A stretch of 64,000 bases of DNA. It comes from Thauera aromatica K172. Its GTDB lineage: Bacteria; Pseudomonadota; Gammaproteobacteria; Burkholderiales; Rhodocyclaceae. The DNA is taken from positions 806,001-870,000 of the forward strand of contig NZ_CP028339.1 of the NCBI RefSeq assembly GCF_003030465.1, in the 5' to 3' direction. Shown in pieces: positions 1 through 64,000 of this stretch (position 1 is its first letter; every line of letters begins with the position of its first letter). The position numbers and the translations under genes were made by a program. The notes under the pieces are model-generated. The model was not told where the DNA came from, ran no database searches, and saw only the letters and a program-made list of their open reading frames with translations.

Positions 1-21
1 GTGGAGGGCGGAATGCGTTGC

Positions 22-801
22 TCAGTGGCTGATCAGCTTGGCGCCGACCAGCACCAGCATCGTGGCCAGGATCGGACGCAGCACGCGGTCCGGGATGCGG
101 GTCGAGATGTGGGTGCCGAGCCAGATTCCGGGCAGCGAGCCGACCAGCAGGCTGCCCAGCAGCAGCCAGTCTACGCTGCCGAGGAACCAGTGGCCGAGCC
201 CGGCGACCGCGGTCAGCGGCACCGCGTGGGCGATGTCGGAGCCGACGATGCGCAGCGCAGGCATCGTCGGGTAGAGAAAGAACAGGGCGGTGACGCCGAG
301 GGCGCCGGCGCCGACCGAGGAGATCGACACCAGCACGCCGAGCACCGCCCCGGTGAGCACGGTGAGCCGGGCGGTGCGCGCCGGGTTCGGGGTCCCGCCG
401 AAGCGCGCCAGGGCGAAGGCCTGGATGTGCCTGCGTAAGATCAGCGCGACCGCGGTCAGGAGCAGGGCGAAACCGAGCGCCACCTTGATCAGGCTGGCGG
501 TGCCGTCGATGCCGCCGGGGGCGAAGCGCCCGACCAGCACCAGGGTCAGGGCCGCGGCGGGCAGGCTGCCGGCGGCGAGGAGGCGGGTGATCTTCCAGTC
601 CACCGTGCCCTTGAGACCGTGCGCGAGGGTGCCGCCGGTCTTGGTGATCGCGGCGTAGAGCAGATCGGTGCCGACCGCCACCGAGGGGTGGATGCCGAAC
701 AGCAGCACCAGCAGCGGCGTCATCAGCGAGCCGCCGCCGACGCCGGTCAGGCCGACGATGGCGCCTACGGCGAAACCGGCGATGGTGTAAGCGAATTCCA
801 T
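22..801 (-). CDS. TauE/SafE-family sulfite/anion exporter
   Basis: A 259-residue integral membrane protein of the TauE/SafE family, which moves sulfite, sulfoacetate or related anions across the inner membrane. The N-terminus (about residues 5-35) has the glycine-rich repeat GLTGVGGGSLMTPLL typical of the family, and a second, weaker copy (SSVGAGALGVTALFFL) lies near residue 160, reflecting the internal duplication; about seven or eight hydrophobic segments are visible. It starts at ATG 801 and is divergent from cysB across 106 bases. That pairing suggests a role in sulfur metabolism under CysB control, but this is inference and the substrate cannot be read from the sequence. Confidence 0.88.
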   Translation of the reverse strand: MEFAYTIAGFAVGAIVGLTGVGGGSLMTPLLVLLFGIHPSVAVGTDLLYAAITKTGGTLAHGLKGTVDWKITRLLAAGSLPAAALTLVLVGRFAPGGIDGTASLIKVALGFALLLTAVALILRRHIQAFALARFGGTPNPARTARLTVLTGAVLGVLVSISSVGAGALGVTALFFLYPTMPALRIVGSDIAHAVPLTAVAGLGHWFLGSVDWLLLGSLLVGSLPGIWLGTHISTRIPDRVLRPILATMLVLVGAKLISH

Positions 802-850
802 ATGCGCTGCGCTCCTCGATGGTGCGGCGCATCGTAAAGACTTCGCTTAG

Positions 851-870
851 CTTTAAAAAGGATTTTTAAG
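851..870. promoter_or_regulatory. AT-rich near-palindrome in the tauE-cysB intergenic region
   Basis: CTTTAAAAAGGATTTTTAAG is a near-perfect inverted repeat in an unusually AT-rich 60-base patch of otherwise GC-rich DNA. It lies just upstream of the cysB -35 element and between two divergent genes, so it could be an operator, possibly for CysB itself. No binding site is proven. Confidence 0.35.
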
Positions 871-898
871 TTAGACTTTAAGAACCTGTTGTTATATA
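871..898 (+). promoter_or_regulatory. Predicted cysB promoter, near-leaderless
   Basis: TTAGAC at 871-876 and TATATA at 893-898 are separated by 16 bases, a reasonable sigma70 match. The expected transcription start is near 905, only a few bases before the cysB ATG at 908, and no Shine-Dalgarno sequence precedes that ATG. The mRNA may therefore be leaderless or nearly so. Confidence 0.5.
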
Positions 899-907
899 GA
901 CTAAGCC

Positions 908-1849
908 ATGAACCTGCAGCAGCTGCGCTACATCCACGAAGTCGCCCGCCGCGGGCTCAATGTTTCCGAAGCGGCCGACGCCTTGTTCACTTCGCAGCCG
1001 GGGGTGTCGAAGCAGATCCGCCAGCTCGAAGCCGAGCTCGGCATCGAGATCTTCGAGCGCCACGGCAAGCGCCTGGTGGCGGTCACCGAGCCGGGGCGCA
1101 CGGTGCTGGCGATCGCCGAGCGTGTGCTGCGCGACCTCGACAACCTGCAGCAGGTCGGCGACGAATTCGCCAACGAGGCGGTGGGCAGCCTGTCGATCGC
1201 CACCACCCACACCCAGGCGCGCTACGTGCTGCCCGGGGTGGTGCGTGATTTCATGCAGCGCTACCCGCAGGTCAAGCTCTCGCTGCACCAGGGCAACCCG
1301 CGCCAGGTCGGCGAGATGGTGCTCGACGGCACCGCCGATCTGGCCATCGCTACCGAGGCGATCGCCGAGTTCGACGAGCTGGTGATGCTGCCCTGCTACC
1401 AGTGGAACCGCTGCGTGGTCGCCACCCCGCGCCACCCCATCCTGCGCGAGACGCCGCTCACCCTGGAGGCGATCGCGCGCTACCCGATCATCACCTACGA
1501 TGACGCGTTCACCGGTCGCGGCCTGATCAACAAGGCCTTTCTCGGCCGCGGCCTGAAGCCCAACGTGGTGCTGTCGGCGATCGACTCGGACGTGATCAAG
1601 AAGTACGTCGAGCTCGACCTCGGGATCGGCATCCTCGCGCGCATGGCCTACGACGCCGACGAGGACCGCCGCCTGGGGATGGTCGACGCTTCCCACCTGT
1701 TCGAGTCGAGCACCACCCGCATCGGTCTGCGCCGGCGCGCCTGGCTGCGCACCTATGTGTATGCCTTCATCGAGGGCTTCGCCCCCCACCTGTCGCGGCG
1801 CATGGTCGAGACCGCGCTCGCCGGCGGTGGAACCGACCCTGGTCTGTGA
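908..1849 (+). CDS. cysB: LysR-family regulator CysB
   Basis: A 313-residue LysR-type transcription factor, matching the usual length of CysB/Cbl proteins, which control sulfate uptake and cysteine biosynthesis in response to acetylserine. The N-terminal winged helix-turn-helix starts MNLQQLRYIHEVARRGLNVS and continues with TSQPGVSKQIRQLE, the CysB-type recognition helix region. The effector domain has the TTHTQARYVLP stretch (about residue 100) that forms the sulfate/inducer pocket in CysB. The start at 908 gives the canonical N-terminus despite lacking a ribosome binding site. It is divergent from a TauE/SafE exporter. Assignment to CysB rather than Cbl rests on overall similarity. Confidence 0.9.
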   Translation: MNLQQLRYIHEVARRGLNVSEAADALFTSQPGVSKQIRQLEAELGIEIFERHGKRLVAVTEPGRTVLAIAERVLRDLDNLQQVGDEFANEAVGSLSIATTHTQARYVLPGVVRDFMQRYPQVKLSLHQGNPRQVGEMVLDGTADLAIATEAIAEFDELVMLPCYQWNRCVVATPRHPILRETPLTLEAIARYPIITYDDAFTGRGLINKAFLGRGLKPNVVLSAIDSDVIKKYVELDLGIGILARMAYDADEDRRLGMVDASHLFESSTTRIGLRRRAWLRTYVYAFIEGFAPHLSRRMVETALAGGGTDPGL

Positions 1850-1910
1850 CTCCGGCCGGTGACGCCGGGGCGTGGCGCGCGGGTGGCCCCGGCCGGCGGC
1901 GGGGAGGCGC

Positions 1911-2978
1911 TCAGACGCGCTCGAACCAGCGCTGCAGGCGGGCGCCGTGCAGGCCGGCGGCGAGGGCGGCGATCAGGCGCACGCGTGCCTTCAGCGCGTC
2001 GAGGGGGCCGGCGTGCAGCCAGTGCGCGGGCAGCGCGTGGCCGCGCGCGACGGTGCCGCCGCCGCAGCGGCTGGCGAGCACCACCGGCAGCGTCGGCGGC
2101 AGTGCTTCGAGCGCCGCCCGCCAGGGCGCGGGCAGGCTGGCGTTGCCGGGCAGGGCCAGCACCAGGCCGCCGCCGGGGCGGGAAGGCCCTCGGCGCTGCC
2201 GGGTTGTGCCTGCGCCTGCGTCGGCGCCGCCCGCGCCTTTTTCTTCCCCGCTGTCGGGTGCGCGGTGCAGGCTCCGCACCGCCGCGCCGAGCAGGGCCGG
2301 CGTGCTGCCGGCGGCCACGGTCAGGATTTCCACCGGCGGCAGCTGCGTCAGCCCGGCGGGCAGGCGCAGCGGGGCGGCGGGCGGGCCAGCGAGGGCTTGC
2401 AGGGCGGTGTCGCTGGCGGTCACGGTGAGGGCGCCGGGCTGGGTGAAGGCGTCGACGGCGCTGGGGTGGCGCTTGGCGAGGGTGGCCGCGGGCAGGATGC
2501 GGTCGCCGAGCACGGCGAGCACGCCAGCGCGCGCGGCCGCCGGGCGGGCGGCGAGCTGCACGGCCTGATAAAGGTTGAGCGGGCCGTCGGCCGAGAGTGC
2601 GGTGGCCGGGCGCATCGCCGCAGTGAGCACCACCGGCTTGCGGCGGGCGACGGTGAGGGTGAGGAAATAGGCGCTCTCTTCCAGGGTGTCGGTGCCGTGG
2701 GTGATGACGATGCCGTCCACCGTGGGGTCGTCGACGAGGGCCTGCACCCGGCGCGACAGCGCCAGCCAGTGCGCGGGCGTCATGTCCTTGCTGTCGAGGG
2801 CGAACAGGGGCTCGGCGCTGACGGTGGCGAGTCCGGCGAGCTGGGGCACGGCGGCGAGGAGGTCGGCGCCGTCGAGCTGCCCGGCGGTGTAGCCGCGCAG
2901 ATCGGTCGCCGAGGCGGCGGCGCCGGCGATCGTGCCGCCGGTGGTGATCAGGGTGATGCGGGGGCGGGCGGCGGGCAC
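1911..2978 (-). CDS. L-asparaginase (asparaginase/glutaminase family)
   Basis: A 355-residue asparaginase that hydrolyses asparagine to aspartate and ammonia. The N-terminal TTGGTIAG motif (residues 12-19) carries the nucleophilic Thr, and HGTDTLEES (94-102) carries the second catalytic Thr-Asp pair. No signal peptide is seen, so it is probably cytoplasmic. Residues about 238-270 form a Gly/Ala/Arg-rich low-complexity insertion between the core and C-terminal domain that most family members lack. It is the last gene of a minus-strand run behind the Kef-type antiporter, 98 bases downstream of it, and converges with cysB. The exact substrate preference is not determined. Confidence 0.85.
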   Translation of the reverse strand: MPAARPRITLITTGGTIAGAAASATDLRGYTAGQLDGADLLAAVPQLAGLATVSAEPLFALDSKDMTPAHWLALSRRVQALVDDPTVDGIVITHGTDTLEESAYFLTLTVARRKPVVLTAAMRPATALSADGPLNLYQAVQLAARPAAARAGVLAVLGDRILPAATLAKRHPSAVDAFTQPGALTVTASDTALQALAGPPAAPLRLPAGLTQLPPVEILTVAAGSTPALLGAAVRSLHRAPDSGEEKGAGGADAGAGTTRQRRGPSRPGGGLVLALPGNASLPAPWRAALEALPPTLPVVLASRCGGGTVARGHALPAHWLHAGPLDALKARVRLIAALAAGLHGARLQRWFERV

Positions 2979-3076
2979 GGGGTGGGCTCCTGTGGAAGTC
3001 CGGGCCGCGGGGGCGGTCGGGGAACGTGGACGCGGCGAAGGCGGCCCGGGAACGGTTGGCTCGACGAGGCGCGGCC

Positions 3077-4834
3077 TCAGGCGGTGGCAGGGGGTTCGGC
3101 GCGCAGCGCGACGATGCGCCGCTCGCGCTCCTGTTCGAGCAGGCGTAGCGAGGCTTCCGGCGGCACGCCCAGGCTCTCGAGGACCCAGCCGGTGAGCTGC
3201 AGGCCGGACTCCAGCGTTTCCGGGACCACGACCGAAGCGCCGGCGTCGCGCAGGCGCAGCGCATGGCGTTCGTCGCGGGCGCGGGCGATGATGCGCAGCA
3301 TCGGCATCAGGCGGCGGATGCCCTGCACCGCATGTTCGGCTGCGGCGGTGTGGTCCATGGTCAGCACCACCGACTGCGCCCGGTCGATGCGCAGCTTGCG
3401 CAGCAGCTCCGGCCGGCTGGCGTCGCCGAACACCAGCGGCATGCCGGCTTTGCGCTGCTGCGCGACGAGCTTGGCGTCGCTTTCGATGGCGACGAAAGGG
3501 ATGCCTTGTTCGGCAAGCATCTGCGCCACCATCTGCCCGACACGGCCGAAGCCGGCGATGATCACGTGGCCCTGCAGTTCGCCCAGGCCGGTTTCAGGCG
3601 CCGTCTCGGCCGGGACCAGGCGGCGGTCGAGGCGGTTGCCCAGGGTCTGGCCGAGGCGGGCGATGACCGGCGCGCACAGCATCGACACGCCGACCACGAT
3701 CAGCATGAACTGGCCGATTTCGCGCCCGAGCAGGCCGAAGCCGAGCGCCAGGCCGATGACGATGAAGGCGAACTCGCCGCCCTGGCCGAGGAGCAGGCTG
3801 CCTTCGGCCGCGCGCCCCCAGGACAGCCCGAAGCGGCGCAGCAGGACGACCAGGACCAGGCCCTTGAGCGCCAGCAGGCCGAGCACCGAGAGCGGAATCC
3901 ACAGCGGCTCGGCGAGCAGGGCGCGCAGATCGATGCCCATCCCGACCGACATGAAGAACAGGCCCATCAGCAGGCCCTTGAACGGCTCGATGGTGATCTC
4001 GACTTCGTGGCGGAACTCGGTCTCGGCGATGATCAGGCCGGCGAGCAGGGCGCCGAGCGCCATCGACAGCCCGGCCGTCCAGGTCAGCGTCGCCACCCCG
4101 AGCGTGGTCAGCAGGGTCAGCGCGGTGAAGGTGTCGGGCTGGCGCTCGGAGGCGATCTGGTGGAACAGCGGCCGGATCACACGGCGGCCGATCAGATACA
4201 GCGCCAGCACCGTCAGCACGCCCTTGAGCAGCGCGCTGCCGAGGAGGACGGCGAAGCTGCCTTCGCCGGCCGCGGCGCCGAGGATGCTGATCAGCACCAG
4301 CAGCGGCACCACCGCGAGATCCTGGAAGAGCAGGATCGCGAACGCGGCCTGACCGAGCGGCGTGCCCAGCTCGCGGCGCTGGATCAGCAACTGCATGACG
4401 ATCGCGGTGGAGGAGAAGGCCAGCACCACGCCGAGGATCACCGAAGCCTCGACGGCGTTGCCGAAGGACCACGCCAGCCCGCCGATCGCCGCTGCCGACA
4501 GCGCCACCTGCAGTCCGCCGAGGCCGAACACCTGGCGGCGCATCGACCACAGGCGCTCGACCGACATTTCCAGGCCGATCATGAACATCAGGAAGATCAC
4601 GCCGAGCTCGGCGAGGAATTCGACGTCTTCGGGGCGGGCGAAGGTGAGCCACGACAGCAGCGGCCAGGCGTCGGCGTGGCTGGCCAGGCCGTAGGGGCCG
4701 AGCACGGCGCCGACCGACAGGAAACCGAGCACCGGGTTGATGCGCAACCGCCCGAGGAGCGGAATGAGCACGCCGCTGAGGGCGAGGAAGAGGATGATTT
4801 CCTTCAGGAAGGGAATGCTGCCGTGGGCGTCCAT
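3077..4834 (-). CDS. Kef/YbaL-type monovalent cation:proton antiporter with RCK domain
   Basis: A 585-residue CPA2-family transporter. About the first 380 residues hold some twelve hydrophobic segments of the Na+/H+ exchanger fold; the C-terminal part holds a TrkA-N (RCK) nucleotide-binding domain beginning HVIIAGFGRVGQMVAQML with the GxGxxG Rossmann signature. Such proteins exchange potassium or sodium for protons and are gated by NAD(H) or glutathione adducts. The length and domain order fit KefB/KefC/YbaL; which one cannot be decided. It starts 30 bases after the ABC exporter gene, so the two are probably co-transcribed. Confidence 0.87.
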   Translation of the reverse strand: MDAHGSIPFLKEIILFLALSGVLIPLLGRLRINPVLGFLSVGAVLGPYGLASHADAWPLLSWLTFARPEDVEFLAELGVIFLMFMIGLEMSVERLWSMRRQVFGLGGLQVALSAAAIGGLAWSFGNAVEASVILGVVLAFSSTAIVMQLLIQRRELGTPLGQAAFAILLFQDLAVVPLLVLISILGAAAGEGSFAVLLGSALLKGVLTVLALYLIGRRVIRPLFHQIASERQPDTFTALTLLTTLGVATLTWTAGLSMALGALLAGLIIAETEFRHEVEITIEPFKGLLMGLFFMSVGMGIDLRALLAEPLWIPLSVLGLLALKGLVLVVLLRRFGLSWGRAAEGSLLLGQGGEFAFIVIGLALGFGLLGREIGQFMLIVVGVSMLCAPVIARLGQTLGNRLDRRLVPAETAPETGLGELQGHVIIAGFGRVGQMVAQMLAEQGIPFVAIESDAKLVAQQRKAGMPLVFGDASRPELLRKLRIDRAQSVVLTMDHTAAAEHAVQGIRRLMPMLRIIARARDERHALRLRDAGASVVVPETLESGLQLTGWVLESLGVPPEASLRLLEQERERRIVALRAEPPATA

Positions 4835-4864
4835 CGAGGCTTCGCTATGGGGGAGGCGAGCAGT

Positions 4865-6721
4865 CTATGCCACGCCGGGGGTGGGGGCGCTGCGGGTGTG
4901 GTCCGCGGCCGGGGCGGTGCCGCTCTCCGCCTCTTCCTGCTGCTGCAGCAGCCACATCTGGGCGTAGGCGCCGTTGCCGGCGAGCAGCGCGGCGTGGCGT
5001 CCGCGCTCGACGATGCGTCCGCCGTCGAGGACGATGATCTCGTCGGCGTCCATCACCGTCGACAGCCGGTGCGCGATCACCAGCGCGGTGCGGCCGCGGG
5101 CGGCGCGCTCGATCTGGGCCTGGATCGCCTTCTCGGTCTTCGAGTCGAGCGCCGAGGTGGCCTCGTCGAAGATCAGGATCGCCGGGTCCTTGAGCAGCGC
5201 GCGCGCGATCGCCACGCGCTGCTTCTCGCCGCCGGACAGCTTCAGGCCGCGCTCGCCGACCCGGGTGTCGTAGCCTTCGGGGAGCTGGGCGATGAAGTCC
5301 TCGAGCTGCGCGGCGCGGGCGGCGGCCTCCACTTCGGCGCGGCTGGCGGTGGGGCGACCGTACTGGATGTTGTACAGCAGGGTGTCGTTGAACAGCACCG
5401 TGTCCTGGGGGACGATGCCGATCGCCGCGCGCAGGCTGTCCTGGGTGAGCTCGCGCAGATCATGGCCGTCGATGCGGATGGCGCCGCCCTGGACGTCGTA
5501 GAAACGGTACAGGAGGCGTGCCAGGGTCGATTTGCCCGAGCCCGAGTGCCCGACCACCGCCACCGTGCTGCCGGCGGGGATGTCGAAATCGACGTCGAAC
5601 AGGATCGGCCGGCGGGCATCGTAGGCGAAGCCGACATGCTCGAAGCGCACCCCCGCCGGGCCGGGCGGCAGCGCCACCGCGTCGGCGGCATCGGCGATCT
5701 CGCGGTGCTCGTGCATCAGGCCGAACATGCGCTCGATGTCGGTGAGCGCCTGGCGCAGTTCGCGGTACATCACGCCGAGGAAGTTGAGCGGGATGTAGAG
5801 CTGGATCAGGAAGGCGTTGACCAGCACGATGTCGCCGATCGTCATCGCCCCGCTCGCCACCCGGTCGGCGGCCTGCCACATCATCACGGTGACGCCGACG
5901 GCGATGATCGCGGCCTGGCCGATGTTGAGCGCGGACAGCGAATACTGGTTGGTCTCCTGCGCTTTCGTCCATTTCTGCAGTTCGTCGTCGTAGCGGCGCG
6001 CTTCGAAGGCCTCGTTGTTGAAATACTTCACCGTCTCGAAGTTGATCAGGCTGTCGATCGCGCGCGCGTTGGCCGCCGAGTCGAGCTCGTTGGCGCGGCG
6101 GCGCAGCGCGGTGCGCCAGTTCGTCACCTGCACTGTGAACACGATGTACAGCGCCAGCGTCACCAGGGTGATGATCGCGAACACGGCGTCGTACTGCACG
6201 AGCAGGATGCCGATCACCAGGCCGATCTCGACCAGGGTGGGCAGGATCGAGTACAGCGTGTAGCTGATCAGCGAGCCGATCGAGCGCGTGCCGCGCTCGA
6301 TGTCGCGGGTCAGGCCGCCGGTCTGGCGCTCGAGGTGAAAGCGTAGCGACAGCGCGTGCAGGTGGCGGAACACGCGCAGCGAGATCGCCCGCACCGCCTG
6401 CTGGGTGACGCGGGCGAAGACGATCTCGCGCAGCTCGGTGAACAGCGAGGCGGAAAAGCGCAGCACTCCGTAAGCCAGCAGCAGCGCGGCCGGGACCACG
6501 ATGAACGCCTGTTCGGTGGTGAGCGAGAGGCCGTCGATGAGATGCTTGAAGACGATCGGCACGCTGACGTTGGCGCCCTTGCCGGCGAGCAGGCAGCCGA
6601 GCGCGAAGATCACCCGGCCCTTGTAGGCCCAGATGAAGGGCAGCAGGCTCTTGAGCGTCTGCCAGTCATGGCGCTGGGCGGGTTCGGGGCCGGGGAGGGC
6701 GGCGGCAGGGGCGCGTCGCAT
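4865..6721 (-). CDS. Atm1/HMT1-type ABC exporter, permease-ATPase fusion
   Basis: A 618-residue half-transporter. Residues about 30-330 form six transmembrane helices; the C-terminal ATPase has Walker A GHSGSGKST, the signature LSGGEKQRVAIARALL, Walker B ILIFDEATSALD and the H-loop ALVIAHRLST. Homologues of the Atm1/HMT1 group export glutathione-based compounds linked to iron-sulfur cluster assembly or metal tolerance. I place the start at ATG 6721, giving the family-like N-terminus; the same open frame extends upstream only as a shadow of the lysE-type gene. It begins 8 bases after the stop of that gene, suggesting an operon. Confidence 0.88.
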   Translation of the reverse strand: MRRAPAAALPGPEPAQRHDWQTLKSLLPFIWAYKGRVIFALGCLLAGKGANVSVPIVFKHLIDGLSLTTEQAFIVVPAALLLAYGVLRFSASLFTELREIVFARVTQQAVRAISLRVFRHLHALSLRFHLERQTGGLTRDIERGTRSIGSLISYTLYSILPTLVEIGLVIGILLVQYDAVFAIITLVTLALYIVFTVQVTNWRTALRRRANELDSAANARAIDSLINFETVKYFNNEAFEARRYDDELQKWTKAQETNQYSLSALNIGQAAIIAVGVTVMMWQAADRVASGAMTIGDIVLVNAFLIQLYIPLNFLGVMYRELRQALTDIERMFGLMHEHREIADAADAVALPPGPAGVRFEHVGFAYDARRPILFDVDFDIPAGSTVAVVGHSGSGKSTLARLLYRFYDVQGGAIRIDGHDLRELTQDSLRAAIGIVPQDTVLFNDTLLYNIQYGRPTASRAEVEAAARAAQLEDFIAQLPEGYDTRVGERGLKLSGGEKQRVAIARALLKDPAILIFDEATSALDSKTEKAIQAQIERAARGRTALVIAHRLSTVMDADEIIVLDGGRIVERGRHAALLAGNGAYAQMWLLQQQEEAESGTAPAADHTRSAPTPGVA

Positions 6722-6729
6722 CGTCCGCC

Positions 6730-7383
6730 TCAGCGTGCCGCGGCGGGCAGGGGCGCGTCGTCGACCACCAGGCGCAAGGCGAGGCCGATGAAGAGCAGGC
6801 CGGCGATGCGGTCGAGCCAGGCGCCGGCACCGGGGCGACGGGCGAGGAGGCGGCCGATGCCGCCGGCGGCGAAAGCGAGGGCGCCGAAGATGAGCACGGT
6901 CTGGGCAGCGAAGAGCAGGCCGAGCTGGGCCATCTGCACGCTGGCGGCGCCGTCGGCGGGGCGCACGAACTGCGGCAGGAAGGCAAGGAAGAAGAGCGCG
7001 ACCTTGGGGTTGATTGCGTTGGCGATGAAGCCGCGGCGCAGGTAGGCGTGCCACGGCGCGGGGGCCTGCGGTGCGGCGGCGTCCAGGTGCACGGCCGCGG
7101 CATGGCGCAGGGCGTTGATGCCGATCCAGGCCAGGTAGGCGGCGCCGGCGAGCTTGAGCGCGAGAAAGGCGGTGGGTGAGGAGGCGAGCGCCGCGCTCAC
7201 CCCCAGCGCCGCCCACAAGGTGTGGGTGAAACAGCCCAGCGCGCAGCCGAGCGCGATGCCGAATCCGGCCATCCGCCCGCGCGCCAGGCTTTGCCCCAGC
7301 ACCATCAGGTTGTCGGGGCCGGGGGCGAGGGTGATCAGGAAGCTGATGCCGAGGAAGGCGAGGGCGGTGTCGAAATCGAGCAT
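6730..7383 (-). CDS. LysE-family amino acid exporter
   Basis: A 217-residue inner-membrane protein of the LysE/RhtB superfamily, which exports amino acids. The N-terminal signature FLITLAPGPDNLMVLGQSL (residues 15-33) is diagnostic, followed by the G-x-x-x-G-rich second helix (ARGRMAGFGIALGCALG). About six hydrophobic segments fit the usual topology. It is the promoter-proximal gene of the minus-strand group lysE-type, ABC exporter, Kef-type antiporter, asparaginase. The exported amino acid is unknown. Confidence 0.88.
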   Translation of the reverse strand: MLDFDTALAFLGISFLITLAPGPDNLMVLGQSLARGRMAGFGIALGCALGCFTHTLWAALGVSAALASSPTAFLALKLAGAAYLAWIGINALRHAAAVHLDAAAPQAPAPWHAYLRRGFIANAINPKVALFFLAFLPQFVRPADGAASVQMAQLGLLFAAQTVLIFGALAFAAGGIGRLLARRPGAGAWLDRIAGLLFIGLALRLVVDDAPLPAAAR

Positions 7384-7705
7384 AACATGAACGGAAGGAG
7401 AAAAGGGATGAGCGTGAGGACCGAAACGGGGTCACTGCGCGAAGAGGTGGACCATGCCGGGACCGACGGCGGGTGCCCGCCGATGCGTGCCGGAGGGGGC
7501 GTCGGCGCGATCGAAGCAGGCGTTTGAGTCCGGATTGTCGCCGTTATGCGGCCGGTTTGGAACAGCGCATGGGCAATCTTGCCGCTGCTGGCGGGGTCTG
7601 TGCTTGCCCGGGGGCATGGCATGGCAGCTATGATGGGAGCTGGCCGGCGCCGGTGGGCGCCGTTCCCGGAGCCGGACGCAGGCTCCGCCAAGCCTGGAGA
7701 CAAAG
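7384..7705. other. Intergenic region between the lysE-type gene and fadE
   Basis: These 322 bases separate two divergent genes. Towards fadE there is a weak promoter candidate (TTGCCC at 7604, TATGAT at 7629, spacer 19, too long for confidence). Two GC hairpins follow in the presumed leader: GGCGCC 7646-7651 with 7656-7661, and GGAGCC 7668-7673 with GGCTCC 7681-7686. A GGAGA ribosome binding site precedes the fadE ATG. I see no coding signal in the rest. Confidence 0.4.
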
Positions 7706-10228
7706 ATGGTCTGGTTGGTCCTGATGGTGCTTCCCGTGCTGGTCGTCGGCCTCGCCGCCCGGCGCGCGGCGTCCTTCGCCTGGCTGTGGGCGGGGCTGGC
7801 CTGGCTGGCGGCGCTGGGCTGGGCGGCAGACTGGGTGCCGGCGCTGACGGTGCTGGCGATGGCCGTGTTCGCCGCGGCGATGTACGTGCTGCGCAACCCG
7901 GCGCTGCGCCGCAGGTGGCTGACGGCGCCGGTGTTCGCGCTTTTCCGTCGCGCCCTGCCGACGATGTCGCAGACCGAGAAGGACGCCCTCGAAGCCGGCA
8001 CCGTGTGGTGGGAGGGCGAGCTGTTCGCCGGCCGCCCGGACTGGGCGAAGCTCGCCGCCTTGCGGTGGCCGCAGCTGAGTGCCGAGGAGCGGGCCTTTGT
8101 CGACAACGACACCGAGGAGCTGTGCCGGATGGTGCGGGACTGGGACTGCACCCGGCGCCAGGACATGCCCGCCGAAGTCTGGGAGTTCATCCGCGGGCGC
8201 GGCTTTCTCGGCATGATCATCCCGAAGGAATACGGCGGGAAAGGCTTCTCCGCCCTCGCCCATTCCGAAGTCATCACCCGGCTGGCGACGCGGTCGTCGA
8301 CACCGGCGGTGACGGTGATGGTGCCGAACTCGCTCGGCCCCGCCGAGCTGCTGCTGCATTACGGCACGCCCGAGCAGAAGCAGCGCTATCTGCCGGGGCT
8401 GGCGAGCGGGCGCGAGATTCCGGCGTTCGCCCTCACCAGCCCGTGGGCAGGGTCGGACGCGGCCTCCATTCCCGATGCCGGGGTGGTGTGCCGGGGACAG
8501 TGGAACGGTGCCGAAGTGCTCGGCATGCGGGTCAGCTTCGACAAGCGCTACATCACCCTGGCGCCGGTGTGCACGGTGTTCGGGCTGGCGTTCCGCCTCT
8601 ACGACCCGGAGCGCCTGCTCGGCGGCGACGAGGACGTGGGCATCACCTGCGCGCTGGTGCCGCGCGACCATCCGGGAGTCGACATCGGCCGCCGCCATGC
8701 TCCGCTCGATGCGGTGTGGATGAACGGCCCGGTGCGCGGCAAGGGCGTGTTCATGCCGCTGGAGTTCATCATCGGCGGCCCGCGGATGGCCGGGCAGGGC
8801 TGGCGGATGCTGATGGAGTGCCTGGCGGCGGGGCGCTCGATCTCGCTGCCGGGCTCCAACGCCGGCATGCAGCAGCTCACCGCGCGCGCGGTGGGGGCCT
8901 ACGCGCGCGTGCGCCAGCAGTTCAAGATGCCGATCGGGCGTTTCGAAGGGGTCGAGGAGGCGCTCACCCGGATCGGCGCCAACACCTACCTCAGCGACGC
9001 CGCGCGGGTGCTGACCGCGGGTGCGCTCGACCTCGGCGAGAAGCCGGCGGTGGTGTCGGCGATCGTCAAGTACCACGTCACCGAGCGCGCCCGCCAGACC
9101 GTCAACGACGGCATGGACGTGATCGGCGGCAAGGGCATCTGCCTCGGGCCGCAGAACTTCCTCGGCCGCGCCTACCAGCAGATTCCGGTCGGGATCACGG
9201 TGGAGGGGGCGAACATCCTCACCCGCAGCCTGATCCTGTTCGGCCAGGGCGCGATCCGCTGCCATCCCTGGGTGCTCGCCGAAATGGACGCCGCCCGCGG
9301 CGGCGATCTCGACGCCTTCGACCGCGCGCTGTGGGGACATGCCGCGTATACCGCGTCGAACGCCGCGCGCGCCCTGGTGATGGGGCTGACCGGCTCGCAC
9401 TTCGTCCGCGTCGGTGCCGACGTCGCCCCCGAGACCCGGCGCTACTACCAGCAGCTGACCCGCTTCTCGGCCGCGTTCGCGTTTCTCGCCGATCTCTCGA
9501 TGGGCATCCTGGGCGGCGCGCTCAAGCGCAAGGAAAAACTGTCGGCGCGGCTCGGCGACATTCTGTCGCTGATGTACCTGGCGAGCGCGACGCTCAAGCG
9601 CTACGAGGCCGAAGGCCGCCAGGACGCGGACGCGCCGCTGATGCACTGGGCGATCTGGGACTGCATGTTCCGCATCCAGCTCGCCTTCGAAGGGGTGATC
9701 GCGAACTTCCCCAACAAGCTCGCCGCCGCGCTGCTGCGCCGGGTGGTGGTGTTTCCCCTCGGCCATCCCTACGTGGTGCCTTCCGATCAGCTCGGCCATC
9801 AGGTCGCGGCGCTGCTGATCGAGCCCTCTGCCACCCGCGACCGCCTGACCGCCGCGGTGCATCTGCCGCAGGACGTCGACGAGCCGCTGGGGGCGCTCGA
9901 AGCGGCGCTCGCCGCCACCCTCGCCGCCGAGCCGGTCGAGGCACGCCTGAGGCAGGCCGAGCGCGAGGGCCGCTTCAGCCCCGGCGTGCTCGCCAGCGGC
10001 GACGTCGATGAAGTGTGGCGGCGCGCGCGCGATGCCGGCGTGATCGGTGCCGAGGAATACGCCCTCGTCGAGCGCCGCAACCGGCTCCGCGACAAGGTCA
10101 TCCGCGTCGACGATTTTCCCCTCGATTTCGGCCTTGCCGAGGCCCTCGGCGCCGCAGCCGCGGCCGGCAGCCCCGCGGGCCGGACTTCCGCTTCCACTCC
10201 CGCCCCCACTTCCACTCCCGCGCCCTGA
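7706..10228 (+). CDS. fadE: FadE-type acyl-CoA dehydrogenase
   Basis: An 840-residue flavoenzyme that oxidises acyl-CoA to 2-enoyl-CoA, the first step of beta-oxidation. It has the long gammaproteobacterial FadE architecture: two hydrophobic helices in the first 65 residues, then the acyl-CoA dehydrogenase N, middle and C domains (about 100-500; note FALTSPWAGSDAAS and the DVIGGKGICLGPQNFLGRAY stretch), then a FadE-specific C-terminal domain of about 280 residues. The N-terminal hydrophobic part suggests membrane association. The gene starts a four-gene operon with thioesterase, fadB-like and thiolase genes, which together cover the complete cycle. Confidence 0.93.
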   Translation: MVWLVLMVLPVLVVGLAARRAASFAWLWAGLAWLAALGWAADWVPALTVLAMAVFAAAMYVLRNPALRRRWLTAPVFALFRRALPTMSQTEKDALEAGTVWWEGELFAGRPDWAKLAALRWPQLSAEERAFVDNDTEELCRMVRDWDCTRRQDMPAEVWEFIRGRGFLGMIIPKEYGGKGFSALAHSEVITRLATRSSTPAVTVMVPNSLGPAELLLHYGTPEQKQRYLPGLASGREIPAFALTSPWAGSDAASIPDAGVVCRGQWNGAEVLGMRVSFDKRYITLAPVCTVFGLAFRLYDPERLLGGDEDVGITCALVPRDHPGVDIGRRHAPLDAVWMNGPVRGKGVFMPLEFIIGGPRMAGQGWRMLMECLAAGRSISLPGSNAGMQQLTARAVGAYARVRQQFKMPIGRFEGVEEALTRIGANTYLSDAARVLTAGALDLGEKPAVVSAIVKYHVTERARQTVNDGMDVIGGKGICLGPQNFLGRAYQQIPVGITVEGANILTRSLILFGQGAIRCHPWVLAEMDAARGGDLDAFDRALWGHAAYTASNAARALVMGLTGSHFVRVGADVAPETRRYYQQLTRFSAAFAFLADLSMGILGGALKRKEKLSARLGDILSLMYLASATLKRYEAEGRQDADAPLMHWAIWDCMFRIQLAFEGVIANFPNKLAAALLRRVVVFPLGHPYVVPSDQLGHQVAALLIEPSATRDRLTAAVHLPQDVDEPLGALEAALAATLAAEPVEARLRQAEREGRFSPGVLASGDVDEVWRRARDAGVIGAEEYALVERRNRLRDKVIRVDDFPLDFGLAEALGAAAAAGSPAGRTSASTPAPTSTPAP

Positions 10229-10261
10229 GCGGCGCGACCTTGCCGTGGAGCCTCTCCGACG

Positions 10262-10711
10262 ATGAACGATAGCCCCGATCCCCGGACCTGCCTGCCGGCG
10301 CACCGGCAGCCCGAGCTGCGGGTGATGCCGATGCCGGCCGACCTCAACCCCGAAGGCAACGTCTTCGGCGGCTGGATCATGTCGATGGTCGATATCGCCG
10401 GTGCGATTCCCGCCCACCGCCGCGCCCGGAGCCGGGTGGCGACGGTGGCGGTGAATTCCTTCGCCTTTCGCCAGCCGGTGTCGGTCGGCGACCTGGTCAG
10501 CTTCTACGCCGAAGTCGTCGCCACCGGGCGCAGCTCGGTCACCGTCGACGTCGAGGTCTATGCCGAGCGCGACCTCGAGAACCCGGTGGTGGTGAAAGTG
10601 ACCGAGGCGCGGCTGACCTACGTCGCGCTCGACGAGCATGGGCGCAAGCAGCTGGTTCCGCCCGCGTCGCCGGCCGCACCCGAGCGACCCGCTCCACCGT
10701 CCCATTCCTGA
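10262..10711 (+). CDS. YciA-like acyl-CoA thioesterase (hotdog fold)
   Basis: A 149-residue hotdog-fold protein that hydrolyses acyl-CoA to free acid and CoA. The region MPADLNPEGNVFGGWIMSMV (about residues 22-41) is the typical active-site and helix signature of the YciA/cytoplasmic thioesterase family. The last 20 residues are Pro/Ala-rich and probably disordered. It sits 33 bases after fadE and 31 bases before the fadB-like gene, so a role in freeing CoA or controlling acyl-CoA levels during beta-oxidation is likely by context. Confidence 0.85.
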   Translation: MNDSPDPRTCLPAHRQPELRVMPMPADLNPEGNVFGGWIMSMVDIAGAIPAHRRARSRVATVAVNSFAFRQPVSVGDLVSFYAEVVATGRSSVTVDVEVYAERDLENPVVVKVTEARLTYVALDEHGRKQLVPPASPAAPERPAPPSHS

Positions 10712-10742
10712 GCACACCGCAGCCCGCGGGGAGGAGGCCCAA

Positions 10743-13154
10743 GTGAATCGACTGATCATCCGCAAGGTCGCCGTGCTCGGTGCCGGCGTCATGGGGGCGC
10801 AGATCGCCGCCCATTGCGCCAGTGCCGACATCCCGGTGATCCTGTTCGACCTCGCCGCGCCCGAGGGCGCGGCCAACGCCGTCGCCGCGCGCGCCATCGC
10901 CGGGCTCGGCAAGCTCGATCCGGCGCCGCTGGCGGCGCGCGGCTGTGCGCACTACATCGAGGCCGCCAGCTACGAGCACGACCTTGCCCGGCTGGCCGAG
11001 TGCGACCTGGTGATCGAGGCGATCGCCGAGAAAATGGAGTGGAAGCTCGCGCTCTACGCTCGCGTCGCTCCCCACCTGCGCGCCGACGCGGTGTTCGCTT
11101 CCAACACCTCGGGGCTGTCCATCGCCGCGCTCTCGGCGGGGTTGCCGGCGGCGCGGCGGGCGCGCTTCTGCGGGGTCCATTTCTTTAACCCGCCGCGCTA
11201 CATGGCGCTGGTCGAGCTGATTCCCACCGCCGCCACCGAGCCGGCGCTGGTCGATGCGCTCGAGGGCTGGCTGACCACCCGCCTGGGCAAGAACATCGTG
11301 CGCGCGCAGGACACTCCCGGCTTCCTCGCCAACCGCGTCGGCGTGTTCTCGATTCTCGCCGTGCTGCACCACACCGCGCGCCTCGGCCTCGCCTTCGACG
11401 ACGTCGATCTGCTCACCGGCACCCGCATCGGCCGCCCGAAGAGCGCTACCTTCCGCACCGCCGACGTGGTCGGCCTCGACACCCTCGCCCATGTCATCGG
11501 CACCCTGCAGGCGACGCTCGGCGAGGAGGGAGGCGGCAGCGCCGATCCCTGGCACCGCCATTTCATCGTCCCCGACTGGCTCCAGGCGCTGATCGCGCAA
11601 GGTGCGCTGGGGCAAAAGCGCGGCGCCGGCATCTACCGCAAGCACGGCGGGCGCCTCCAGGTGCTCGACCCGGCGGCGGGCGGCTATCGCGACAGCGCCG
11701 GCGAACTCTTCCCCGACGTCGAGGAGATCCTCGCCCTGAAGGACCCGGTGGAGAAGTTCGCCGCGCTCGCCGCCCATCCGCACCCCCAGGCGCAGCTGCT
11801 GTGGTCGGTATTCCGCGACCTGTTCCACTACTGCGCTCATCACCTCGGCGCCATCGCCGGCAACGTGCGCGATGTGGATCTGGCGATGCGCTGGGGCTTC
11901 GGCTGGGCGCTGGGGCCGTTCGAGACCTGGCAGGCGGCGGGCTGGCGCGAGGTGGCGGCGATGATCGAGGACGACATCGCCCATGGCCGGGCGATGGCGG
12001 CGGTGCCGCTGCCGGCCTGGGTGGCCGGGCGCGACGGCGTGCATGCGCCGGCCGGTTCGTACAGCGCCGCCGCCGACACCCTGGTGGCGCGCACCGCGCT
12101 GCCGGTGTATCGACGCCAGCTCTACCCCGACCGGGTGCTCGGCGAGGCGCCCGATGCGCGCGGCGAAACCTTGTGGGAAAGCCCGGCGGGGCAGGGCGGC
12201 GTGCGCCTGTGGTGTCGCCCCGACCAGGATGCGCGGATCGGCATCGTGTCGCTCACGGGCCGGGTGCATGCGATCGGCAGCGTCGCCGTCGACGGCCTGC
12301 TCGAAGCGATCGCGCGCGCCGAGGCCGAACTCGACGGTCTGGTGATCTGGCATCCGGCGCCGTTCGCGGTCGGTGCCAACCTGCAGCAGGTCGCCGAAGC
12401 CTGCGCCGCAGGCCAGTTCGCCCTTCTCGACCGCATGGTGGCGAAGTTCCAAGGCGTCTCGATGGCGATCCGCCATGCCCAGGTGCCGGTGGTGGCCGCG
12501 GTGCAGGGAATGGCGCTGGGCGGCGGCTGCGAGTTCGCGATGCACGCCGCGCACCGCGTGTTCGCGCTCGAGAGCTATGTCGGTCTGGTCGAGGCCGGAG
12601 TCGGGCTGATTCCGGCCGGTGGCGGTTGCAAGGCCTTCGCCGTGCAGGCGCATGCGCTGGCGCAGCGTGCGGCCGGCGGCGATGTCTTCCCCTACATCCA
12701 GAACGCCTTCCACACCATCGCCCTGGCCACCGTGGCGAAGAGCGCGCGCGAAGCGGTCGAACTCGGCTTCGGCACCCCCGCCGACGACATCCTGTTCCAC
12801 CCCGCCGAGTTGCTGTACACCGCGATCCGGCGCGCGCGCGCGCTGGCGGAGTCGGCCTGGCATCCGCCGCTGCCGAACCCGGCGGTGACCGTGGCCGGGC
12901 GCAACGGCATCGCCACCTGCGAGCTGATGCTGGTGAACATGGCCGAGGGCGGTTTCATCTCCGCACACGACTACCGCGTCGCCAAGGCCGCGGCCACCGC
13001 GCTGTGCGGTGGCGAGGTCGAGTCGGGGGCGGCGGTGAGCGAGCAGTGGATCCTCGACGTCGAGCGTGCCCAGTTCGTCGCCCTGCTGCAGACCGAACAG
13101 ACCCGGCAGCGCATCGCCCACATGCTGGAAACCGGCAAACCGCTGCGCAACTGA
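10743..13154 (+). CDS. 3-hydroxyacyl-CoA dehydrogenase/enoyl-CoA hydratase, FadN-type
   Basis: An 803-residue bifunctional enzyme that hydrates enoyl-CoA and oxidises 3-hydroxyacyl-CoA. The NAD-binding domain is at the N-terminus (AVLGAGVMGAQIAAHCA, residues about 8-24), followed by the dehydrogenase C-terminal domain. The hydratase/isomerase domain comes last, with VPVVAAVQGMALGGGCEF at about residues 581-598. This order, dehydrogenase first, is that of Bacillus FadN and of many proteobacterial homologues and is the reverse of E. coli FadB. I chose the GTG at 10743 because a GGGGAGGAGG ribosome binding site lies just upstream. It is co-directional with thiolase 14 bases downstream. Confidence 0.92.
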   Translation: MNRLIIRKVAVLGAGVMGAQIAAHCASADIPVILFDLAAPEGAANAVAARAIAGLGKLDPAPLAARGCAHYIEAASYEHDLARLAECDLVIEAIAEKMEWKLALYARVAPHLRADAVFASNTSGLSIAALSAGLPAARRARFCGVHFFNPPRYMALVELIPTAATEPALVDALEGWLTTRLGKNIVRAQDTPGFLANRVGVFSILAVLHHTARLGLAFDDVDLLTGTRIGRPKSATFRTADVVGLDTLAHVIGTLQATLGEEGGGSADPWHRHFIVPDWLQALIAQGALGQKRGAGIYRKHGGRLQVLDPAAGGYRDSAGELFPDVEEILALKDPVEKFAALAAHPHPQAQLLWSVFRDLFHYCAHHLGAIAGNVRDVDLAMRWGFGWALGPFETWQAAGWREVAAMIEDDIAHGRAMAAVPLPAWVAGRDGVHAPAGSYSAAADTLVARTALPVYRRQLYPDRVLGEAPDARGETLWESPAGQGGVRLWCRPDQDARIGIVSLTGRVHAIGSVAVDGLLEAIARAEAELDGLVIWHPAPFAVGANLQQVAEACAAGQFALLDRMVAKFQGVSMAIRHAQVPVVAAVQGMALGGGCEFAMHAAHRVFALESYVGLVEAGVGLIPAGGGCKAFAVQAHALAQRAAGGDVFPYIQNAFHTIALATVAKSAREAVELGFGTPADDILFHPAELLYTAIRRARALAESAWHPPLPNPAVTVAGRNGIATCELMLVNMAEGGFISAHDYRVAKAAATALCGGEVESGAAVSEQWILDVERAQFVALLQTEQTRQRIAHMLETGKPLRN

Positions 13155-13168
13155 GCGAGGAACGAGCC

Positions 13169-14368
13169 ATGAGCAAGCAGATTCAGGACGCCTACATCGT
13201 CGCCGCGCTGCGCACTCCGGTGGCGCGGCGTAACGGCGCCTTCCGCCACGTCCGCCCGGACGACCTGCTGGCGCAGGTGCTGGCAGCGGTGGCGGCCGCG
13301 GTGCCCGCGCTCGACGCCGGCGAGATCGGCGACGTGATCACCGGCTGCGCGATGCCCGAAGCCGAGCAGGGCATGAACGTGGCGCGCATCGGGCTGTTGC
13401 TCGCCGGCCTGCCCGAGCGCGTGCCCGGCGTCACGATCAACCGCTTCTGCGCCTCCGGCCTGCAGGCGGTGGCCGATGCCGCCGCCCGCATCCGCCTCGG
13501 CGAGGCCGACGTGATGATCGCCGCCGGCACCGAGAGCATGAGCGCGATGCCGCAGATCATGGGCAACAAGGTCAGCCTCAACCCGGCGATCTTCGCCCGT
13601 GCCGAGAACGTCGGCATCGCCTACGGCATGGGCCTGACCGCGGAGAAAGTGGCGGCGCAGTGGCAGGTGAGCCGCGCCGACCAGGACGCCTTCGCCCTCG
13701 AGTCGCACCGCCGTGCCTGCGCCGCGATTGCCGGCGGGCGCTTCGCCGACGAGATCCGGCCCTACACGGTGCGCGCCCACGTGCCGGGCGAGGACGGCGC
13801 GGTGCGGGTGATCGAGCGCGTCGTCGAGCACGATGAAGGACCGCGCGCGGACGCCTCGCTCGAGCGCCTGGCAACGCTCAAGCCGGTGTTCGCCGCGCGC
13901 GGCTCGGTGACTGCGGGCAACAGCTCGCAGATGTCGGACGGTGCGGCCGCGGTGCTGCTGATGAGCGAGGCGGCGCTGAAGCGCTACCAGGTGGCGCCGG
14001 TCGCCCGTTTCGCCGGCTATGCGGTGGCCGGCGTGGCGCCGCAGCTGATGGGGATCGGCCCGGTCGAGGCCATTCCGCGCGCCCTCGCGCGCGCCGGGGT
14101 GGGGCTCGGCGAGATCGGCTGGATCGAGCTCAACGAGGCGTTCGCCGCCCAGGCGCTGGCGGTGATGCGCGAACTCGGGCTCGATCCGGAAAAGGTCAAT
14201 CCGCTCGGCGGCGCGATCGCGCTGGGCCATCCGCTCGGCGCCACCGGGGCGATCCGCAGCGCGACCCTGATCGCGGCGATGCGGCGCGATCCCGCCCTGC
14301 GCTACGGCATGATCAGCATGTGCATCGGCACCGGGATGGGCGCGGCAGGGGTGTTCGAGCGTGTTTGA
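13169..14368 (+). CDS. fadA: Acetyl-CoA acyltransferase (thiolase)
   Basis: A 399-residue thiolase that cleaves 3-ketoacyl-CoA with CoA, releasing acetyl-CoA. The nucleophile is Cys94 in [11 protein letters not shown]; the C-terminal half carries [13 protein letters not shown], the catalytic His in GHPLGATGA and the second catalytic Cys in [12 protein letters not shown]. Length and motifs are complete. It closes the fadE-thioesterase-fadB-like operon. The start at ATG 13169 gives the standard family N-terminus. The symbol follows the operon context; a degradative role is more likely than biosynthetic acetoacetyl-CoA formation. Confidence 0.92.
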
Positions 14369-14520
14369 GCGCGCCGTCCGGATGGGCGCCGCGGCGTGCT
14401 CGGGGCGCGTGGCGCTGGACCCCGGGCCGCCGGACGGCCGTCCGGGCCGTCATCGGGCCGGAAACGCAATCCACGTAAACGCCAGCCACAAGTAGAGGTG
14501 ATCGTTCGGTAACAATCTTT

Positions 14521-14526
14521 TATAAT
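14521..14526 (+). promoter_or_regulatory. Predicted nqr operon -10 element
   Basis: A perfect TATAAT at 14521-14526 lies 105 bases before the nqrA ATG. The best -35 at a 17-base spacing is GTGATC (14498-14503), a weak match. The position and the AT-rich surroundings in GC-rich DNA make it the most likely promoter of the six-gene nqr operon. Confidence 0.55.
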
Positions 14527-14543
14527 CCGCCCGTTTGTCGACG

Positions 14544-15984
<1,441 letters not shown>

Positions 15985-15986
15985 GC

Positions 15987-17201
15987 ATGAGTCTGCGCTC
16001 CTGGCTCGACAGCATCGAGCATCATTTCGACAAGGGCGGCAGGTACGAGAAGTTCTACGCCCTGTTCGAAGCCATCGACACCGCCCTGTACAAGCCGGCC
16101 AGCGTTACCCGCAGCACCGCGCACGTGCGCGACGGCCTCGACCTCAAGCGGATGATGATCACGGTCTGGCTATGCACCTTCCCGGCGATGTTGTTCGGGA
16201 TGTGGAACGCCGGCTACCAGGCCAACACCATCCTCGCCGCCGGTGCCGAGCTGGCGGCCGCGCAGGAGGGCTGGCGCTTCGGCCTCATCGGTGCGCTGGC
16301 CGGGTTCGACCCCGGCAGCCTGTGGGACAACTTCGTCCATGGCGCGGCCTACTTCCTGCCGATCTATCTGGTCACCTTCATCGTCGGCGGCTTCTGGGAA
16401 GTGCTGTTCGCCGCCGTGCGTCGCCACGAAGTCAACGAGGGCTTCTTCGTCACTTCGATCCTGTTCGCGCTCACCTGCCCGCCGTCGATCCCGCTGTGGC
16501 AGGTGGCGCTGGGGATCAGCTTCGGCGTCGTGATCGGCAAGGAAGTGTTCGGCGGCACCGGCAAGAACTTCCTCAACCCGGCGCTGACCGGGCGTGCCTT
16601 CCTGTTCTTCGCCTATCCGGCGCAGATGTCGGGCGACGGCGTGTGGACCACGGTGGACGGCTACACCGGGGCCACTGCGCTGTCGCAGGCCGCGGCCGGC
16701 GGCATCGACCAGGTGGTGGCGAGCGGCCTCACCTGGACCGACGCCTTCCTCGGCTTCATGCCCGGCTCGATCGGCGAGACCAGCACCCTGGCGCTGCTGA
16801 TCGGCGGCGGCGTGCTGCTGCTGATGAAGATCGCCTCGTGGCGGATCGTCGCCGGGGTCATGCTCGGCATGATCGCGATGAGCCTCGTCTTCAATTCCGT
16901 CGGCTCGGACACCAACCCGATGTTCTCGATGCCCTGGCACTGGCACCTGGTCGTCGGTGGCTTCGCCCTGGGGATGATGTTCATGGCCACCGACCCGGTG
17001 TCGGCGTCGATGACCGACACCGGAAAGTGGATCTTCGGCGCCCTGATCGGCGTCATGGTAGTGCTGATCCGGGTGGTGAACCCGGCCTTCCCCGAAGGGA
17101 TGATGCTGGCGATCCTGTTCGCCAACCTGTGTGCGCCGCTGATCGACCATTTCGTGGTCGCGGCCAACATCAAGCGGAGGCTCGCGCGCAATGTCCAGTA
17201 A
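15987..17201 (+). CDS. nqrB: Na+-NQR subunit B
   Basis: A 404-residue polytopic subunit that forms the core of the sodium channel and binds riboflavin and covalent FMN. The flavinylation motif DGYTGATAL has the acceptor Thr at residue 230, matching the Dxx(S/T)GAT pattern used by the ApbE flavin transferase. About ten hydrophobic segments are visible. The start at 15987 follows an AAGGAGGG ribosome binding site, and the gene overlaps nqrC by 11 bases. Confidence 0.95.
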
Positions 17202-17979
17202 GAAGGAATCGACCGTCCGCACGCTGCTGGTGGCGCTCGCGGTCAGCCTAGTCAGTTCGGTCTTCGTCGCCGGCGCGGCGGTGTCGCTGAAGCCGGTGCA
17301 GATCGAGAACCGCCAGCTCGACAAGCAGCGCAGCATCCTCGCCATCGCCGGGCTGGGCGAGGCGGAGATGTCGGCGCGCGAGGTGAAGGCGCTGTTCGCC
17401 GAACGCATCAGCGCGAAAGTGGTGGATCTGGAAAGCGGCGAATACACCGAGGCCTACGATCCGGCGGTGTTCGACCCGCTCAAGGCGGCCAAGGACCCGA
17501 AGCTGTCGACCGCCCTGGCGGGCGACCGGGACCCCGCGCTGATCAAGCGCCGCGAACGCTACACCACCGTGTACCTGGTGGAGCAGGACGGCGCGCTCGA
17601 CACCCTGATCCTGCCGGTGCGCGGCTACGGCCTGTGGTCGACGCTGCACGGCTTCATGGCGGTGAAGGCGGACCTCAACACCGTGGTCGGCTTCGGCTTC
17701 TACCAGCACGCCGAAACGCCGGGTCTGGGGGGCGAAGTCGACAACCCGAAGTGGAAGGCGCTGTGGCCGGGCAAGACCCTGTTCGACGAGGCCGGCAAGC
17801 CGGTGATCCGCATCGTCAAGGGCGGCGTCGATCCGGCGAGCGCGGATGCCGGCCACCAGGTCGATGCGCTGGCCGGCGCCACGCTGACCAGCAACGGCGT
17901 CGATCGTCTGCTTCAATTCTGGCTCGGCGAGCAGGGCTTCGGCCCCTACCTCGCCCAACTTCGTACCCGGAGGGGCTGA
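17191..17979 (+). CDS. nqrC: Na+-NQR subunit C
   Basis: A 262-residue subunit with one N-terminal transmembrane helix (about residues 9-30) and a periplasmic FMN domain. Its flavinylation site reads [13 protein letters not shown] with the acceptor Thr at residue 231; the residue preceding GAT is Ala where the consensus has Ser or Thr. The acceptor Thr itself is intact, so covalent FMN is still expected. It overlaps the end of nqrB and is followed after two bases by nqrD, consistent with translational coupling. Confidence 0.94.
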
Positions 17980-17981
17980 CC

Positions 17982-18650
17982 ATGTCGAAAACAACGGTGA
18001 AGGAAGTTCTCCTCAATCCGGTCCTCAACAACAACCCGATCGCGCTGCAGATCCTGGGCATCTGCTCGGCGCTGGCGGTCACCTCCAACCTCAAGACGGC
18101 GGTGGTGATGTCGATCGCGCTGACTCTGGTGACCGCATTCTCGAGCATGTTCATCTCGATGATCCGCAGCCAGATCCCGAGCTCGATCCGCATGATCGTG
18201 CAGATGGTGATCATCGCCTCGCTCGTGATCGTGGTGGACCAGTTGCTGCGCGCGTACGCCTTCAGCCTGTCCAAGCAGCTGTCGGTGTTCGTCGGCCTGA
18301 TCATCACCAACTGCATCGTGATGGGCCGCGCCGAAGCCTTCGCGATGCAGAACCCGCCGCTGCTGTCCTTTTTCGACGGCATCGGCAACGGCCTCGGTTA
18401 CAGCGCGATGCTGCTCACCCTCGGCGTGATCCGCGAGCTGTTCGGTGCGGGCAAGCTGTTCGGCGTCGAGATCATCGCGCTCGCCAAGGACGGCGGCTGG
18501 TACGTACCCAACGGCCTGCTGCTGCTGCCGCCGTCGGCGTTCTTCCTGATCGGCCTGATCATCTGGGCGCTGCGCACCTGGAAGAAGGAGCAGGTCGAGA
18601 AGCCCGCGTTCCGGATGGCGCCGCAGGTGATCACCAAGGAGGCTTACTGA
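17982..18650 (+). CDS. nqrD: Na+-NQR subunit D
   Basis: A 222-residue polytopic subunit. With NqrE it forms the membrane core holding an intramembrane [2Fe-2S] cluster; the cluster Cys residues are visible in [12 protein letters not shown] near the N-terminus and in [13 protein letters not shown] at mid-length. Six hydrophobic segments fit the family. It starts at ATG 17982 with an AGGGG ribosome binding site and is one base away from nqrE. Confidence 0.95.
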
Positions 18651-18651
18651 G

Positions 18652-19260
18652 ATGGAGCATTACATCAGCCTCTTCGTGCGCTCGGTGTTCATCGAGAACA
18701 TGGCGCTCGCCTTCTTCCTCGGCATGTGCTCGTTCATCGCCATCTCGAAGAAGGTCGAGACCGCGATCGGTCTGGGCGTGGCGGTCATCGTCGTGCAGGC
18801 CATCACCGTGCCGGCCAACAACCTGATGTACAACTGGCTGCTGCGCGAGGGTGCGCTGGGCTGGGCGGGACTGCCCGACGTGGACCTGTCCTACCTCGGC
18901 CTGCTCACCTACATCGGGGTGATCGCGGCGATCGTGCAGATCCTCGAGATGCTGCTCGACAAGTACGTGCCCAGTCTGTACAACGCGCTCGGCATTTTCC
19001 TGCCGCTGATCACGGTGAACTGCGTGATTATGGCCGGCTCGCTGTTCATGGTCGAGCGCGACTACACGCTGGCCGAAAGCACGGTGTACGGCATCGGCTC
19101 GGGCGCCTCGTGGGCGCTGGCGATCGCGCTCCTTGCCGGCATCCGCGAAAAGCTCAAATACAGCGACGTGCCCGCGGGGCTGCAAGGCCTGGGGATCACC
19201 TTCATCACCATCGGACTGATGTCGCTGGGCTTCATGTCCTTCTCCGGCGTGCAGCTGTAA
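18652..19260 (+). CDS. nqrE: Na+-NQR subunit E
   Basis: A 202-residue polytopic subunit homologous to NqrD and inserted in opposite orientation in the membrane. The paired Cys residues for the shared [2Fe-2S] cluster lie in [11 protein letters not shown] and [13 protein letters not shown]. The six-helix pattern and length are normal. It follows nqrD with one intervening base and precedes nqrF by 13 bases. Confidence 0.95.
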
Positions 19261-19273
19261 AGGGGGCTGGGAC

Positions 19274-20500
19274 ATGGATACTCAGGAAATCGTTCTCGCC
19301 ATCGGCATGTTCACGGTGATCGTGCTCGGGCTTTCGGCGTTCATCCTCGTCGCGCGCTCCAGGCTCGTTTCGAGCGGTGACGTCACGATCACCATCAATG
19401 GCGAACACTCGCTCACCGTGCCTGCGGGCGGCAAGCTGCTCCAGACGCTCGCCGGCAGCGGCCTGTTCCTGCCTTCGGCGTGCGGCGGCGGCGGCACCTG
19501 CGCCCAGTGCAAGTGCATCGTCAGGGAAGGGGGCGGTTCGATGCTGCCCACCGAGGAATCGCACTTCACCAAGCGCGACGCCAAGGAAGGCTGGCGCCTG
19601 TCGTGCCAGACTCCGGTCAAGCAGGACATGCAGATCCAGGTCCCGGAAGAAGTCTTCGGGGTCAAGAAGTGGGAATGCACGGTCGAATCGAACCCCAACG
19701 TCGCCACCTTCATCAAGGAACTGACCCTGCGCCTGCCGGAAGGCGAGAGCGTCGATTTCCGTGCCGGCGGCTATGTCCAGCTCGAGTGCCCGCCGCACGT
19801 GGTCAAGTACGAGGACTTCGACATCGAGGACCGCTTCCGCGGCGACTGGGACAAGTTCAACCTCTGGCGCTTCGTCTCCAAGGTCGATGAAACCGTGATC
19901 CGCGCCTACTCGATGGCGAACTACCCGGACGAGAAGGGCGTGGTCAAGTTCAACATCCGCGTCGCCTCCCCGCCGCCGGGGCGCGACGACATTCCGCCGG
20001 GGAAGATGTCGTCCTGGGTGTTCGGCCTCAAGCCGGGCGACAAGGTCACCGTGTATGGCCCGTTCGGCGAGTTCTTCGCCCGCGACACCGACCACGAGAT
20101 GGTGTTCATCGGCGGCGGCGCAGGCATGGCGCCGATGCGCTCGCACATCTTCGACCAGCTGAAGCGCCTGCACAGCACGCGCAAGATCACTTTCTGGTAC
20201 GGCGCGCGCTCGATGCGCGAGGCCTTCTACGTGGACGAGTTCGACAGGCTGGCCGCGGAGAACCCCAACTTCACCTGGCATCTGGCGCTGTCCGATCCGC
20301 TGCCCGAAGACAACTGGACCGGCTACACCGGCTTCATCCACAACGTGCTCTACGAGCACTACCTCAAGGACCACCCGGCGCCCGAGGATTGCGAGTTCTA
20401 CATGTGCGGCCCACCGATGATGAACGCCGCGGTGATCAAGATGCTGCTCGATCTCGGCGTCGAGCGCGAGAACATCATGCTCGACGACTTCGGCGGCTGA
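19274..20500 (+). CDS. nqrF: Na+-NQR subunit F, NADH dehydrogenase component
   Basis: A 408-residue subunit that is the electron entry point. It has an N-terminal membrane anchor (residues about 4-26), a plant-type ferredoxin domain with Cys70, Cys76, Cys79 and Cys111 for [2Fe-2S], an FAD domain with the RAYSMANYP motif, and a C-terminal NADH domain ([16 protein letters not shown]). Length and motifs are complete. It is the last nqr gene here: neither apbE nor nqrM, which are needed for flavinylation and cluster assembly and often follow nqrF, is present downstream. Confidence 0.95.
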
Positions 20501-20591
20501 GTCCCGCGCCACGGGGCACGGCCGCCGGCGGTGTCCGCCGGTCACGCGCGCCGGGCGCGTCGGCCTCGCATCTCCGGCGCCTTTGTTACTG

Positions 20592-20631
20592 TGCCCGTGC
20601 CCGCCGTGCCGAACGCGGGCACGGGCATTTT
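20592..20631 (+). terminator. Strong hairpin with short U-run after nqrF
   Basis: TGCCCGTGCCCGC (20592-20604) is perfectly complementary to GCGGGCACGGGCA (20615-20627), a 13-bp GC-rich stem with a 10-base loop, followed by TTTTCATT. It lies between nqrF and the enoyl-CoA hydratase gene and most likely terminates the nqr transcript. It ends only 19 bases before the next start codon. Confidence 0.7.
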
Positions 20632-20646
20632 CATTCGAGGATCTTC

Positions 20647-21447
20647 ATGGCTGGAACCGTACTGCTCGACGTCCGCGACGATGTCGCCACCCTCACCCTG
20701 AACCGCCCCACGGCGCTCAACGCGCTGTCGGTGGAAATGATGCAGGACCTCGGCGCCGCCGTGCGCGAACTGGCCGCGCGCCATGATTACGGCGTGGTGG
20801 TGATCGCCGGCGCGGGCGAGCACTTCATGGCCGGCGGCGACCTGAAGGATTTCGCCCGCCACTTCAGCCTGTCGAAAGAAAGCCGTCAGGCGGTGTTCCG
20901 CGCGCTGATCGAGCAGCACATCAATCCGGTGATCGACGCCCTGCAGCGTCTGGATCAGCCGGTGATCGCCCGCGTGCGCGGGGCCTGTGCCGGTTTCGGC
21001 CTGTCGCTGATGGCCGGCTGCGATTTCGCCGTGGCCGCGGATAATGCCTTGTTTACCACCGCCTATGTCGGCATCGGCCTGCCCGGCGATGGTGGCGCGT
21101 CCTACTTCCTGCCGCGCATCGTCGGCCGCCGCCGTGCCGCCGAGCTGCTGCTGCTGGGCGAGCGCTTCGACGCCGCCGAAGCGCTCCGCCTCGGGCTGCT
21201 CAACCGGGTCGCCGCACCGGCTGCGCTCGATGACGAAGTCGCGCGCCTGGCCGCCCGCCTGCTGGCCGGGCCGCGCCGCACCCAGGCCGAGATCAAGCGT
21301 CTGCTGCTCGATTCGCACGACGCCTCGCTGCAGGCCCAGCTGCAGAGCGAGGCCGAAGCGTTCGGCCGCTGTTCCGCGGATGCGGATTTCGTCGAAGGCG
21401 TCAGCGCCTTCCTCGACAAGCGCAAGCCGCAGTTCAAGGCCGGCTGA
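20647..21447 (+). CDS. Enoyl-CoA hydratase/isomerase family protein
   Basis: A 266-residue crotonase-fold protein. The oxyanion-hole regions AGEHFMAGGDLKDF (about residues 57-70) and RGACAGFGLSLMAGCDFAVA (about 114-133) are present, as is GIGLPGDGGASYFLPRIVGR. The Glu normally found at the first catalytic position is not obvious in the helix after the second motif, and an Asp is seen in LPGDGG, so the reaction could be isomerisation or another crotonase chemistry instead of hydration. The gene stands alone, separated from nqrF by a terminator. Confidence 0.87.
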   Translation: MAGTVLLDVRDDVATLTLNRPTALNALSVEMMQDLGAAVRELAARHDYGVVVIAGAGEHFMAGGDLKDFARHFSLSKESRQAVFRALIEQHINPVIDALQRLDQPVIARVRGACAGFGLSLMAGCDFAVAADNALFTTAYVGIGLPGDGGASYFLPRIVGRRRAAELLLLGERFDAAEALRLGLLNRVAAPAALDDEVARLAARLLAGPRRTQAEIKRLLLDSHDASLQAQLQSEAEAFGRCSADADFVEGVSAFLDKRKPQFKAG

Positions 21448-21588
21448 AGGCGGCCGGGCCGGGTCGGGTCGGGCGTCTCTCCCACCGCCCGTTGCCGTGG
21501 CGATGCGCACGAGTGCGCGGGGGATTGCCGGCGTGCACGGAGGAGGGCCGGTTACAATGCCCGCTTTCTCATCCCCGAGGTTCATGCC

Positions 21589-21969
21589 ATGGCCCGAAGC
21601 ATCGTCTCCACCCCCGCCGCCCCCGCCGCGATCGGTCCTTATTCCCAGGCCGTGAAGGCCGGCAACCAGGTTTTCCTGTCCGGCCAGATCGGCCTCGATC
21701 CGGCGACGATGCAGCTGGTCGAAGGCGTCGAGGCTCAGGCCGTGCGCGTCTTCGACAACCTGAAGGCGGTGGCCGAGGCGGCCGGCGGTTCGTTCGCGGA
21801 CGTCGTCAAGATCACCATCTACCTCACCGACCTGGACAATTTCGGCACCGTCAATGAAGTCATGACACGCTATTTCGCCGAGCCCTACCCGGCGCGCGCC
21901 ACCGTCGGCGTGCGCGAACTGCCGCGCGGCGCGCTGGTCGAGGCCGACCTGGTGCTGGTGCTCGACTGA
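21589..21969 (+). CDS. ridA: RidA-family reactive imine/enamine deaminase
   Basis: A 126-residue protein of the RidA/YjgF/UK114 family, which hydrolyses reactive 2-aminoacrylate and other imines made by PLP enzymes. Motifs include [20 protein letters not shown] near the N-terminus and the C-terminal [19 protein letters not shown] holding the conserved Arg that binds the carboxylate. The protein is cytoplasmic and trimeric in known members. A TACAAT -10 candidate lies at 21553-21558, and recG starts 27 bases after its stop, so the two may be co-transcribed. Confidence 0.93.
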
Positions 21970-21996
21970 GGACAGGCGGGCAGCAGGGCGCCGGGC

Positions 21997-24057
21997 GTGG
22001 CCGGACCGGAGCAGGGCTGGAGCGGAGTCGGTGGCGCGCTTGCCGCGCGGCTGGCGAAGCTCGACCTGCACCGCCCGCGCGATCTGCTGCTCCACCTGCC
22101 CCTGCGCTACGAGGATGAGACCCGGCTGACGCCGATCGCCGCGCTGCGCCCCGGTTTCCCGGCCCAGATCGAGGGCGAGGTCGCGTCCTGTGAAGTCGTG
22201 CTGCAGCCGCGCCGCCAGCTCGTCGCCCGCGTGCGCGACGCCAGCGGCATGCTCGCCGCACGTTGGCTGCATTTCTACCCCTCGCACCAGAAGCAGCTTG
22301 CCGTCGGCCGCCGCGTGCGCCTGTTCGGCGAAGTGCGCGGCGGTTTCTTCGGTGACGAGATGGTGCATCCGCGGGTGCGCGCGGTGGCCGCGGACGAGGG
22401 CCTGCCCGAGGCGCTGACGCCGGTGTACCCGACCACCGCCGGGGTCGGCCAGGCGACCTTGCGCAAGCTGGTGGAGCGCGCCCTGCACAGCGAAGCGGTG
22501 GACGAGCTGCTGCCGCCATCCTGGCGCGCGCGCCTCGATCTGCCCGGCTTCGCCGCCGCGCTACGCGACCTTCATCATCCGCCGCCCGATGCCGACCCGG
22601 TGGCCCTCGAGCGGCGCGAGCACCCGGCCTGGCGGCGGATCAAGTTCGAGGAGCTGCTGGTCCAGCAGCTGTCGCTGCGCCGTGCCTATCTGGCGCGCCG
22701 CGCGCGCGCGGCGCCGCCCTTGCCGCGATGCGGCACGCTGGGCGCCGCGCTGCTCGCGGCGCTGCCGTTCCGCCTCACCGCGGCGCAGGCGCGTGCCGTG
22801 GCCGAGGTCGCTGCCGACCTCGCCGCGCCGCACCCGATGCAGCGTCTGCTGCAGGGCGACGTCGGCAGCGGCAAGACTCTGGTCGCCGCCCTGGCGATGC
22901 TGCAGGCGGCGGAAAACGGCTGGCAGGCGGCGATGATGGCGCCCACCGAGATTCTTGCCGAGCAGCACTGGAAGAAGCTCGCCGCCTGGCTGGCGCCGCT
23001 CGGGCTGGAGGTGGCCTGGCTGTCGGGCAGCCGCAGAAAGCGCGAGCGCGAGGCCGAACTCGCGCGCCTGGCGCGCGGCGAAGTGCTGCTCGCGGTCGGC
23101 ACTCACGCGCTGATCGAAGATCCGGTGATCCTGCCGCGGCTGGCGCTCGCCGTCGTCGATGAACAGCACCGCTTCGGCGTGCGCCAGCGCCTGGCGTTGC
23201 GCGAGAAGGGGGGCTGCGGCGCGGACCCGGCGCTGCGCCCGCACCTGCTGATGATGTCGGCGACGCCGATCCCGCGCACCCTGGCGATGACCCATTACGC
23301 CGACCTCGACGTCTCGGTGCTCGACGAGCTGCCGCCCGGGCGCACTCCGATCCGTACCCGGCTGGTGTCCGAGGCGCGCCGCGACGAAGTCGTCGCCCGT
23401 CTGCGCGCGGCGTGCGCGGGCGGGCGCCAGGCCTACTGGGTATGCCCGCTGATCGAGGAATCCGAAGCCCTCCAGCTGCAGACCGCGCAGGAGACTTTCG
23501 ACGCCCTCGCCGCGGCGCTGCCCGAGCTGCGCGTCGGCCTCGTTCATGGGCGGCTGAAGGCCGATCAGAAGTCCGCGACCATGGCCGCGTTCGCCGCCGG
23601 CGCGGTGGACGTCCTCGTCGCCACCACCGTGATCGAAGTCGGCGTCGATGTGCCCAACGCCAGCCTGATGGTGATCGAGCACGCCGAACGCTTCGGCCTC
23701 GCCCAGCTCCACCAGCTGCGTGGCCGGGTGGGGCGCGGCGCGGCCGAATCGGAGTGCATCCTGATCTTCGCCCGGCCGCTATCGGAAGCCGGCCGCGCGC
23801 GGCTGAAAGTGATCTACGAGCACACCGACGGTTTTGTCATTGCGCGGGAGGACCTGCGCATCCGTGGTCCGGGCGAGTTCGTTGGCGCGCGCCAGAGCGG
23901 GGTGCCGTTGCTGCGCTACGCTGACCTCGAAGCCGACGCCGCGCTGATCGAACCCGCGCGCGAGCTGGCCGAGGACCTCCTGAGCCATGAGCCTGCCCTC
24001 GCCCAGGCGCTGATGAGCCGCTGGCTGGGCGGGCGCGAGGCCTTGCTGCGCGCCTGA
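21997..24057 (+). CDS. recG: ATP-dependent DNA helicase RecG
   Basis: A 686-residue branch-migrating helicase that rewinds stalled forks and processes Holliday junctions. An N-terminal OB-fold wedge domain (about residues 30-150) precedes the helicase core: Walker A GDVGSGKTLVAALA, DEQH box VVDEQHRFGVRQR, motif III MMSATPIPRTLAMT and motif VI HQLRGRVGRG. The start is GTG 21997, giving a normal length. It converges with the PIN toxin gene 51 bases downstream. Confidence 0.95.
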   Translation: MAGPEQGWSGVGGALAARLAKLDLHRPRDLLLHLPLRYEDETRLTPIAALRPGFPAQIEGEVASCEVVLQPRRQLVARVRDASGMLAARWLHFYPSHQKQLAVGRRVRLFGEVRGGFFGDEMVHPRVRAVAADEGLPEALTPVYPTTAGVGQATLRKLVERALHSEAVDELLPPSWRARLDLPGFAAALRDLHHPPPDADPVALERREHPAWRRIKFEELLVQQLSLRRAYLARRARAAPPLPRCGTLGAALLAALPFRLTAAQARAVAEVAADLAAPHPMQRLLQGDVGSGKTLVAALAMLQAAENGWQAAMMAPTEILAEQHWKKLAAWLAPLGLEVAWLSGSRRKREREAELARLARGEVLLAVGTHALIEDPVILPRLALAVVDEQHRFGVRQRLALREKGGCGADPALRPHLLMMSATPIPRTLAMTHYADLDVSVLDELPPGRTPIRTRLVSEARRDEVVARLRAACAGGRQAYWVCPLIEESEALQLQTAQETFDALAAALPELRVGLVHGRLKADQKSATMAAFAAGAVDVLVATTVIEVGVDVPNASLMVIEHAERFGLAQLHQLRGRVGRGAAESECILIFARPLSEAGRARLKVIYEHTDGFVIAREDLRIRGPGEFVGARQSGVPLLRYADLEADAALIEPARELAEDLLSHEPALAQALMSRWLGGREALLRA

Positions 24058-24108
24058 ATGAGGGGCCGACATTGGCCTGGTCGCCGTTCATCAATCAGCG
24101 GTGTGGCG

Positions 24109-24534
24109 TCAGTGTGCCTGGAGCCAGTCCGCGAACTCGGCAACGGTCAGAATGAGAACGTGAAACTGGTTTCGGACTGCCTGAAGATCACCGTCGCCAC
24201 TGACCAGCGCATCGGCACGGCCGACCGCAGCAAGCGCCAGAAAGATGGTGTCGTCCGCGTCGCGGATGTCGGGCAGGCCCTCCGGCGTGCTGTCGATCCT
24301 GACGGTCTCGACGTAAGGCAGAAATTCGGCCAGCAGCGTTTCCCGTTCGTCGCGAGTCAGCTTGAATTTGGGGTAGGAGAGGACGCGCAGTAGTTCGCTG
24401 ACCGTGTCGCGACTTGCCAGGGCGACGAAGCGCTTCGACTGCCAGGCCTCCCGCAGCCAGGCGAACCTGCCTCGCGAGAAGATCAAGGCCGAGACCAGGC
24501 AGTTGGTGTCGAGGACGACGCGCGGGACGTTCAT
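24109..24534 (-). CDS. PIN-domain toxin
   Basis: A 141-residue PIN-domain ribonuclease of the toxin-antitoxin type. Acidic metal-binding residues appear in VVLDTNCLVSALIF (Asp at position 9), in DTVSELLRVL, and in the DIRDADDTIFLALA region. Its start overlaps the stop of the upstream AbrB-type antitoxin gene in an ATGA arrangement, so the pair is translationally coupled. In related systems the toxin cleaves RNA and is neutralised by the antitoxin. It converges with recG. Confidence 0.85.
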   Translation of the reverse strand: MNVPRVVLDTNCLVSALIFSRGRFAWLREAWQSKRFVALASRDTVSELLRVLSYPKFKLTRDERETLLAEFLPYVETVRIDSTPEGLPDIRDADDTIFLALAAVGRADALVSGDGDLQAVRNQFHVLILTVAEFADWLQAH

Positions 24535-24755
24535 GCGCGCTTTCTCGCCCAGGCGATGGCTTCGCCGACATCGTCCTGCGTGATGCCCAACTCTTCCAGT
24601 TTGGCGCGTACCGCATCCGCCTGCTGCAAACGAACCGGGGTCAGCACGATTTTGCCGTCCTCAACGGTGACATCGTAGTAGTCGGCCTCGCCGACGGTCT
24701 GGACGATGGCCTTGGGCAGGGTGACCTGGTTCTTGCTCGTGCGCTTGGCCAACAT
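24531..24755 (-). CDS. AbrB/SpoVT-type antitoxin
   Basis: A 74-residue protein with an N-terminal swapped-hairpin AbrB-type DNA-binding domain (AKRTSKNQVTLPKAIV) and a C-terminal acidic helix expected to bind the toxin. I chose ATG 24755, which has a GGAG ribosome binding site seven bases upstream; a longer frame to 24821 has no such support. It overlaps the PIN toxin gene by four bases. The antitoxin probably also represses this operon, as related proteins do. Confidence 0.82.
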   Translation of the reverse strand: MLAKRTSKNQVTLPKAIVQTVGEADYYDVTVEDGKIVLTPVRLQQADAVRAKLEELGITQDDVGEAIAWARKRA

Positions 24756-24946
24756 GACAGTCTCCGGAAGTAATGAAGTAAGGATTTCAATTTTAGCTCG
24801 TCTTCGAGCCAATGCAGCCACGAGATATCCAGCGCCCTTTCAACCCGTCCCGGGGTCAGGCAGGTTTCTGTCGACGGCTCGGCCGGATTGCCATGCGGCC
24901 TTGCGGGCGCGGTATCATCGGCCGGTTTTTCCCGGGAGCCGGATCG

Positions 24947-25819
24947 ATGACGCTGACCGACAAATTACCCCTCTACGCCCGCCTGATGCGGATCGACAAA
25001 CCGATCGGCACCCTGCTGCTGCTGTGGCCGACGCTGTGGGCGCTGTGGTTCGCCGCCGGCGGCTGGCCGCCGCTGCATATCCTGGTGATCTTCGTGGCCG
25101 GCACTTTCCTGATGCGCTCGGCCGGCTGCGTGGTCAACGACTACGCCGACCGCGGCTTCGACGGCCACGTCGAGCGCACCAGGAACCGCCCGCTGGCGAC
25201 CGGCGCGGTGAGCGTGACGGAAGCTCTGCTGCTGGCGAGCGTGCTCGCGGCGGTCGCCTTCGTGCTGATCCTGCCGCTCAACCCGCTCGTGCGCTGGCTG
25301 TCGCTGCCGGCGCTGTTCCTTGCCGTGAGCTACCCGTTCACCAAGCGCTTCTTCGCCATCCCCCAGGCCTATCTGGGCATCGCCTTCGGCTTCGGCATCC
25401 CGATGGGGTTCGCTGCGGTACTCGGCGAAGTGCCGCCGCTGGCCTGGCTGATGCTGCTCGCCAACATCCTGTGGGCGATCGCCTACGACACCGAATACGC
25501 GATGGTCGACCGCCCCGACGACCTCCGCATCGGCATCAAGACCTCGGCGATCACGTTCGGCCGCTTCGACGTCGCCGCGGTGATGGGCTGCTACGCGGCG
25601 GCCTTCGCCCTGCTCGCCCTGGCCGGCGCGCTCGCCGGCAGCGGCCTGCCCTTCTACCTCGGACTGCTCGCCGCCTGCGGCCTCGCGCTCTACCACTACA
25701 CCTTGATCCGCGGCCGCGAGCGCGCTCCCTGCTTCAAGGCCTTCCTCCACAACAACTGGGTCGGCGGGGCGATCTTCGCCGGCATCTTCATCGACGACCT
25801 GCTGCGCCGGCTGCATTGA
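24947..25819 (+). CDS. ubiA: 4-hydroxybenzoate polyprenyltransferase
   Basis: A 290-residue membrane prenyltransferase that attaches the polyprenyl tail to 4-hydroxybenzoate in ubiquinone synthesis. The two Asp-rich motifs are present: [16 protein letters not shown] (about residue 64) and [17 protein letters not shown] (about residue 181), which bind magnesium and the prenyl diphosphate. About nine hydrophobic segments are seen. The start at ATG 24947 fits the family. A -10 candidate TATCAT lies at 24913-24918. It is flanked on both sides by toxin-antitoxin genes. Confidence 0.94.
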
Positions 25820-26047
25820 GCGGGGGCCGCTGCGCAGCCCCGGACGGGCTCGACTCCGCCAGGCTGCCTGCCCGGAATATCCTTACCGCGCCTACAGCGC
25901 CACCACCCGAACCTTCACCCACAGGCCGACGCTGCCGGGAAAACAGGGCAGGCCTTTTGGGTACTTTGCGAGATGTCTCCAGACTGATTGCCAAGGTGCA
26001 GGCAGTGCAGTAGGGTAAGGAAGTAATGCGATCCTTGAGGGGGAGTT

Positions 26048-26278
26048 ATGCTTGCCGTTGGCAAAATTACCGCCAAAGGCCAGACCACCATTCCGCGGGA
26101 CGTGCGTGCCGCCCTGCATGTCGCGCCAGGCGACCTTATCGCCTGGGAGGTCAGCGCGGACGGCACGGCGACCGTACGCCGCGTGCAACCGCTCGATATC
26201 GAATACCTGCGCGCGGTCGAAGGCACGCTGTCGGAATGGTCGGGAAAAGCCGATGAGGAAGCCTACCGTGAGCTTTGA
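26048..26278 (+). CDS. AbrB/MazE-type antitoxin
   Basis: A 76-residue protein with an N-terminal AbrB/SpoVT DNA-binding domain (VGKITAKGQTTIPRDVRAAL) and an acidic C-terminal tail that should wrap the toxin. A strong GAGGGGGAG ribosome binding site precedes ATG 26048. It overlaps the PemK/MazF toxin gene, in a different frame, by 11 bases, giving coupled translation. The intergenic DNA upstream (25820-26047) shows no other gene. Confidence 0.85.
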   Translation: MLAVGKITAKGQTTIPRDVRAALHVAPGDLIAWEVSADGTATVRRVQPLDIEYLRAVEGTLSEWSGKADEEAYREL

Positions 26279-26603
26279 TCGCTTCACCGTGGTGCGCGTA
26301 CCGTTTCCCTTCACCGACCGTAATGCCACCAAGAACCGCCCGGCGCTGGTGCTTTCCGCTGCTGACAGTTTCAATACGCCCACCGGCCATTCCGTGATGG
26401 CGATGATCACCTCAGCCGATAACGTCCCATGGCCGCTCGACTGCCAGATCGCCGACTTGAAGAGTGCCGGCCTGCCGGCACCATCCGTTGTGCGCTTCAA
26501 ATTGTTCACGCTGGATCATCGACTGGTGCGAGGCGAGTTGGGAGTTCTCGCCATCGGTGACACTCAGTCAGTTGCTGACAGACTCGAACAACTATTCTCG
26601 TAA
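26268..26603 (+). CDS. PemK/MazF-type toxin
   Basis: A 111-residue PemK/MazF-fold endoribonuclease. Recognisable parts are VVRVPFPFTDRNATKNRPAL near the N-terminus, where the Arg-Pro-Ala-Leu strand is conserved, and the C-terminal FKLFTLDHRLVRGELG. I prefer the GTG at 26268, which has a GAGGAA ribosome binding site eight bases upstream, over the ATG at 26253 in the same frame. The gene overlaps its antitoxin by 11 bases. Members cleave mRNA at specific short sequences; the target here is unknown. Confidence 0.84.
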   Translation: MSFDRFTVVRVPFPFTDRNATKNRPALVLSAADSFNTPTGHSVMAMITSADNVPWPLDCQIADLKSAGLPAPSVVRFKLFTLDHRLVRGELGVLAIGDTQSVADRLEQLFS

Positions 26604-26610
26604 ACATTCG

Positions 26611-26682
26611 GCTCTGGGCGATTCGCGCATCATTTGCGATATTCAGGATCAACGTATCGTCGTGCGCGTCATGCGGGTAGGC
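26611..26682 (+). pseudogene. Remnant of a RelE/ParE-type toxin gene
   Basis: Immediately after the mazF-type gene one frame reads GDSRIICDIQDQRIVVRVMR, very like the C-terminal strands of RelE-family toxins (typically ...YRIICDI...VVLRVGHRREVY). The similarity stops after about 24 codons, there is no start codon or N-terminal half, and the expected HRREVY end is missing. It is most likely a decayed toxin gene left from turnover in this cluster. Confidence 0.55.
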
Positions 26683-26791
26683 GCCGGTGCCCGCCAACCG
26701 GAAGTCTGCCAGTCACGCCAAGTCGGTGACTGCCCCGATGACGGACAGCCCGCGCCGGCGGCGCATGGCGATTGCGTCGAACTACGTTTGA

Positions 26792-27205
26792 TCAATTCGA
26801 CCAGGGGTTGAATATCTGGACGGGCAGGCCGAAGAAGCCTTTGACGTTGCGGGTGACCAATACCAAGTCGTGTTCCAGCGCGGTGGCCGCGAGCAGACTG
26901 TCGATGGCCGGTAGTGGCCGCCCCGCTGCAGCGATCAACCGGCCCCAGCGGTCGGCGACTGCCCCATCGATACTGAGAATGCGCCCGGTAAAGAAAGCCG
27001 GTAGATCAGTTTTCAGCCAGTCGGTCAACGACTGTCGGCGTATCTCGTCATCCACTCCCTCGATGCCCTTGCGAATTTCCCCAAGCGTCAGCACCGATAG
27101 GTGCAGTGTGGTCGGTGGTCGTTGCGAGAACCAGTCGACCACGCCGGGGTCGGGCGACTTGCGCCGCAGTTCGGACAGGACGTTGGTGTCGATCAAGTAG
27201 CTCAA
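26792..27205 (-). CDS. VapC-type PIN-domain toxin
   Basis: A 137-residue VapC-like ribonuclease. The first catalytic Asp is in YLIDTNVLSELRR at the N-terminus; further acidic residues are in VLTLGEIRKGIE and in LPAIDSLLAATALEHDLVLV, followed by the VTRN motif of the VapC family. It overlaps the upstream Phd/YefM-type antitoxin gene by four bases (ATGA), so the two form a coupled operon. VapC homologues cleave initiator tRNA or rRNA; the substrate here is not predictable. Confidence 0.88.
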   Translation of the reverse strand: MSYLIDTNVLSELRRKSPDPGVVDWFSQRPPTTLHLSVLTLGEIRKGIEGVDDEIRRQSLTDWLKTDLPAFFTGRILSIDGAVADRWGRLIAAAGRPLPAIDSLLAATALEHDLVLVTRNVKGFFGLPVQIFNPWSN

Positions 27206-27450
27206 AACGTGACCTCGCGCGTCAAGCTCTGGTCGCGCCCGAAGGTGATGTCATCGGCGCCATACAGGGGTGAGCGGCGCATGAAGTCCACCAGCGAATC
27301 CTGCGCCTGCGACAGGCGGTCAAAGGTCTCACGCGAGATCACGACGGCCACCGACTTGCCGTGCAGGGTGATGTCTTGGGGTTGCGTCTGGGCACGCTTG
27401 ACCAACTCCGACATCCGGGCCTTGGCTTCCTGCATTTGCCATGTGTGCAT
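27202..27450 (-). CDS. Phd/YefM-type antitoxin
   Basis: An 82-residue antitoxin. The N-terminal half (WQMQEAKARMSELVKRAQ, then ITLHGKSVAVVISRETFDRL) is the Phd/YefM dimerisation and DNA-binding domain; the C-terminal tail should neutralise the VapC toxin. An AAGGAGTGAGG ribosome binding site lies upstream of ATG 27450. An inverted repeat overlapping a -10-like sequence lies 17 bases upstream and is a likely autorepression site. Confidence 0.88.
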   Translation of the reverse strand: MHTWQMQEAKARMSELVKRAQTQPQDITLHGKSVAVVISRETFDRLSQAQDSLVDFMRRSPLYGADDITFGRDQSLTREVTF

Positions 27451-27466
27451 TGCCTCACTCCTTAAT

Positions 27467-27483
27467 CTGACTATACAGGTCAG
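27467..27483 (-). promoter_or_regulatory. Operator/-10 region of the phd-vapC pair
   Basis: CTGAC (27467-27471) and GTCAG (27479-27483) form a 5-bp inverted repeat with a 7-base centre. On the minus strand the same bases contain TATAGT (27470-27475), a good -10 element. An antitoxin bound here would block the promoter, the usual conditional autorepression layout. Confidence 0.45.
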
Positions 27484-27537
27484 AGTTTAGCGGCGCCCTC
27501 GTTTCCTTTCAAGTTTCCTGTTCTGGAAGGCCTTGCC

Positions 27538-27606
27538 ATGACCCTCGAACAACTCAAGGCTCAGCGGGAAGCCCTGCAGGCCGCTCGCTTCAATGGCGTG
27601 CTCATC
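27538..27606 (+). pseudogene. Possible phage head-tail adaptor gene fragment
   Basis: A ribosome binding site (GGAAGG) and ATG are followed by MTLEQLKAQREALQAARFNG, which resembles the start of small gpW-like phage head-tail joining proteins. The expected continuation (a Tyr/Asp-rich strand and a C-terminal helix) is absent, and the frame then runs through unrelated sequence into the next gene. It may be a phage-gene remnant; the similarity is short and from memory. Confidence 0.28.
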
Positions 27607-27730
27607 GTGAAAGCTGGCGACAAGTGGGGCGCCTCATCCTGGGTTGACCAACGGACTATGCCCGGCAACCCTTCGCCGCGTGGCCGGTCAACGAGGAGCG
27701 GGCAGGTGCCCGTACCCCAGGAGAGCCACA

Positions 27731-27976
27731 ATGAAAATCCGCTATCCGCTGCTGGCCGCGCTGGCCGTTCTGTCTTCATCGGCGGCGTTCGCCTTCCACT
27801 GCCCTGCCGACATGAAGAAGATCGACGAAGCGCTGTCGATGAAGCCGGCGCTCAGCGCCGAACAGCTCACCGAAGTGCAGAAGTTGCGCGCCGAGGGTGA
27901 AATGCTCCACCAGGCCGGCAAACACCAGGAGTCCGTCGATACGCTGGCCAAGGCGATGAAGATGCTCGGCATCTGA
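27731..27976 (+). CDS. Small secreted protein of unknown function
   Basis: An 81-residue protein with a clear Sec signal peptide ([20 protein letters not shown], predicted cleavage near AFA-FHC) and a mature part of about 60 residues made of two amphipathic helices. The C-terminal [20 protein letters not shown] resembles half a TPR unit. I know similar small periplasmic proteins in betaproteobacteria but no function for them. A CAGGAG ribosome binding site precedes ATG 27731. The single Cys of the mature protein lies just after the cleavage site, but there is no lipobox. Confidence 0.78.
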
Positions 27977-28128
27977 GCGCAGAGCGCCTCCCGCCTGCGC
28001 CGCCGCTGGGCGATCGGCCAGCTTGCGCGGGGAGGGCGGGAGCGTTTGCCGGGCGCGGCGCAGCGATGCGCTCCCGGGCGGTGATCCGGCTTATCATTCA
28101 GCCCGCACCCAACCCGGACCCTTTCCCC

Positions 28129-28956
28129 ATGCATTTCATGAGCGCTCTTCGCGCCGCGTGGCAGCAGCGCGACAGCTTGCTGTGCGTCGGCCTCGACCCC
28201 GATCCGGCCCGCTTTCCCGCCCACCTGCAGGGGCGCCCGGACGCCGTCTTCGAGTTCTGCAAGGCCATCGTCGATGCCACCGCCGATCTGGTCTGCTGCT
28301 TCAAGCCGCAGATCGCCTATTTCGCCGCGCAGCGCGCCGAGGACCAACTCGAAGCCCTGATCGCCCACATCCACGTCCGCCATCCGGGCACTCCGGTGGT
28401 GCTCGACGCCAAGCGTGGCGACATCGGCAGCACCGCCGGGCAGTATGCGGTGGAGGCGTTCGAGCGCTACCGGGCGGACGCGATCACGGTCAATCCCTAC
28501 ATGGGGCGCGATTCGGTCGAGCCCTACCTGGCTTACGCCGACAAGGGGGTGATCCTGTTGTGCCGCACCTCCAACCCCGGCGGCTCCGACCTGCAGTTTC
28601 TCGAAGTCGGCAGGCCCGGCGGCGGGGTGGAAAAACTCTACGAGCGCGTCGCCCGCCTGGTCGCCGAGGACTGGAACGCGAGCGGCAACTGCGCTCTCGT
28701 CGTCGGCGCCACCTTCCCCGACGAGATCGCCCGCGTGCGCGCGCTCACCGGCGAGATGCCGCTGCTCGTGCCGGGCATCGGCGCCCAGGGCGGCGACATC
28801 GCCGCGACCGTGGCCGCCGGGCGCAGCGCCGACGGCACCGGGCTGATGATCAACTCCTCGCGTGCGATCCTGTACGCCGGAGCGGACGAGGACTTCGCTG
28901 CCGCCGCCCGTCGCGCCGCGCTCGACACCCGCGACGCGATCAACGCCTACCGCTGA
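28129..28956 (+). CDS. pyrF: Orotidine 5'-phosphate decarboxylase, type 2
   Basis: A 275-residue enzyme that makes UMP from orotidine monophosphate, the last step of de novo pyrimidine synthesis. The catalytic Lys-Asp array is visible in [14 protein letters not shown], and the N-terminus has [13 protein letters not shown]. The length and sequence fit the longer type-2 (PyrF2) group found in betaproteobacteria and actinobacteria rather than the E. coli type. I use ATG 28129; a second ATG nine bases later is equally possible. Confidence 0.93.
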
Positions 28957-29035
28957 GCCCGCGCCGGCGCGCTGCGGGCCGCCGCGCCGCCGCCCGCGTC
29001 CTTTCTCACCTTTTCCGCCCCGCCCGAGACCCCGC

Positions 29036-30532
29036 ATGAAATACGACGATCTGCGCGACTTCCTCACCCAGCTCGAAGCCCGTGGCGAACTCAAGCGCAT
29101 CAGCGCGCCGGTCGACACCCACCTCGAGATGACCGAGATCGCCGACCGCGTGCTGCGCGCCGGCGGCCCGGCGCTGCTGTTCGAGCAGCCGCTGACGCAG
29201 GGCGTGGCCCAGGCCATTCCCGTGCTCGCCAACCTGTTCGGCACTCCGCAGCGGGTGGCGATGGGGATGGGCGAGGAGGTCGACGGCGCCACCGGCGACT
29301 GGCGCACGCCGCTGCGTGAAGTCGGCAAGCTGCTGTCCTTTCTCAAGGAGCCCGAGCCGCCGAAGGGGCTGAAGGACGCCTGGGAGAAGTGGCCGGTGTT
29401 GAAGCAGGTGCTCAACATGACGCCGTCGGTGCTGCGCTCCGCCCCCTGCCAGCAGGTGGTGTGGGAAGGCGACGAGGTCGATCTGGCGAGGCTGCCGATC
29501 CAGCACTGCTGGCCGGGCGATGCGGCGCCGCTGATCACCTGGGGGCTGGTGGTGACGCGCGGGCCGCACAAGAAGCGCCAGAACCTGGGTATCTACCGCC
29601 AGCAGGTGATCGGCCGCGAGCGGGTGATCATGCGCTGGCTGGCGCATCGCGGCGGCGCGCTCGACTTCCGCGAACACCAGCTCGCCCACCCGGGCGAGCC
29701 CTTCCCGGTGGCGGTGGTGCTCGGTTGCGACCCGGCGACCCTCCTCGGCGCGGTGACGCCGGTGCCGGACACGATCTCCGAGTACCAGTTCGCTGGCCTG
29801 CTGCGCGGGGCGAAGACCGAGCTGGTGCGCTGCCTCGGCTCCGAGCTGCAGGTGCCGGCCTCGAGCGAAATCGTCCTCGAAGGCGTGATCCACGCCGATG
29901 ACATCGCGCCCGAAGGCCCCTACGGCGACCATACCGGCTACTACAACGAGGTCTCGGAGTTCCCGGTGTTCACGATCGAGCGCATCACCATGCGGCGCGA
30001 CCCGATCTACCACAGCACGTATACCGGCAAGCCGCCCGACGAGCCGGCGATGCTCGGCCTGGCCTTGAACGAGGTCTTCGTGCCGCTGCTGCAGAAGCAG
30101 TTTCCCGAGATCGTCGACTTCTACCTGCCGCCCGAAGGCTGCTCCTACCGCCTCGCCGTGGTCAGCATCCGCAAGCAGTACCCGGGCCATGCCAAACGCG
30201 TGATGTTCGGGATCTGGAGCTTCCTGCGCCAGTTCATGTACACCAAGTTCATCATCGTGGTGGACGACGACGTGGACATCCGCGACTGGAAGGAAGTGAT
30301 CTGGGCGCTGACCACGCGCATCGACGCCACCCGCGATACCACGCTGGTCGACAACACCCCGATCGACTACCTCGACTTCGCCAGCCCGGTCGCCGGGCTG
30401 GGGAGCAAGATGGGGCTGGATGCGACCAACAAGTGGGCGGGCGAAACGAACCGCGAATGGGGGCGTCCGATCGTCATGGACGAGGCGGTGAAGCGCCGGG
30501 TCGACGCGCGCTGGGCCGAATTCGGCTTGTGA
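29036..30532 (+). CDS. ubiD: 4-hydroxy-3-polyprenylbenzoate decarboxylase
   Basis: A 498-residue UbiD-family decarboxylase that uses prenylated FMN to remove the carboxyl group of 3-polyprenyl-4-hydroxybenzoate in ubiquinone synthesis. The N-terminus [20 protein letters not shown] and the active-site region [15 protein letters not shown] (about residue 290), containing the conserved Glu, are typical. The length matches E. coli UbiD (497). The cofactor-making partner UbiX is not in the window, while ubiA lies about 4 kb upstream. UbiD homologues can act on other aromatics, but this sequence looks like the ubiquinone enzyme. Confidence 0.94.
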
Positions 30533-30659
30533 AGTGGGTGCGCGCGAAGGCCACCCCGGGGTATCGTTGTGGCGAATGCCCCCGAGCGGGCCACAGGGTC
30601 CGGCCGGCTGCCGGCCCGGCGGATTTTCCATTCCATCCCGAGCGGAGGCTCTTCTGCCC

Positions 30660-31079
30660 ATGAACTATCCCGAACCTTCCCCCTCGCCCCTGCAGGCCGG
30701 CCAGCCGAGCGAGAACATGGTCACCGTCGCCCATCTGGTCTATGCCCTGCATGCCTTCGCGGTGTTTTCCGGCGTTGTTGGTTCGGCGACCATCGTCGGC
30801 AGCTTCATCGCCAGCCTGCCGTCGATCGCGGCGGTGGCGCTGAACTACTGGAACCAGGCTGCGGTGCGCGGCACCTGGCTGGAGAGCCATTTCCGCTGGC
30901 AGATCCGTACGTTCTGGTTCGCCGTGCTGTGGGTCGCGCTGGCGGTGCTGATGGTGCTCACCGTGATCGGCTTTCCGTTCGCGCTGCTGGTCGTCGCCCT
31001 GCTCGGACTGTGGGTGCTGTACCGGGTGGTGCGCGGCTGGTGGGTGCTGGCCGGGCGGCGCACGCTGCCGATGGGCTGA
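30660..31079 (+). CDS. Small DUF4870-like membrane protein
   Basis: A 139-residue protein with three predicted membrane segments: one near residues 25-50 and two closely spaced between about 80 and 125. The stretch ESHFRWQIRTFWFAVLWVAL is typical of small DUF4870-type membrane proteins of proteobacteria. No catalytic residues are evident and the function is unknown. It starts 127 bases after ubiD and converges with dacB. Confidence 0.75.
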   Translation: MNYPEPSPSPLQAGQPSENMVTVAHLVYALHAFAVFSGVVGSATIVGSFIASLPSIAAVALNYWNQAAVRGTWLESHFRWQIRTFWFAVLWVALAVLMVLTVIGFPFALLVVALLGLWVLYRVVRGWWVLAGRRTLPMG

Positions 31080-31091
31080 GCGGCGGGCCGC

Positions 31092-32606
31092 CTACGGCGC
31101 CCCGTTGGCCCACAGCCATTCGAGCAGCGCGTCCTGGGCGGCGGCCGCGCTCGCGGCTGCGGGGTGGGCGACCATCATCACCACCGCGTGGCGGCGGCCG
31201 TGGCGGTCGAGCAGGTAGCCGGCCATCGTCCGGACGCCGTCGAGGGTGCCGGTCTTGAGGTGGGCGTGGCCGCGCGCCGGGCTGGCGGCCAGGCGTCCGC
31301 GGGCGGTGCCGTCCACGCCCGCGAGCGGCAGCGCGGCGAGGAATTCCGGCATCCACGGCCGCCGCCAGGCGGCGAGCAGGAGCTGGCCGAGACTGTCGGC
31401 GCGGATGCGCTCGATGCGCGACAGGCCGGAGCCGTTTTCGATCACCAGCCCGGTCGTGTCGATCCCGGCGGCGGCGGCCACGGCCGCCGCCGCGCGGGCA
31501 CCGTCGGCGACCATGTCCGGCGCCGGCGGGCGATCCCCGGGTGTCGCCGGGGGGAGGTCGGCGCCCGCCTCGGCGCCGCCGACCGCGCTGTGCGCGCCGA
31601 GGGTGGCGAGGAGCTGGCGGGCGATGACGTTGCTCGACCACTTGTTCATCTCGCGCACGACTTCGGCCAGCGCTGGGGAGTCGTCGCCGAGCAGTTCGCG
31701 GCTGGCGGCGGGCAGCACTCCGGCGCGCACCCTGCCGTCCACCCGGCCGCCCGCTTCGGCCCACAGCCCGGCCACCAGGGCGATGCCGAAGTCGGCCGGC
31801 GGCAGCGGCGCCGCGCTCCATGTGCGGGGCCCGCAGGCGGCTGGCAGGCTGCCGCTCAGCACCAGGCGGGGGCCGGCTTCGAGGCGGGCCTGGAGATCGC
31901 CGTACCACAGCCCGCAGGGCGCGTCCGAGGTCAGGATGCGGTTGTCGATGACGACGCCGGCGAGTGGTGGTTCGGCGGCGAGCGCCACCGGCTCGTTGGC
32001 GGCGCGACCCGGGAACAGGCCGAGGAGCAAGGTGTTGTACTGCAGCAGCAGACCGTGCGGGCCGCTGTTGTAGGGGCGCAGGCCGCGGCCGTCGAAGGCG
32101 TCGGGGTCGTGCGGCGGCAGGCGCAGCGCGGAGGCGTCGAGGACGATGTCGCCGGCGATGCGCTCGATGCCGAGCGCGCGCAGCCGGCGCAGCAGCTTCC
32201 ACAGGCGCTCCTGGCCGAGCATCGGGTCGGCGCCGCCGACCAGGTAGAGGTCGCCGTGCAACACGCCGTCGCGCAGCGTGCCGCTGGCGGCGATCCGGGT
32301 GCGCCAGGTGTGGGCCGGGCCGAGCCGTTCGAAGGCGGCGAAGGCGGTGACCAGCTTCATTACCGAGGCCGGGTTCATCGGCTCCCCGGCGTTGAGCGTG
32401 AGGACGGGCTGCTGCCCATCGACCGGCTGCGTCCAGACCGCGACCGCCGTGGCGGGGATGCCGGCGGCGCCGAGCGCGAGCGCTACCGGCGGCGGCAGGG
32501 CGCCGTCGGCGAGCGCCCGGTGCTGGAGGCCGGGCGCCAGACCCAGAACCAGAACCAGCGCGGCGAGCAGACGCCGCAAGGGCGTCGGCGACAAGTAGAA
32601 CGGCAT
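31092..32606 (-). CDS. dacB: D-alanyl-D-alanine carboxypeptidase/endopeptidase (PBP4 type)
   Basis: A 504-residue class C penicillin-binding protein that trims or cuts peptidoglycan cross-links in the periplasm. An N-terminal signal peptide is seen (RRLLAALVLVLGLAPG). The three penicillin-binding motifs are present: SVMK in NPASVMKLVTAFAAF, SSN in MNKWSSNVIARQLL, and KTG in HLKTGTLDGVRTMAGYL. I chose ATG 32606, which has an AGGAAA ribosome binding site and puts the signal sequence at the start; the open frame extends further upstream without support. Confidence 0.92.
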   Translation of the reverse strand: MPFYLSPTPLRRLLAALVLVLGLAPGLQHRALADGALPPPVALALGAAGIPATAVAVWTQPVDGQQPVLTLNAGEPMNPASVMKLVTAFAAFERLGPAHTWRTRIAASGTLRDGVLHGDLYLVGGADPMLGQERLWKLLRRLRALGIERIAGDIVLDASALRLPPHDPDAFDGRGLRPYNSGPHGLLLQYNTLLLGLFPGRAANEPVALAAEPPLAGVVIDNRILTSDAPCGLWYGDLQARLEAGPRLVLSGSLPAACGPRTWSAAPLPPADFGIALVAGLWAEAGGRVDGRVRAGVLPAASRELLGDDSPALAEVVREMNKWSSNVIARQLLATLGAHSAVGGAEAGADLPPATPGDRPPAPDMVADGARAAAAVAAAAGIDTTGLVIENGSGLSRIERIRADSLGQLLLAAWRRPWMPEFLAALPLAGVDGTARGRLAASPARGHAHLKTGTLDGVRTMAGYLLDRHGRRHAVVMMVAHPAAASAAAAQDALLEWLWANGAP

Positions 32607-32745
32607 ATGCAGATTTCCTGAACAGGAGGCGCCCCAGGGAGAGTAGAATCGCTGCCTTCGGCGCTCCGGTGAGGGCGCCATTCTAGCTGCAGCAGCGATC
32701 CACGATGCCGGCCCCGGAGGCGCGGCCAGAGGACGGAAGGAAAGC

Positions 32746-33102
32746 ATGAGCGGATTCGGGCACTACGATCAAACGGCACAGGCGCTCGAACGGGAAATCC
32801 GCCGCCGCGGGGTCGCGATCGGACTCGACTGGAGCGACACCGCGCGCTTGCGCACGCTGGCACGTGAGGCGCTGAGCTGTACTGCGGAGTGCCGCATCGG
32901 CCTGCTGCGCCACCCGGACTATATGGAACGGCGCAAGGGCGAGCTGTTCGCGCTTTCCGAGCTGATGCTGGTCACCATGCGCCAGAGCGCGCAGATCGGG
33001 GTGCACACCCACGGCGGGCCGGCGTGGAAGGCGTTCGGGCGGGCGCTGTACGAGGAGGCGGAGAACCTGCCCGCGCGTGCCGCCGCACCCTCCCTGCCCT
33101 GA
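32746..33102 (+). CDS. Conserved hypothetical protein
   Basis: A 118-residue soluble protein, mostly helical, with a short histidine-containing stretch (GVHTHGGPAWKAFGRALYEE) near the C-terminus. I cannot assign it to a named family. A GGAAGGAAAGC ribosome binding site precedes the ATG and coding character is good. Its stop lies two bases from the stop of lysA on the other strand, and it is divergent from dacB. Confidence 0.72.
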   Translation: MSGFGHYDQTAQALEREIRRRGVAIGLDWSDTARLRTLAREALSCTAECRIGLLRHPDYMERRKGELFALSELMLVTMRQSAQIGVHTHGGPAWKAFGRALYEEAENLPARAAAPSLP

Positions 33103-33104
33103 GC

Positions 33105-34385
33105 TCAATCCAGCGCTTTCTCCCCCGCGTAAAGCTCGGCGACGGTCTCGCGCGCGCGCACCAGGTGCGCGTTGCTGCCGTCGACGATGACTTCTGCGGC
33201 GCGCGGGCGGGTGTTGTAGTTCGAGCTCATCGTCATGCCGTAGGCGCCGGCCGAAAGGAGGGCGAGGAGGTCGCCCTCGGCCACCGCGAGGCTGCGGTCG
33301 TGGGCGAGGAAGTCGCCGCTCTCGCAGATCGGGCCGACGATCTCGTAGCGCTGCGCCGCCGTCGCGCGCGGCGCCACCGCCACCACTTCGTGCCAGGCGT
33401 CGTACAGGGCGGGGCGGGCGAGATCGTTCATCGCCGCGTCGACGATGGCGAAGTTCTTCGTCTCGCCCGGCTTCAAATATTCGATGCGGGTCAGCAGCAG
33501 GCCGGCGTTGCCGACCAGCGAGCGCCCGGGCTCGAAGCACAGCTCCTGCGTGCAGCCGTCGAAGGCCTCCAGCAGCGGGGCGAGGTAGTCGGCGACGGCG
33601 GGCGGAGCCTCGTCGCGGTAGCGGATGCCGAGGCCGCCGCCGAGGTCGACGTGGTCGAGCGCGATGCCGTCGGCGGCGAGCCGCTCGACCAGCCCGCGCA
33701 CTTTGTGCGCGGCCTCGGCCATCGGTGCCGGGTCGAGCAGCTGCGAGCCGATATGGCAGGCGACGCCGGTGACGCGCAGGTTGGGCAGCGCCGCGGCGCG
33801 CCGGTAGAGGGCGTGGGCGTCGGCGAACGCGACGCCGAACTTGTTGCCCTTGAGACCGGTGGAAATGTAGGGGTGGGTCTTCGGGTCGACGTCGGGATTG
33901 ACCCGCAGCGCGACCGGGGCGCGGGTGCCGAGCTCGCCGGCCACCGCGTCCAGACGCTCGAGTTCGGCGGCGGACTCGACGTTGAAGCAGCGGATGCCGG
34001 CCTGCAGGGCCTGGCGCATTTCGGCGCGGGTCTTGCCGACGCCGGAGAACACCACCTTGCCGGCTTCGCCGCCGGCCGCCAGGACGCGCGCCAGCTCACC
34101 GCCCGAGACGATGTCGAAGCCGGCGCCGAGACGGGCGAACACCGACAGGATGCCGAGGTTGGAGTTGGCCTTCACGGCATAGCAGACGAGCGCGCGGCGC
34201 CCGGCGAGGGCCTCGCGCCAGCCGGCGAAAGCGGCTTCCAGTGCGGCTTTCGAATACACATAGGTGGGCGTGCCGAAGCGCGCGGCGAGGTCGGCGAGGG
34301 CGAGGCCTTCGAGCCACAGTGCGCCGTCGTGTGCGTGCAGGGTGGGCACGGGCCAGGCGGAAGGGAGCGGGGCGGGGGAATTCAT
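33105..34385 (-). CDS. lysA: Diaminopimelate decarboxylase
   Basis: A 426-residue PLP enzyme that converts meso-diaminopimelate to lysine, the last step of lysine synthesis. The PLP lysine is in YAVKANSNLGILSVF near residue 70, the phosphate-binding glycine region is GGGLGIRYRDEAPP, and the substrate Cys/Glu motif is PICESGDFLAHDR. The length is normal. Its ATG overlaps the stop of the upstream lptM-like lipoprotein gene by four bases, the arrangement common in proteobacteria. Confidence 0.95.
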   Translation of the reverse strand: MNSPAPLPSAWPVPTLHAHDGALWLEGLALADLAARFGTPTYVYSKAALEAAFAGWREALAGRRALVCYAVKANSNLGILSVFARLGAGFDIVSGGELARVLAAGGEAGKVVFSGVGKTRAEMRQALQAGIRCFNVESAAELERLDAVAGELGTRAPVALRVNPDVDPKTHPYISTGLKGNKFGVAFADAHALYRRAAALPNLRVTGVACHIGSQLLDPAPMAEAAHKVRGLVERLAADGIALDHVDLGGGLGIRYRDEAPPAVADYLAPLLEAFDGCTQELCFEPGRSLVGNAGLLLTRIEYLKPGETKNFAIVDAAMNDLARPALYDAWHEVVAVAPRATAAQRYEIVGPICESGDFLAHDRSLAVAEGDLLALLSAGAYGMTMSSNYNTRPRAAEVIVDGSNAHLVRARETVAELYAGEKALD

Positions 34386-34555
34386 TCGATCAGGGGCTCG
34401 GGAATCAGGTCCGGCGGGATGACGGGTTTGCTATGATCGGCGCCCGGTTCCGGCTGGCCGGTGGTGGCGGGCGCGGGGAGGTAGAGCGGCCCCTTGATGC
34501 CGCAGGCCGTCAGTAGCGCGCAGGCAAGCGCAATCGCAGGAAGGTGGACTCGCAT
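34382..34555 (-). CDS. lptM: LptM/YifL-like small lipoprotein
   Basis: A 57-residue lipoprotein. The signal peptide ends in the lipobox LLTACGIKGPLYLPAP, and the GIKGPLYLP stretch after the Cys is the LptM signature; LptM helps mature the LptD translocon of the outer membrane. I use ATG 34555; a TTG 15 bases upstream is also open. It overlaps lysA by four bases and is divergent from cyaY, a conserved arrangement. Confidence 0.82.
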   Translation of the reverse strand: MRVHLPAIALACALLTACGIKGPLYLPAPATTGQPEPGADHSKPVIPPDLIPEPLIE

Positions 34556-34600
34556 CGCCGTCGTTCGCAAAAAACCGGAATCCTAACAGAAGGAGTCAGC

Positions 34601-34927
34601 ATGGAAGAGTCTGCATTCAATGCCCTGGCCGAGGCCGAGCTCGCCCGCATCGAGCATGCGCTGGAAGACTGCGGCGTCGACATCGACATCGAGCCCAAAC
34701 CCGGCGGCGTGCTCGAGCTCGAATTCGCCAATGGCACGAAGATGATCCTCAACCGCCACACCGCGGCGCGCGAGATCTGGGTCGCGGCCAAGTCGGGGGG
34801 CTTTCACTTCCGCCCCGAAGGCGGGCGCTGGGTCAACACCCGGGACGGCGCCGAGCTGTGGGCGATGCTCGCGGCGCTGCTCGGGGCGCAGGCGGGAGAA
34901 GCAGTCGATCTGCAGCCGCCGGTCTGA
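34601..34927 (+). CDS. cyaY: Frataxin-like iron-sulfur cluster protein CyaY
   Basis: A 108-residue frataxin homologue that binds iron and modulates the IscS cysteine desulfurase. The acidic first helix (EESAFNALAEAELARIEHAL) and the strand region ANGTKMILNRHTAAREIWVA with the GFHFR motif are typical. The length equals the E. coli protein (106). An AGAAGGAG ribosome binding site precedes ATG 34601. It is divergent from lptM-lysA and converges with the PBP1A gene. Confidence 0.93.
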   Translation: MEESAFNALAEAELARIEHALEDCGVDIDIEPKPGGVLELEFANGTKMILNRHTAAREIWVAAKSGGFHFRPEGGRWVNTRDGAELWAMLAALLGAQAGEAVDLQPPV

Positions 34928-34947
34928 ACCGGCGGCGCGGCCTGCGG

Positions 34948-37386
34948 TCAGCGCCGGATCGGCACCGGGGCGCGCTCTTCGACCGGCGCCGGAGCCTGTG
35001 CCGGGCGCGGCAGGGAGTGCGCAGCGGCCGCCGGGGGAAGCGCCGGAATCGCTTCCTCGGGCGCTTCCATCGGAGCGTGGATGACCTGCCTGGGCTTGTC
35101 GCCGGCGAACAGCTGCTCGAGCCAGCTCGGTGCCGGCGCCGGCTCGGGCGGGGTGTATTCGGCGTAGTGGTAGTCCTGCCCGCTGTGCAGGCCGTTGTCG
35201 ACCAGGACCAGGCCGTCGGGGCGGGGGCGCTGCACTTCGGGGACGCCTTCGAGGGCGCTGCCCATGTAGTCGATCCAGATCGGCAGCGCGGCGGCGCCGC
35301 CGGTCTCGCCGCGGCCGAGGTTGCGCGGCTGGCTGTGGCCGACCCAGGCGACGGCGACGAGCTCGGGGTGGTAGCCGCAGAACCAGGCATCGACGTAGTC
35401 GTTGGTGGTGCCGGTCTTGCCGGCGAGATCGCCGCGCTTGAGGCTGCGCGCCCGGGTCGCGGTGCCGTGCTGGACCGTGTCGCGCATCATCGAGTCCATC
35501 AGCCAGGCATTGCGGGCGTCGATCACCCGGGGCGCGCTGCGCCCGGCAACGGGCGGGTCGATGCGGGCGATCAGGCGGCCTTCGTTGTCGTAGATTTCCT
35601 TCACCACGTAAGGCTCGATGCGGTAGCCGCCGTTGGCGAACACCGCGTAGCCGGCGGCCATCTCCCACGGCGTCGCGGTGCCGGCGCCGAGGGCCATGGT
35701 CAGGTAGGGCGGATGGCGGGCGGCGTCGAAGCCGAAGCGGGTGATGTAGTCGCGCGCGTATTCGGGCGTGATCCGCTCCAGGAGGCGGATCGAGACCATG
35801 TTCTTGGAGCGCGTCAGGGCCTCGCGCAGCGTCATCGGGCCGGCATATTTGCCGTCGTAGTTCTTCGGCTCCCAGTCCTGGCTGCCGGTGACGCCGGCGG
35901 GGTAGTACAGCGGCTCGTCGGCAAGCACGTCGCCGGGGCCGAAATGGCGTTCGAGTGCGGCCGAGAAGATGAAGGGCTTGAAGCTCGAGCCCGGTTGGCG
36001 CAGCGCCTGGGTGACGTGGTTGAACTTGGTGCGGTCGAAATCGAAGCCGCCGACCAGGGCGCGCACCGCGCCGCTGTGCGGATCGAGCGACACCAGCGCG
36101 GCCTGCACTTCGGGCAGCTGGGTGAGTTCCCATTCGCCCTTGCCGGCGTCGCGCAGGCGCACGATCGCGCCGCGGCGGATACGCCGGCTCTGCGGCGCCT
36201 TGTCGGCCAGCATCGGCGCGGCGAAGCGCAGGCCCTTGCCCTCGATGCGGAATTCGCGCCCGCGGCGATAGACGGTGACCTCCTTCGGCGAGGCTTTCAG
36301 CACCAGGGCGGCGAGCAGGTCGCCGTGGTCGGAGGTGTCGCCGAGCAGTTCATCGAAGCGTTCGGCACTGGTTTCGTTCGCCGCCAGGTCGACGAAGGCT
36401 TCCGGGCCGCGGTAGCCGTGGCGGCGGTCGTAGTCGAGCACTCCCTTGCGCAGCGCCGCGTAGGCGGCTTCCTGGTCCTTGTGTGTGACCGTAGTGACGA
36501 TGCGGATGCCGAGCTCGTAGGCCTGCTCGCCGAACTGCTCGACGGCGATCTGGCGCGCCATCTCGGCAACGTGCTCGCCGCCGGCGACGAACAGGTCCTG
36601 CTGCCGGCGTACCGCGGCGCTGTCGCGCTGCCCCTGCTTCGGCGTGGCGAAGGTCAGCGCGTGCTCGTACTGGGACGGGTCGATCAGTCCGGTCTCGAGC
36701 ATGCGTCGCAGCACGTATTGCTGGCGCACCGCGGCGCGCGCCGGATTGACGACCGGGTTGAAGGCCGACGGCGCTTTCGGCAGGCCGGCGAGCATCGCCG
36801 CTTCGGGCAGGGTCAGCTCGTCCAGGCGCTTGCCGTAATAGGCGCGTGCGGCCACGGCGAAGCCGTAGGCGCGCTGGCCGAGGTAGATCTGGTTGATGTA
36901 GAGCTCGAGGATCTGGTCCTTGGACAGGTTCTGCTCGATCTTGAGGGCGAGCAGGATCTCGTACAGCTTGCGGTTGTAGGTCTTTTCGCGCGTCAGGAAG
37001 AAGTTGCGCGCGACCTGCATGGTGATCGTCGACGCCCCCTGGCTGCGGCCGCCGGAAGACAGGTTGGCGAGCGCGGCACGCACGAGCCCCATCAGGTCGA
37101 TGCCCGGGTGTTCGTAGAAGCGCTCGTCTTCGGCGGCGAGGATCGCATGCTTGAGCACCGAGGGCACTTCGGCGATGCGCACCACGTCGCGCCGCTCTTC
37201 GCCGAACTCGCCGAGCAGGTGGCCGTCGGCGGTATAGACGCGCAAGGGAATGCGCGGCCGATAGTCGGTCAGGGTGTCGAGGGCGGGCAGGTTCGGCCAG
37301 GCGAACAGCGCCATCGCCGTCAGCGTGGCAAGGCCGAGAATGATCAGCGCGAACAGCGCTCCGACCGGATACAGGACCCAGCGCAT
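34948..37386 (-). CDS. mrcA: Penicillin-binding protein 1A, bifunctional peptidoglycan synthase
   Basis: An 812-residue class A PBP. After an N-terminal membrane anchor (residues 5-30) the glycosyltransferase domain has AILAAEDERFYEHPGID with the catalytic Glu and GASTITMQVARNFFL. The transpeptidase domain has the SxxK motif in GSSFKPFIFSAAL, SKN in RSKNMVSIRLL and KTG in GKTGTTNDYVDAWF. The C-terminus is Pro-rich. I chose ATG 37386; a perfect -10 box 32 bases upstream makes the ATG at 37419 unlikely to be transcribed. The gene is divergent from pilM, the usual ponA-pilM arrangement. Confidence 0.94.
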   Translation of the reverse strand: MRWVLYPVGALFALIILGLATLTAMALFAWPNLPALDTLTDYRPRIPLRVYTADGHLLGEFGEERRDVVRIAEVPSVLKHAILAAEDERFYEHPGIDLMGLVRAALANLSSGGRSQGASTITMQVARNFFLTREKTYNRKLYEILLALKIEQNLSKDQILELYINQIYLGQRAYGFAVAARAYYGKRLDELTLPEAAMLAGLPKAPSAFNPVVNPARAAVRQQYVLRRMLETGLIDPSQYEHALTFATPKQGQRDSAAVRRQQDLFVAGGEHVAEMARQIAVEQFGEQAYELGIRIVTTVTHKDQEAAYAALRKGVLDYDRRHGYRGPEAFVDLAANETSAERFDELLGDTSDHGDLLAALVLKASPKEVTVYRRGREFRIEGKGLRFAAPMLADKAPQSRRIRRGAIVRLRDAGKGEWELTQLPEVQAALVSLDPHSGAVRALVGGFDFDRTKFNHVTQALRQPGSSFKPFIFSAALERHFGPGDVLADEPLYYPAGVTGSQDWEPKNYDGKYAGPMTLREALTRSKNMVSIRLLERITPEYARDYITRFGFDAARHPPYLTMALGAGTATPWEMAAGYAVFANGGYRIEPYVVKEIYDNEGRLIARIDPPVAGRSAPRVIDARNAWLMDSMMRDTVQHGTATRARSLKRGDLAGKTGTTNDYVDAWFCGYHPELVAVAWVGHSQPRNLGRGETGGAAALPIWIDYMGSALEGVPEVQRPRPDGLVLVDNGLHSGQDYHYAEYTPPEPAPAPSWLEQLFAGDKPRQVIHAPMEAPEEAIPALPPAAAAHSLPRPAQAPAPVEERAPVPIRR

Positions 37387-37417
37387 GGGCAATCCAGGGG
37401 GTGTGGAACGGGCGAGC

Positions 37418-37423
37418 ATTATA
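37418..37423 (-). promoter_or_regulatory. Predicted PBP1A promoter -10 element
   Basis: On the minus strand TATAAT is a perfect -10, with no good -35 at the normal spacing. Transcription would start near 37411, 25 bases upstream of the chosen ATG. The position supports 37386 as the true start. Confidence 0.5.
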
Positions 37424-37476
37424 GAGGATGCATCCGGGCGCAGCTGTGAGCGGACATTATCCGCGGCGGACTTCGC

Positions 37477-37506
37477 TTTACACCGCCCCCGGCTTGTTGC
37501 TAGCAT
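37477..37506 (+). promoter_or_regulatory. Predicted pilM operon promoter
   Basis: TTTACA (37477-37482) and TAGCAT (37501-37506) are spaced by 18 bases, and the -10 is preceded by TG plus one base, an extended -10. Transcription would start near 37513, about 50 bases upstream of pilM. Confidence 0.5.
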
Positions 37507-37537
37507 CCTTGGACCCGGTCAAGGTGTTGATCGTAAC

Positions 37538-37570
37538 ATGAAGAAATTAAAGGGTTTTCTTTGTGATTGA
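37538..37570 (+). other. Ten-codon upstream ORF overlapping the pilM start
   Basis: An ATG at 37538 opens a frame reading MKKLKGFLCD whose stop overlaps the GTG start of pilM by eight bases in another frame. An AAGGTG lies 11 bases before it. It could couple translation to pilM or be a chance ORF; nothing else supports it. Confidence 0.3.
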
Positions 37571-38639
37571 CCTCCCGTTCTTCAGCTCGGCGACACGCCA
37601 GCTTGCCGGACTCGATATTTCGTCTTCATCGGTAAAGCTGGTCGAGCTGTCCGGGACCGACAAGGACGCTTACAAAGTCGAGCGTTACGTGATCGAGCCG
37701 CTGCCGCGCGACACCGTCGCCGATGGCAACATCGTCAAGCTTGAGCCGCTCGGCGAAGCGCTCAAGCGCGCGTTGCGCCGCTTCGGTCCCGGCTTACGCA
37801 ATGTCGCCGTGGCGCTGCCGTCCTCGTCGGTCATCACCAAGAAGATCGTCCTCCCCGAAAGCCTGCGCGAGACCGAAATGGAGTTCGCCGTCGAGGCCGA
37901 GGCCAACCAGTACATTCCGTTCGCCCTCGACGAAGTCAATCTCGATTTTCAGGTGATCGGTCCGGCGCCCGGCGCTCCGGGAGAAGTCGAAGTGATGATT
38001 GCGGCTTCGCGCAAGGACAAGGTCGAGGACCGCGTCGCCGCGGCCCAGGCCGCCGGGCTCAGGGCCGTGATCGTCGATGTCGAGTCGCTCGCCATCGAAT
38101 CCGCGCTCGAGCTCGTGTGCCGGCGGTTGCCGGGCGGCGGCGAGGACCGGGTGATCGCCCTCGTCGACGTCGGCGCGAACGTGATGAACGTCACCATGTT
38201 CCGCAACCATCAGTCGGTGTACTCGCGCGAGCAGGCTTTCGGCGGTTTCCAGCTCACCCAGGACATCGCCCGCCACTATGGCATCGGCCTGGACGAGGCC
38301 GAAGCCGGCAAGCGTGCCGGGGCGCTGCCCGAGACCTATCCGCGCGAGCTGATGCGCCCGTTCATGGACAGCCTCGCGCTCGAAGTGTCGCGCGCGCTGC
38401 AGTTCTTCTTCACGTCCACCCAGTTCAACCGCGTCGATCACGTCGTCCTCGCCGGCGGCTGCGCGGGGATGCCGGGACTGGTCGAGGTGGTGGCGGCGCG
38501 CACCCAGGTTCCCACCGAGCTCGCCAATCCGTTCGCGGGCATGACGCCGGGCGAGCGGGTGCGTCCGCGCAACCTGCTCGCCGACGCGCCTTCGCTGATG
38601 GTGGCCTGCGGCCTCGCGCTGCGGAGGTTCGACGCATGA
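37563..38639 (+). CDS. pilM: Type IV pilus assembly ATPase-like protein PilM
   Basis: A 358-residue actin-like cytoplasmic protein that binds the N-terminus of PilN and joins the alignment complex to the pilus motor. It begins with IDLPFFSSATRQLAGLDISS, and the FtsA-like nucleotide-binding segments are DISSSSVKLVEL (phosphate 1) and VALVDVGANVMNVTMF (phosphate 2), with VVLAGGCAGMPGL later. The start is GTG 37563 with an AAAGGG ribosome binding site nearby. It overlaps pilN by four bases (ATGA). Confidence 0.95.
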   Translation: MIDLPFFSSATRQLAGLDISSSSVKLVELSGTDKDAYKVERYVIEPLPRDTVADGNIVKLEPLGEALKRALRRFGPGLRNVAVALPSSSVITKKIVLPESLRETEMEFAVEAEANQYIPFALDEVNLDFQVIGPAPGAPGEVEVMIAASRKDKVEDRVAAAQAAGLRAVIVDVESLAIESALELVCRRLPGGGEDRVIALVDVGANVMNVTMFRNHQSVYSREQAFGGFQLTQDIARHYGIGLDEAEAGKRAGALPETYPRELMRPFMDSLALEVSRALQFFFTSTQFNRVDHVVLAGGCAGMPGLVEVVAARTQVPTELANPFAGMTPGERVRPRNLLADAPSLMVACGLALRRFDA

Positions 38640-39226
38640 TCCGCCTCAACCTGCTGCCGCATCGCATCGAAAAGCGCCGCCAGCGCCGCCAGCAGTTCTA
38701 TCTGCTGGCGGGGGCGATGGTCGTGCTCGGTGCGCTGATCGGCCTGCTCGTCCATGTCCTGTACGACCTCAGGGTCGAGCGCCAGGACGCGCGCAACGCT
38801 TTTCTCAAGGCCGAAATCGCCCGCATCGACCAGGAAATCGCCGAAATCCGCCGCCTGCGCGAGCAGATCGACGCCATGCTCGCGCGCAAGCAGGTGATCG
38901 AAGCCTTGCAGAGCACGCGCGCCGAAACCGTGCATCTGTTCAACGAACTGGCGCTGAGCCTCCCCGAGGGGGTGTATCTGAAATCGGTCAAGCAGGGCGG
39001 CCGGCGGGTCACCCTGGCCGGCTTCGCCCAGTCCAACGCGCGCGTGTCGCACCTGATGCGCAACCTCGATGCCTCGGCCTTTCTCGAGCAGCCGGTCCTG
39101 ATCGAGACCAAGGCCGCCACCGAAGAGAACCGCCGGGTCAGCGAATTCACCCTCGGCATCGGCATCGCGCCGCCGCAGGCCGAAGCACCCGAACCGCCCC
39201 GCGGCGGCAAGGGAGGAGCGAAATGA
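38636..39226 (+). CDS. pilN: Type IV pilus assembly protein PilN
   Basis: A 196-residue inner-membrane protein. The N-terminal MIRLNLLPHRIEKRRQRRQQ is the PilM-binding motif, followed by one transmembrane helix (about 22-43), a coiled coil rich in Arg and Glu (about 45-90) and a periplasmic ferredoxin-like domain. PilN pairs with PilO. Genes overlap at both ends (ATGA with pilM and with pilO), showing tight coupling. Confidence 0.95.
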   Translation: MIRLNLLPHRIEKRRQRRQQFYLLAGAMVVLGALIGLLVHVLYDLRVERQDARNAFLKAEIARIDQEIAEIRRLREQIDAMLARKQVIEALQSTRAETVHLFNELALSLPEGVYLKSVKQGGRRVTLAGFAQSNARVSHLMRNLDASAFLEQPVLIETKAATEENRRVSEFTLGIGIAPPQAEAPEPPRGGKGGAK

Positions 39227-39939
39227 AGCGCCTGCTGCCGCGCAAGGCCTCTGTGCCCGCTCCGGTCGCACGCAAGCGCCTCACCCGCGCCGATCTGCAG
39301 CGCCTGGCGCAGGACTTCAAGGACCTGGATCCGAACGACCCCGGCCTGTGGCCGCTCGCGCCGCGGCTGGCGGCGGTGCTCGCGTTGCTGCTCGCCACGG
39401 TCGCCGCTTTCTGGTGGTTCGACTGGCGGAGCCAGGCCGAGCGCCTCGAGCGCAGCGCGGCCGAAGAGCTGCAGCTGCGCGAAGGCTGGGTGACGAAGAA
39501 GCGCCAGGCGGTCAACCTGGACGAACATCGCCGTCAGCTGGCGGAGATCGACCGCCAGTTCGGCGCGCTGCTCAAGCAGCTGCCGAACCGGGCGGAAATG
39601 GATTCCCTGCTGTCCGATCTCAATCAGGCCGGCCTGGGGCGCGGCCTGCAATTCGAGCTGTTCAAGCCGGGGGCGGACCTGGTCAAGGAGTTCTATGCCG
39701 AAATGCCGATCGCCATCCGCGTCACCGGCGGCTATCACGAGCTGGGTGAATTCGTCAGCGACATTGCGCGCCTGCCCCGGATCGTCACCCTCAACGACAT
39801 CGCGCTGAAGGTGGGGAAGGACGGCCGGCTCGAGCTCGAGGCGAAGGCGGTGACGTATCGCTACCTCGACGAAGAGGAGCTGGCGCAGCAGCGCCAGGCG
39901 GCACAGGCCGAACAGGCCGCGCGAGGGAAGAAGAAATGA
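39223..39939 (+). CDS. pilO: Type IV pilus assembly protein PilO
   Basis: A 238-residue inner-membrane protein that dimerises with PilN. A basic cytoplasmic tail and the segment LQRLAQDFKDLDPNDPGLWP precede one transmembrane helix (about residues 45-66). A coiled coil follows, then a periplasmic ferredoxin-like domain (IRVTGGYHELGEFVSDIARL). The final residues are Gln/Ala/Lys-rich. It overlaps pilP by four bases. Confidence 0.94.
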   Translation: MKRLLPRKASVPAPVARKRLTRADLQRLAQDFKDLDPNDPGLWPLAPRLAAVLALLLATVAAFWWFDWRSQAERLERSAAEELQLREGWVTKKRQAVNLDEHRRQLAEIDRQFGALLKQLPNRAEMDSLLSDLNQAGLGRGLQFELFKPGADLVKEFYAEMPIAIRVTGGYHELGEFVSDIARLPRIVTLNDIALKVGKDGRLELEAKAVTYRYLDEEELAQQRQAAQAEQAARGKKK

Positions 39940-40454
39940 ACAAGATCGGAGTGCTTGCCGCCTGCCTGCTGCTCGCCGGCTGCGCGGGCGGGGAGCCGGA
40001 CGATCTCCAGTCCTGGATGGCGGCGCAGGTGGGCGGCATGCGCGGCGCCGTGCGCCCGTTGCCCGAGCTGCAGCCCTTCCCGGTGGTGGGGTATGCCGGC
40101 GGACAGGGCGACGATCCGTTCCGCAGCGCGCGCATGGCGCCGCAGCGGGTGTCGGGCAGCAGCGCCGGGCCGGACATGAACCGCCGCCGCGAGCCGCTCG
40201 AAGGCCATGCGCTGGAGACGCTGCAGATGGTCGGGGTGCTGACCCGGGGCGGGGTCACGCATGCGCTGATCCGCGCCGGGAACGCGCTCCACCAGGTGCG
40301 GCCGGGCAATTACCTGGGGCAGGATTTCGGCGTCGTCACCCGGGTCACGGAAAACGAGGTGACGCTGCGCGAGCTGGTCGAGGACGTTTATGGCGACTGG
40401 GTCGAGCGCACCCGTTCGCTGACATTGCAGGAGCGGCAGGAGGCCGGAAAATGA
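39936..40454 (+). CDS. pilP: Type IV pilus assembly lipoprotein PilP
   Basis: A 172-residue lipoprotein. The lipobox is LLLAGCAGGEPDD near residue 17, followed by a disordered linker that binds PilN/PilO and a C-terminal HR-type beta domain (about 85-160; MVGVLTRGGVTHALIRAGNA, then GQDFGVVTRVTENEVTLREL) that contacts PilQ. It overlaps pilQ by four bases. Confidence 0.94.
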   Translation: MNKIGVLAACLLLAGCAGGEPDDLQSWMAAQVGGMRGAVRPLPELQPFPVVGYAGGQGDDPFRSARMAPQRVSGSSAGPDMNRRREPLEGHALETLQMVGVLTRGGVTHALIRAGNALHQVRPGNYLGQDFGVVTRVTENEVTLRELVEDVYGDWVERTRSLTLQERQEAGK

Positions 40455-42619
40455 AACACCGTATCGGAGTGCTGCTGCTGGTCGCGGCCGCTTGCGCAGG
40501 TCTTGCGCCTGTGGCCGCCGTGCGCGCGCAGGAGGCGGAGCAGGTCCGGCCGTCGGGCAACCGCATCGAAGGGCTGGAAGTCGCCGAGCAGGGCGGCGCG
40601 CTCTATGTCCGGGTGAGCCTGAAGGAGGCGCTCACCGAGCTGCCGCCCAGCTTCAGCGTGGCCGAGCCGGCGCGCATCGCTTTCGACTTCGCCGCCACCG
40701 CCAATGCCCTCGGGCGCAGCGTGCAGCGCGTCGAGCAGGGCGATCTGCGCAGCGCCGACATCGTGCAGGTCGGCGACCGCACCCGCCTGGTGCTGAACCT
40801 GGTCAGGATCAGCCCTTACGAGGCGCGCATCGAAGGGCGCGACCTGGTGATCGCGATCTCGCCACGCCTCCCGGCGGCGCAGGCGAGCACGCTTCCGGCG
40901 CCCGAGGGCAACTTCGCCGAGCCTTCCGCGGCGGCGGGGGTGGCCGTTCGCGACGTCAGCTTCCGCCGCGGCAGCGAAGGCGAAGGGCGGGTGGTGGTCG
41001 ATCTGTCGAGCGCCGACGCCGGGATCGACATCCGCCAGCAAGGCGGCGGCCTGGTGGTCGATTTCCTCCAGGCGGCGCTGCCCGAGCATCTGCGCCGGCG
41101 TGCCGACGTCACCGATTTCGCCACCCCGGTGACGTCGATGAGCACGCAGCAGCTCGGTGACCGCGTGCGCCTGAGCGTGACGCCGAACGGCCTGTGGGAG
41201 CACAACGCTTACCAGAGCGATACGCGCTTCGTGCTCGAAATCAGGCGGGTCGTGGAGGACCCGAACAAGCTGGTGCAGGGCTCGCGCGGCCAGTTCCAGG
41301 GGGAAAAGCTGTCGCTGAACTTCCAGGACGTGGATGTGCGCTCGGTGTTGCAGGTGATCGCCGACTTCACCGACTTCAACATCATCACTTCCGACTCCGT
41401 CCAGGGCAGCCTGACCCTGCGCCTGAAGGACGTGCCCTGGGACCAGGCGCTGGACATCATCCTCCAGGCCAAGGGCCTCGACATGCGCAAGAACGGCAAC
41501 GTGATCTGGATCGCTCCGGGCGAAGAGCTCGCCGCGCGCGAGAAGCAGCAACTGGAAGCGAAGGCGCAGATCAGCGACCTCGAACCGCTGCAGACCGAAA
41601 GCTTTCAGATCAACTATCACAAGGCCAAGGAGATCTTCGATTTCCTCAAGAGCAAGGACCAGACCCTGCTCTCCAAGCGCGGTACGGTCGTCGTCGACGA
41701 GCGCAGCAACAAGGTCTTCGTCACCGACGTCGGCTCGCGCCTGCAGGCGCTGCGCCGGCTGGTGCAGGAAATCGATGTCGCGCCGCGCCAGGTGCTGATC
41801 GAGGCGCGGATCGTCGAGGCGAGCAAGACCTTCGCCCGCGACCTGGGCGTGCGTCTGGGCTTCGGCAGCCGTGGCTACGCTTCGCTCGGCAACGGGGCGA
41901 AGATCGGTTTCGGCAACTCGGAGTTCGTTTCCCTGGTTCCTGACGAAGAGACGGGGGGGGTGAAGATCGACCGCACGGGCGACTACCCGATCACCGACAT
42001 GATGCAGATGGTCGGCGAGTCGGTGAAGGTCGGTGGTGGCGATTTTATGCCGAAAGGTTATGGTGCGCTGAACCTGACGCTGTTCAACAAAGGCCTGACC
42101 CGTTTCCTCAACCTCGAGCTGCAGGCGCTCGAATCCGACGGCCGGGGCCGGATCGTGTCCAGCCCGCGCGTGCTGACGGCCAACCAGGTCGAGGCTTCGA
42201 TCGAGCAGGGCACCGAGATTCCCTACCAGGAAGCGACCAGCTCGGGCGCGACCAACGTCGAGTTCAAGAAGGCCGTGCTGTCGTTGAAGGTGAAGCCGCA
42301 GATCACTCCCGACGGCCGCCTGCAGCTGGCGATCGAGGTCAACAAGGACCGGCCGATGTACGAGAACATGCTGCTCGGCGTGCCGCCGATCGAAACCAAG
42401 AACGTCAAGAGCGAGGTCCTGATCGAGAACGGCGGCACCGTCGTCATCGGCGGGATCTACGAGGAAGAGGAGGCCAGCGGCGTCGATCAGGTGCCGCTGC
42501 TGGGCGACATTCCGGTCGTGGGCAACCTGTTCAAGTCGCGGACCAGCGTATCCAACCGCAAGGAGCTGCTCGTGTTCATCACGCCGCGCATCGTCGCCGA
42601 TACGCTGACCCTGCGATAA
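40451..42619 (+). CDS. pilQ: Type IV pilus secretin PilQ
   Basis: A 722-residue outer-membrane secretin through which the pilus passes. After a signal peptide (about 1-27) come two AMIN peptidoglycan-binding domains, an STN/N0 domain ([20 protein letters not shown]), an N1 domain ([14 protein letters not shown]), and the secretin core ending in [16 protein letters not shown]. The length is typical. It closes the pilMNOPQ operon and is followed by an intrinsic terminator. Confidence 0.95.
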
Positions 42620-42633
42620 GCCCTCCGCTCTGC

Positions 42634-42642
42634 TGATACAAT
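42634..42642 (+). promoter_or_regulatory. Extended -10 promoter candidate for aroK
   Basis: TGATACAAT fits an extended -10 (TG-n-TACAAT) with no recognisable -35. It lies just ahead of the pilQ terminator and 60 bases before aroK. Confidence 0.4.
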
Positions 42643-42647
42643 GCCCG

Positions 42648-42680
42648 GGCGGGCCTCCCGAGAGGGGCCCGCCTTTTTTT
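42648..42680 (+). terminator. Intrinsic terminator after pilQ
   Basis: GGCGGGCC (42648-42655) pairs with GGCCCGCC (42666-42673) in an 8-bp stem with a 10-base loop, followed by seven T. It ends the pilMNOPQ transcript and lies between that operon and aroK. Confidence 0.85.
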
Positions 42681-42702
42681 CTCGACTTCCGGCGAATCGC
42701 GT

Positions 42703-43233
42703 GTGAGCTGTCTGATACTGATCGGCATGATGGGTGCCGGCAAGACCACGGTCGGCAAGGAACTGGCGCGGCGGCGCAAGGCGCGCTTCGCCGACTGCGA
42801 CCACGAGATCGTCGCCCGCACCGGAGTGAGCATCCCGACGATCTTCGAGATCGAAGGCGAAGCCGGCTTCCGCAGGCGCGAGACGCAGATGATCGACGAG
42901 CTCACCCGCCAGCCCGACCTCGTCATCGCCACCGGCGGCGGCGTGGTGACGACGCCGGCCAACCGCGCACTGATGCGCGAGCGCGGCATCGTCATCTACC
43001 TCAACGTGCCGCCGCAGATCCTCTACGAACGCACCCGCCACGACCGCAACCGCCCGCTGCTGCAGGTGGACGACCCGCGCCAGCGCATCACCGAGCTGTA
43101 CCAGCAGCGCGACCCCCTGTACCGCGAAGTGGCCGACCTCGTCGTCGACGGCGGGCGCGGCAATCCCGGCACCATGGTGCGGCTGATCGAAACCGCCCTC
43201 CAGACTTTCCACAAGAGCCCATGCAAACCCTGA
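42703..43233 (+). CDS. aroK: Shikimate kinase
   Basis: A 176-residue enzyme that phosphorylates shikimate at position 3. Walker A is [17 protein letters not shown], the shikimate-binding Asp and Arg are in [11 protein letters not shown] and [13 protein letters not shown], and the GGG motif is [13 protein letters not shown]. The start is GTG 42703. It overlaps aroB by 13 bases, so the pair is translationally coupled. Confidence 0.94.
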
Positions 43234-44303
43234 ACGTTGCCCTCGGCGATCGCGCCTATCCGATCCACATCGGCCGCGGCCTGCTCGGCCGCGCCGAGCT
43301 CGTCCTGGCGCGGCTGAAGACGCCGCGGGTGGCGATCGTCACCAACGACACCGTCGGCCCGCTCTACCTCGGCGGACTGCGCGCCGCGCTCGAGCAGGCG
43401 GGCGTGAACGTGAGCGTGGTGAGCCTGCCCGACGGCGAGGCGTACAAGACCTGGGAAACACTGAACCGCATCTTCGACATGCTGCTCACCGAGCGCTGCG
43501 AACGTTCGACCACGCTGGTCGCGCTCGGCGGCGGGGTGGTCGGCGACATGGGCGGCTTTGCCGCCGCCTGCTACCAGCGCGGGATGCCCTTCATCCAGAT
43601 TCCGACGACCCTGCTCGCGCAGGTCGACTCCTCGGTCGGCGGCAAGACCGCGATCAACCATCCGCTGGGCAAGAACATGATCGGCGCCTTCTACCAGCCC
43701 CGGCTGGTGCTGGCCGACATCGACACCCTGGCGACGCTGCCCGATCGCGAACTGGCCGCCGGCCTCGCCGAAGTGATCAAGTACGGCCTGATCCGCGATT
43801 CCGACTTCCTCGCCTGGCTGGAAGCAAGCCTCGAACGCCTGCGCGCGCGCGACCCGGAGGCGCTGATGTACGCCATCGAGCGCTCCTGCCGCAACAAGGC
43901 CGAAGTGGTGGCGGCCGACGAGACCGAGCAGGGCGAACGCGCCCTGCTCAACCTCGGCCACACCTTCGGCCACGCCATCGAGACCGGCCTCGGCTACGGC
44001 GAATGGCTGCATGGCGAGGCGGTGGCGGCGGGTACGATGATGGCCGCCGAACTGTCGCGCCGCCTCGGCTGGCTCGCCGCGGGCGATGTCGACCGGATCG
44101 AGGCGCTGTTCGTGCGGGCGAAGCTGCCGGTGTGGGGACCGAAGCTGGGCGCGGCGCGCTATCTCGCGCTGATGGCACACGACAAGAAGGTCGAGGCCGG
44201 GCGCCTGCGCCTCGTGCTGCTGCACGCGCTCGGCCGTGCGCGGGTGCACGGCGAGGCGGCGCTGAGCGAGATCGCCGCGGCGATCGAGGCACGCTGCCGC
44301 TGA
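43221..44303 (+). CDS. aroB: 3-dehydroquinate synthase
   Basis: A 360-residue NAD- and metal-dependent enzyme that forms dehydroquinate from DAHP, the second shikimate step. Signature segments: [56 protein letters not shown] with the catalytic Lys, and the metal-binding His region [16 protein letters not shown] followed by [12 protein letters not shown]. The gene follows aroK with overlap and precedes dgt by 80 bases. Confidence 0.95.
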
Positions 44304-44383
44304 GTCCGGGCCGCCCCCGATCGGGGAGGCCTCCTGCACAAACGACGGGAACCGCGATCGACTTCGGCCCGGAGGAAAACCGC

Positions 44384-45508
44384 ATGCTTCAGCTCGCACC
44401 CTACGCCGTCACCGAAGCCGCTTCCCGCGGCCGCCAGCACGACGAGCCGGCGCCGGTCGCGCGCGGCCAGTTCCAGCGCGACCGCGACCGCATCGTCCAT
44501 TCCACTGCCTTCCGCCGCCTCGAATACAAGACCCAGGTGTTCGTGAACCACGAGGGCGACCTGTTCCGCACCCGCCTCACCCACAGCATCGAGGTCGCCC
44601 AGATCACCCGCGGCATCGCCCGCCAGCTCGGCCTCAACGAGGACCTCGCCGAAGCCGTCGCCCTCGCCCACGACCTCGGCCATACCCCGTTCGGCCACGC
44701 CGGCCAGGAAGCGCTGAACGCCTGCATGAAGGAGTACGGCGGCTTCGAGCATAACCTGCAGTCGCTGCGCACTGTCGATCTGCTGGAAGATCGCTATGCC
44801 GCATTCGACGGCCTGAACCTGATGTTCGAGACCCGCGAAGGTATCCTCAAGCACTGCTCGCGCGCCAACGCGCTGCGCCTCGGCGAGCTCGGCGAGCGCT
44901 TCCTCGATGGCACCCAGCCTTCGCTCGAAGCCCAGCTCGCCAACCTCGCCGACGAGATCGCCTATAACAACCACGATGTCGATGACGGCCTGCGTTCGGG
45001 GCTGATCACGCTCGCGCAGCTCGAGGACGTGAGCCTGTTCGCCACTCAGCGCCGCGAAGTCGAAGCGCGCTGGCCGGGCCTGTCGGGGCGCAAGCTGATC
45101 AACGAGACGGTGCGCCGGATGATCCAGCTGATGGTGATCGATCTCATCGCCCAGACCCGTGCCAACCTCGCCGCCAGCGGCGTACGGAGCCTCGCCGACG
45201 TGCGCGCCGCCGGCCGCCTGGTGGCCTACTCCGACGCCCTGCTGCCGCGCCTGCGCGAACTGAAGACTTTCCTCCACCAGAAGCTGTACCGCCATTACCA
45301 GGTGCTGCGCATGACCAACAAGGCGCGGCGTATCGTTTCCGAGCTGTTCGATGCCTTCATGGCCGACCCCCACATCCTGCCGCCGCAGTACCAGGCGATG
45401 GCGCGCGAGGACACGCCGCGGGCGATCGCAGACTACATCGCCGGGATGACCGACCGCTACGCGATGAAGGAGCACCGCCGGCTGTTCGCGGTGGGCGAGA
45501 TCCACTGA
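44384..45508 (+). CDS. dgt: dGTP triphosphohydrolase-like protein
   Basis: A 374-residue HD-domain enzyme that hydrolyses dNTPs to nucleosides and triphosphate. The HD motif is seen in [18 protein letters not shown] and [18 protein letters not shown], and the metal-binding set is completed by [14 protein letters not shown]. The N-terminal [20 protein letters not shown] is typical. The length fits the type-2 dGTPase-like group rather than the longer E. coli enzyme. ATG 44384 has a GGAGGAA ribosome binding site. The pilQ-aroK-aroB-dgt-gltB order is conserved in related bacteria. Confidence 0.9.
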
Positions 45509-45606
45509 AGGCGCAGTGCCGGATGCGGCCGGCGGCAGAGGGCGGAACGAGGGCGCACCCCTCGCGGATGCTGCGGGGCGCGCTCGTGCCGCAGTGCAAA
45601 AACTCC

Positions 45607-45635
45607 TTGAACCCTGGAGTTCTCGGGCGTATAGT
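45607..45635 (+). promoter_or_regulatory. Predicted sigma70 promoter of gltB
   Basis: TTGAAC (45607-45612) and TATAGT (45630-45635) are separated by exactly 17 bases, the best sigma70 match in the window. Transcription would start near 45642, giving a leader of about 230 bases before gltB that holds an NtrC-like palindrome and an intrinsic terminator. Confidence 0.7.
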
Positions 45636-45726
45636 TTTTTTGTCAACAGCGAGGCTGGTGGCGGTGTCCAAAATGGTGCATGCGGAGCTTCCGCTCCTGC
45701 GGTCCTGGTCATCAAACAGTTGTTTT

Positions 45727-45743
45727 TGCACCAGTCTGGTGCA
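45727..45743. promoter_or_regulatory. Perfect NtrC-type binding palindrome
   Basis: TGCACC-AGTCT-GGTGCA matches the NtrC consensus (TGCACC-N5-GGTGCA) in all twelve arm positions. A second half site GGTGCA lies at 45675-45680. Both are downstream of the predicted sigma70 start, so NtrC, if it binds, would more likely repress or modulate than activate that promoter. The palindrome can also fold as a hairpin in the RNA. Confidence 0.6.
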
Positions 45744-45749
45744 AATCAC

Positions 45750-45779
45750 AAAGCCGGTGCGCGCGCGCCCGGCTTTTTT
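45750..45779 (+). terminator. Intrinsic terminator inside the gltB leader
   Basis: AAAGCCGG (45750-45757) pairs with CCGGCTTT (45769-45776) around an 11-base GC-alternating loop, followed by a T run to 45779. It lies 90 bases before the gltB start and about 110-140 bases after the predicted transcription start. It could be an attenuator of gltBD or the end of a short RNA. Confidence 0.65.
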
Positions 45780-45869
45780 GTGCGCGTTCGGTTTATCAGG
45801 CCTTCCGGTTTGAAAGGCCTTTGTCGGCCCCCATGCGCGTGATCTTGCGTGTCGTTTGAGGAATAGAAG

Positions 45870-52031
<6,162 letters not shown>

Positions 52032-52054
52032 GGGGCTGTCCTCAGTGGCGTTCG

Positions 52055-52086
52055 GGGCGGTCTGCGGACCGCCTTTTCCTTTTTTG
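52055..52086 (+). terminator. Intrinsic terminator after gltD
   Basis: GGCGGTC (52056-52062) pairs with GACCGCC (52067-52073) around a four-base loop, followed by TTTTCC and six T. It terminates the gltBD transcript; the next gene starts 26 bases later. Confidence 0.85.
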
Positions 52087-52111
52087 ATTCAAGCACAAGG
52101 CCTGCCTGCGA

Positions 52112-53074
52112 ATGCTGGACATCCTCGCCATCACCACGCCCGTCTTCGTCCTGATCGCGGTCGGCTTCGGTGCGGTGCGCACCGGCCTGTTCTCCACCGC
52201 CGACGTCCGTGCGCTGGGGCGTTTCGTGATCCAGTTCGCGCTGCCGGCGCTGCTGTTCAAAACGCTGTCGCAGCGCAGCTTCGGCGAGATCATGAACCTG
52301 CGCTTCATCCTCGCCTACCTGCTCGGCTCGCTGCTGGCCTGTGTCGCGGCGGCCCTGTTCGCCCGCTACGTGAAAAAGCATGCGCCGCTGAGCGCGGTCT
52401 TCGTCGGCATGGGCAGCTCGATGTCGAACAGCATCTTCCTCGGCCTGCCGATTGCCCTCCAGGTGATCGGGCCGGTGGCGTCGGTGATCGTCGCCCTGGT
52501 GGTGATGGTGGAGAACCTGCTGATGCTGCCGCTGCTGCTGGCGGCCGCGGAAAGTCTGGGCAAGCCGGGCCTGGGCCTGTTGCCTGCGTTGCGGCGGATC
52601 TTCGAGCGGCTGCTGAAAAATCCGCTGGTGATTGCGATCAGTGCGGGCTTTGCCGCCTCGCTCCTCGAACTGGCGATCCCGGCGCCGGTGGCGAGGGCGA
52701 TCGACCTGCTGTCGGTGACTTCGGCGGGCGTGGCGCTGTTCGTCGTCGGTGGCAACCTGGTCCGTATCCCGGTCGGTGGCCTGCTCGGCGACGTCGGCCT
52801 GATCAGCTTCGCCAAGCTCGTCCTCCACCCGGCGGCGGTCGTCCTCGCGCTGTGGCTCGTCCCCGGTGTCGATCCCGCCTACCAGGCGGGAGCGGTGCTG
52901 ATCGCCTGTGTGCCGATGTTGAGCATCTACCCGATCCTCGGCCAGCAATACGGCCTCGAGAGCCTGTGCTCGGCGGCACTGGTGGCGACCACGGTGGCTT
53001 CCTTCATTACCGTCGCGTTGTGGATCTGGGCCGTCGGCCAGGCCGGGCTGCTGGCCGCGAGCGCTCCCGGCTGA
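52112..53074 (+). CDS. AEC-family (auxin efflux carrier-like) transporter
   Basis: A 320-residue inner-membrane protein with about ten hydrophobic segments in two five-helix repeats. The stretches [20 protein letters not shown] and [20 protein letters not shown], the latter holding the helix-breaking Asn/Pro crossover region, are characteristic of the AEC/MdcF-like family. Such proteins carry malonate, malate or other organic acids; the substrate cannot be assigned. It stands between gltBD and aroQ, both in the same direction. Confidence 0.87.
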
Positions 53075-53082
53075 AGCGAAGC

Positions 53083-53091
53083 TGATACAGT
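53083..53091 (+). promoter_or_regulatory. Extended -10 promoter candidate for aroQ
   Basis: TGATACAGT matches an extended -10 and is nearly identical to the one before aroK; no -35 is visible. It lies 75 bases before the aroQ start. Confidence 0.35.
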
Positions 53092-53165
53092 GCGAGCCTG
53101 CCGCCGGGGCAGGCGGCGGACGCTTTCGGGCACTTTCCCACCTTCATCGATCAGGAGCGACCGGC

Positions 53166-53603
53166 ATGAGCAAGGTTCTCGTCATCAACGGCCCCAATCT
53201 CAACCTGCTCGGCAGCCGCGAGCCCGGGATCTACGGTGCCACCACGCTCGCCGACGTCGAGTCCGGCCTGCGCGCGCAGGGCGGGACGCTCGGCGTCGAG
53301 GTGCTGTGCTTCCAGAGCAACCATGAGGGCGCGATCGTCGACCGCATCCACGCCGCGCGCGATGAGGATGTGGCCTGGATCCTGATCAACCCGGGCGCCT
53401 ACACCCACACCAGCGTGGCGATCCGCGACGCGCTCGCCGGAGTGGCGATCCCCTTCGTCGAGGTGCACATCTCCAACGTGCACAAGCGCGAGCCATTCCG
53501 TCACCACTCCTACCTGTCGGACGTGGCCGAGGCCGTGATGGCTGGCTTCGGCACCGCGGGCTACGGCTTGGCGCTGCAGTACATCGCCGGCAGGCTGGGC
53601 TGA
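53166..53603 (+). CDS. aroQ: Type II 3-dehydroquinate dehydratase
   Basis: A 145-residue dodecameric type II dehydroquinase that forms 3-dehydroshikimate. The catalytic Tyr23 is in [16 protein letters not shown], the substrate Asn in [17 protein letters not shown], the catalytic His in [17 protein letters not shown], and the lid Arg is in the REP segment near residue 18. The length is standard. Together with aroK and aroB it gives three shikimate steps in the window, in two separate loci. Confidence 0.95.
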
Positions 53604-53614
53604 GCAGGGCGCTT

Positions 53615-55118
53615 TCAGGGGGCGGTAACCGCCGGCCGCGGCTGCTGCACCATCGCGCTGCCGCCGCCGTGGCGTAGGGGTTCGCTGACCGCGGTGACCG
53701 TGCCATCGGCGTTGAAGCGGATGCCGTTGGCGGCACCGATCTGGTCGGTTTCGCGCCACGTGTGGCCTTTGGCTTCGAGCGCCCTCGCTTGTGCGCTGCC
53801 GGGGAAGTTCAGCAGGGTCTCGACCAGGGTGGTGTCGCTGTTGCGTTGGCTCATGCGCGGGGCGGCGAGCGCGTCCGCCAGGCTCATGCCGAGGTCGATG
53901 TGATTGACGACGGTCTGCAGCGCGGTGGTGATGATGGTGGCGCCGCCCGGCGAGCCGATCGTGAATGCGGGCGCACCGTCCTTGAGCACGATGGTCGGGC
54001 TCATGCTCGAGCGCGGGCGCTTGTAGACTTCGGGCAGGTTGGGGTGCGGACCCTTGAAGTCGAAATCGGTGAGCTCGTTGTTGAGCAGGAAGCCGCGCCC
54101 CGGCACGACGATGCCGCTGCCGCCCCAGTCCTCGATGGTGAAGGTGTAGGCGACGACGTTGCCTTCGCGGTCGGACACCGCGAGGTGGGTGGTGTGCATC
54201 GACTCCTGCGTGAGCGGCCTCGGTTGCGGGCGTAGCGGCACCGAGCGGTCGTCCTCGAAGGTGTAGGGATCGCCCGCCTCGACCTTGCCCGCCGCGGCGG
54301 TGGCGCCGATGCGCTGCGCGCGCTGGCGGGCGTAGGCCTTGGACAGCAGACCGTCCTTGGGCACATCGACGAATTCCTCGTCGGCGAGGTAGGCGTTGCG
54401 GTCGGCGAAGGCCAGGCGCGAGGCTTCGAGGTAGAGGTGCTCGATCTCGGCGCGCGGCCGGCCGGCGAGCTCGAAGCTCTCGAGCAGGTTGAGCGCCTGG
54501 GCGATCGCGATCCCTCCGCTCGACGGGGCGGGCATGCCGTAGATCTCGTAGCCGCGGTAGGTCGAGCGGATCGGCTGGCGGATGCGCGCTTCGTAGTCCT
54601 TGAGGTCGGCCATCGTGAGGCTGCCGGCAATCACGTTGGCGCCGGGATTGAGCGGCGGATGCTGCACCGCGGCGACCATGCTCGCCGCGATCGGGCCCTC
54701 GTAAAAGGCCTTCACGCCGCCGCGCGCGAGGTCGCGATAGGTTCGTGCCAGATCCGGGTTGCGGAAATGCGTGCCCGGCGGCAGCGCCTTGCCGTCCCGT
54801 AGGTAGAGCGCGGATGCGGTGGAAAAACGTGCGAACTTGGCTTCGTTGGCGGCGTTGATGCGGTGGAAATTTGGGCTGACGGTGAAGCCTTCCTCGGCGA
54901 CCCGGATGGCCGGCGCCAGCACCTCGTCCAGGCCCATCGTGCCGTAGCGCGCGAGCGCCTCGTGCCAGCCGCGCACGGTGCCGGGCACGCCGACCGCGAG
55001 GCCGCTGGCTACGGCGGCCTTCCATCCCATCTCGCTGCCGTCGGCGTTCAGGAACATGTCCGGATGGACGCTCGCCGGGGCCGCCTCGCGGTGGTCGATG
55101 GCGATCACGCGCTTGTCC
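53615..55118 (-). pseudogene. ggt: Gamma-glutamyltranspeptidase, C-terminal part (gene split by IS)
   Basis: This is the larger piece, about 500 codons, of a gamma-glutamyltranspeptidase that cleaves glutathione in the periplasm. It contains the autoprocessing site and nucleophilic Thr in MHTTHLAVSDREGNVVAYTF and the downstream FLLNNELTDFDF and MSPTIVLKDGAPAFTIGSPG motifs of the small subunit. Its N-terminal 85 codons are at 56511-56767 beyond an insertion sequence. Joining the parts across the duplicated CTAG restores one continuous frame of about 586 codons (reading ...LIYAARDKRVIAID...), a normal length. A GTG at 55108 could in principle start a truncated protein, but it would lack the signal peptide and part of the large subunit. 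Confidence 0.9.
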
Positions 55119-55122
55119 CTAG
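55119..55122. repeat. CTAG target duplication, left copy
   Basis: CTAG directly adjoins the left end of the IS element and is repeated at 56511-56514. One copy must be removed to restore the ggt reading frame, which shows that it is the target-site duplication. Confidence 0.85.
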
Positions 55123-56510
55123 CAGGGTGTTGAAAATCTCACCGTCACCTTCGGTTTCCAGTCGCCCCGGAAAAAATCGACGCGGAAAAGATCCGTTCCA
55201 AGCCGCCCTGATGACGATTCCAGCCGCTTTTCCCGCCGATTGTGCAACCGCAATTCAGCAGCGCTCCCGTCGCTGCAAAGCCAACGTATTCAACAATCCA
55301 ATGCCGCAATACGAATGGCGCGCTTGCGCCATCGGATTACGGCGCCAGCAAATTACCCAGCCGCGTCAGGTTGTAGGCGGCAAAATTGAGCAGCGCATGC
55401 GCGCGAATCGTTTCCAGCCCGCGTGCCATCAGACGGCGCAGCGTGCCGATGTCCTTCACCCAGCCGAACGCCTCTTCGATCATCTTTCGACGACGCAGGC
55501 TGACCGCATAGCCCTCCGTGGCCTTGAGCGCCACGGGGACGGCACTACCCTTGGTTTTGGCGGCAACGTGCGCCAGCACGCCCAGCGGCTCAAGCGCAGC
55601 GATGAACTCGGCGGTGTCGTACCCCCGGTCGGCGGCCAGCGTCGGTTCGCGCGTCGCATCGGCCGGCTTCACGGTGCGCTTGACCATCACCAGCGCGGCC
55701 TCGCGCTCGGCGGTGCCCGTGGCCTGCGTGGTATGCACATCGACGATCAGCCCATTGCGGTTCTCCGCCAGCGCATGAGTCGTGAAGCTCAGGTAGGCAC
55801 CTGCGCCGCCTTTGCTGGCCAGCAAGGCCTGCGGGTCGGTGCGCGAGACGTGCGTCTTGTTCGAGCGTTTCTGCCCTCGGAAGTCCACCTCGGGGTTGCG
55901 CCCCTGGTCCGGCCCCGGTGGTTCGTCCGAGCCGTCGCGCGCCATCAGGCTCTTGTGCGAGGCCCACGCCCGCAGCAGCGAACCGTCGACACTGAAATGC
56001 TCGTCCGAGACCAGATCTGCCCACTCGGCAATCGCCACCACGCCGCCGAAGAATTCGCGCATCACGCTCTCTTTGAGCAGCCGTTCGCGATTGGCGCTGA
56101 ACGTCGAGTGATCCCATACCGCCTCGTCCAGCGTCAGGCCGACGAACCAACGGAACATCATGTTGAAGTCGATATGCTCGACCAGTGCGCGCTCCGAGCG
56201 AATCGAAAACAGGCATTGCAACAACGACGCGCGCAGCAAGCGTTCCGGCGCAATCGAGGGGCGCCCGCCCTCGGCATAGAGCGCATCGAAATGCGGCGAC
56301 ATCGTGCGCAAAACCATATCGGCCAGCGTCTTGATCCGGCGCAACGGATGATCGGGGGCAATTCGATCTTCGATATTGACGTAGCTGAACAGGGCGTTCT
56401 GTTTGTGGTCGATGCCGCGCATGGGAATAATTGCTGTAGAAATGCAGACGTAATTATATCAGCCGTAGAGCCCGCGCAGATGCTGGAAAGTGCATTAAAT
56501 CAACACCCTG
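55123..56510 (-). mobile_element. IS5-type insertion sequence, 1388 bp
   Basis: The ends are perfect 11-bp inverted repeats, CAGGGTGTTGA at 55123-55133 and its complement at 56500-56510, flanked by a 4-bp CTAG duplication. The single gene inside encodes an intact 361-residue DDE transposase. The element interrupts ggt in the same orientation. The outer repeats and CTAG target fit the IS5/IS1182-like group; the exact ISfinder subgroup needs a database search. The intact ends suggest a recent insertion. Confidence 0.9.
55337..56422 (-). CDS. IS5-type DDE transposase
   Basis: A 361-residue transposase. The N-terminal DUF772-type domain has LRRIKTLADMVLRTMSPHFD and FVGLTLDEAVWDHSTFSANR. The DDE catalytic domain has the first Asp in DEHFSVDGSLLRAW, the second in ADRGYDTAEFIAAL, and the Glu in RRKMIEEAFGWVKDIG. 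No frameshift or internal stop is seen, so it should be active. It is the only gene of the element and reads in the same direction as the interrupted ggt. Confidence 0.92.
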   Translation of the reverse strand: MRGIDHKQNALFSYVNIEDRIAPDHPLRRIKTLADMVLRTMSPHFDALYAEGGRPSIAPERLLRASLLQCLFSIRSERALVEHIDFNMMFRWFVGLTLDEAVWDHSTFSANRERLLKESVMREFFGGVVAIAEWADLVSDEHFSVDGSLLRAWASHKSLMARDGSDEPPGPDQGRNPEVDFRGQKRSNKTHVSRTDPQALLASKGGAGAYLSFTTHALAENRNGLIVDVHTTQATGTAEREAALVMVKRTVKPADATREPTLAADRGYDTAEFIAALEPLGVLAHVAAKTKGSAVPVALKATEGYAVSLRRRKMIEEAFGWVKDIGTLRRLMARGLETIRAHALLNFAAYNLTRLGNLLAP

Positions 56511-56767
56511 CTAGCGGCATAAATCAGCATGAAGCCGCCGCCGCCGATGCCGCAGCTGAAGGGATCGGTGACGCCAAGCGTGGCCGCCGCGGCGACTGCG
56601 GCATCGACCGCATTGCCGCCGGCGTCGAGGATCTCGATCGCAGCCCGGCTGGCTTCGTCGGAAACGGTGGCGACGGCGCCGCCGCGGCCGGTGGCGAGCG
56701 GCTGCTTCGCCAGGGCGCCGAAGGCGGCCATCATGACCGCAGCGGCGAGGAGAATCTGTCTTTTCAC
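56511..56767 (-). pseudogene. ggt: Gamma-glutamyltranspeptidase, N-terminal part (gene split by IS)
   Basis: The first 85 codons of ggt: a signal peptide (MKRQILLAAAVMMAAFGALA) and the start of the large subunit (ATVSDEASRAAIEILDAGGN, then GIGGGGFMLIYAA). The frame then enters the insertion sequence and stops after five further codons. The rest of the gene lies at 53615-55118. The first four bases (56511-56514) are the right copy of the CTAG duplication. The protein is almost certainly non-functional. Confidence 0.9.
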
Positions 56768-56872
56768 GGTGCACTCCGTCGTCCCGGGGAGGATGACGGT
56801 AGCACCGGGCAGAGGCCGCGCCCAAGGCGGGAATACCCGGCCTGTTTGGCGCAGGAGCGTCGCGGCAGTGCG

Positions 56873-58066
56873 TTACAGCCCGAGGGTTTCGGCGGTATAC
56901 CGCGCGATCATGCGCTCCTCGTCGGTCGGCACCACGGCCACCGCGACGCGGCTGCCTGCAGTGTCGAGGCGGCGGGCGTGGCCGGCGGGGGTGGTGTTGG
57001 CGGCGGGGTCGATCGCGATGCCGAGCCAGGCCGACCACGCGGCGACTTTCTCGCGCACCGGGGCGGCGTGCTCGCCGATGCCGCCGGTGAACACCAGCGC
57101 GTCCAGCCCGCCGGCGGCGGCGGCGAGCGAGCCGAGTTCGCGCGCGATGCGGTAGCAGAACAGGGCCACCGCTTCCTCCGCCTCGGGGGCGGCCGAGGCG
57201 AGCAGGGTGCGCATGTCCTGGCTGATGCCGGAGACGCCGAGGAGGCCCGACTCCTTGTAGAGCAGCCTGGTCAGGGCCTTCGTGTCCATTCCCTTCTGTT
57301 CCATCAGGTAGAGCATCACGCCGGGGTCGAGGCTGCCGCTGCGGGTGCCCATCATCAGGCCTTCGAGCGCGGTGAAGCCCATCGTCGAGGCGACGCTTTT
57401 GCCATCGCGCAGCGCGCACATCGAGGCGCCGTTGCCGAGGTGGGCGATCACCACCGCGCCCTTGGCGCGCTCGCCGATCACCTCCGGCAACTGGCGCGCG
57501 ACGTAGTCGTAGGACAGGCCGTGAAAACCGTAACGCTTGATGCCTTCGGCCGACAGTCGGCGCGGTAGCGCGAAAGCCTGCGCGAGCGCGGGCTGGGTGC
57601 GGTGGAAGGCGGTGTCGAAACAGCCGACCTGGGGCACGTCCGGCATCAGCGCCGCCACCGCACGCACCGCGCGCAGGTTGTGTGGCTGGTGCAGGGGAGC
57701 GAGCGGGACGAAGGTGTCGAGCGTGCGCAGCACCGCTTCGTCGAGCCGGGTGGGCGCGCTGAAGTGGTCGCCGCCGTGCACGATGCGGTGGCCGGCGGCG
57801 GCGATGTCGAGCGCCGGGTTGTGGCGGACGAGCAGGCCGAAGACGTGTTCGAGCGCGGCGCGGTGTTGTTCGCCCTGGCCGCCGGCGGTGGCGACCGCTT
57901 CGCGGATGCGCTCGCCGGCCGCGGTGTCGAGCGTGACTTCCGGGCTGGCGCCGATGCCGTCGACCTGGCCGCAGACGGCCGGGGCGGGCGCCAGCGTGCG
58001 ATCGAGCGCGTACAGCGCGAACTTCAGGCTCGAGGAGCCGGCGTTGAGGACGAGGACGGCCTTCAT
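56873..58066 (-). CDS. ackA: Acetate kinase
   Basis: A 397-residue acetate/propionate kinase that forms ATP from acetyl phosphate, or the reverse. Signatures are VLVLNAGSSSLKFALY at the N-terminus, GHRIVHGGDHF, CFDTAFHRTQPA, RYGFHGLSYDYV, AHLGNGASMCAL and FTGGIGEHAAPVREKV. The start overlaps the stop of the MaoC-Pta fusion gene by four bases (ATGA), so both are translated together. This links acyl-CoA to substrate-level phosphorylation. Confidence 0.95.
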   Translation of the reverse strand: MKAVLVLNAGSSSLKFALYALDRTLAPAPAVCGQVDGIGASPEVTLDTAAGERIREAVATAGGQGEQHRAALEHVFGLLVRHNPALDIAAAGHRIVHGGDHFSAPTRLDEAVLRTLDTFVPLAPLHQPHNLRAVRAVAALMPDVPQVGCFDTAFHRTQPALAQAFALPRRLSAEGIKRYGFHGLSYDYVARQLPEVIGERAKGAVVIAHLGNGASMCALRDGKSVASTMGFTALEGLMMGTRSGSLDPGVMLYLMEQKGMDTKALTRLLYKESGLLGVSGISQDMRTLLASAAPEAEEAVALFCYRIARELGSLAAAAGGLDALVFTGGIGEHAAPVREKVAAWSAWLGIAIDPAANTTPAGHARRLDTAGSRVAVAVVPTDEERMIARYTAETLGL

Positions 58067-59466
58067 GCCTTGAGCGCCTCGCGCTTCCTGTGCGCCATCA
58101 GCTGCACCACGGCGCAGGAGGCGGTGCGCGTCTCCGCGGTGTCGGCGCGGCTGGTGAGCACGATCGGCACGCGCGCGCCCAGCACCACCCCGGCCATCAG
58201 CGCGTTGGCGAGGTATTCGAGCTGCTTGGCGACCATGTTGCCGGATTCGAGATCGGGCACCACCAGGATGTCGGCCTGGCCGGCGACCGCCGAGCGGATG
58301 CCCTTGGTCTTGGCCGCGACGAGCGAGACGGCGTTGTCGAAGGCGAGCGGGCCGTCGAGCAGCCCGCCCCGGATCTGGCCGCGGTCGGCCATCTTGCACA
58401 GCGCGGCGGCGTCGATGGTGGAGCGGATCTTGGGGGTGACGGTCTCGACTGCCGACAGGATCGCGACCTTGGGGTCGGGCAGGCCGAGGACGTGGGCGAG
58501 GTCGATCGCATTCTGGATGATGTCGACCTTGTCCATCAGGGTCGGCTCGATGATGATCGCGGCGTCGGTGATCATCAGCGGATGGGGGTAGCTCGGCACG
58601 TCGGCGAGAAAGACGTGGCTGATGCGACGCCCGGTGCGCAGGTGGCGGATGACCTCGCTCATCATCTCGTCGGTGTGCAGCGAGCCTTTCATCAGCGCTT
58701 CGGCGCCGCCGTCGCGGCACAGCGCCACCGCGGCTTCGGCCGAGGCGTGGCTGTGTTCGGTGTCGACGATGCGCAGTCCGGCAAGGTCGATGCCATGCTC
58801 TTCGGCGACACCGCGGATGCGCGCTTCGGGGCCGACCAGGATCGGCTCGACCAGCCCGGCGCGGGCGGCCTGCACCGGGCCGAGCAGGGACTCGCGGTCG
58901 CAGGGGTGGGCGACCGCGATCGGGATCGGCGTCAGCCCGGACGAGATCGACAGCAGGTGGCGGTAGCGCAGCTCGCGGTCGGAGATCGTGACCTCGGGGA
59001 GCACGACGCGGGGGCGGCTGACCTTCTCGGTCGGCGCCAGCACTTCGGCGACACCGTCGATGACTTTCAGCCCGTCCTGGTTCAGCGCCAGGCAGTCGAA
59101 GCGGATGTGGTGGTCGTGCTCGAACTTTTCGCGGCAGGTGACGGTGATCGTGAGCGTGTCGCCGATCGTGATCGGGCGCCAGAAGTGCAGCCCCTGCGAC
59201 ACATACACCGTGCCGGGGCCGGGGAATTCGGTGCCGAGGATGGTGGAGATCAGCGTGCTGCCCCACATGCTGTGGCCGACCACTTCGCGGAACTGGCCGG
59301 AGCGGGCGTATTCGAGATCGACGTGGGTGGGGTTGACGTCGCCCGACATCGCCGCGAACAGGTGGATGTCTTCGGGGCGCAGGGTGCGCACGAGCTGGGC
59401 GAAGTCGCCGACCTGGATCTCGTCGAAAGTGCGGTTCTGGATGAGCGGCGGAGCGGCATGTTCCAT
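58063..59466 (-). CDS. MaoC hydratase-phosphate acyltransferase fusion
   Basis: A 467-residue bifunctional protein. Residues about 10-150 form a MaoC-like hotdog hydratase domain (SGDVNPTHVDLEYARSG with the catalytic Asp-His pair, then VGHSMWGSTLISTILGTEFP). Residues about 165-460 form a phosphotransacetylase/phosphotransbutyrylase domain (PTLMDKVDIIQNAIDLAHVL, then LDGPLAFDNAVSLVAAKTKG). It could hydrate enoyl-CoA and exchange the CoA of acyl-CoA for phosphate. It shares an ATGA overlap with ackA. ATG 59466 has a GAAGAG ribosome binding site. Substrate chain length is unknown. Confidence 0.9.
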   Translation of the reverse strand: MEHAAPPLIQNRTFDEIQVGDFAQLVRTLRPEDIHLFAAMSGDVNPTHVDLEYARSGQFREVVGHSMWGSTLISTILGTEFPGPGTVYVSQGLHFWRPITIGDTLTITVTCREKFEHDHHIRFDCLALNQDGLKVIDGVAEVLAPTEKVSRPRVVLPEVTISDRELRYRHLLSISSGLTPIPIAVAHPCDRESLLGPVQAARAGLVEPILVGPEARIRGVAEEHGIDLAGLRIVDTEHSHASAEAAVALCRDGGAEALMKGSLHTDEMMSEVIRHLRTGRRISHVFLADVPSYPHPLMITDAAIIIEPTLMDKVDIIQNAIDLAHVLGLPDPKVAILSAVETVTPKIRSTIDAAALCKMADRGQIRGGLLDGPLAFDNAVSLVAAKTKGIRSAVAGQADILVVPDLESGNMVAKQLEYLANALMAGVVLGARVPIVLTSRADTAETRTASCAVVQLMAHRKREALKA

Positions 59467-59537
59467 TGCGGGTCTCTTCGTGATGTGCGGTTGCAGCATG
59501 CGATTCTAGACGTTGCCGGGGAGGGCGTATCCACCCT

Positions 59538-60044
59538 TCAGGCGCAGCGGATGAAACCTTCCTGCTGCGGCCGGGCCCGGGGACGGATCCCCTGGCGGAG
59601 CGCTTCGAGCATGTGGCGCAGCGCCGTTGCGTCTTCCTCGCCGAAGCCGCGCTTGAAATCGGTCAGCACCAGCCGGGAACGCGTCGGCCAGTTGCCGGGG
59701 GCATCGTCGATCGCGCACCAGGCCGTCGTCGCGGCATCGAGCTGACGGTGGGAAAGCCAGAGCATCGCTTCGCGCTCGCGCAATCCGTACAGCTCCGCCT
59801 CCTGGTGGGCGAACAGCTGTGGCGTGGTGTCGAGCACGCGCGGGCGGATGTCGGGTGAAAAGCGGCCGCTCAGGCGGGGGAGCGAATACAGCATGCGCCA
59901 ATCCGAAGAGATCACGATATGCGCTTCGTCATAGTCGCGCAGGATGCCTTCGATGAGCGGCAGGCTGCGAAAATCCTCGACTCCGCCCAGGGGATGCGTG
60001 ACGCCGTCGAAGTCCATGAAAATGTAGGTTTTCTGTGCCGTCAT
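59538..60044 (-). CDS. HAD-superfamily protein (HAD_SAK_2-like)
   Basis: A 168-residue HAD-fold protein. Motif I is IFMDFDGVTHPLGGVEDF with the nucleophile Asp and second Asp, the motif II Ser is in HIVISSDWRMLYSLPR, and the acidic residues of motif IV are in WCAIDDAPGNWP. The layout and short length match the HAD_SAK_2 group first described in RNA-repair proteins but also found in many stand-alone bacterial proteins of unknown role. It is divergent from fabI across 181 bases. The substrate is unknown. Confidence 0.78.
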   Translation of the reverse strand: MTAQKTYIFMDFDGVTHPLGGVEDFRSLPLIEGILRDYDEAHIVISSDWRMLYSLPRLSGRFSPDIRPRVLDTTPQLFAHQEAELYGLREREAMLWLSHRQLDAATTAWCAIDDAPGNWPTRSRLVLTDFKRGFGEEDATALRHMLEALRQGIRPRARPQQEGFIRCA

Positions 60045-60089
60045 GGTCGGGGTTCAAGAGGCGGGCGGTGGGCCGGGGAAATCTGGATG

Positions 60090-60122
60090 TTGCAGTGCGC
60101 AATATACTTGAATCATACTGCA
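60090..60122 (+). promoter_or_regulatory. fabI promoter candidate with inverted repeat
   Basis: TTGCAG (60090-60095) and CATACT (60114-60119) are spaced by 18 bases. The inverted repeat TGCAGT (60091-60096) with ACTGCA (60117-60122) overlaps both elements, so a repressor or activator could sit on the promoter. The region is AT-rich in contrast to its surroundings. Confidence 0.4.
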
Positions 60123-60225
60123 TTGTGGATTTCGGTATTCACTTCATATGCGGCGGAGGGGGCCCGGCGGGCTTGTGTCCGGGCATGCCGCATTTTCAGC
60201 GCTTGATTCCGCAGGAGAGTAATCC

Positions 60226-61005
60226 GTGCAACCCATTGTTGATCTTCAGGGCAAGGTCGGCCTGATCACCGGTATCGCAAACGAGAAATCCATCTCCACG
60301 GGGGTGGCGGAAGCCTGTGCCCAAGCCGGGGCGCGACTGGTGATCACCTACCAGAACGAGCGCACCCGCGCCTTCATCGAGCCGGTGGTCCATCGCCTGG
60401 GGGTTGAGGATGTCTACCTGCTCGATGCGACCCGGCCGGATACCCAGCAGGAGGTGTTCGAGCGCATCCGTGCGCGCTTCGGCAAGCTCGATTTCGCCGT
60501 GCACAGCATGGCCTTTGCCAAGCGCGACGACCTGCACGGCCGGGTCGTCGATACCTCGGCCGACGGTTTTGCACTGGCCATGGATGTGTCCACCCATTCC
60601 TTCATCCGCCTGGCGCGCATGTGCGAGCCGCTGATGGAACTGGCCGGTGGCGGATCGCTGGTGACGATGACCTATCTGGGCAGTGAAAAGGTCATTCCGA
60701 ACTACGGCATGATGGGGCTGTGCAAGGCCGCGCTGGAAGCCGCGACGCGCTACCTGGCGGCAGAGCTCGGTCCGCGCAACATCCGCGTCAACGCGGTGTC
60801 GCCGGGGCCGCTGATGACGCGCGCCGCCTCGGGCATCGCCGGTTTCGACGGCCTCATGGCGGCGGCGGTGGACCGTGCGCCCATGCACAGGCTGGTCACG
60901 CCGGAAGACATCGGTGCGCTGACCGCCTTCCTCGTCTCTGATGCAGGGCGGCTGGTGACGGGGGGCGTGCACTTCCTCGATGCCGGCTACAACATCATGG
61001 CTTGA
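60226..61005 (+). CDS. fabI: Enoyl-[ACP] reductase (NADH), FabI-type
   Basis: A 259-residue SDR-fold enzyme that reduces enoyl-ACP in the last step of fatty-acid elongation. The FabI form of the cofactor motif is GLITGIANEKSISTGVA (about residue 12), and the active-site Tyr-x6-Tyr-x-x-Met-Lys region is TYLGSEKVIPNYGMMGLCKA. The start is GTG 60226, with a CAGGAGAGT ribosome binding site. The kinase-like gene starts 8 bases after its stop. Confidence 0.93.
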   Translation: MQPIVDLQGKVGLITGIANEKSISTGVAEACAQAGARLVITYQNERTRAFIEPVVHRLGVEDVYLLDATRPDTQQEVFERIRARFGKLDFAVHSMAFAKRDDLHGRVVDTSADGFALAMDVSTHSFIRLARMCEPLMELAGGGSLVTMTYLGSEKVIPNYGMMGLCKAALEAATRYLAAELGPRNIRVNAVSPGPLMTRAASGIAGFDGLMAAAVDRAPMHRLVTPEDIGALTAFLVSDAGRLVTGGVHFLDAGYNIMA

Positions 61006-61013
61006 GCACGGTC

Positions 61014-61610
61014 ATGGACGCTTTCGAAGAAGCCGGCCCCGGGGCCCTGGTACGGGGCATCGTGCTGCCCGATCCGGTTCCCTCCCACCCGCTGCTCGAG
61101 GGCAAGGCCGAGATCGGGCGGGGCGAATACAGCATCGTCTTCGACAAGGGAGATGGCGAACGGGTCTACAAGGTGGTGAGTTCGCCGGCCGATTATTTCC
61201 TGCTGACCGCCGACGACCGTCCGCAGGGACGGCATTTCCCGATCGTTCATGTCGATCATGGGGTCATCGGGCGGGCGCAGTCGGGCTACCTGTTCCACCT
61301 GCTCGAGATGGAAAAGCTGTATCCGCTGGCCCCGCAGTCCTCCTCCGCGGCACTGGCCTTGCGCCTGGCGGCGCTTTACTGGGAAGCCTGCCGGCAATGG
61401 AGCCGGCTGGGGGCGGACATGGGCCGCATTGCCCTGCACCAGATCGCCACCGGGCCGACCGAGTTCCAGGGGTCGATGCACGAGGCCTTGCGTGCGCTGG
61501 ACGAGTTCGTCGAGGGCTATCAGGTGCTGCCCGACCTGTTGCATGCGGACAACCTGATGATGCGCAAGGACGGCACGCTGGTGTTTTCCGATCCGGTGTT
61601 CATCGCCTGA
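61014..61610 (+). CDS. Protein-kinase-like small protein
   Basis: A 198-residue protein of a fold I recognise only by motifs. IGRGEYSIVFDKGDGERVYK (residues 34-53) looks like a glycine-rich loop with an ATP-binding Lys, and LLHADNLMMRKDGTLVFSDP (175-194) looks like the catalytic HxDN loop followed by the DP that replaces DFG. The middle is helical. Length is short for a full kinase, so it is a minimal or atypical kinase or a pseudokinase. It is 8 bases from fabI and co-directional; the target is unknown. Confidence 0.6.
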   Translation: MDAFEEAGPGALVRGIVLPDPVPSHPLLEGKAEIGRGEYSIVFDKGDGERVYKVVSSPADYFLLTADDRPQGRHFPIVHVDHGVIGRAQSGYLFHLLEMEKLYPLAPQSSSAALALRLAALYWEACRQWSRLGADMGRIALHQIATGPTEFQGSMHEALRALDEFVEGYQVLPDLLHADNLMMRKDGTLVFSDPVFIA

Positions 61611-61649
61611 CCCGCCCGTCACCCCGCAAGCAGGGCGGCGGGCGGGGGG

Positions 61650-62099
61650 TCAGTCGTGGGCCGGAACCATCAGCTCGGCCTCGCCTTCGAGCACCACCCT
61701 CTCGTCGACTGTGCATACGGTGTCGAAACTCGCGCGCCGACGTTGCGGATTCAGCGCGGTGAGGGTGACGCGTGCGATCACGGTGTCGCCGGGGCGCACC
61801 GGCGCCTTGAAGCGCAGGGACTGCGACAGATAGATGCTGCCGGGGCCGGGCAGGCGGGTGCCGAACACGGTGGACAGGTAGCTTGCCGACAGCATGCCGT
61901 GGGCGATGCGCCCTTCGAAGATCGAGGCCGCGGCCAGGTCCTGGTTGAGGTGCATCGGATTGGTATCGCCGGACACGCCGGCGAACATCAGGATGTCGGC
62001 GTCGGTGATGGTGCGCGCCAGCGCTGCCGTCATCCCCACTTCGAGATCCTCGAAGCGGTAACCGTAGAATTCGTGGAAATTCCTGCTCACATCAGTCAT
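61650..62099 (-). CDS. PhaJ-like MaoC enoyl-CoA hydratase
   Basis: A 149-residue MaoC/hotdog hydratase that could make (R)-3-hydroxyacyl-CoA from enoyl-CoA. The active-site motif FAGVSGDTNPMHLNQDLAAA carries the catalytic Asp and His, followed by RIAHGMLSASYLSTVFGTRL. ATG 62099 has a GAGGTGG ribosome binding site. The domain is closely similar to the MaoC half of the Pta fusion at 58063-59466, suggesting a common ancestor. A link to polyhydroxyalkanoate synthesis is plausible but no pha genes are visible. Confidence 0.9.
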   Translation of the reverse strand: MTDVSRNFHEFYGYRFEDLEVGMTAALARTITDADILMFAGVSGDTNPMHLNQDLAAASIFEGRIAHGMLSASYLSTVFGTRLPGPGSIYLSQSLRFKAPVRPGDTVIARVTLTALNPQRRRASFDTVCTVDERVVLEGEAELMVPAHD

Positions 62100-62468
62100 G
62101 TGGTCCACCTCGCGTCCGGAAAGCTGATCGTGGTGGCCGCAGCGGGTTGCCCTTGCGTGCTGCGGCCGGGTCCATCGCATTTGCATGGAGTGGATGTGCG
62201 GAGAGTGCCTGTCTGCACGGTGATTTAGCAAGCCAGGAACGCAGGCAGTGCCGTCGCTCGCATTCATGACGAATACGAGGATATGCCATCTGTGGTCTTC
62301 CGGCCAGCCTGGGGCGCCGTTGCAGGTTCGGCCGAATGGTCCGGGGATGGCGTCGGCACACTCGCCAGCGCGGGAGATCCGGGAGGGGCAAGCGTGTCCG
62401 CGTGCGGGGCGCCTGGGGGCGTGCGTGCTAAACTCCGCGCCACTCCCCGCAACCCCGCTGGAAACCTC
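62100..62468. other. Intergenic region between the MaoC gene and glmU
   Basis: These 369 bases separate two divergent genes. An extended -10 (TGCTAAACT, 62426-62434) for glmU is the only clear element. I see no conserved coding signal, RNA gene or repeat in the rest. Confidence 0.4.
62426..62434 (+). promoter_or_regulatory. Extended -10 promoter candidate for glmU
   Basis: TGCTAAACT fits an extended -10 without a recognisable -35 and lies 35 bases before the glmU start. Confidence 0.35.
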
Positions 62469-63830
62469 ATGGAAGTCGTCGTTCTCGCCGCCGGTCAGGG
62501 CAAGCGCATGCGCTCGGTCCTGCCCAAGGTCCTCCAGCCGCTCGCCGGCCAGCCGCTGCTGGCCCATGTGCTGGCGGCCGCGCGCGCGCTCGAGGCGCGG
62601 CGCATCTGTGTGGTGCATGGCCATGGCGGCGAAGCGGTGCGCACGCGCCTGGATGCGCCCGACCTCGCCTGGGCGCGGCAGGAACCGCAGCTGGGCACCG
62701 GCCACGCGGTGCAGCAGGCGCTGGCGCACCTCACCGACGGCGAGCTGGCGCTGGTGCTGTACGGCGACGTGCCGCTGATCGGCGTGCCCACGCTGCACCG
62801 GCTGGTGGCCGCGTCCGGCGACGGGCGCCTCGCGCTGCTGACCGTGACGATGGACGACCCCACCGGCTACGGCCGCATCCTGCGCGACGCCACCGGCCGC
62901 GTCGCCCGCATCGTCGAGGACAAGGACGCCCGTGACGAGGAGCGCACGGTGAAGGAAGTGAATACCGGCATCCTCGTCGCCCCGGTCGTCCGCCTGCGCG
63001 ACTGGCTCGGGCGCATCGGCAACGACAACGCCCAGGGCGAGTACTACCTGACCGACATCATCGGGCTGGCGGTCGCCGACGGCGTCGAGGTCGCCAGCGT
63101 GCAGCCGGATACCGTCGCCGAGACCCTCGGCGTCAACAGCAAGGCCCAGCTCGCCGAGCTCGAGCGCCTCTACCAGGCCGGCATCGCCCGCCGTCTGCTT
63201 GACGAGGGCGTCACCCTGATCGACCCCGCGCGCCTCGACGTGCGCGGCGCGCTCCGCTGCGGGCGCGACGTCGAGATCGACGTCAATTGCGTGTTCGAAG
63301 GCGAGGTCGAACTCGGCGACGGCGTGCACATCGGCGCCCATTGCGTGATCCGCAACGCCCGTCTCGGCGCCGGCACCCGCGTTGCGCCGTTCAGCCACCT
63401 CGACGGCACCGCGATGGGCCGCGACTGCGTCATCGGCCCCTACGCCCGCACCCGCCCCGGCACCACGCTGGGCGACGACGTCCACCTGGGCAACTTCGTC
63501 GAGGTCAAGAACAGCGCGATCGCCGACCACTCGAAGGCCAACCACCTCGCCTATATCGGCGACGCCGACGTCGGCCGCCGGGTCAACATCGGCGCCGGCA
63601 CTATCACCTGCAACTACGACGGTGCCAACAAGCACCGCACCGTGATCGAGGACGAGGTCTTCATCGGCTCCGACTCCCAGCTCGTCGCCCCGGTGCGCGT
63701 CGGCCGCGGCGCCACCCTGGGCGCCGGCACCACGCTGACCAAGGACGCGCCGCCCGATCAGCTCACCGTGTCGCGGGCGAAGCAGATGTCGATCGCGAAC
63801 TGGAAGAAACCGCTCAAGCAGCCGCGCTGA
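62469..63830 (+). CDS. glmU: Bifunctional GlcNAc-1-P uridyltransferase/GlcN-1-P acetyltransferase
   Basis: A 453-residue enzyme that makes UDP-GlcNAc for peptidoglycan and lipopolysaccharide. The N-terminal pyrophosphorylase domain has [20 protein letters not shown]; the C-terminal acetyltransferase has the left-handed beta-helix of hexapeptide repeats and the catalytic His region [20 protein letters not shown]. The start at ATG 62469 yields the typical N-terminus. glmS follows 99 bases downstream in the same direction. Confidence 0.96.
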
Positions 63831-63929
63831 ACCCCGCGGGTGTGGCGGCAGGGCGCAGTGACGGGCGATGATCACCGCCCGCGGCGCACCGGCCGGCACG
63901 ATCCGACAACCGAACAAGGAAGCTCCGCC

Positions 63930-64000
63930 ATGTGTGGCATCGTCACCGCCATCGCTCCCGACAACGTCGTCCCCGTGCTGCTCGAGGGCCTGCGCAAGCT
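63930..64000 (+). CDS. glmS: Glutamine-fructose-6-phosphate aminotransferase, N-terminal part
   Basis: Only the first 23 codons are in the window. The N-terminus MCGIVTAIAPDNVVPVLLEG has the N-terminal nucleophile Cys2 of the glutamine amidotransferase domain, and the position directly after glmU makes GlmS the likely identity. An AAGGAAG ribosome binding site precedes the ATG. The gene continues beyond the right edge. Confidence 0.88.
   Translation, partial: MCGIVTAIAPDNVVPVLLEGLRK

What the first reader, a model, noticed from the sequence alone, without database searches (positions are those of the whole stretch)
45607..45869. gltB leader with promoter, perfect NtrC palindrome and intrinsic terminator before the gene
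The 360-base gap before gltB holds a near-consensus sigma70 promoter (TTGAAC, 17 bases, TATAGT), a GGAGC/GCTCC hairpin near 45684, a perfect NtrC site at 45727-45743 that lies downstream of the predicted start and can itself fold as an RNA hairpin, and then a terminator with a T run at 45750-45779, still 90 bases before the ATG. Transcripts would mostly stop unless antiterminated, so this is either an attenuator controlling ammonium assimilation or a short nitrogen-related RNA of about 140 bases. NtrC sites are usually upstream activator sites, so the downstream position is unusual. No sigma54 -24/-12 element was found nearby.
Basis: partly seen in the sequence, partly recalled or inferred. 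Interest (0 to 1): 0.75.

Follow-up and report, generated by a model that had tools for sequence, protein, structure and literature searches.

The report
Conserved terminator leader before glutamate synthase
In most of the close relatives compared, the gene for the ammonia-assimilating enzyme glutamate synthase is preceded by a promoter that runs straight into a transcription stop signal, and in this genus a binding site for the nitrogen regulator NtrC sits just before that stop, which suggests a nitrogen-tuned brake whose working has not been tested.

Summary
Promoter, NtrC palindrome and terminator are where stated. The palindrome is the only zero-mismatch match to my NtrC consensus in the 3.71 Mb genome. 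Promoter-then-terminator is conserved: 92 of 99 distinct gltB upstreams of the Rhodocyclales-like set, 0 of 297 shuffles, 1 of 65 other gltB upstreams of the order. Ten Dechloromonas-type loci keep it without a dgt hit upstream, so it belongs to gltB. All 27 Thauera leaders keep the NtrC site 46-47 bp before the T run, while promoter-to-site distance varies from 59 to 91. No sigma54 site lies within 260 bases of gltB in those 27, but 15 of 21 Azoarcus-like leaders have a sigma54-like element just after the terminator. The GGAGC hairpin is not conserved. No general antiterminator was found (a test of low power), and leader RNA length and sequence differ between genera, so neither a classical attenuator nor a conserved trans-acting sRNA is favoured. 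A covarying hairpin lies between terminator and ribosome site. Best reading: a sigma70 promoter throttled by a promoter-proximal terminator, with NtrC inside the leader tuning flow, probably as a roadblock. The mechanism is inferred.

The parts
45607..45635 (+). sigma70-type promoter TTGAAC-17-TATAGT of the gltB leader, followed by a T tract (45636-45641); predicted start about 45642
   Evidence: promoter in 99/99 distinct leaders of the Rhodocyclales-like set (pattern written after seeing them); -35 0.92 and -10 0.97 identity across 25 other Thauera leaders
45664..45680 (.). NtrC site B: weak half-palindrome GTGTCCAAAATGGTGCA, 63 bp upstream of site A
   Evidence: 61-63 bp from site A in 19 of 27 Thauera leaders, absent in the 8 with a short leader
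45684..45697 (+).
   Evidence: 0.31 identity across 25 other Thauera leaders
45727..45743 (.). NtrC site A: perfect palindrome TGCACCAGTCTGGTGCA inside the transcribed leader (about +85 to +101)
   Evidence: only 0-mismatch site in the genome; in 27/27 Thauera leaders, 46-47 bp before the T run
45750..45779 (+). intrinsic terminator T1 (stem GCCGG/CCGGC, T6)
   Evidence: terminator alone 93/99, promoter-then-terminator 92/99 against 0/297 shuffles; stem-loop 0.97 and T run 1.00 identity in Thauera
45780..45792 (+). nearly invariant block GTGCGCGTTCGGT just after the T run; function unknown
   Evidence: 0.98 identity across 25 other Thauera leaders
45796..45820 (+). HP2, a fast-evolving hairpin in the gltB 5' UTR kept as structure
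   Evidence: z below 0 in 26/27 with dinucleotide shuffles, mean -1.16; covariation in 9 related leaders, the window's own not among them
45836..45869 (+). conserved pre-start segment with Shine-Dalgarno GAGGAA (45858-45863)
   Evidence: 0.90 identity in Thauera
45870..50567 (+). gltB, glutamate synthase large subunit (1565 aa)
   Evidence: ORF; name recalled from its sequence; relatives of its first 300 residues in named Thauera, Azoarcus, Aromatoleum and Zoogloea genomes
50568..52031 (+). gltD, small subunit, next in the operon
   Evidence: ORF; name recalled from its sequence, not searched

Best explanation
This is the regulated 5' leader of gltBD. Shown by sequence and comparison: gltB has its own sigma70-type promoter, and a conserved intrinsic terminator lies between that promoter and the gene; in Thauera a strong NtrC site, mostly with a weaker one 61-63 bp upstream, lies inside the transcribed leader at a fixed distance from the terminator. 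Inferred: most RNA polymerases started at about 45642 stop at 45779, so gltB is fed by the read-through fraction, which also shields gltB from transcription arriving from aroB-dgt. Phosphorylated NtrC bound at +85 to +101 under nitrogen limitation stands in the path of the polymerase and lowers the flow into gltB (roadblock or operator), instead of activating a sigma54 promoter. The control of termination itself, if any, is by a factor acting on the conserved terminator or the polymerase and not by a competing RNA stem.
For: Promoter-then-terminator 92/99 against 0/297 shuffles and 1/65 in the other gltB upstreams of the order; terminator alone 93/99 against 11/65. Ten of 10 Dechloromonas/Azonexus-type loci checked have an aroB hit but no dgt hit in the roughly 3 kb held upstream, and none of the ten is among the seven that fail the promoter-then-terminator test. 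No promoter-like site between terminator and ATG here; no sigma54 site within 260 bases of gltB in 27/27 Thauera. The NtrC site is the best in the genome; the same search finds ntrBC and a glnK-type locus, the latter with a sigma54 site 124 bp downstream, so motif and scan work here (names recalled). The ntrC beside that ntrB carries GAFTGA, so it is of the sigma54 type, and yet no sigma54 promoter accompanies this site. Two sites a constant 61-63 bp apart, about six helical turns, in 19/27. No general antiterminator (88 leaders, mean z -0.07; 83 after removing mis-picked hairpins, -0.08). HP2 covaries, so the stretch after the terminator behaves as RNA.
Against: No expression data. Nothing shows that NtrC binds or which way it acts. 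Glutamate synthase is needed under nitrogen limitation, and sister genera have a sigma54-like element at gltB, which suggests activation instead of repression. The constancy of the NtrC-terminator spacing, and not of the promoter-NtrC spacing, fits an action on termination better than a plain roadblock. The antiterminator test has little power (shuffled leaders already pair the arm with mean probability 0.63) and is positive in the Aromatoleum-like group (7 leaders, mean z 1.29). Three Thauera leaders (L016, L024, L025) have a sigma54-like site scoring 12-13 at 300 bases before gltB. Two same-family genomes (L142, L143) fail the test, though by eye L142 has a TTGAAG-17-TAACAT promoter and a hairpin with T runs. 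A weak promoter downstream of the terminator cannot be excluded without a measured 5' end.
Confidence: 0.42

Rival explanations
1. NtrC bound to DNA just behind the polymerase at the terminator changes the efficiency of intrinsic termination (for example by blocking backtracking), so that read-through into gltB rises under nitrogen limitation: a DNA-bound antiterminator.
For: Site-to-T-run distance 46-47 bp in 27/27 while promoter-to-site distance varies 59-91; terminator loop and post-T block nearly invariant, beyond what a terminator needs; expected direction (gltB up when nitrogen is short) agrees with the sigma54-like element of sister genera.
Against: All within one genus, so the short block may be fixed by descent. 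No precedent known to me for NtrC. By recalled polymerase dimensions about 20 bp would separate NtrC from the rear of the polymerase at the release point.
Confidence: 0.15
2. T1 is mainly an insulator that ends aroKB-dgt transcripts, and gltB is transcribed from an unrecognised promoter downstream of it (in sister genera the sigma54-like one); the upstream promoter then makes only a by-product RNA.
For: 15 of 21 Azoarcus-like leaders have a sigma54-like site between terminator and gene. No T-rich terminator seen between dgt and the promoter by inspection.
Against: The promoter is kept in 99/99 and lies before the terminator; no promoter-like site downstream in the window and no sigma54 site near gltB in 27 Thauera leaders.
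Confidence: 0.15
3. The leader makes a short regulatory RNA (about 137 nt) acting in trans.
For: Promoter and terminator in all 27 Thauera leaders; the predicted RNA folds better than shuffles (z -2.36), as do Thauera leaders before the terminator in general (mean z -2.51, n 27, against -0.19 in 58 others), much of it probably from the NtrC palindrome.
Against: Between promoter and terminator identity is 0.3-0.5 in Thauera outside the NtrC sites; predicted RNA length 39-138 nt across genera; no Rfam match.
Confidence: 0.08
4. Classical RNA attenuator with mutually exclusive antiterminator and terminator stems.
For: A conserved leader terminator; in 7 Aromatoleum-like leaders the terminator's 5' arm pairs upstream better than in shuffles (mean z 1.29; 6 of the 7 at 1.1 to 1.9; closely related sequences).
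Against: Across 83-88 leaders the mean z is about zero, in Thauera -0.23; several genera have only 7-28 nt between start and hairpin. The test has low power in GC-rich RNA.
Confidence: 0.07
5. NtrC sites A and B are a normal enhancer for a degenerate sigma54 promoter near the gltB start.
For: A TTGC lies at 45845-45848 in the window; spacing of about 100 bp from site A would be normal.
Against: The -24 GG is missing and the TTGC is lost in L006, L008, L014 and L016 among others; no site within 260 bases of gltB scores 10 or more in 27/27.
Confidence: 0.07

Closest known systems
rimP-leader type attenuator (Naville and Gautheret 2010, PMC2965389; passages read)
   Same: A premature intrinsic terminator in an mRNA leader, with high conservation of the terminator stem and no visible antiterminator, for which those authors propose a termination or antitermination protein.
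   Different: Different gene (gltB and glutamate synthase do not occur in that paper's main text) and lineage; the Thauera version also has an NtrC site in the leader.
NtrC control of gltBD (Leyn et al. 2016, PMC5343134; passages read)
   Different: The passages seen do not describe a leader terminator or a site downstream of a sigma70 promoter; Thauera and Rhodocyclales are not named in the main text. Supplementary tables were not read.
NtrC acting at sigma70 promoters in Rhodobacter and Caulobacter (PMC10274813; passages read)
   Same: NtrC working without sigma54, including as a repressor.
   Different: Those NtrC proteins lack GAFTGA; the one here has it.
NtrC-sigma54 enhancer promoter, as at this genome's own glnK-type locus
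   Same: Same palindromic NtrC site.
   Different: There the sigma54 site lies 124 bp downstream; at gltB in Thauera none is found downstream of the site.

Membership tests
Promoter-proximal terminator leader without antiterminator (rimP-leader kind) | intrinsic terminator between promoter and gene, conserved across related genomes | tested here: met
   92/99 distinct leaders, 0/297 shuffles
Promoter-proximal terminator leader without antiterminator (rimP-leader kind) | no competing antiterminator stem | tested here: inconclusive
   mean z -0.07 in 88 leaders, -0.08 in 83 after correction, but +1.29 in 7 Aromatoleum-like leaders and low power
Promoter-proximal terminator leader without antiterminator (rimP-leader kind) | termination measurably regulated | not testable with these tools
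   needs RNA 3'-end mapping under two nitrogen regimes
Classical RNA attenuator | conserved alternative stem that excludes the terminator | tested here: not met
   for the whole set and for Thauera (mean z -0.23, 27 leaders); same low power
NtrC-sigma54 enhancer-dependent promoter | NtrC palindrome | tested here: met
   consensus recalled
NtrC-sigma54 enhancer-dependent promoter | sigma54 -24/-12 element between site and gene | tested here: not met
   0 of 27 Thauera leaders reach score 10 within 260 bases of gltB; weights recalled
Conserved trans-acting sRNA | conserved RNA length and sequence | tested here: not met
   Zoogloea leaders are conserved within that genus
Known Rfam leader or riboswitch | match to a curated family | tested here: not met
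   no gathering-score match in the window; with relaxed thresholds none in the leaders of 9 relatives and one chance-level match here
H-type pseudoknot (terminator loop with post-T block) | complementarity kept across lineages | tested here: not met
   mean z -2.02 in 27 Thauera (nearly invariant, so close to one observation) but -0.02 in 62 others

The most novel reading that the evidence does not exclude
In Thauera a DNA-bound enhancer protein (NtrC~P), sitting at a fixed distance behind an intrinsic terminator, switches termination on or off: a transcription factor used as a termination regulator, in place of the sigma54-like promoter that many relatives have just after the same terminator.
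Probability: 0.12. Interest if true: 0.75.

Novelty: new variant of a known kind. Interest (0 to 1): 0.47.

Why it matters
Glutamate synthase is the point where ammonia nitrogen enters metabolism. A terminator kept in front of it across most examined members of a group that includes denitrifiers, floc formers and nitrogen fixers (recalled), with no general RNA switch found to open it, points to a control of ammonia assimilation that I did not see described in the listings. The arrangements (NtrC before the terminator in Thauera, sigma54-like site after it in many Azoarcus-like leaders, neither in Zoogloea) are a natural series for testing how regulatory input is rewired around a constant promoter-terminator core.

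Tried and rejected
Antiterminator search: no general signal, positive only in an Aromatoleum-like group. Conserved 5' hairpin in non-Thauera leaders ('TCCGCC..TTCGTA'): suggestive by eye but weak folds, not pursued. Pseudoknot between terminator loop and post-T block: not supported outside Thauera. Long-range stem GUGCGCG with the pre-SD CGCGUG in Thauera: almost invariant, so no covariation to judge. Rfam: a 13-bit ar35 match (gathering 45, E 3.7) is chance or terminator likeness. Terminator element elsewhere in the genome: one copy only, with up to 3 mismatches. Degenerate sigma54 site at 45834-45849: rejected. Leader peptide: ORFs cross the leader; no conserved small ORF seen by eye, not tested further. 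Literature: nine searches ran; no paper on a gltB leader terminator seen in the listings; passages of three papers read; the library lacks most subscription journals.

How the sets were made: one search keeps the best 80 of at least 583 relatives. One search gave loci for 26 of 29 genus genomes; the three without a match were not examined. Of the 183 order genomes with a match I examined 69 besides the window's own, mostly those with the nearest GltB. L115, L116, L141 and L144, from that order search, were moved into the Rhodocyclales-like set after I saw their leaders; two other same-family genomes, L142 and L143, stayed among the 65 'other' and fail the test. The promoter pattern was fitted to the leaders by eye. 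In the 65, promoter 11, terminator 11, both 1; their shuffles 1 of 195. L051's terminator may be the palindrome hairpin with its T run. L044, titled Thauera sp., has the Azoarcus-like arrangement, groups with Pseudothauera at a poorly supported fork and was counted with the 21, not the 27.

Full report
What is there. The window lies in a Thauera genome by comparison: same-genus genomes share contigs of identical length with named Thauera records. The gene order is aroK-aroB-dgt-gltB-gltD on the + strand (names recalled from the sequences).

Is it more than chance? I located the gltB start in the 80 loci kept (of at least 583 relatives), in 26 of 29 genomes of the genus and in 69 genomes of the order (183 of 200 had a match). 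One detection rule was applied to all. In the Rhodocyclales-like set (loci, the genus, and four order loci that looked alike) 99 of 99 distinct upstream regions have the promoter, 93 a terminator and 92 the promoter followed by a terminator; of 297 shuffles 3 had the promoter, 28 a terminator and none both in order. In the other 65 upstream regions of the order 11 have the promoter, 11 a terminator and 1 both. The promoter pattern was fitted to these leaders, so the terminator figures are the fairer ones. The seven that fail are L052, L054, L070, L089, L097, L115 and L144; L054, L089, L115 and L144 look like weaker versions by eye. Of five same-family genomes outside the genus (L115, L141, L142, L143, L144) only L141 passes; by eye L142 also has a promoter (TTGAAG-17-TAACAT) and a hairpin with T runs.

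Whose terminator is it? In the Dechloromonas/Azonexus group 10 of 10 loci checked have an aroB hit but no dgt hit in the DNA held upstream, and all ten pass the promoter-then-terminator test. So the element belongs to gltB.

The NtrC site. With the consensus TGCACYANNNTRGTGCA (recalled) the gltB site is the only zero-mismatch match in the genome; three places have one mismatch. One is in ntrBC and one precedes a PII-like gene, with a sigma54 site 124 bp downstream (names recalled from the translated sequences). The NtrC encoded there has the GAFTGA loop. All 27 Thauera leaders examined carry the site, 46-47 bp before the T run; the distance from the -10 element is 89-91 in 19 and 59-69 in 8. 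The 19 long leaders also carry a weaker half-site 61-63 bp upstream. No sigma54 site reaches score 10 within 260 bases of gltB in any of the 27; three (L016, L024, L025) have one at 300 bases, upstream of the promoter. The sigma54 weights are recalled, not fetched.

The relatives. In 15 of 21 Azoarcus-like leaders (Azoarcus, Aromatoleum, Pseudothauera and kin) a sigma54-like TGGTGC-N5-TTGC element lies 81-110 bases before gltB, downstream of the terminator; in 12 of 21 an NtrC-like palindrome overlaps it. With letters shuffled the rates are 0.018 and 0.007 per sequence. In three Accumulibacter-type loci (L088, L102, L105) the NtrC-like site is upstream of the promoter. In 12 Zoogloea leaders neither is found. 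In a GltB tree of 56 rows the 11 Thauera rows used form one group (support 88/95 with L026, 97/82 without), and leaders with the sigma54-like site fall in at least two other parts, one of them poorly supported. So the promoter-terminator core looks old and the nitrogen input seems to have moved around it.

RNA structure. Over all leaders the terminator's 5' arm pairs with upstream RNA no better than with shuffled leaders (88 leaders, mean z -0.07; 83 after correcting mis-picked hairpins, -0.08; Thauera -0.23). The test is weak because shuffled leaders already pair the arm with mean probability 0.63, and seven Aromatoleum-like leaders score +1.29 on average, so an antiterminator there is possible. 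In some genera the hairpin begins 7-28 nt after the predicted start, leaving little room for a sensor. Within Thauera the terminator loop and 13 bases after the T run are almost invariant (0.97-0.98), whereas the rest between promoter and terminator is 0.3-0.5 identical, except site A at 0.83 and weak site B at 0.67. I could not explain this extra conservation: a pseudoknot of loop with post-T block is not supported elsewhere. Between terminator and Shine-Dalgarno a hairpin (HP2) changes fast in sequence but tends to be kept: mean z -1.66 with single-letter shuffles, 27 of 27 negative; -1.16 with dinucleotide shuffles, 26 of 27 negative; the whole stretch from terminator to ribosome site is only at -0.61. 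In nine leaders that align without gaps 90.7% of cells pair (at most 53.7% when slid), 3 of 6 pairs have changes on both sides (69 of 500 shuffles reach that), and no shuffle of 500 reaches the covariation score. That segment therefore probably acts as RNA. Several Thauera have a T run after this hairpin, which would make a second terminator.

Interpretation. The simplest account is a sigma70 promoter whose output is throttled by a promoter-proximal terminator, with the read-through fraction making GltBD; in Thauera NtrC binds inside that leader. A protein bound 85-101 bases downstream of a sigma70 start is most easily read as a roadblock, which would make NtrC lower gltB when nitrogen is short. 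The opposite sign is possible: the fixed distance to the terminator, and the sigma54-like element in relatives, would fit NtrC helping polymerase past the terminator. Sequence cannot decide between them.

Known or new. Leyn et al. (PMC5343134, passages) already list gltBD among NtrC targets in some betaproteobacteria. Naville and Gautheret (PMC2965389, passages) describe a leader terminator without a visible antiterminator at rimP, the nearest kind; gltB does not occur in that text. I did not see a gltB leader terminator in the listings. I rate it a new variant of a known kind.

Noticed in passing
L052, 268-287 bases before gltB (Gammaproteobacteria-titled MAG): Two NtrC-like sites 19 bp apart upstream of the sigma70 promoter, in a leader in which no terminator was found.
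   Followed up: no
L045 (record titled Solirubrobacteraceae) and L073 (titled Accumulibacter): L045's gltB groups with Thauera, and L073's leader elements match those of Zoogloea locus L071: probably contaminating contigs in those metagenome bins.
   Followed up: partly
45635-45641: Thauera leaders have a run of 5-8 T from the last base of the -10 element, reaching the predicted start region, unlike the other genera seen; possible effect on start-site choice or slippage.
   Followed up: no
45780-45792: Thirteen nearly invariant bases after the terminator's T run (GTGCGCGTTCGGT) in Thauera, without an explanation.
   Followed up: partly
Zoogloea leaders L065-L082 and L101, from the -10 element to the terminator: The Zoogloea leader is almost invariant between promoter and terminator while the promoter spacer varies, which suggests a bound factor or structured RNA not shared with Thauera.
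   Followed up: no
Aromatoleum-like leaders L050, L053, L055, L057, L060, L062, L072: The terminator's 5' arm pairs upstream better than in shuffles (mean z 1.29): a possible local antiterminator in this group.
   Followed up: partly
G000:C1:536584 and 536975: Two NtrC-like sites 391 bp apart in ntrBC itself, perhaps autoregulation.
   Followed up: no
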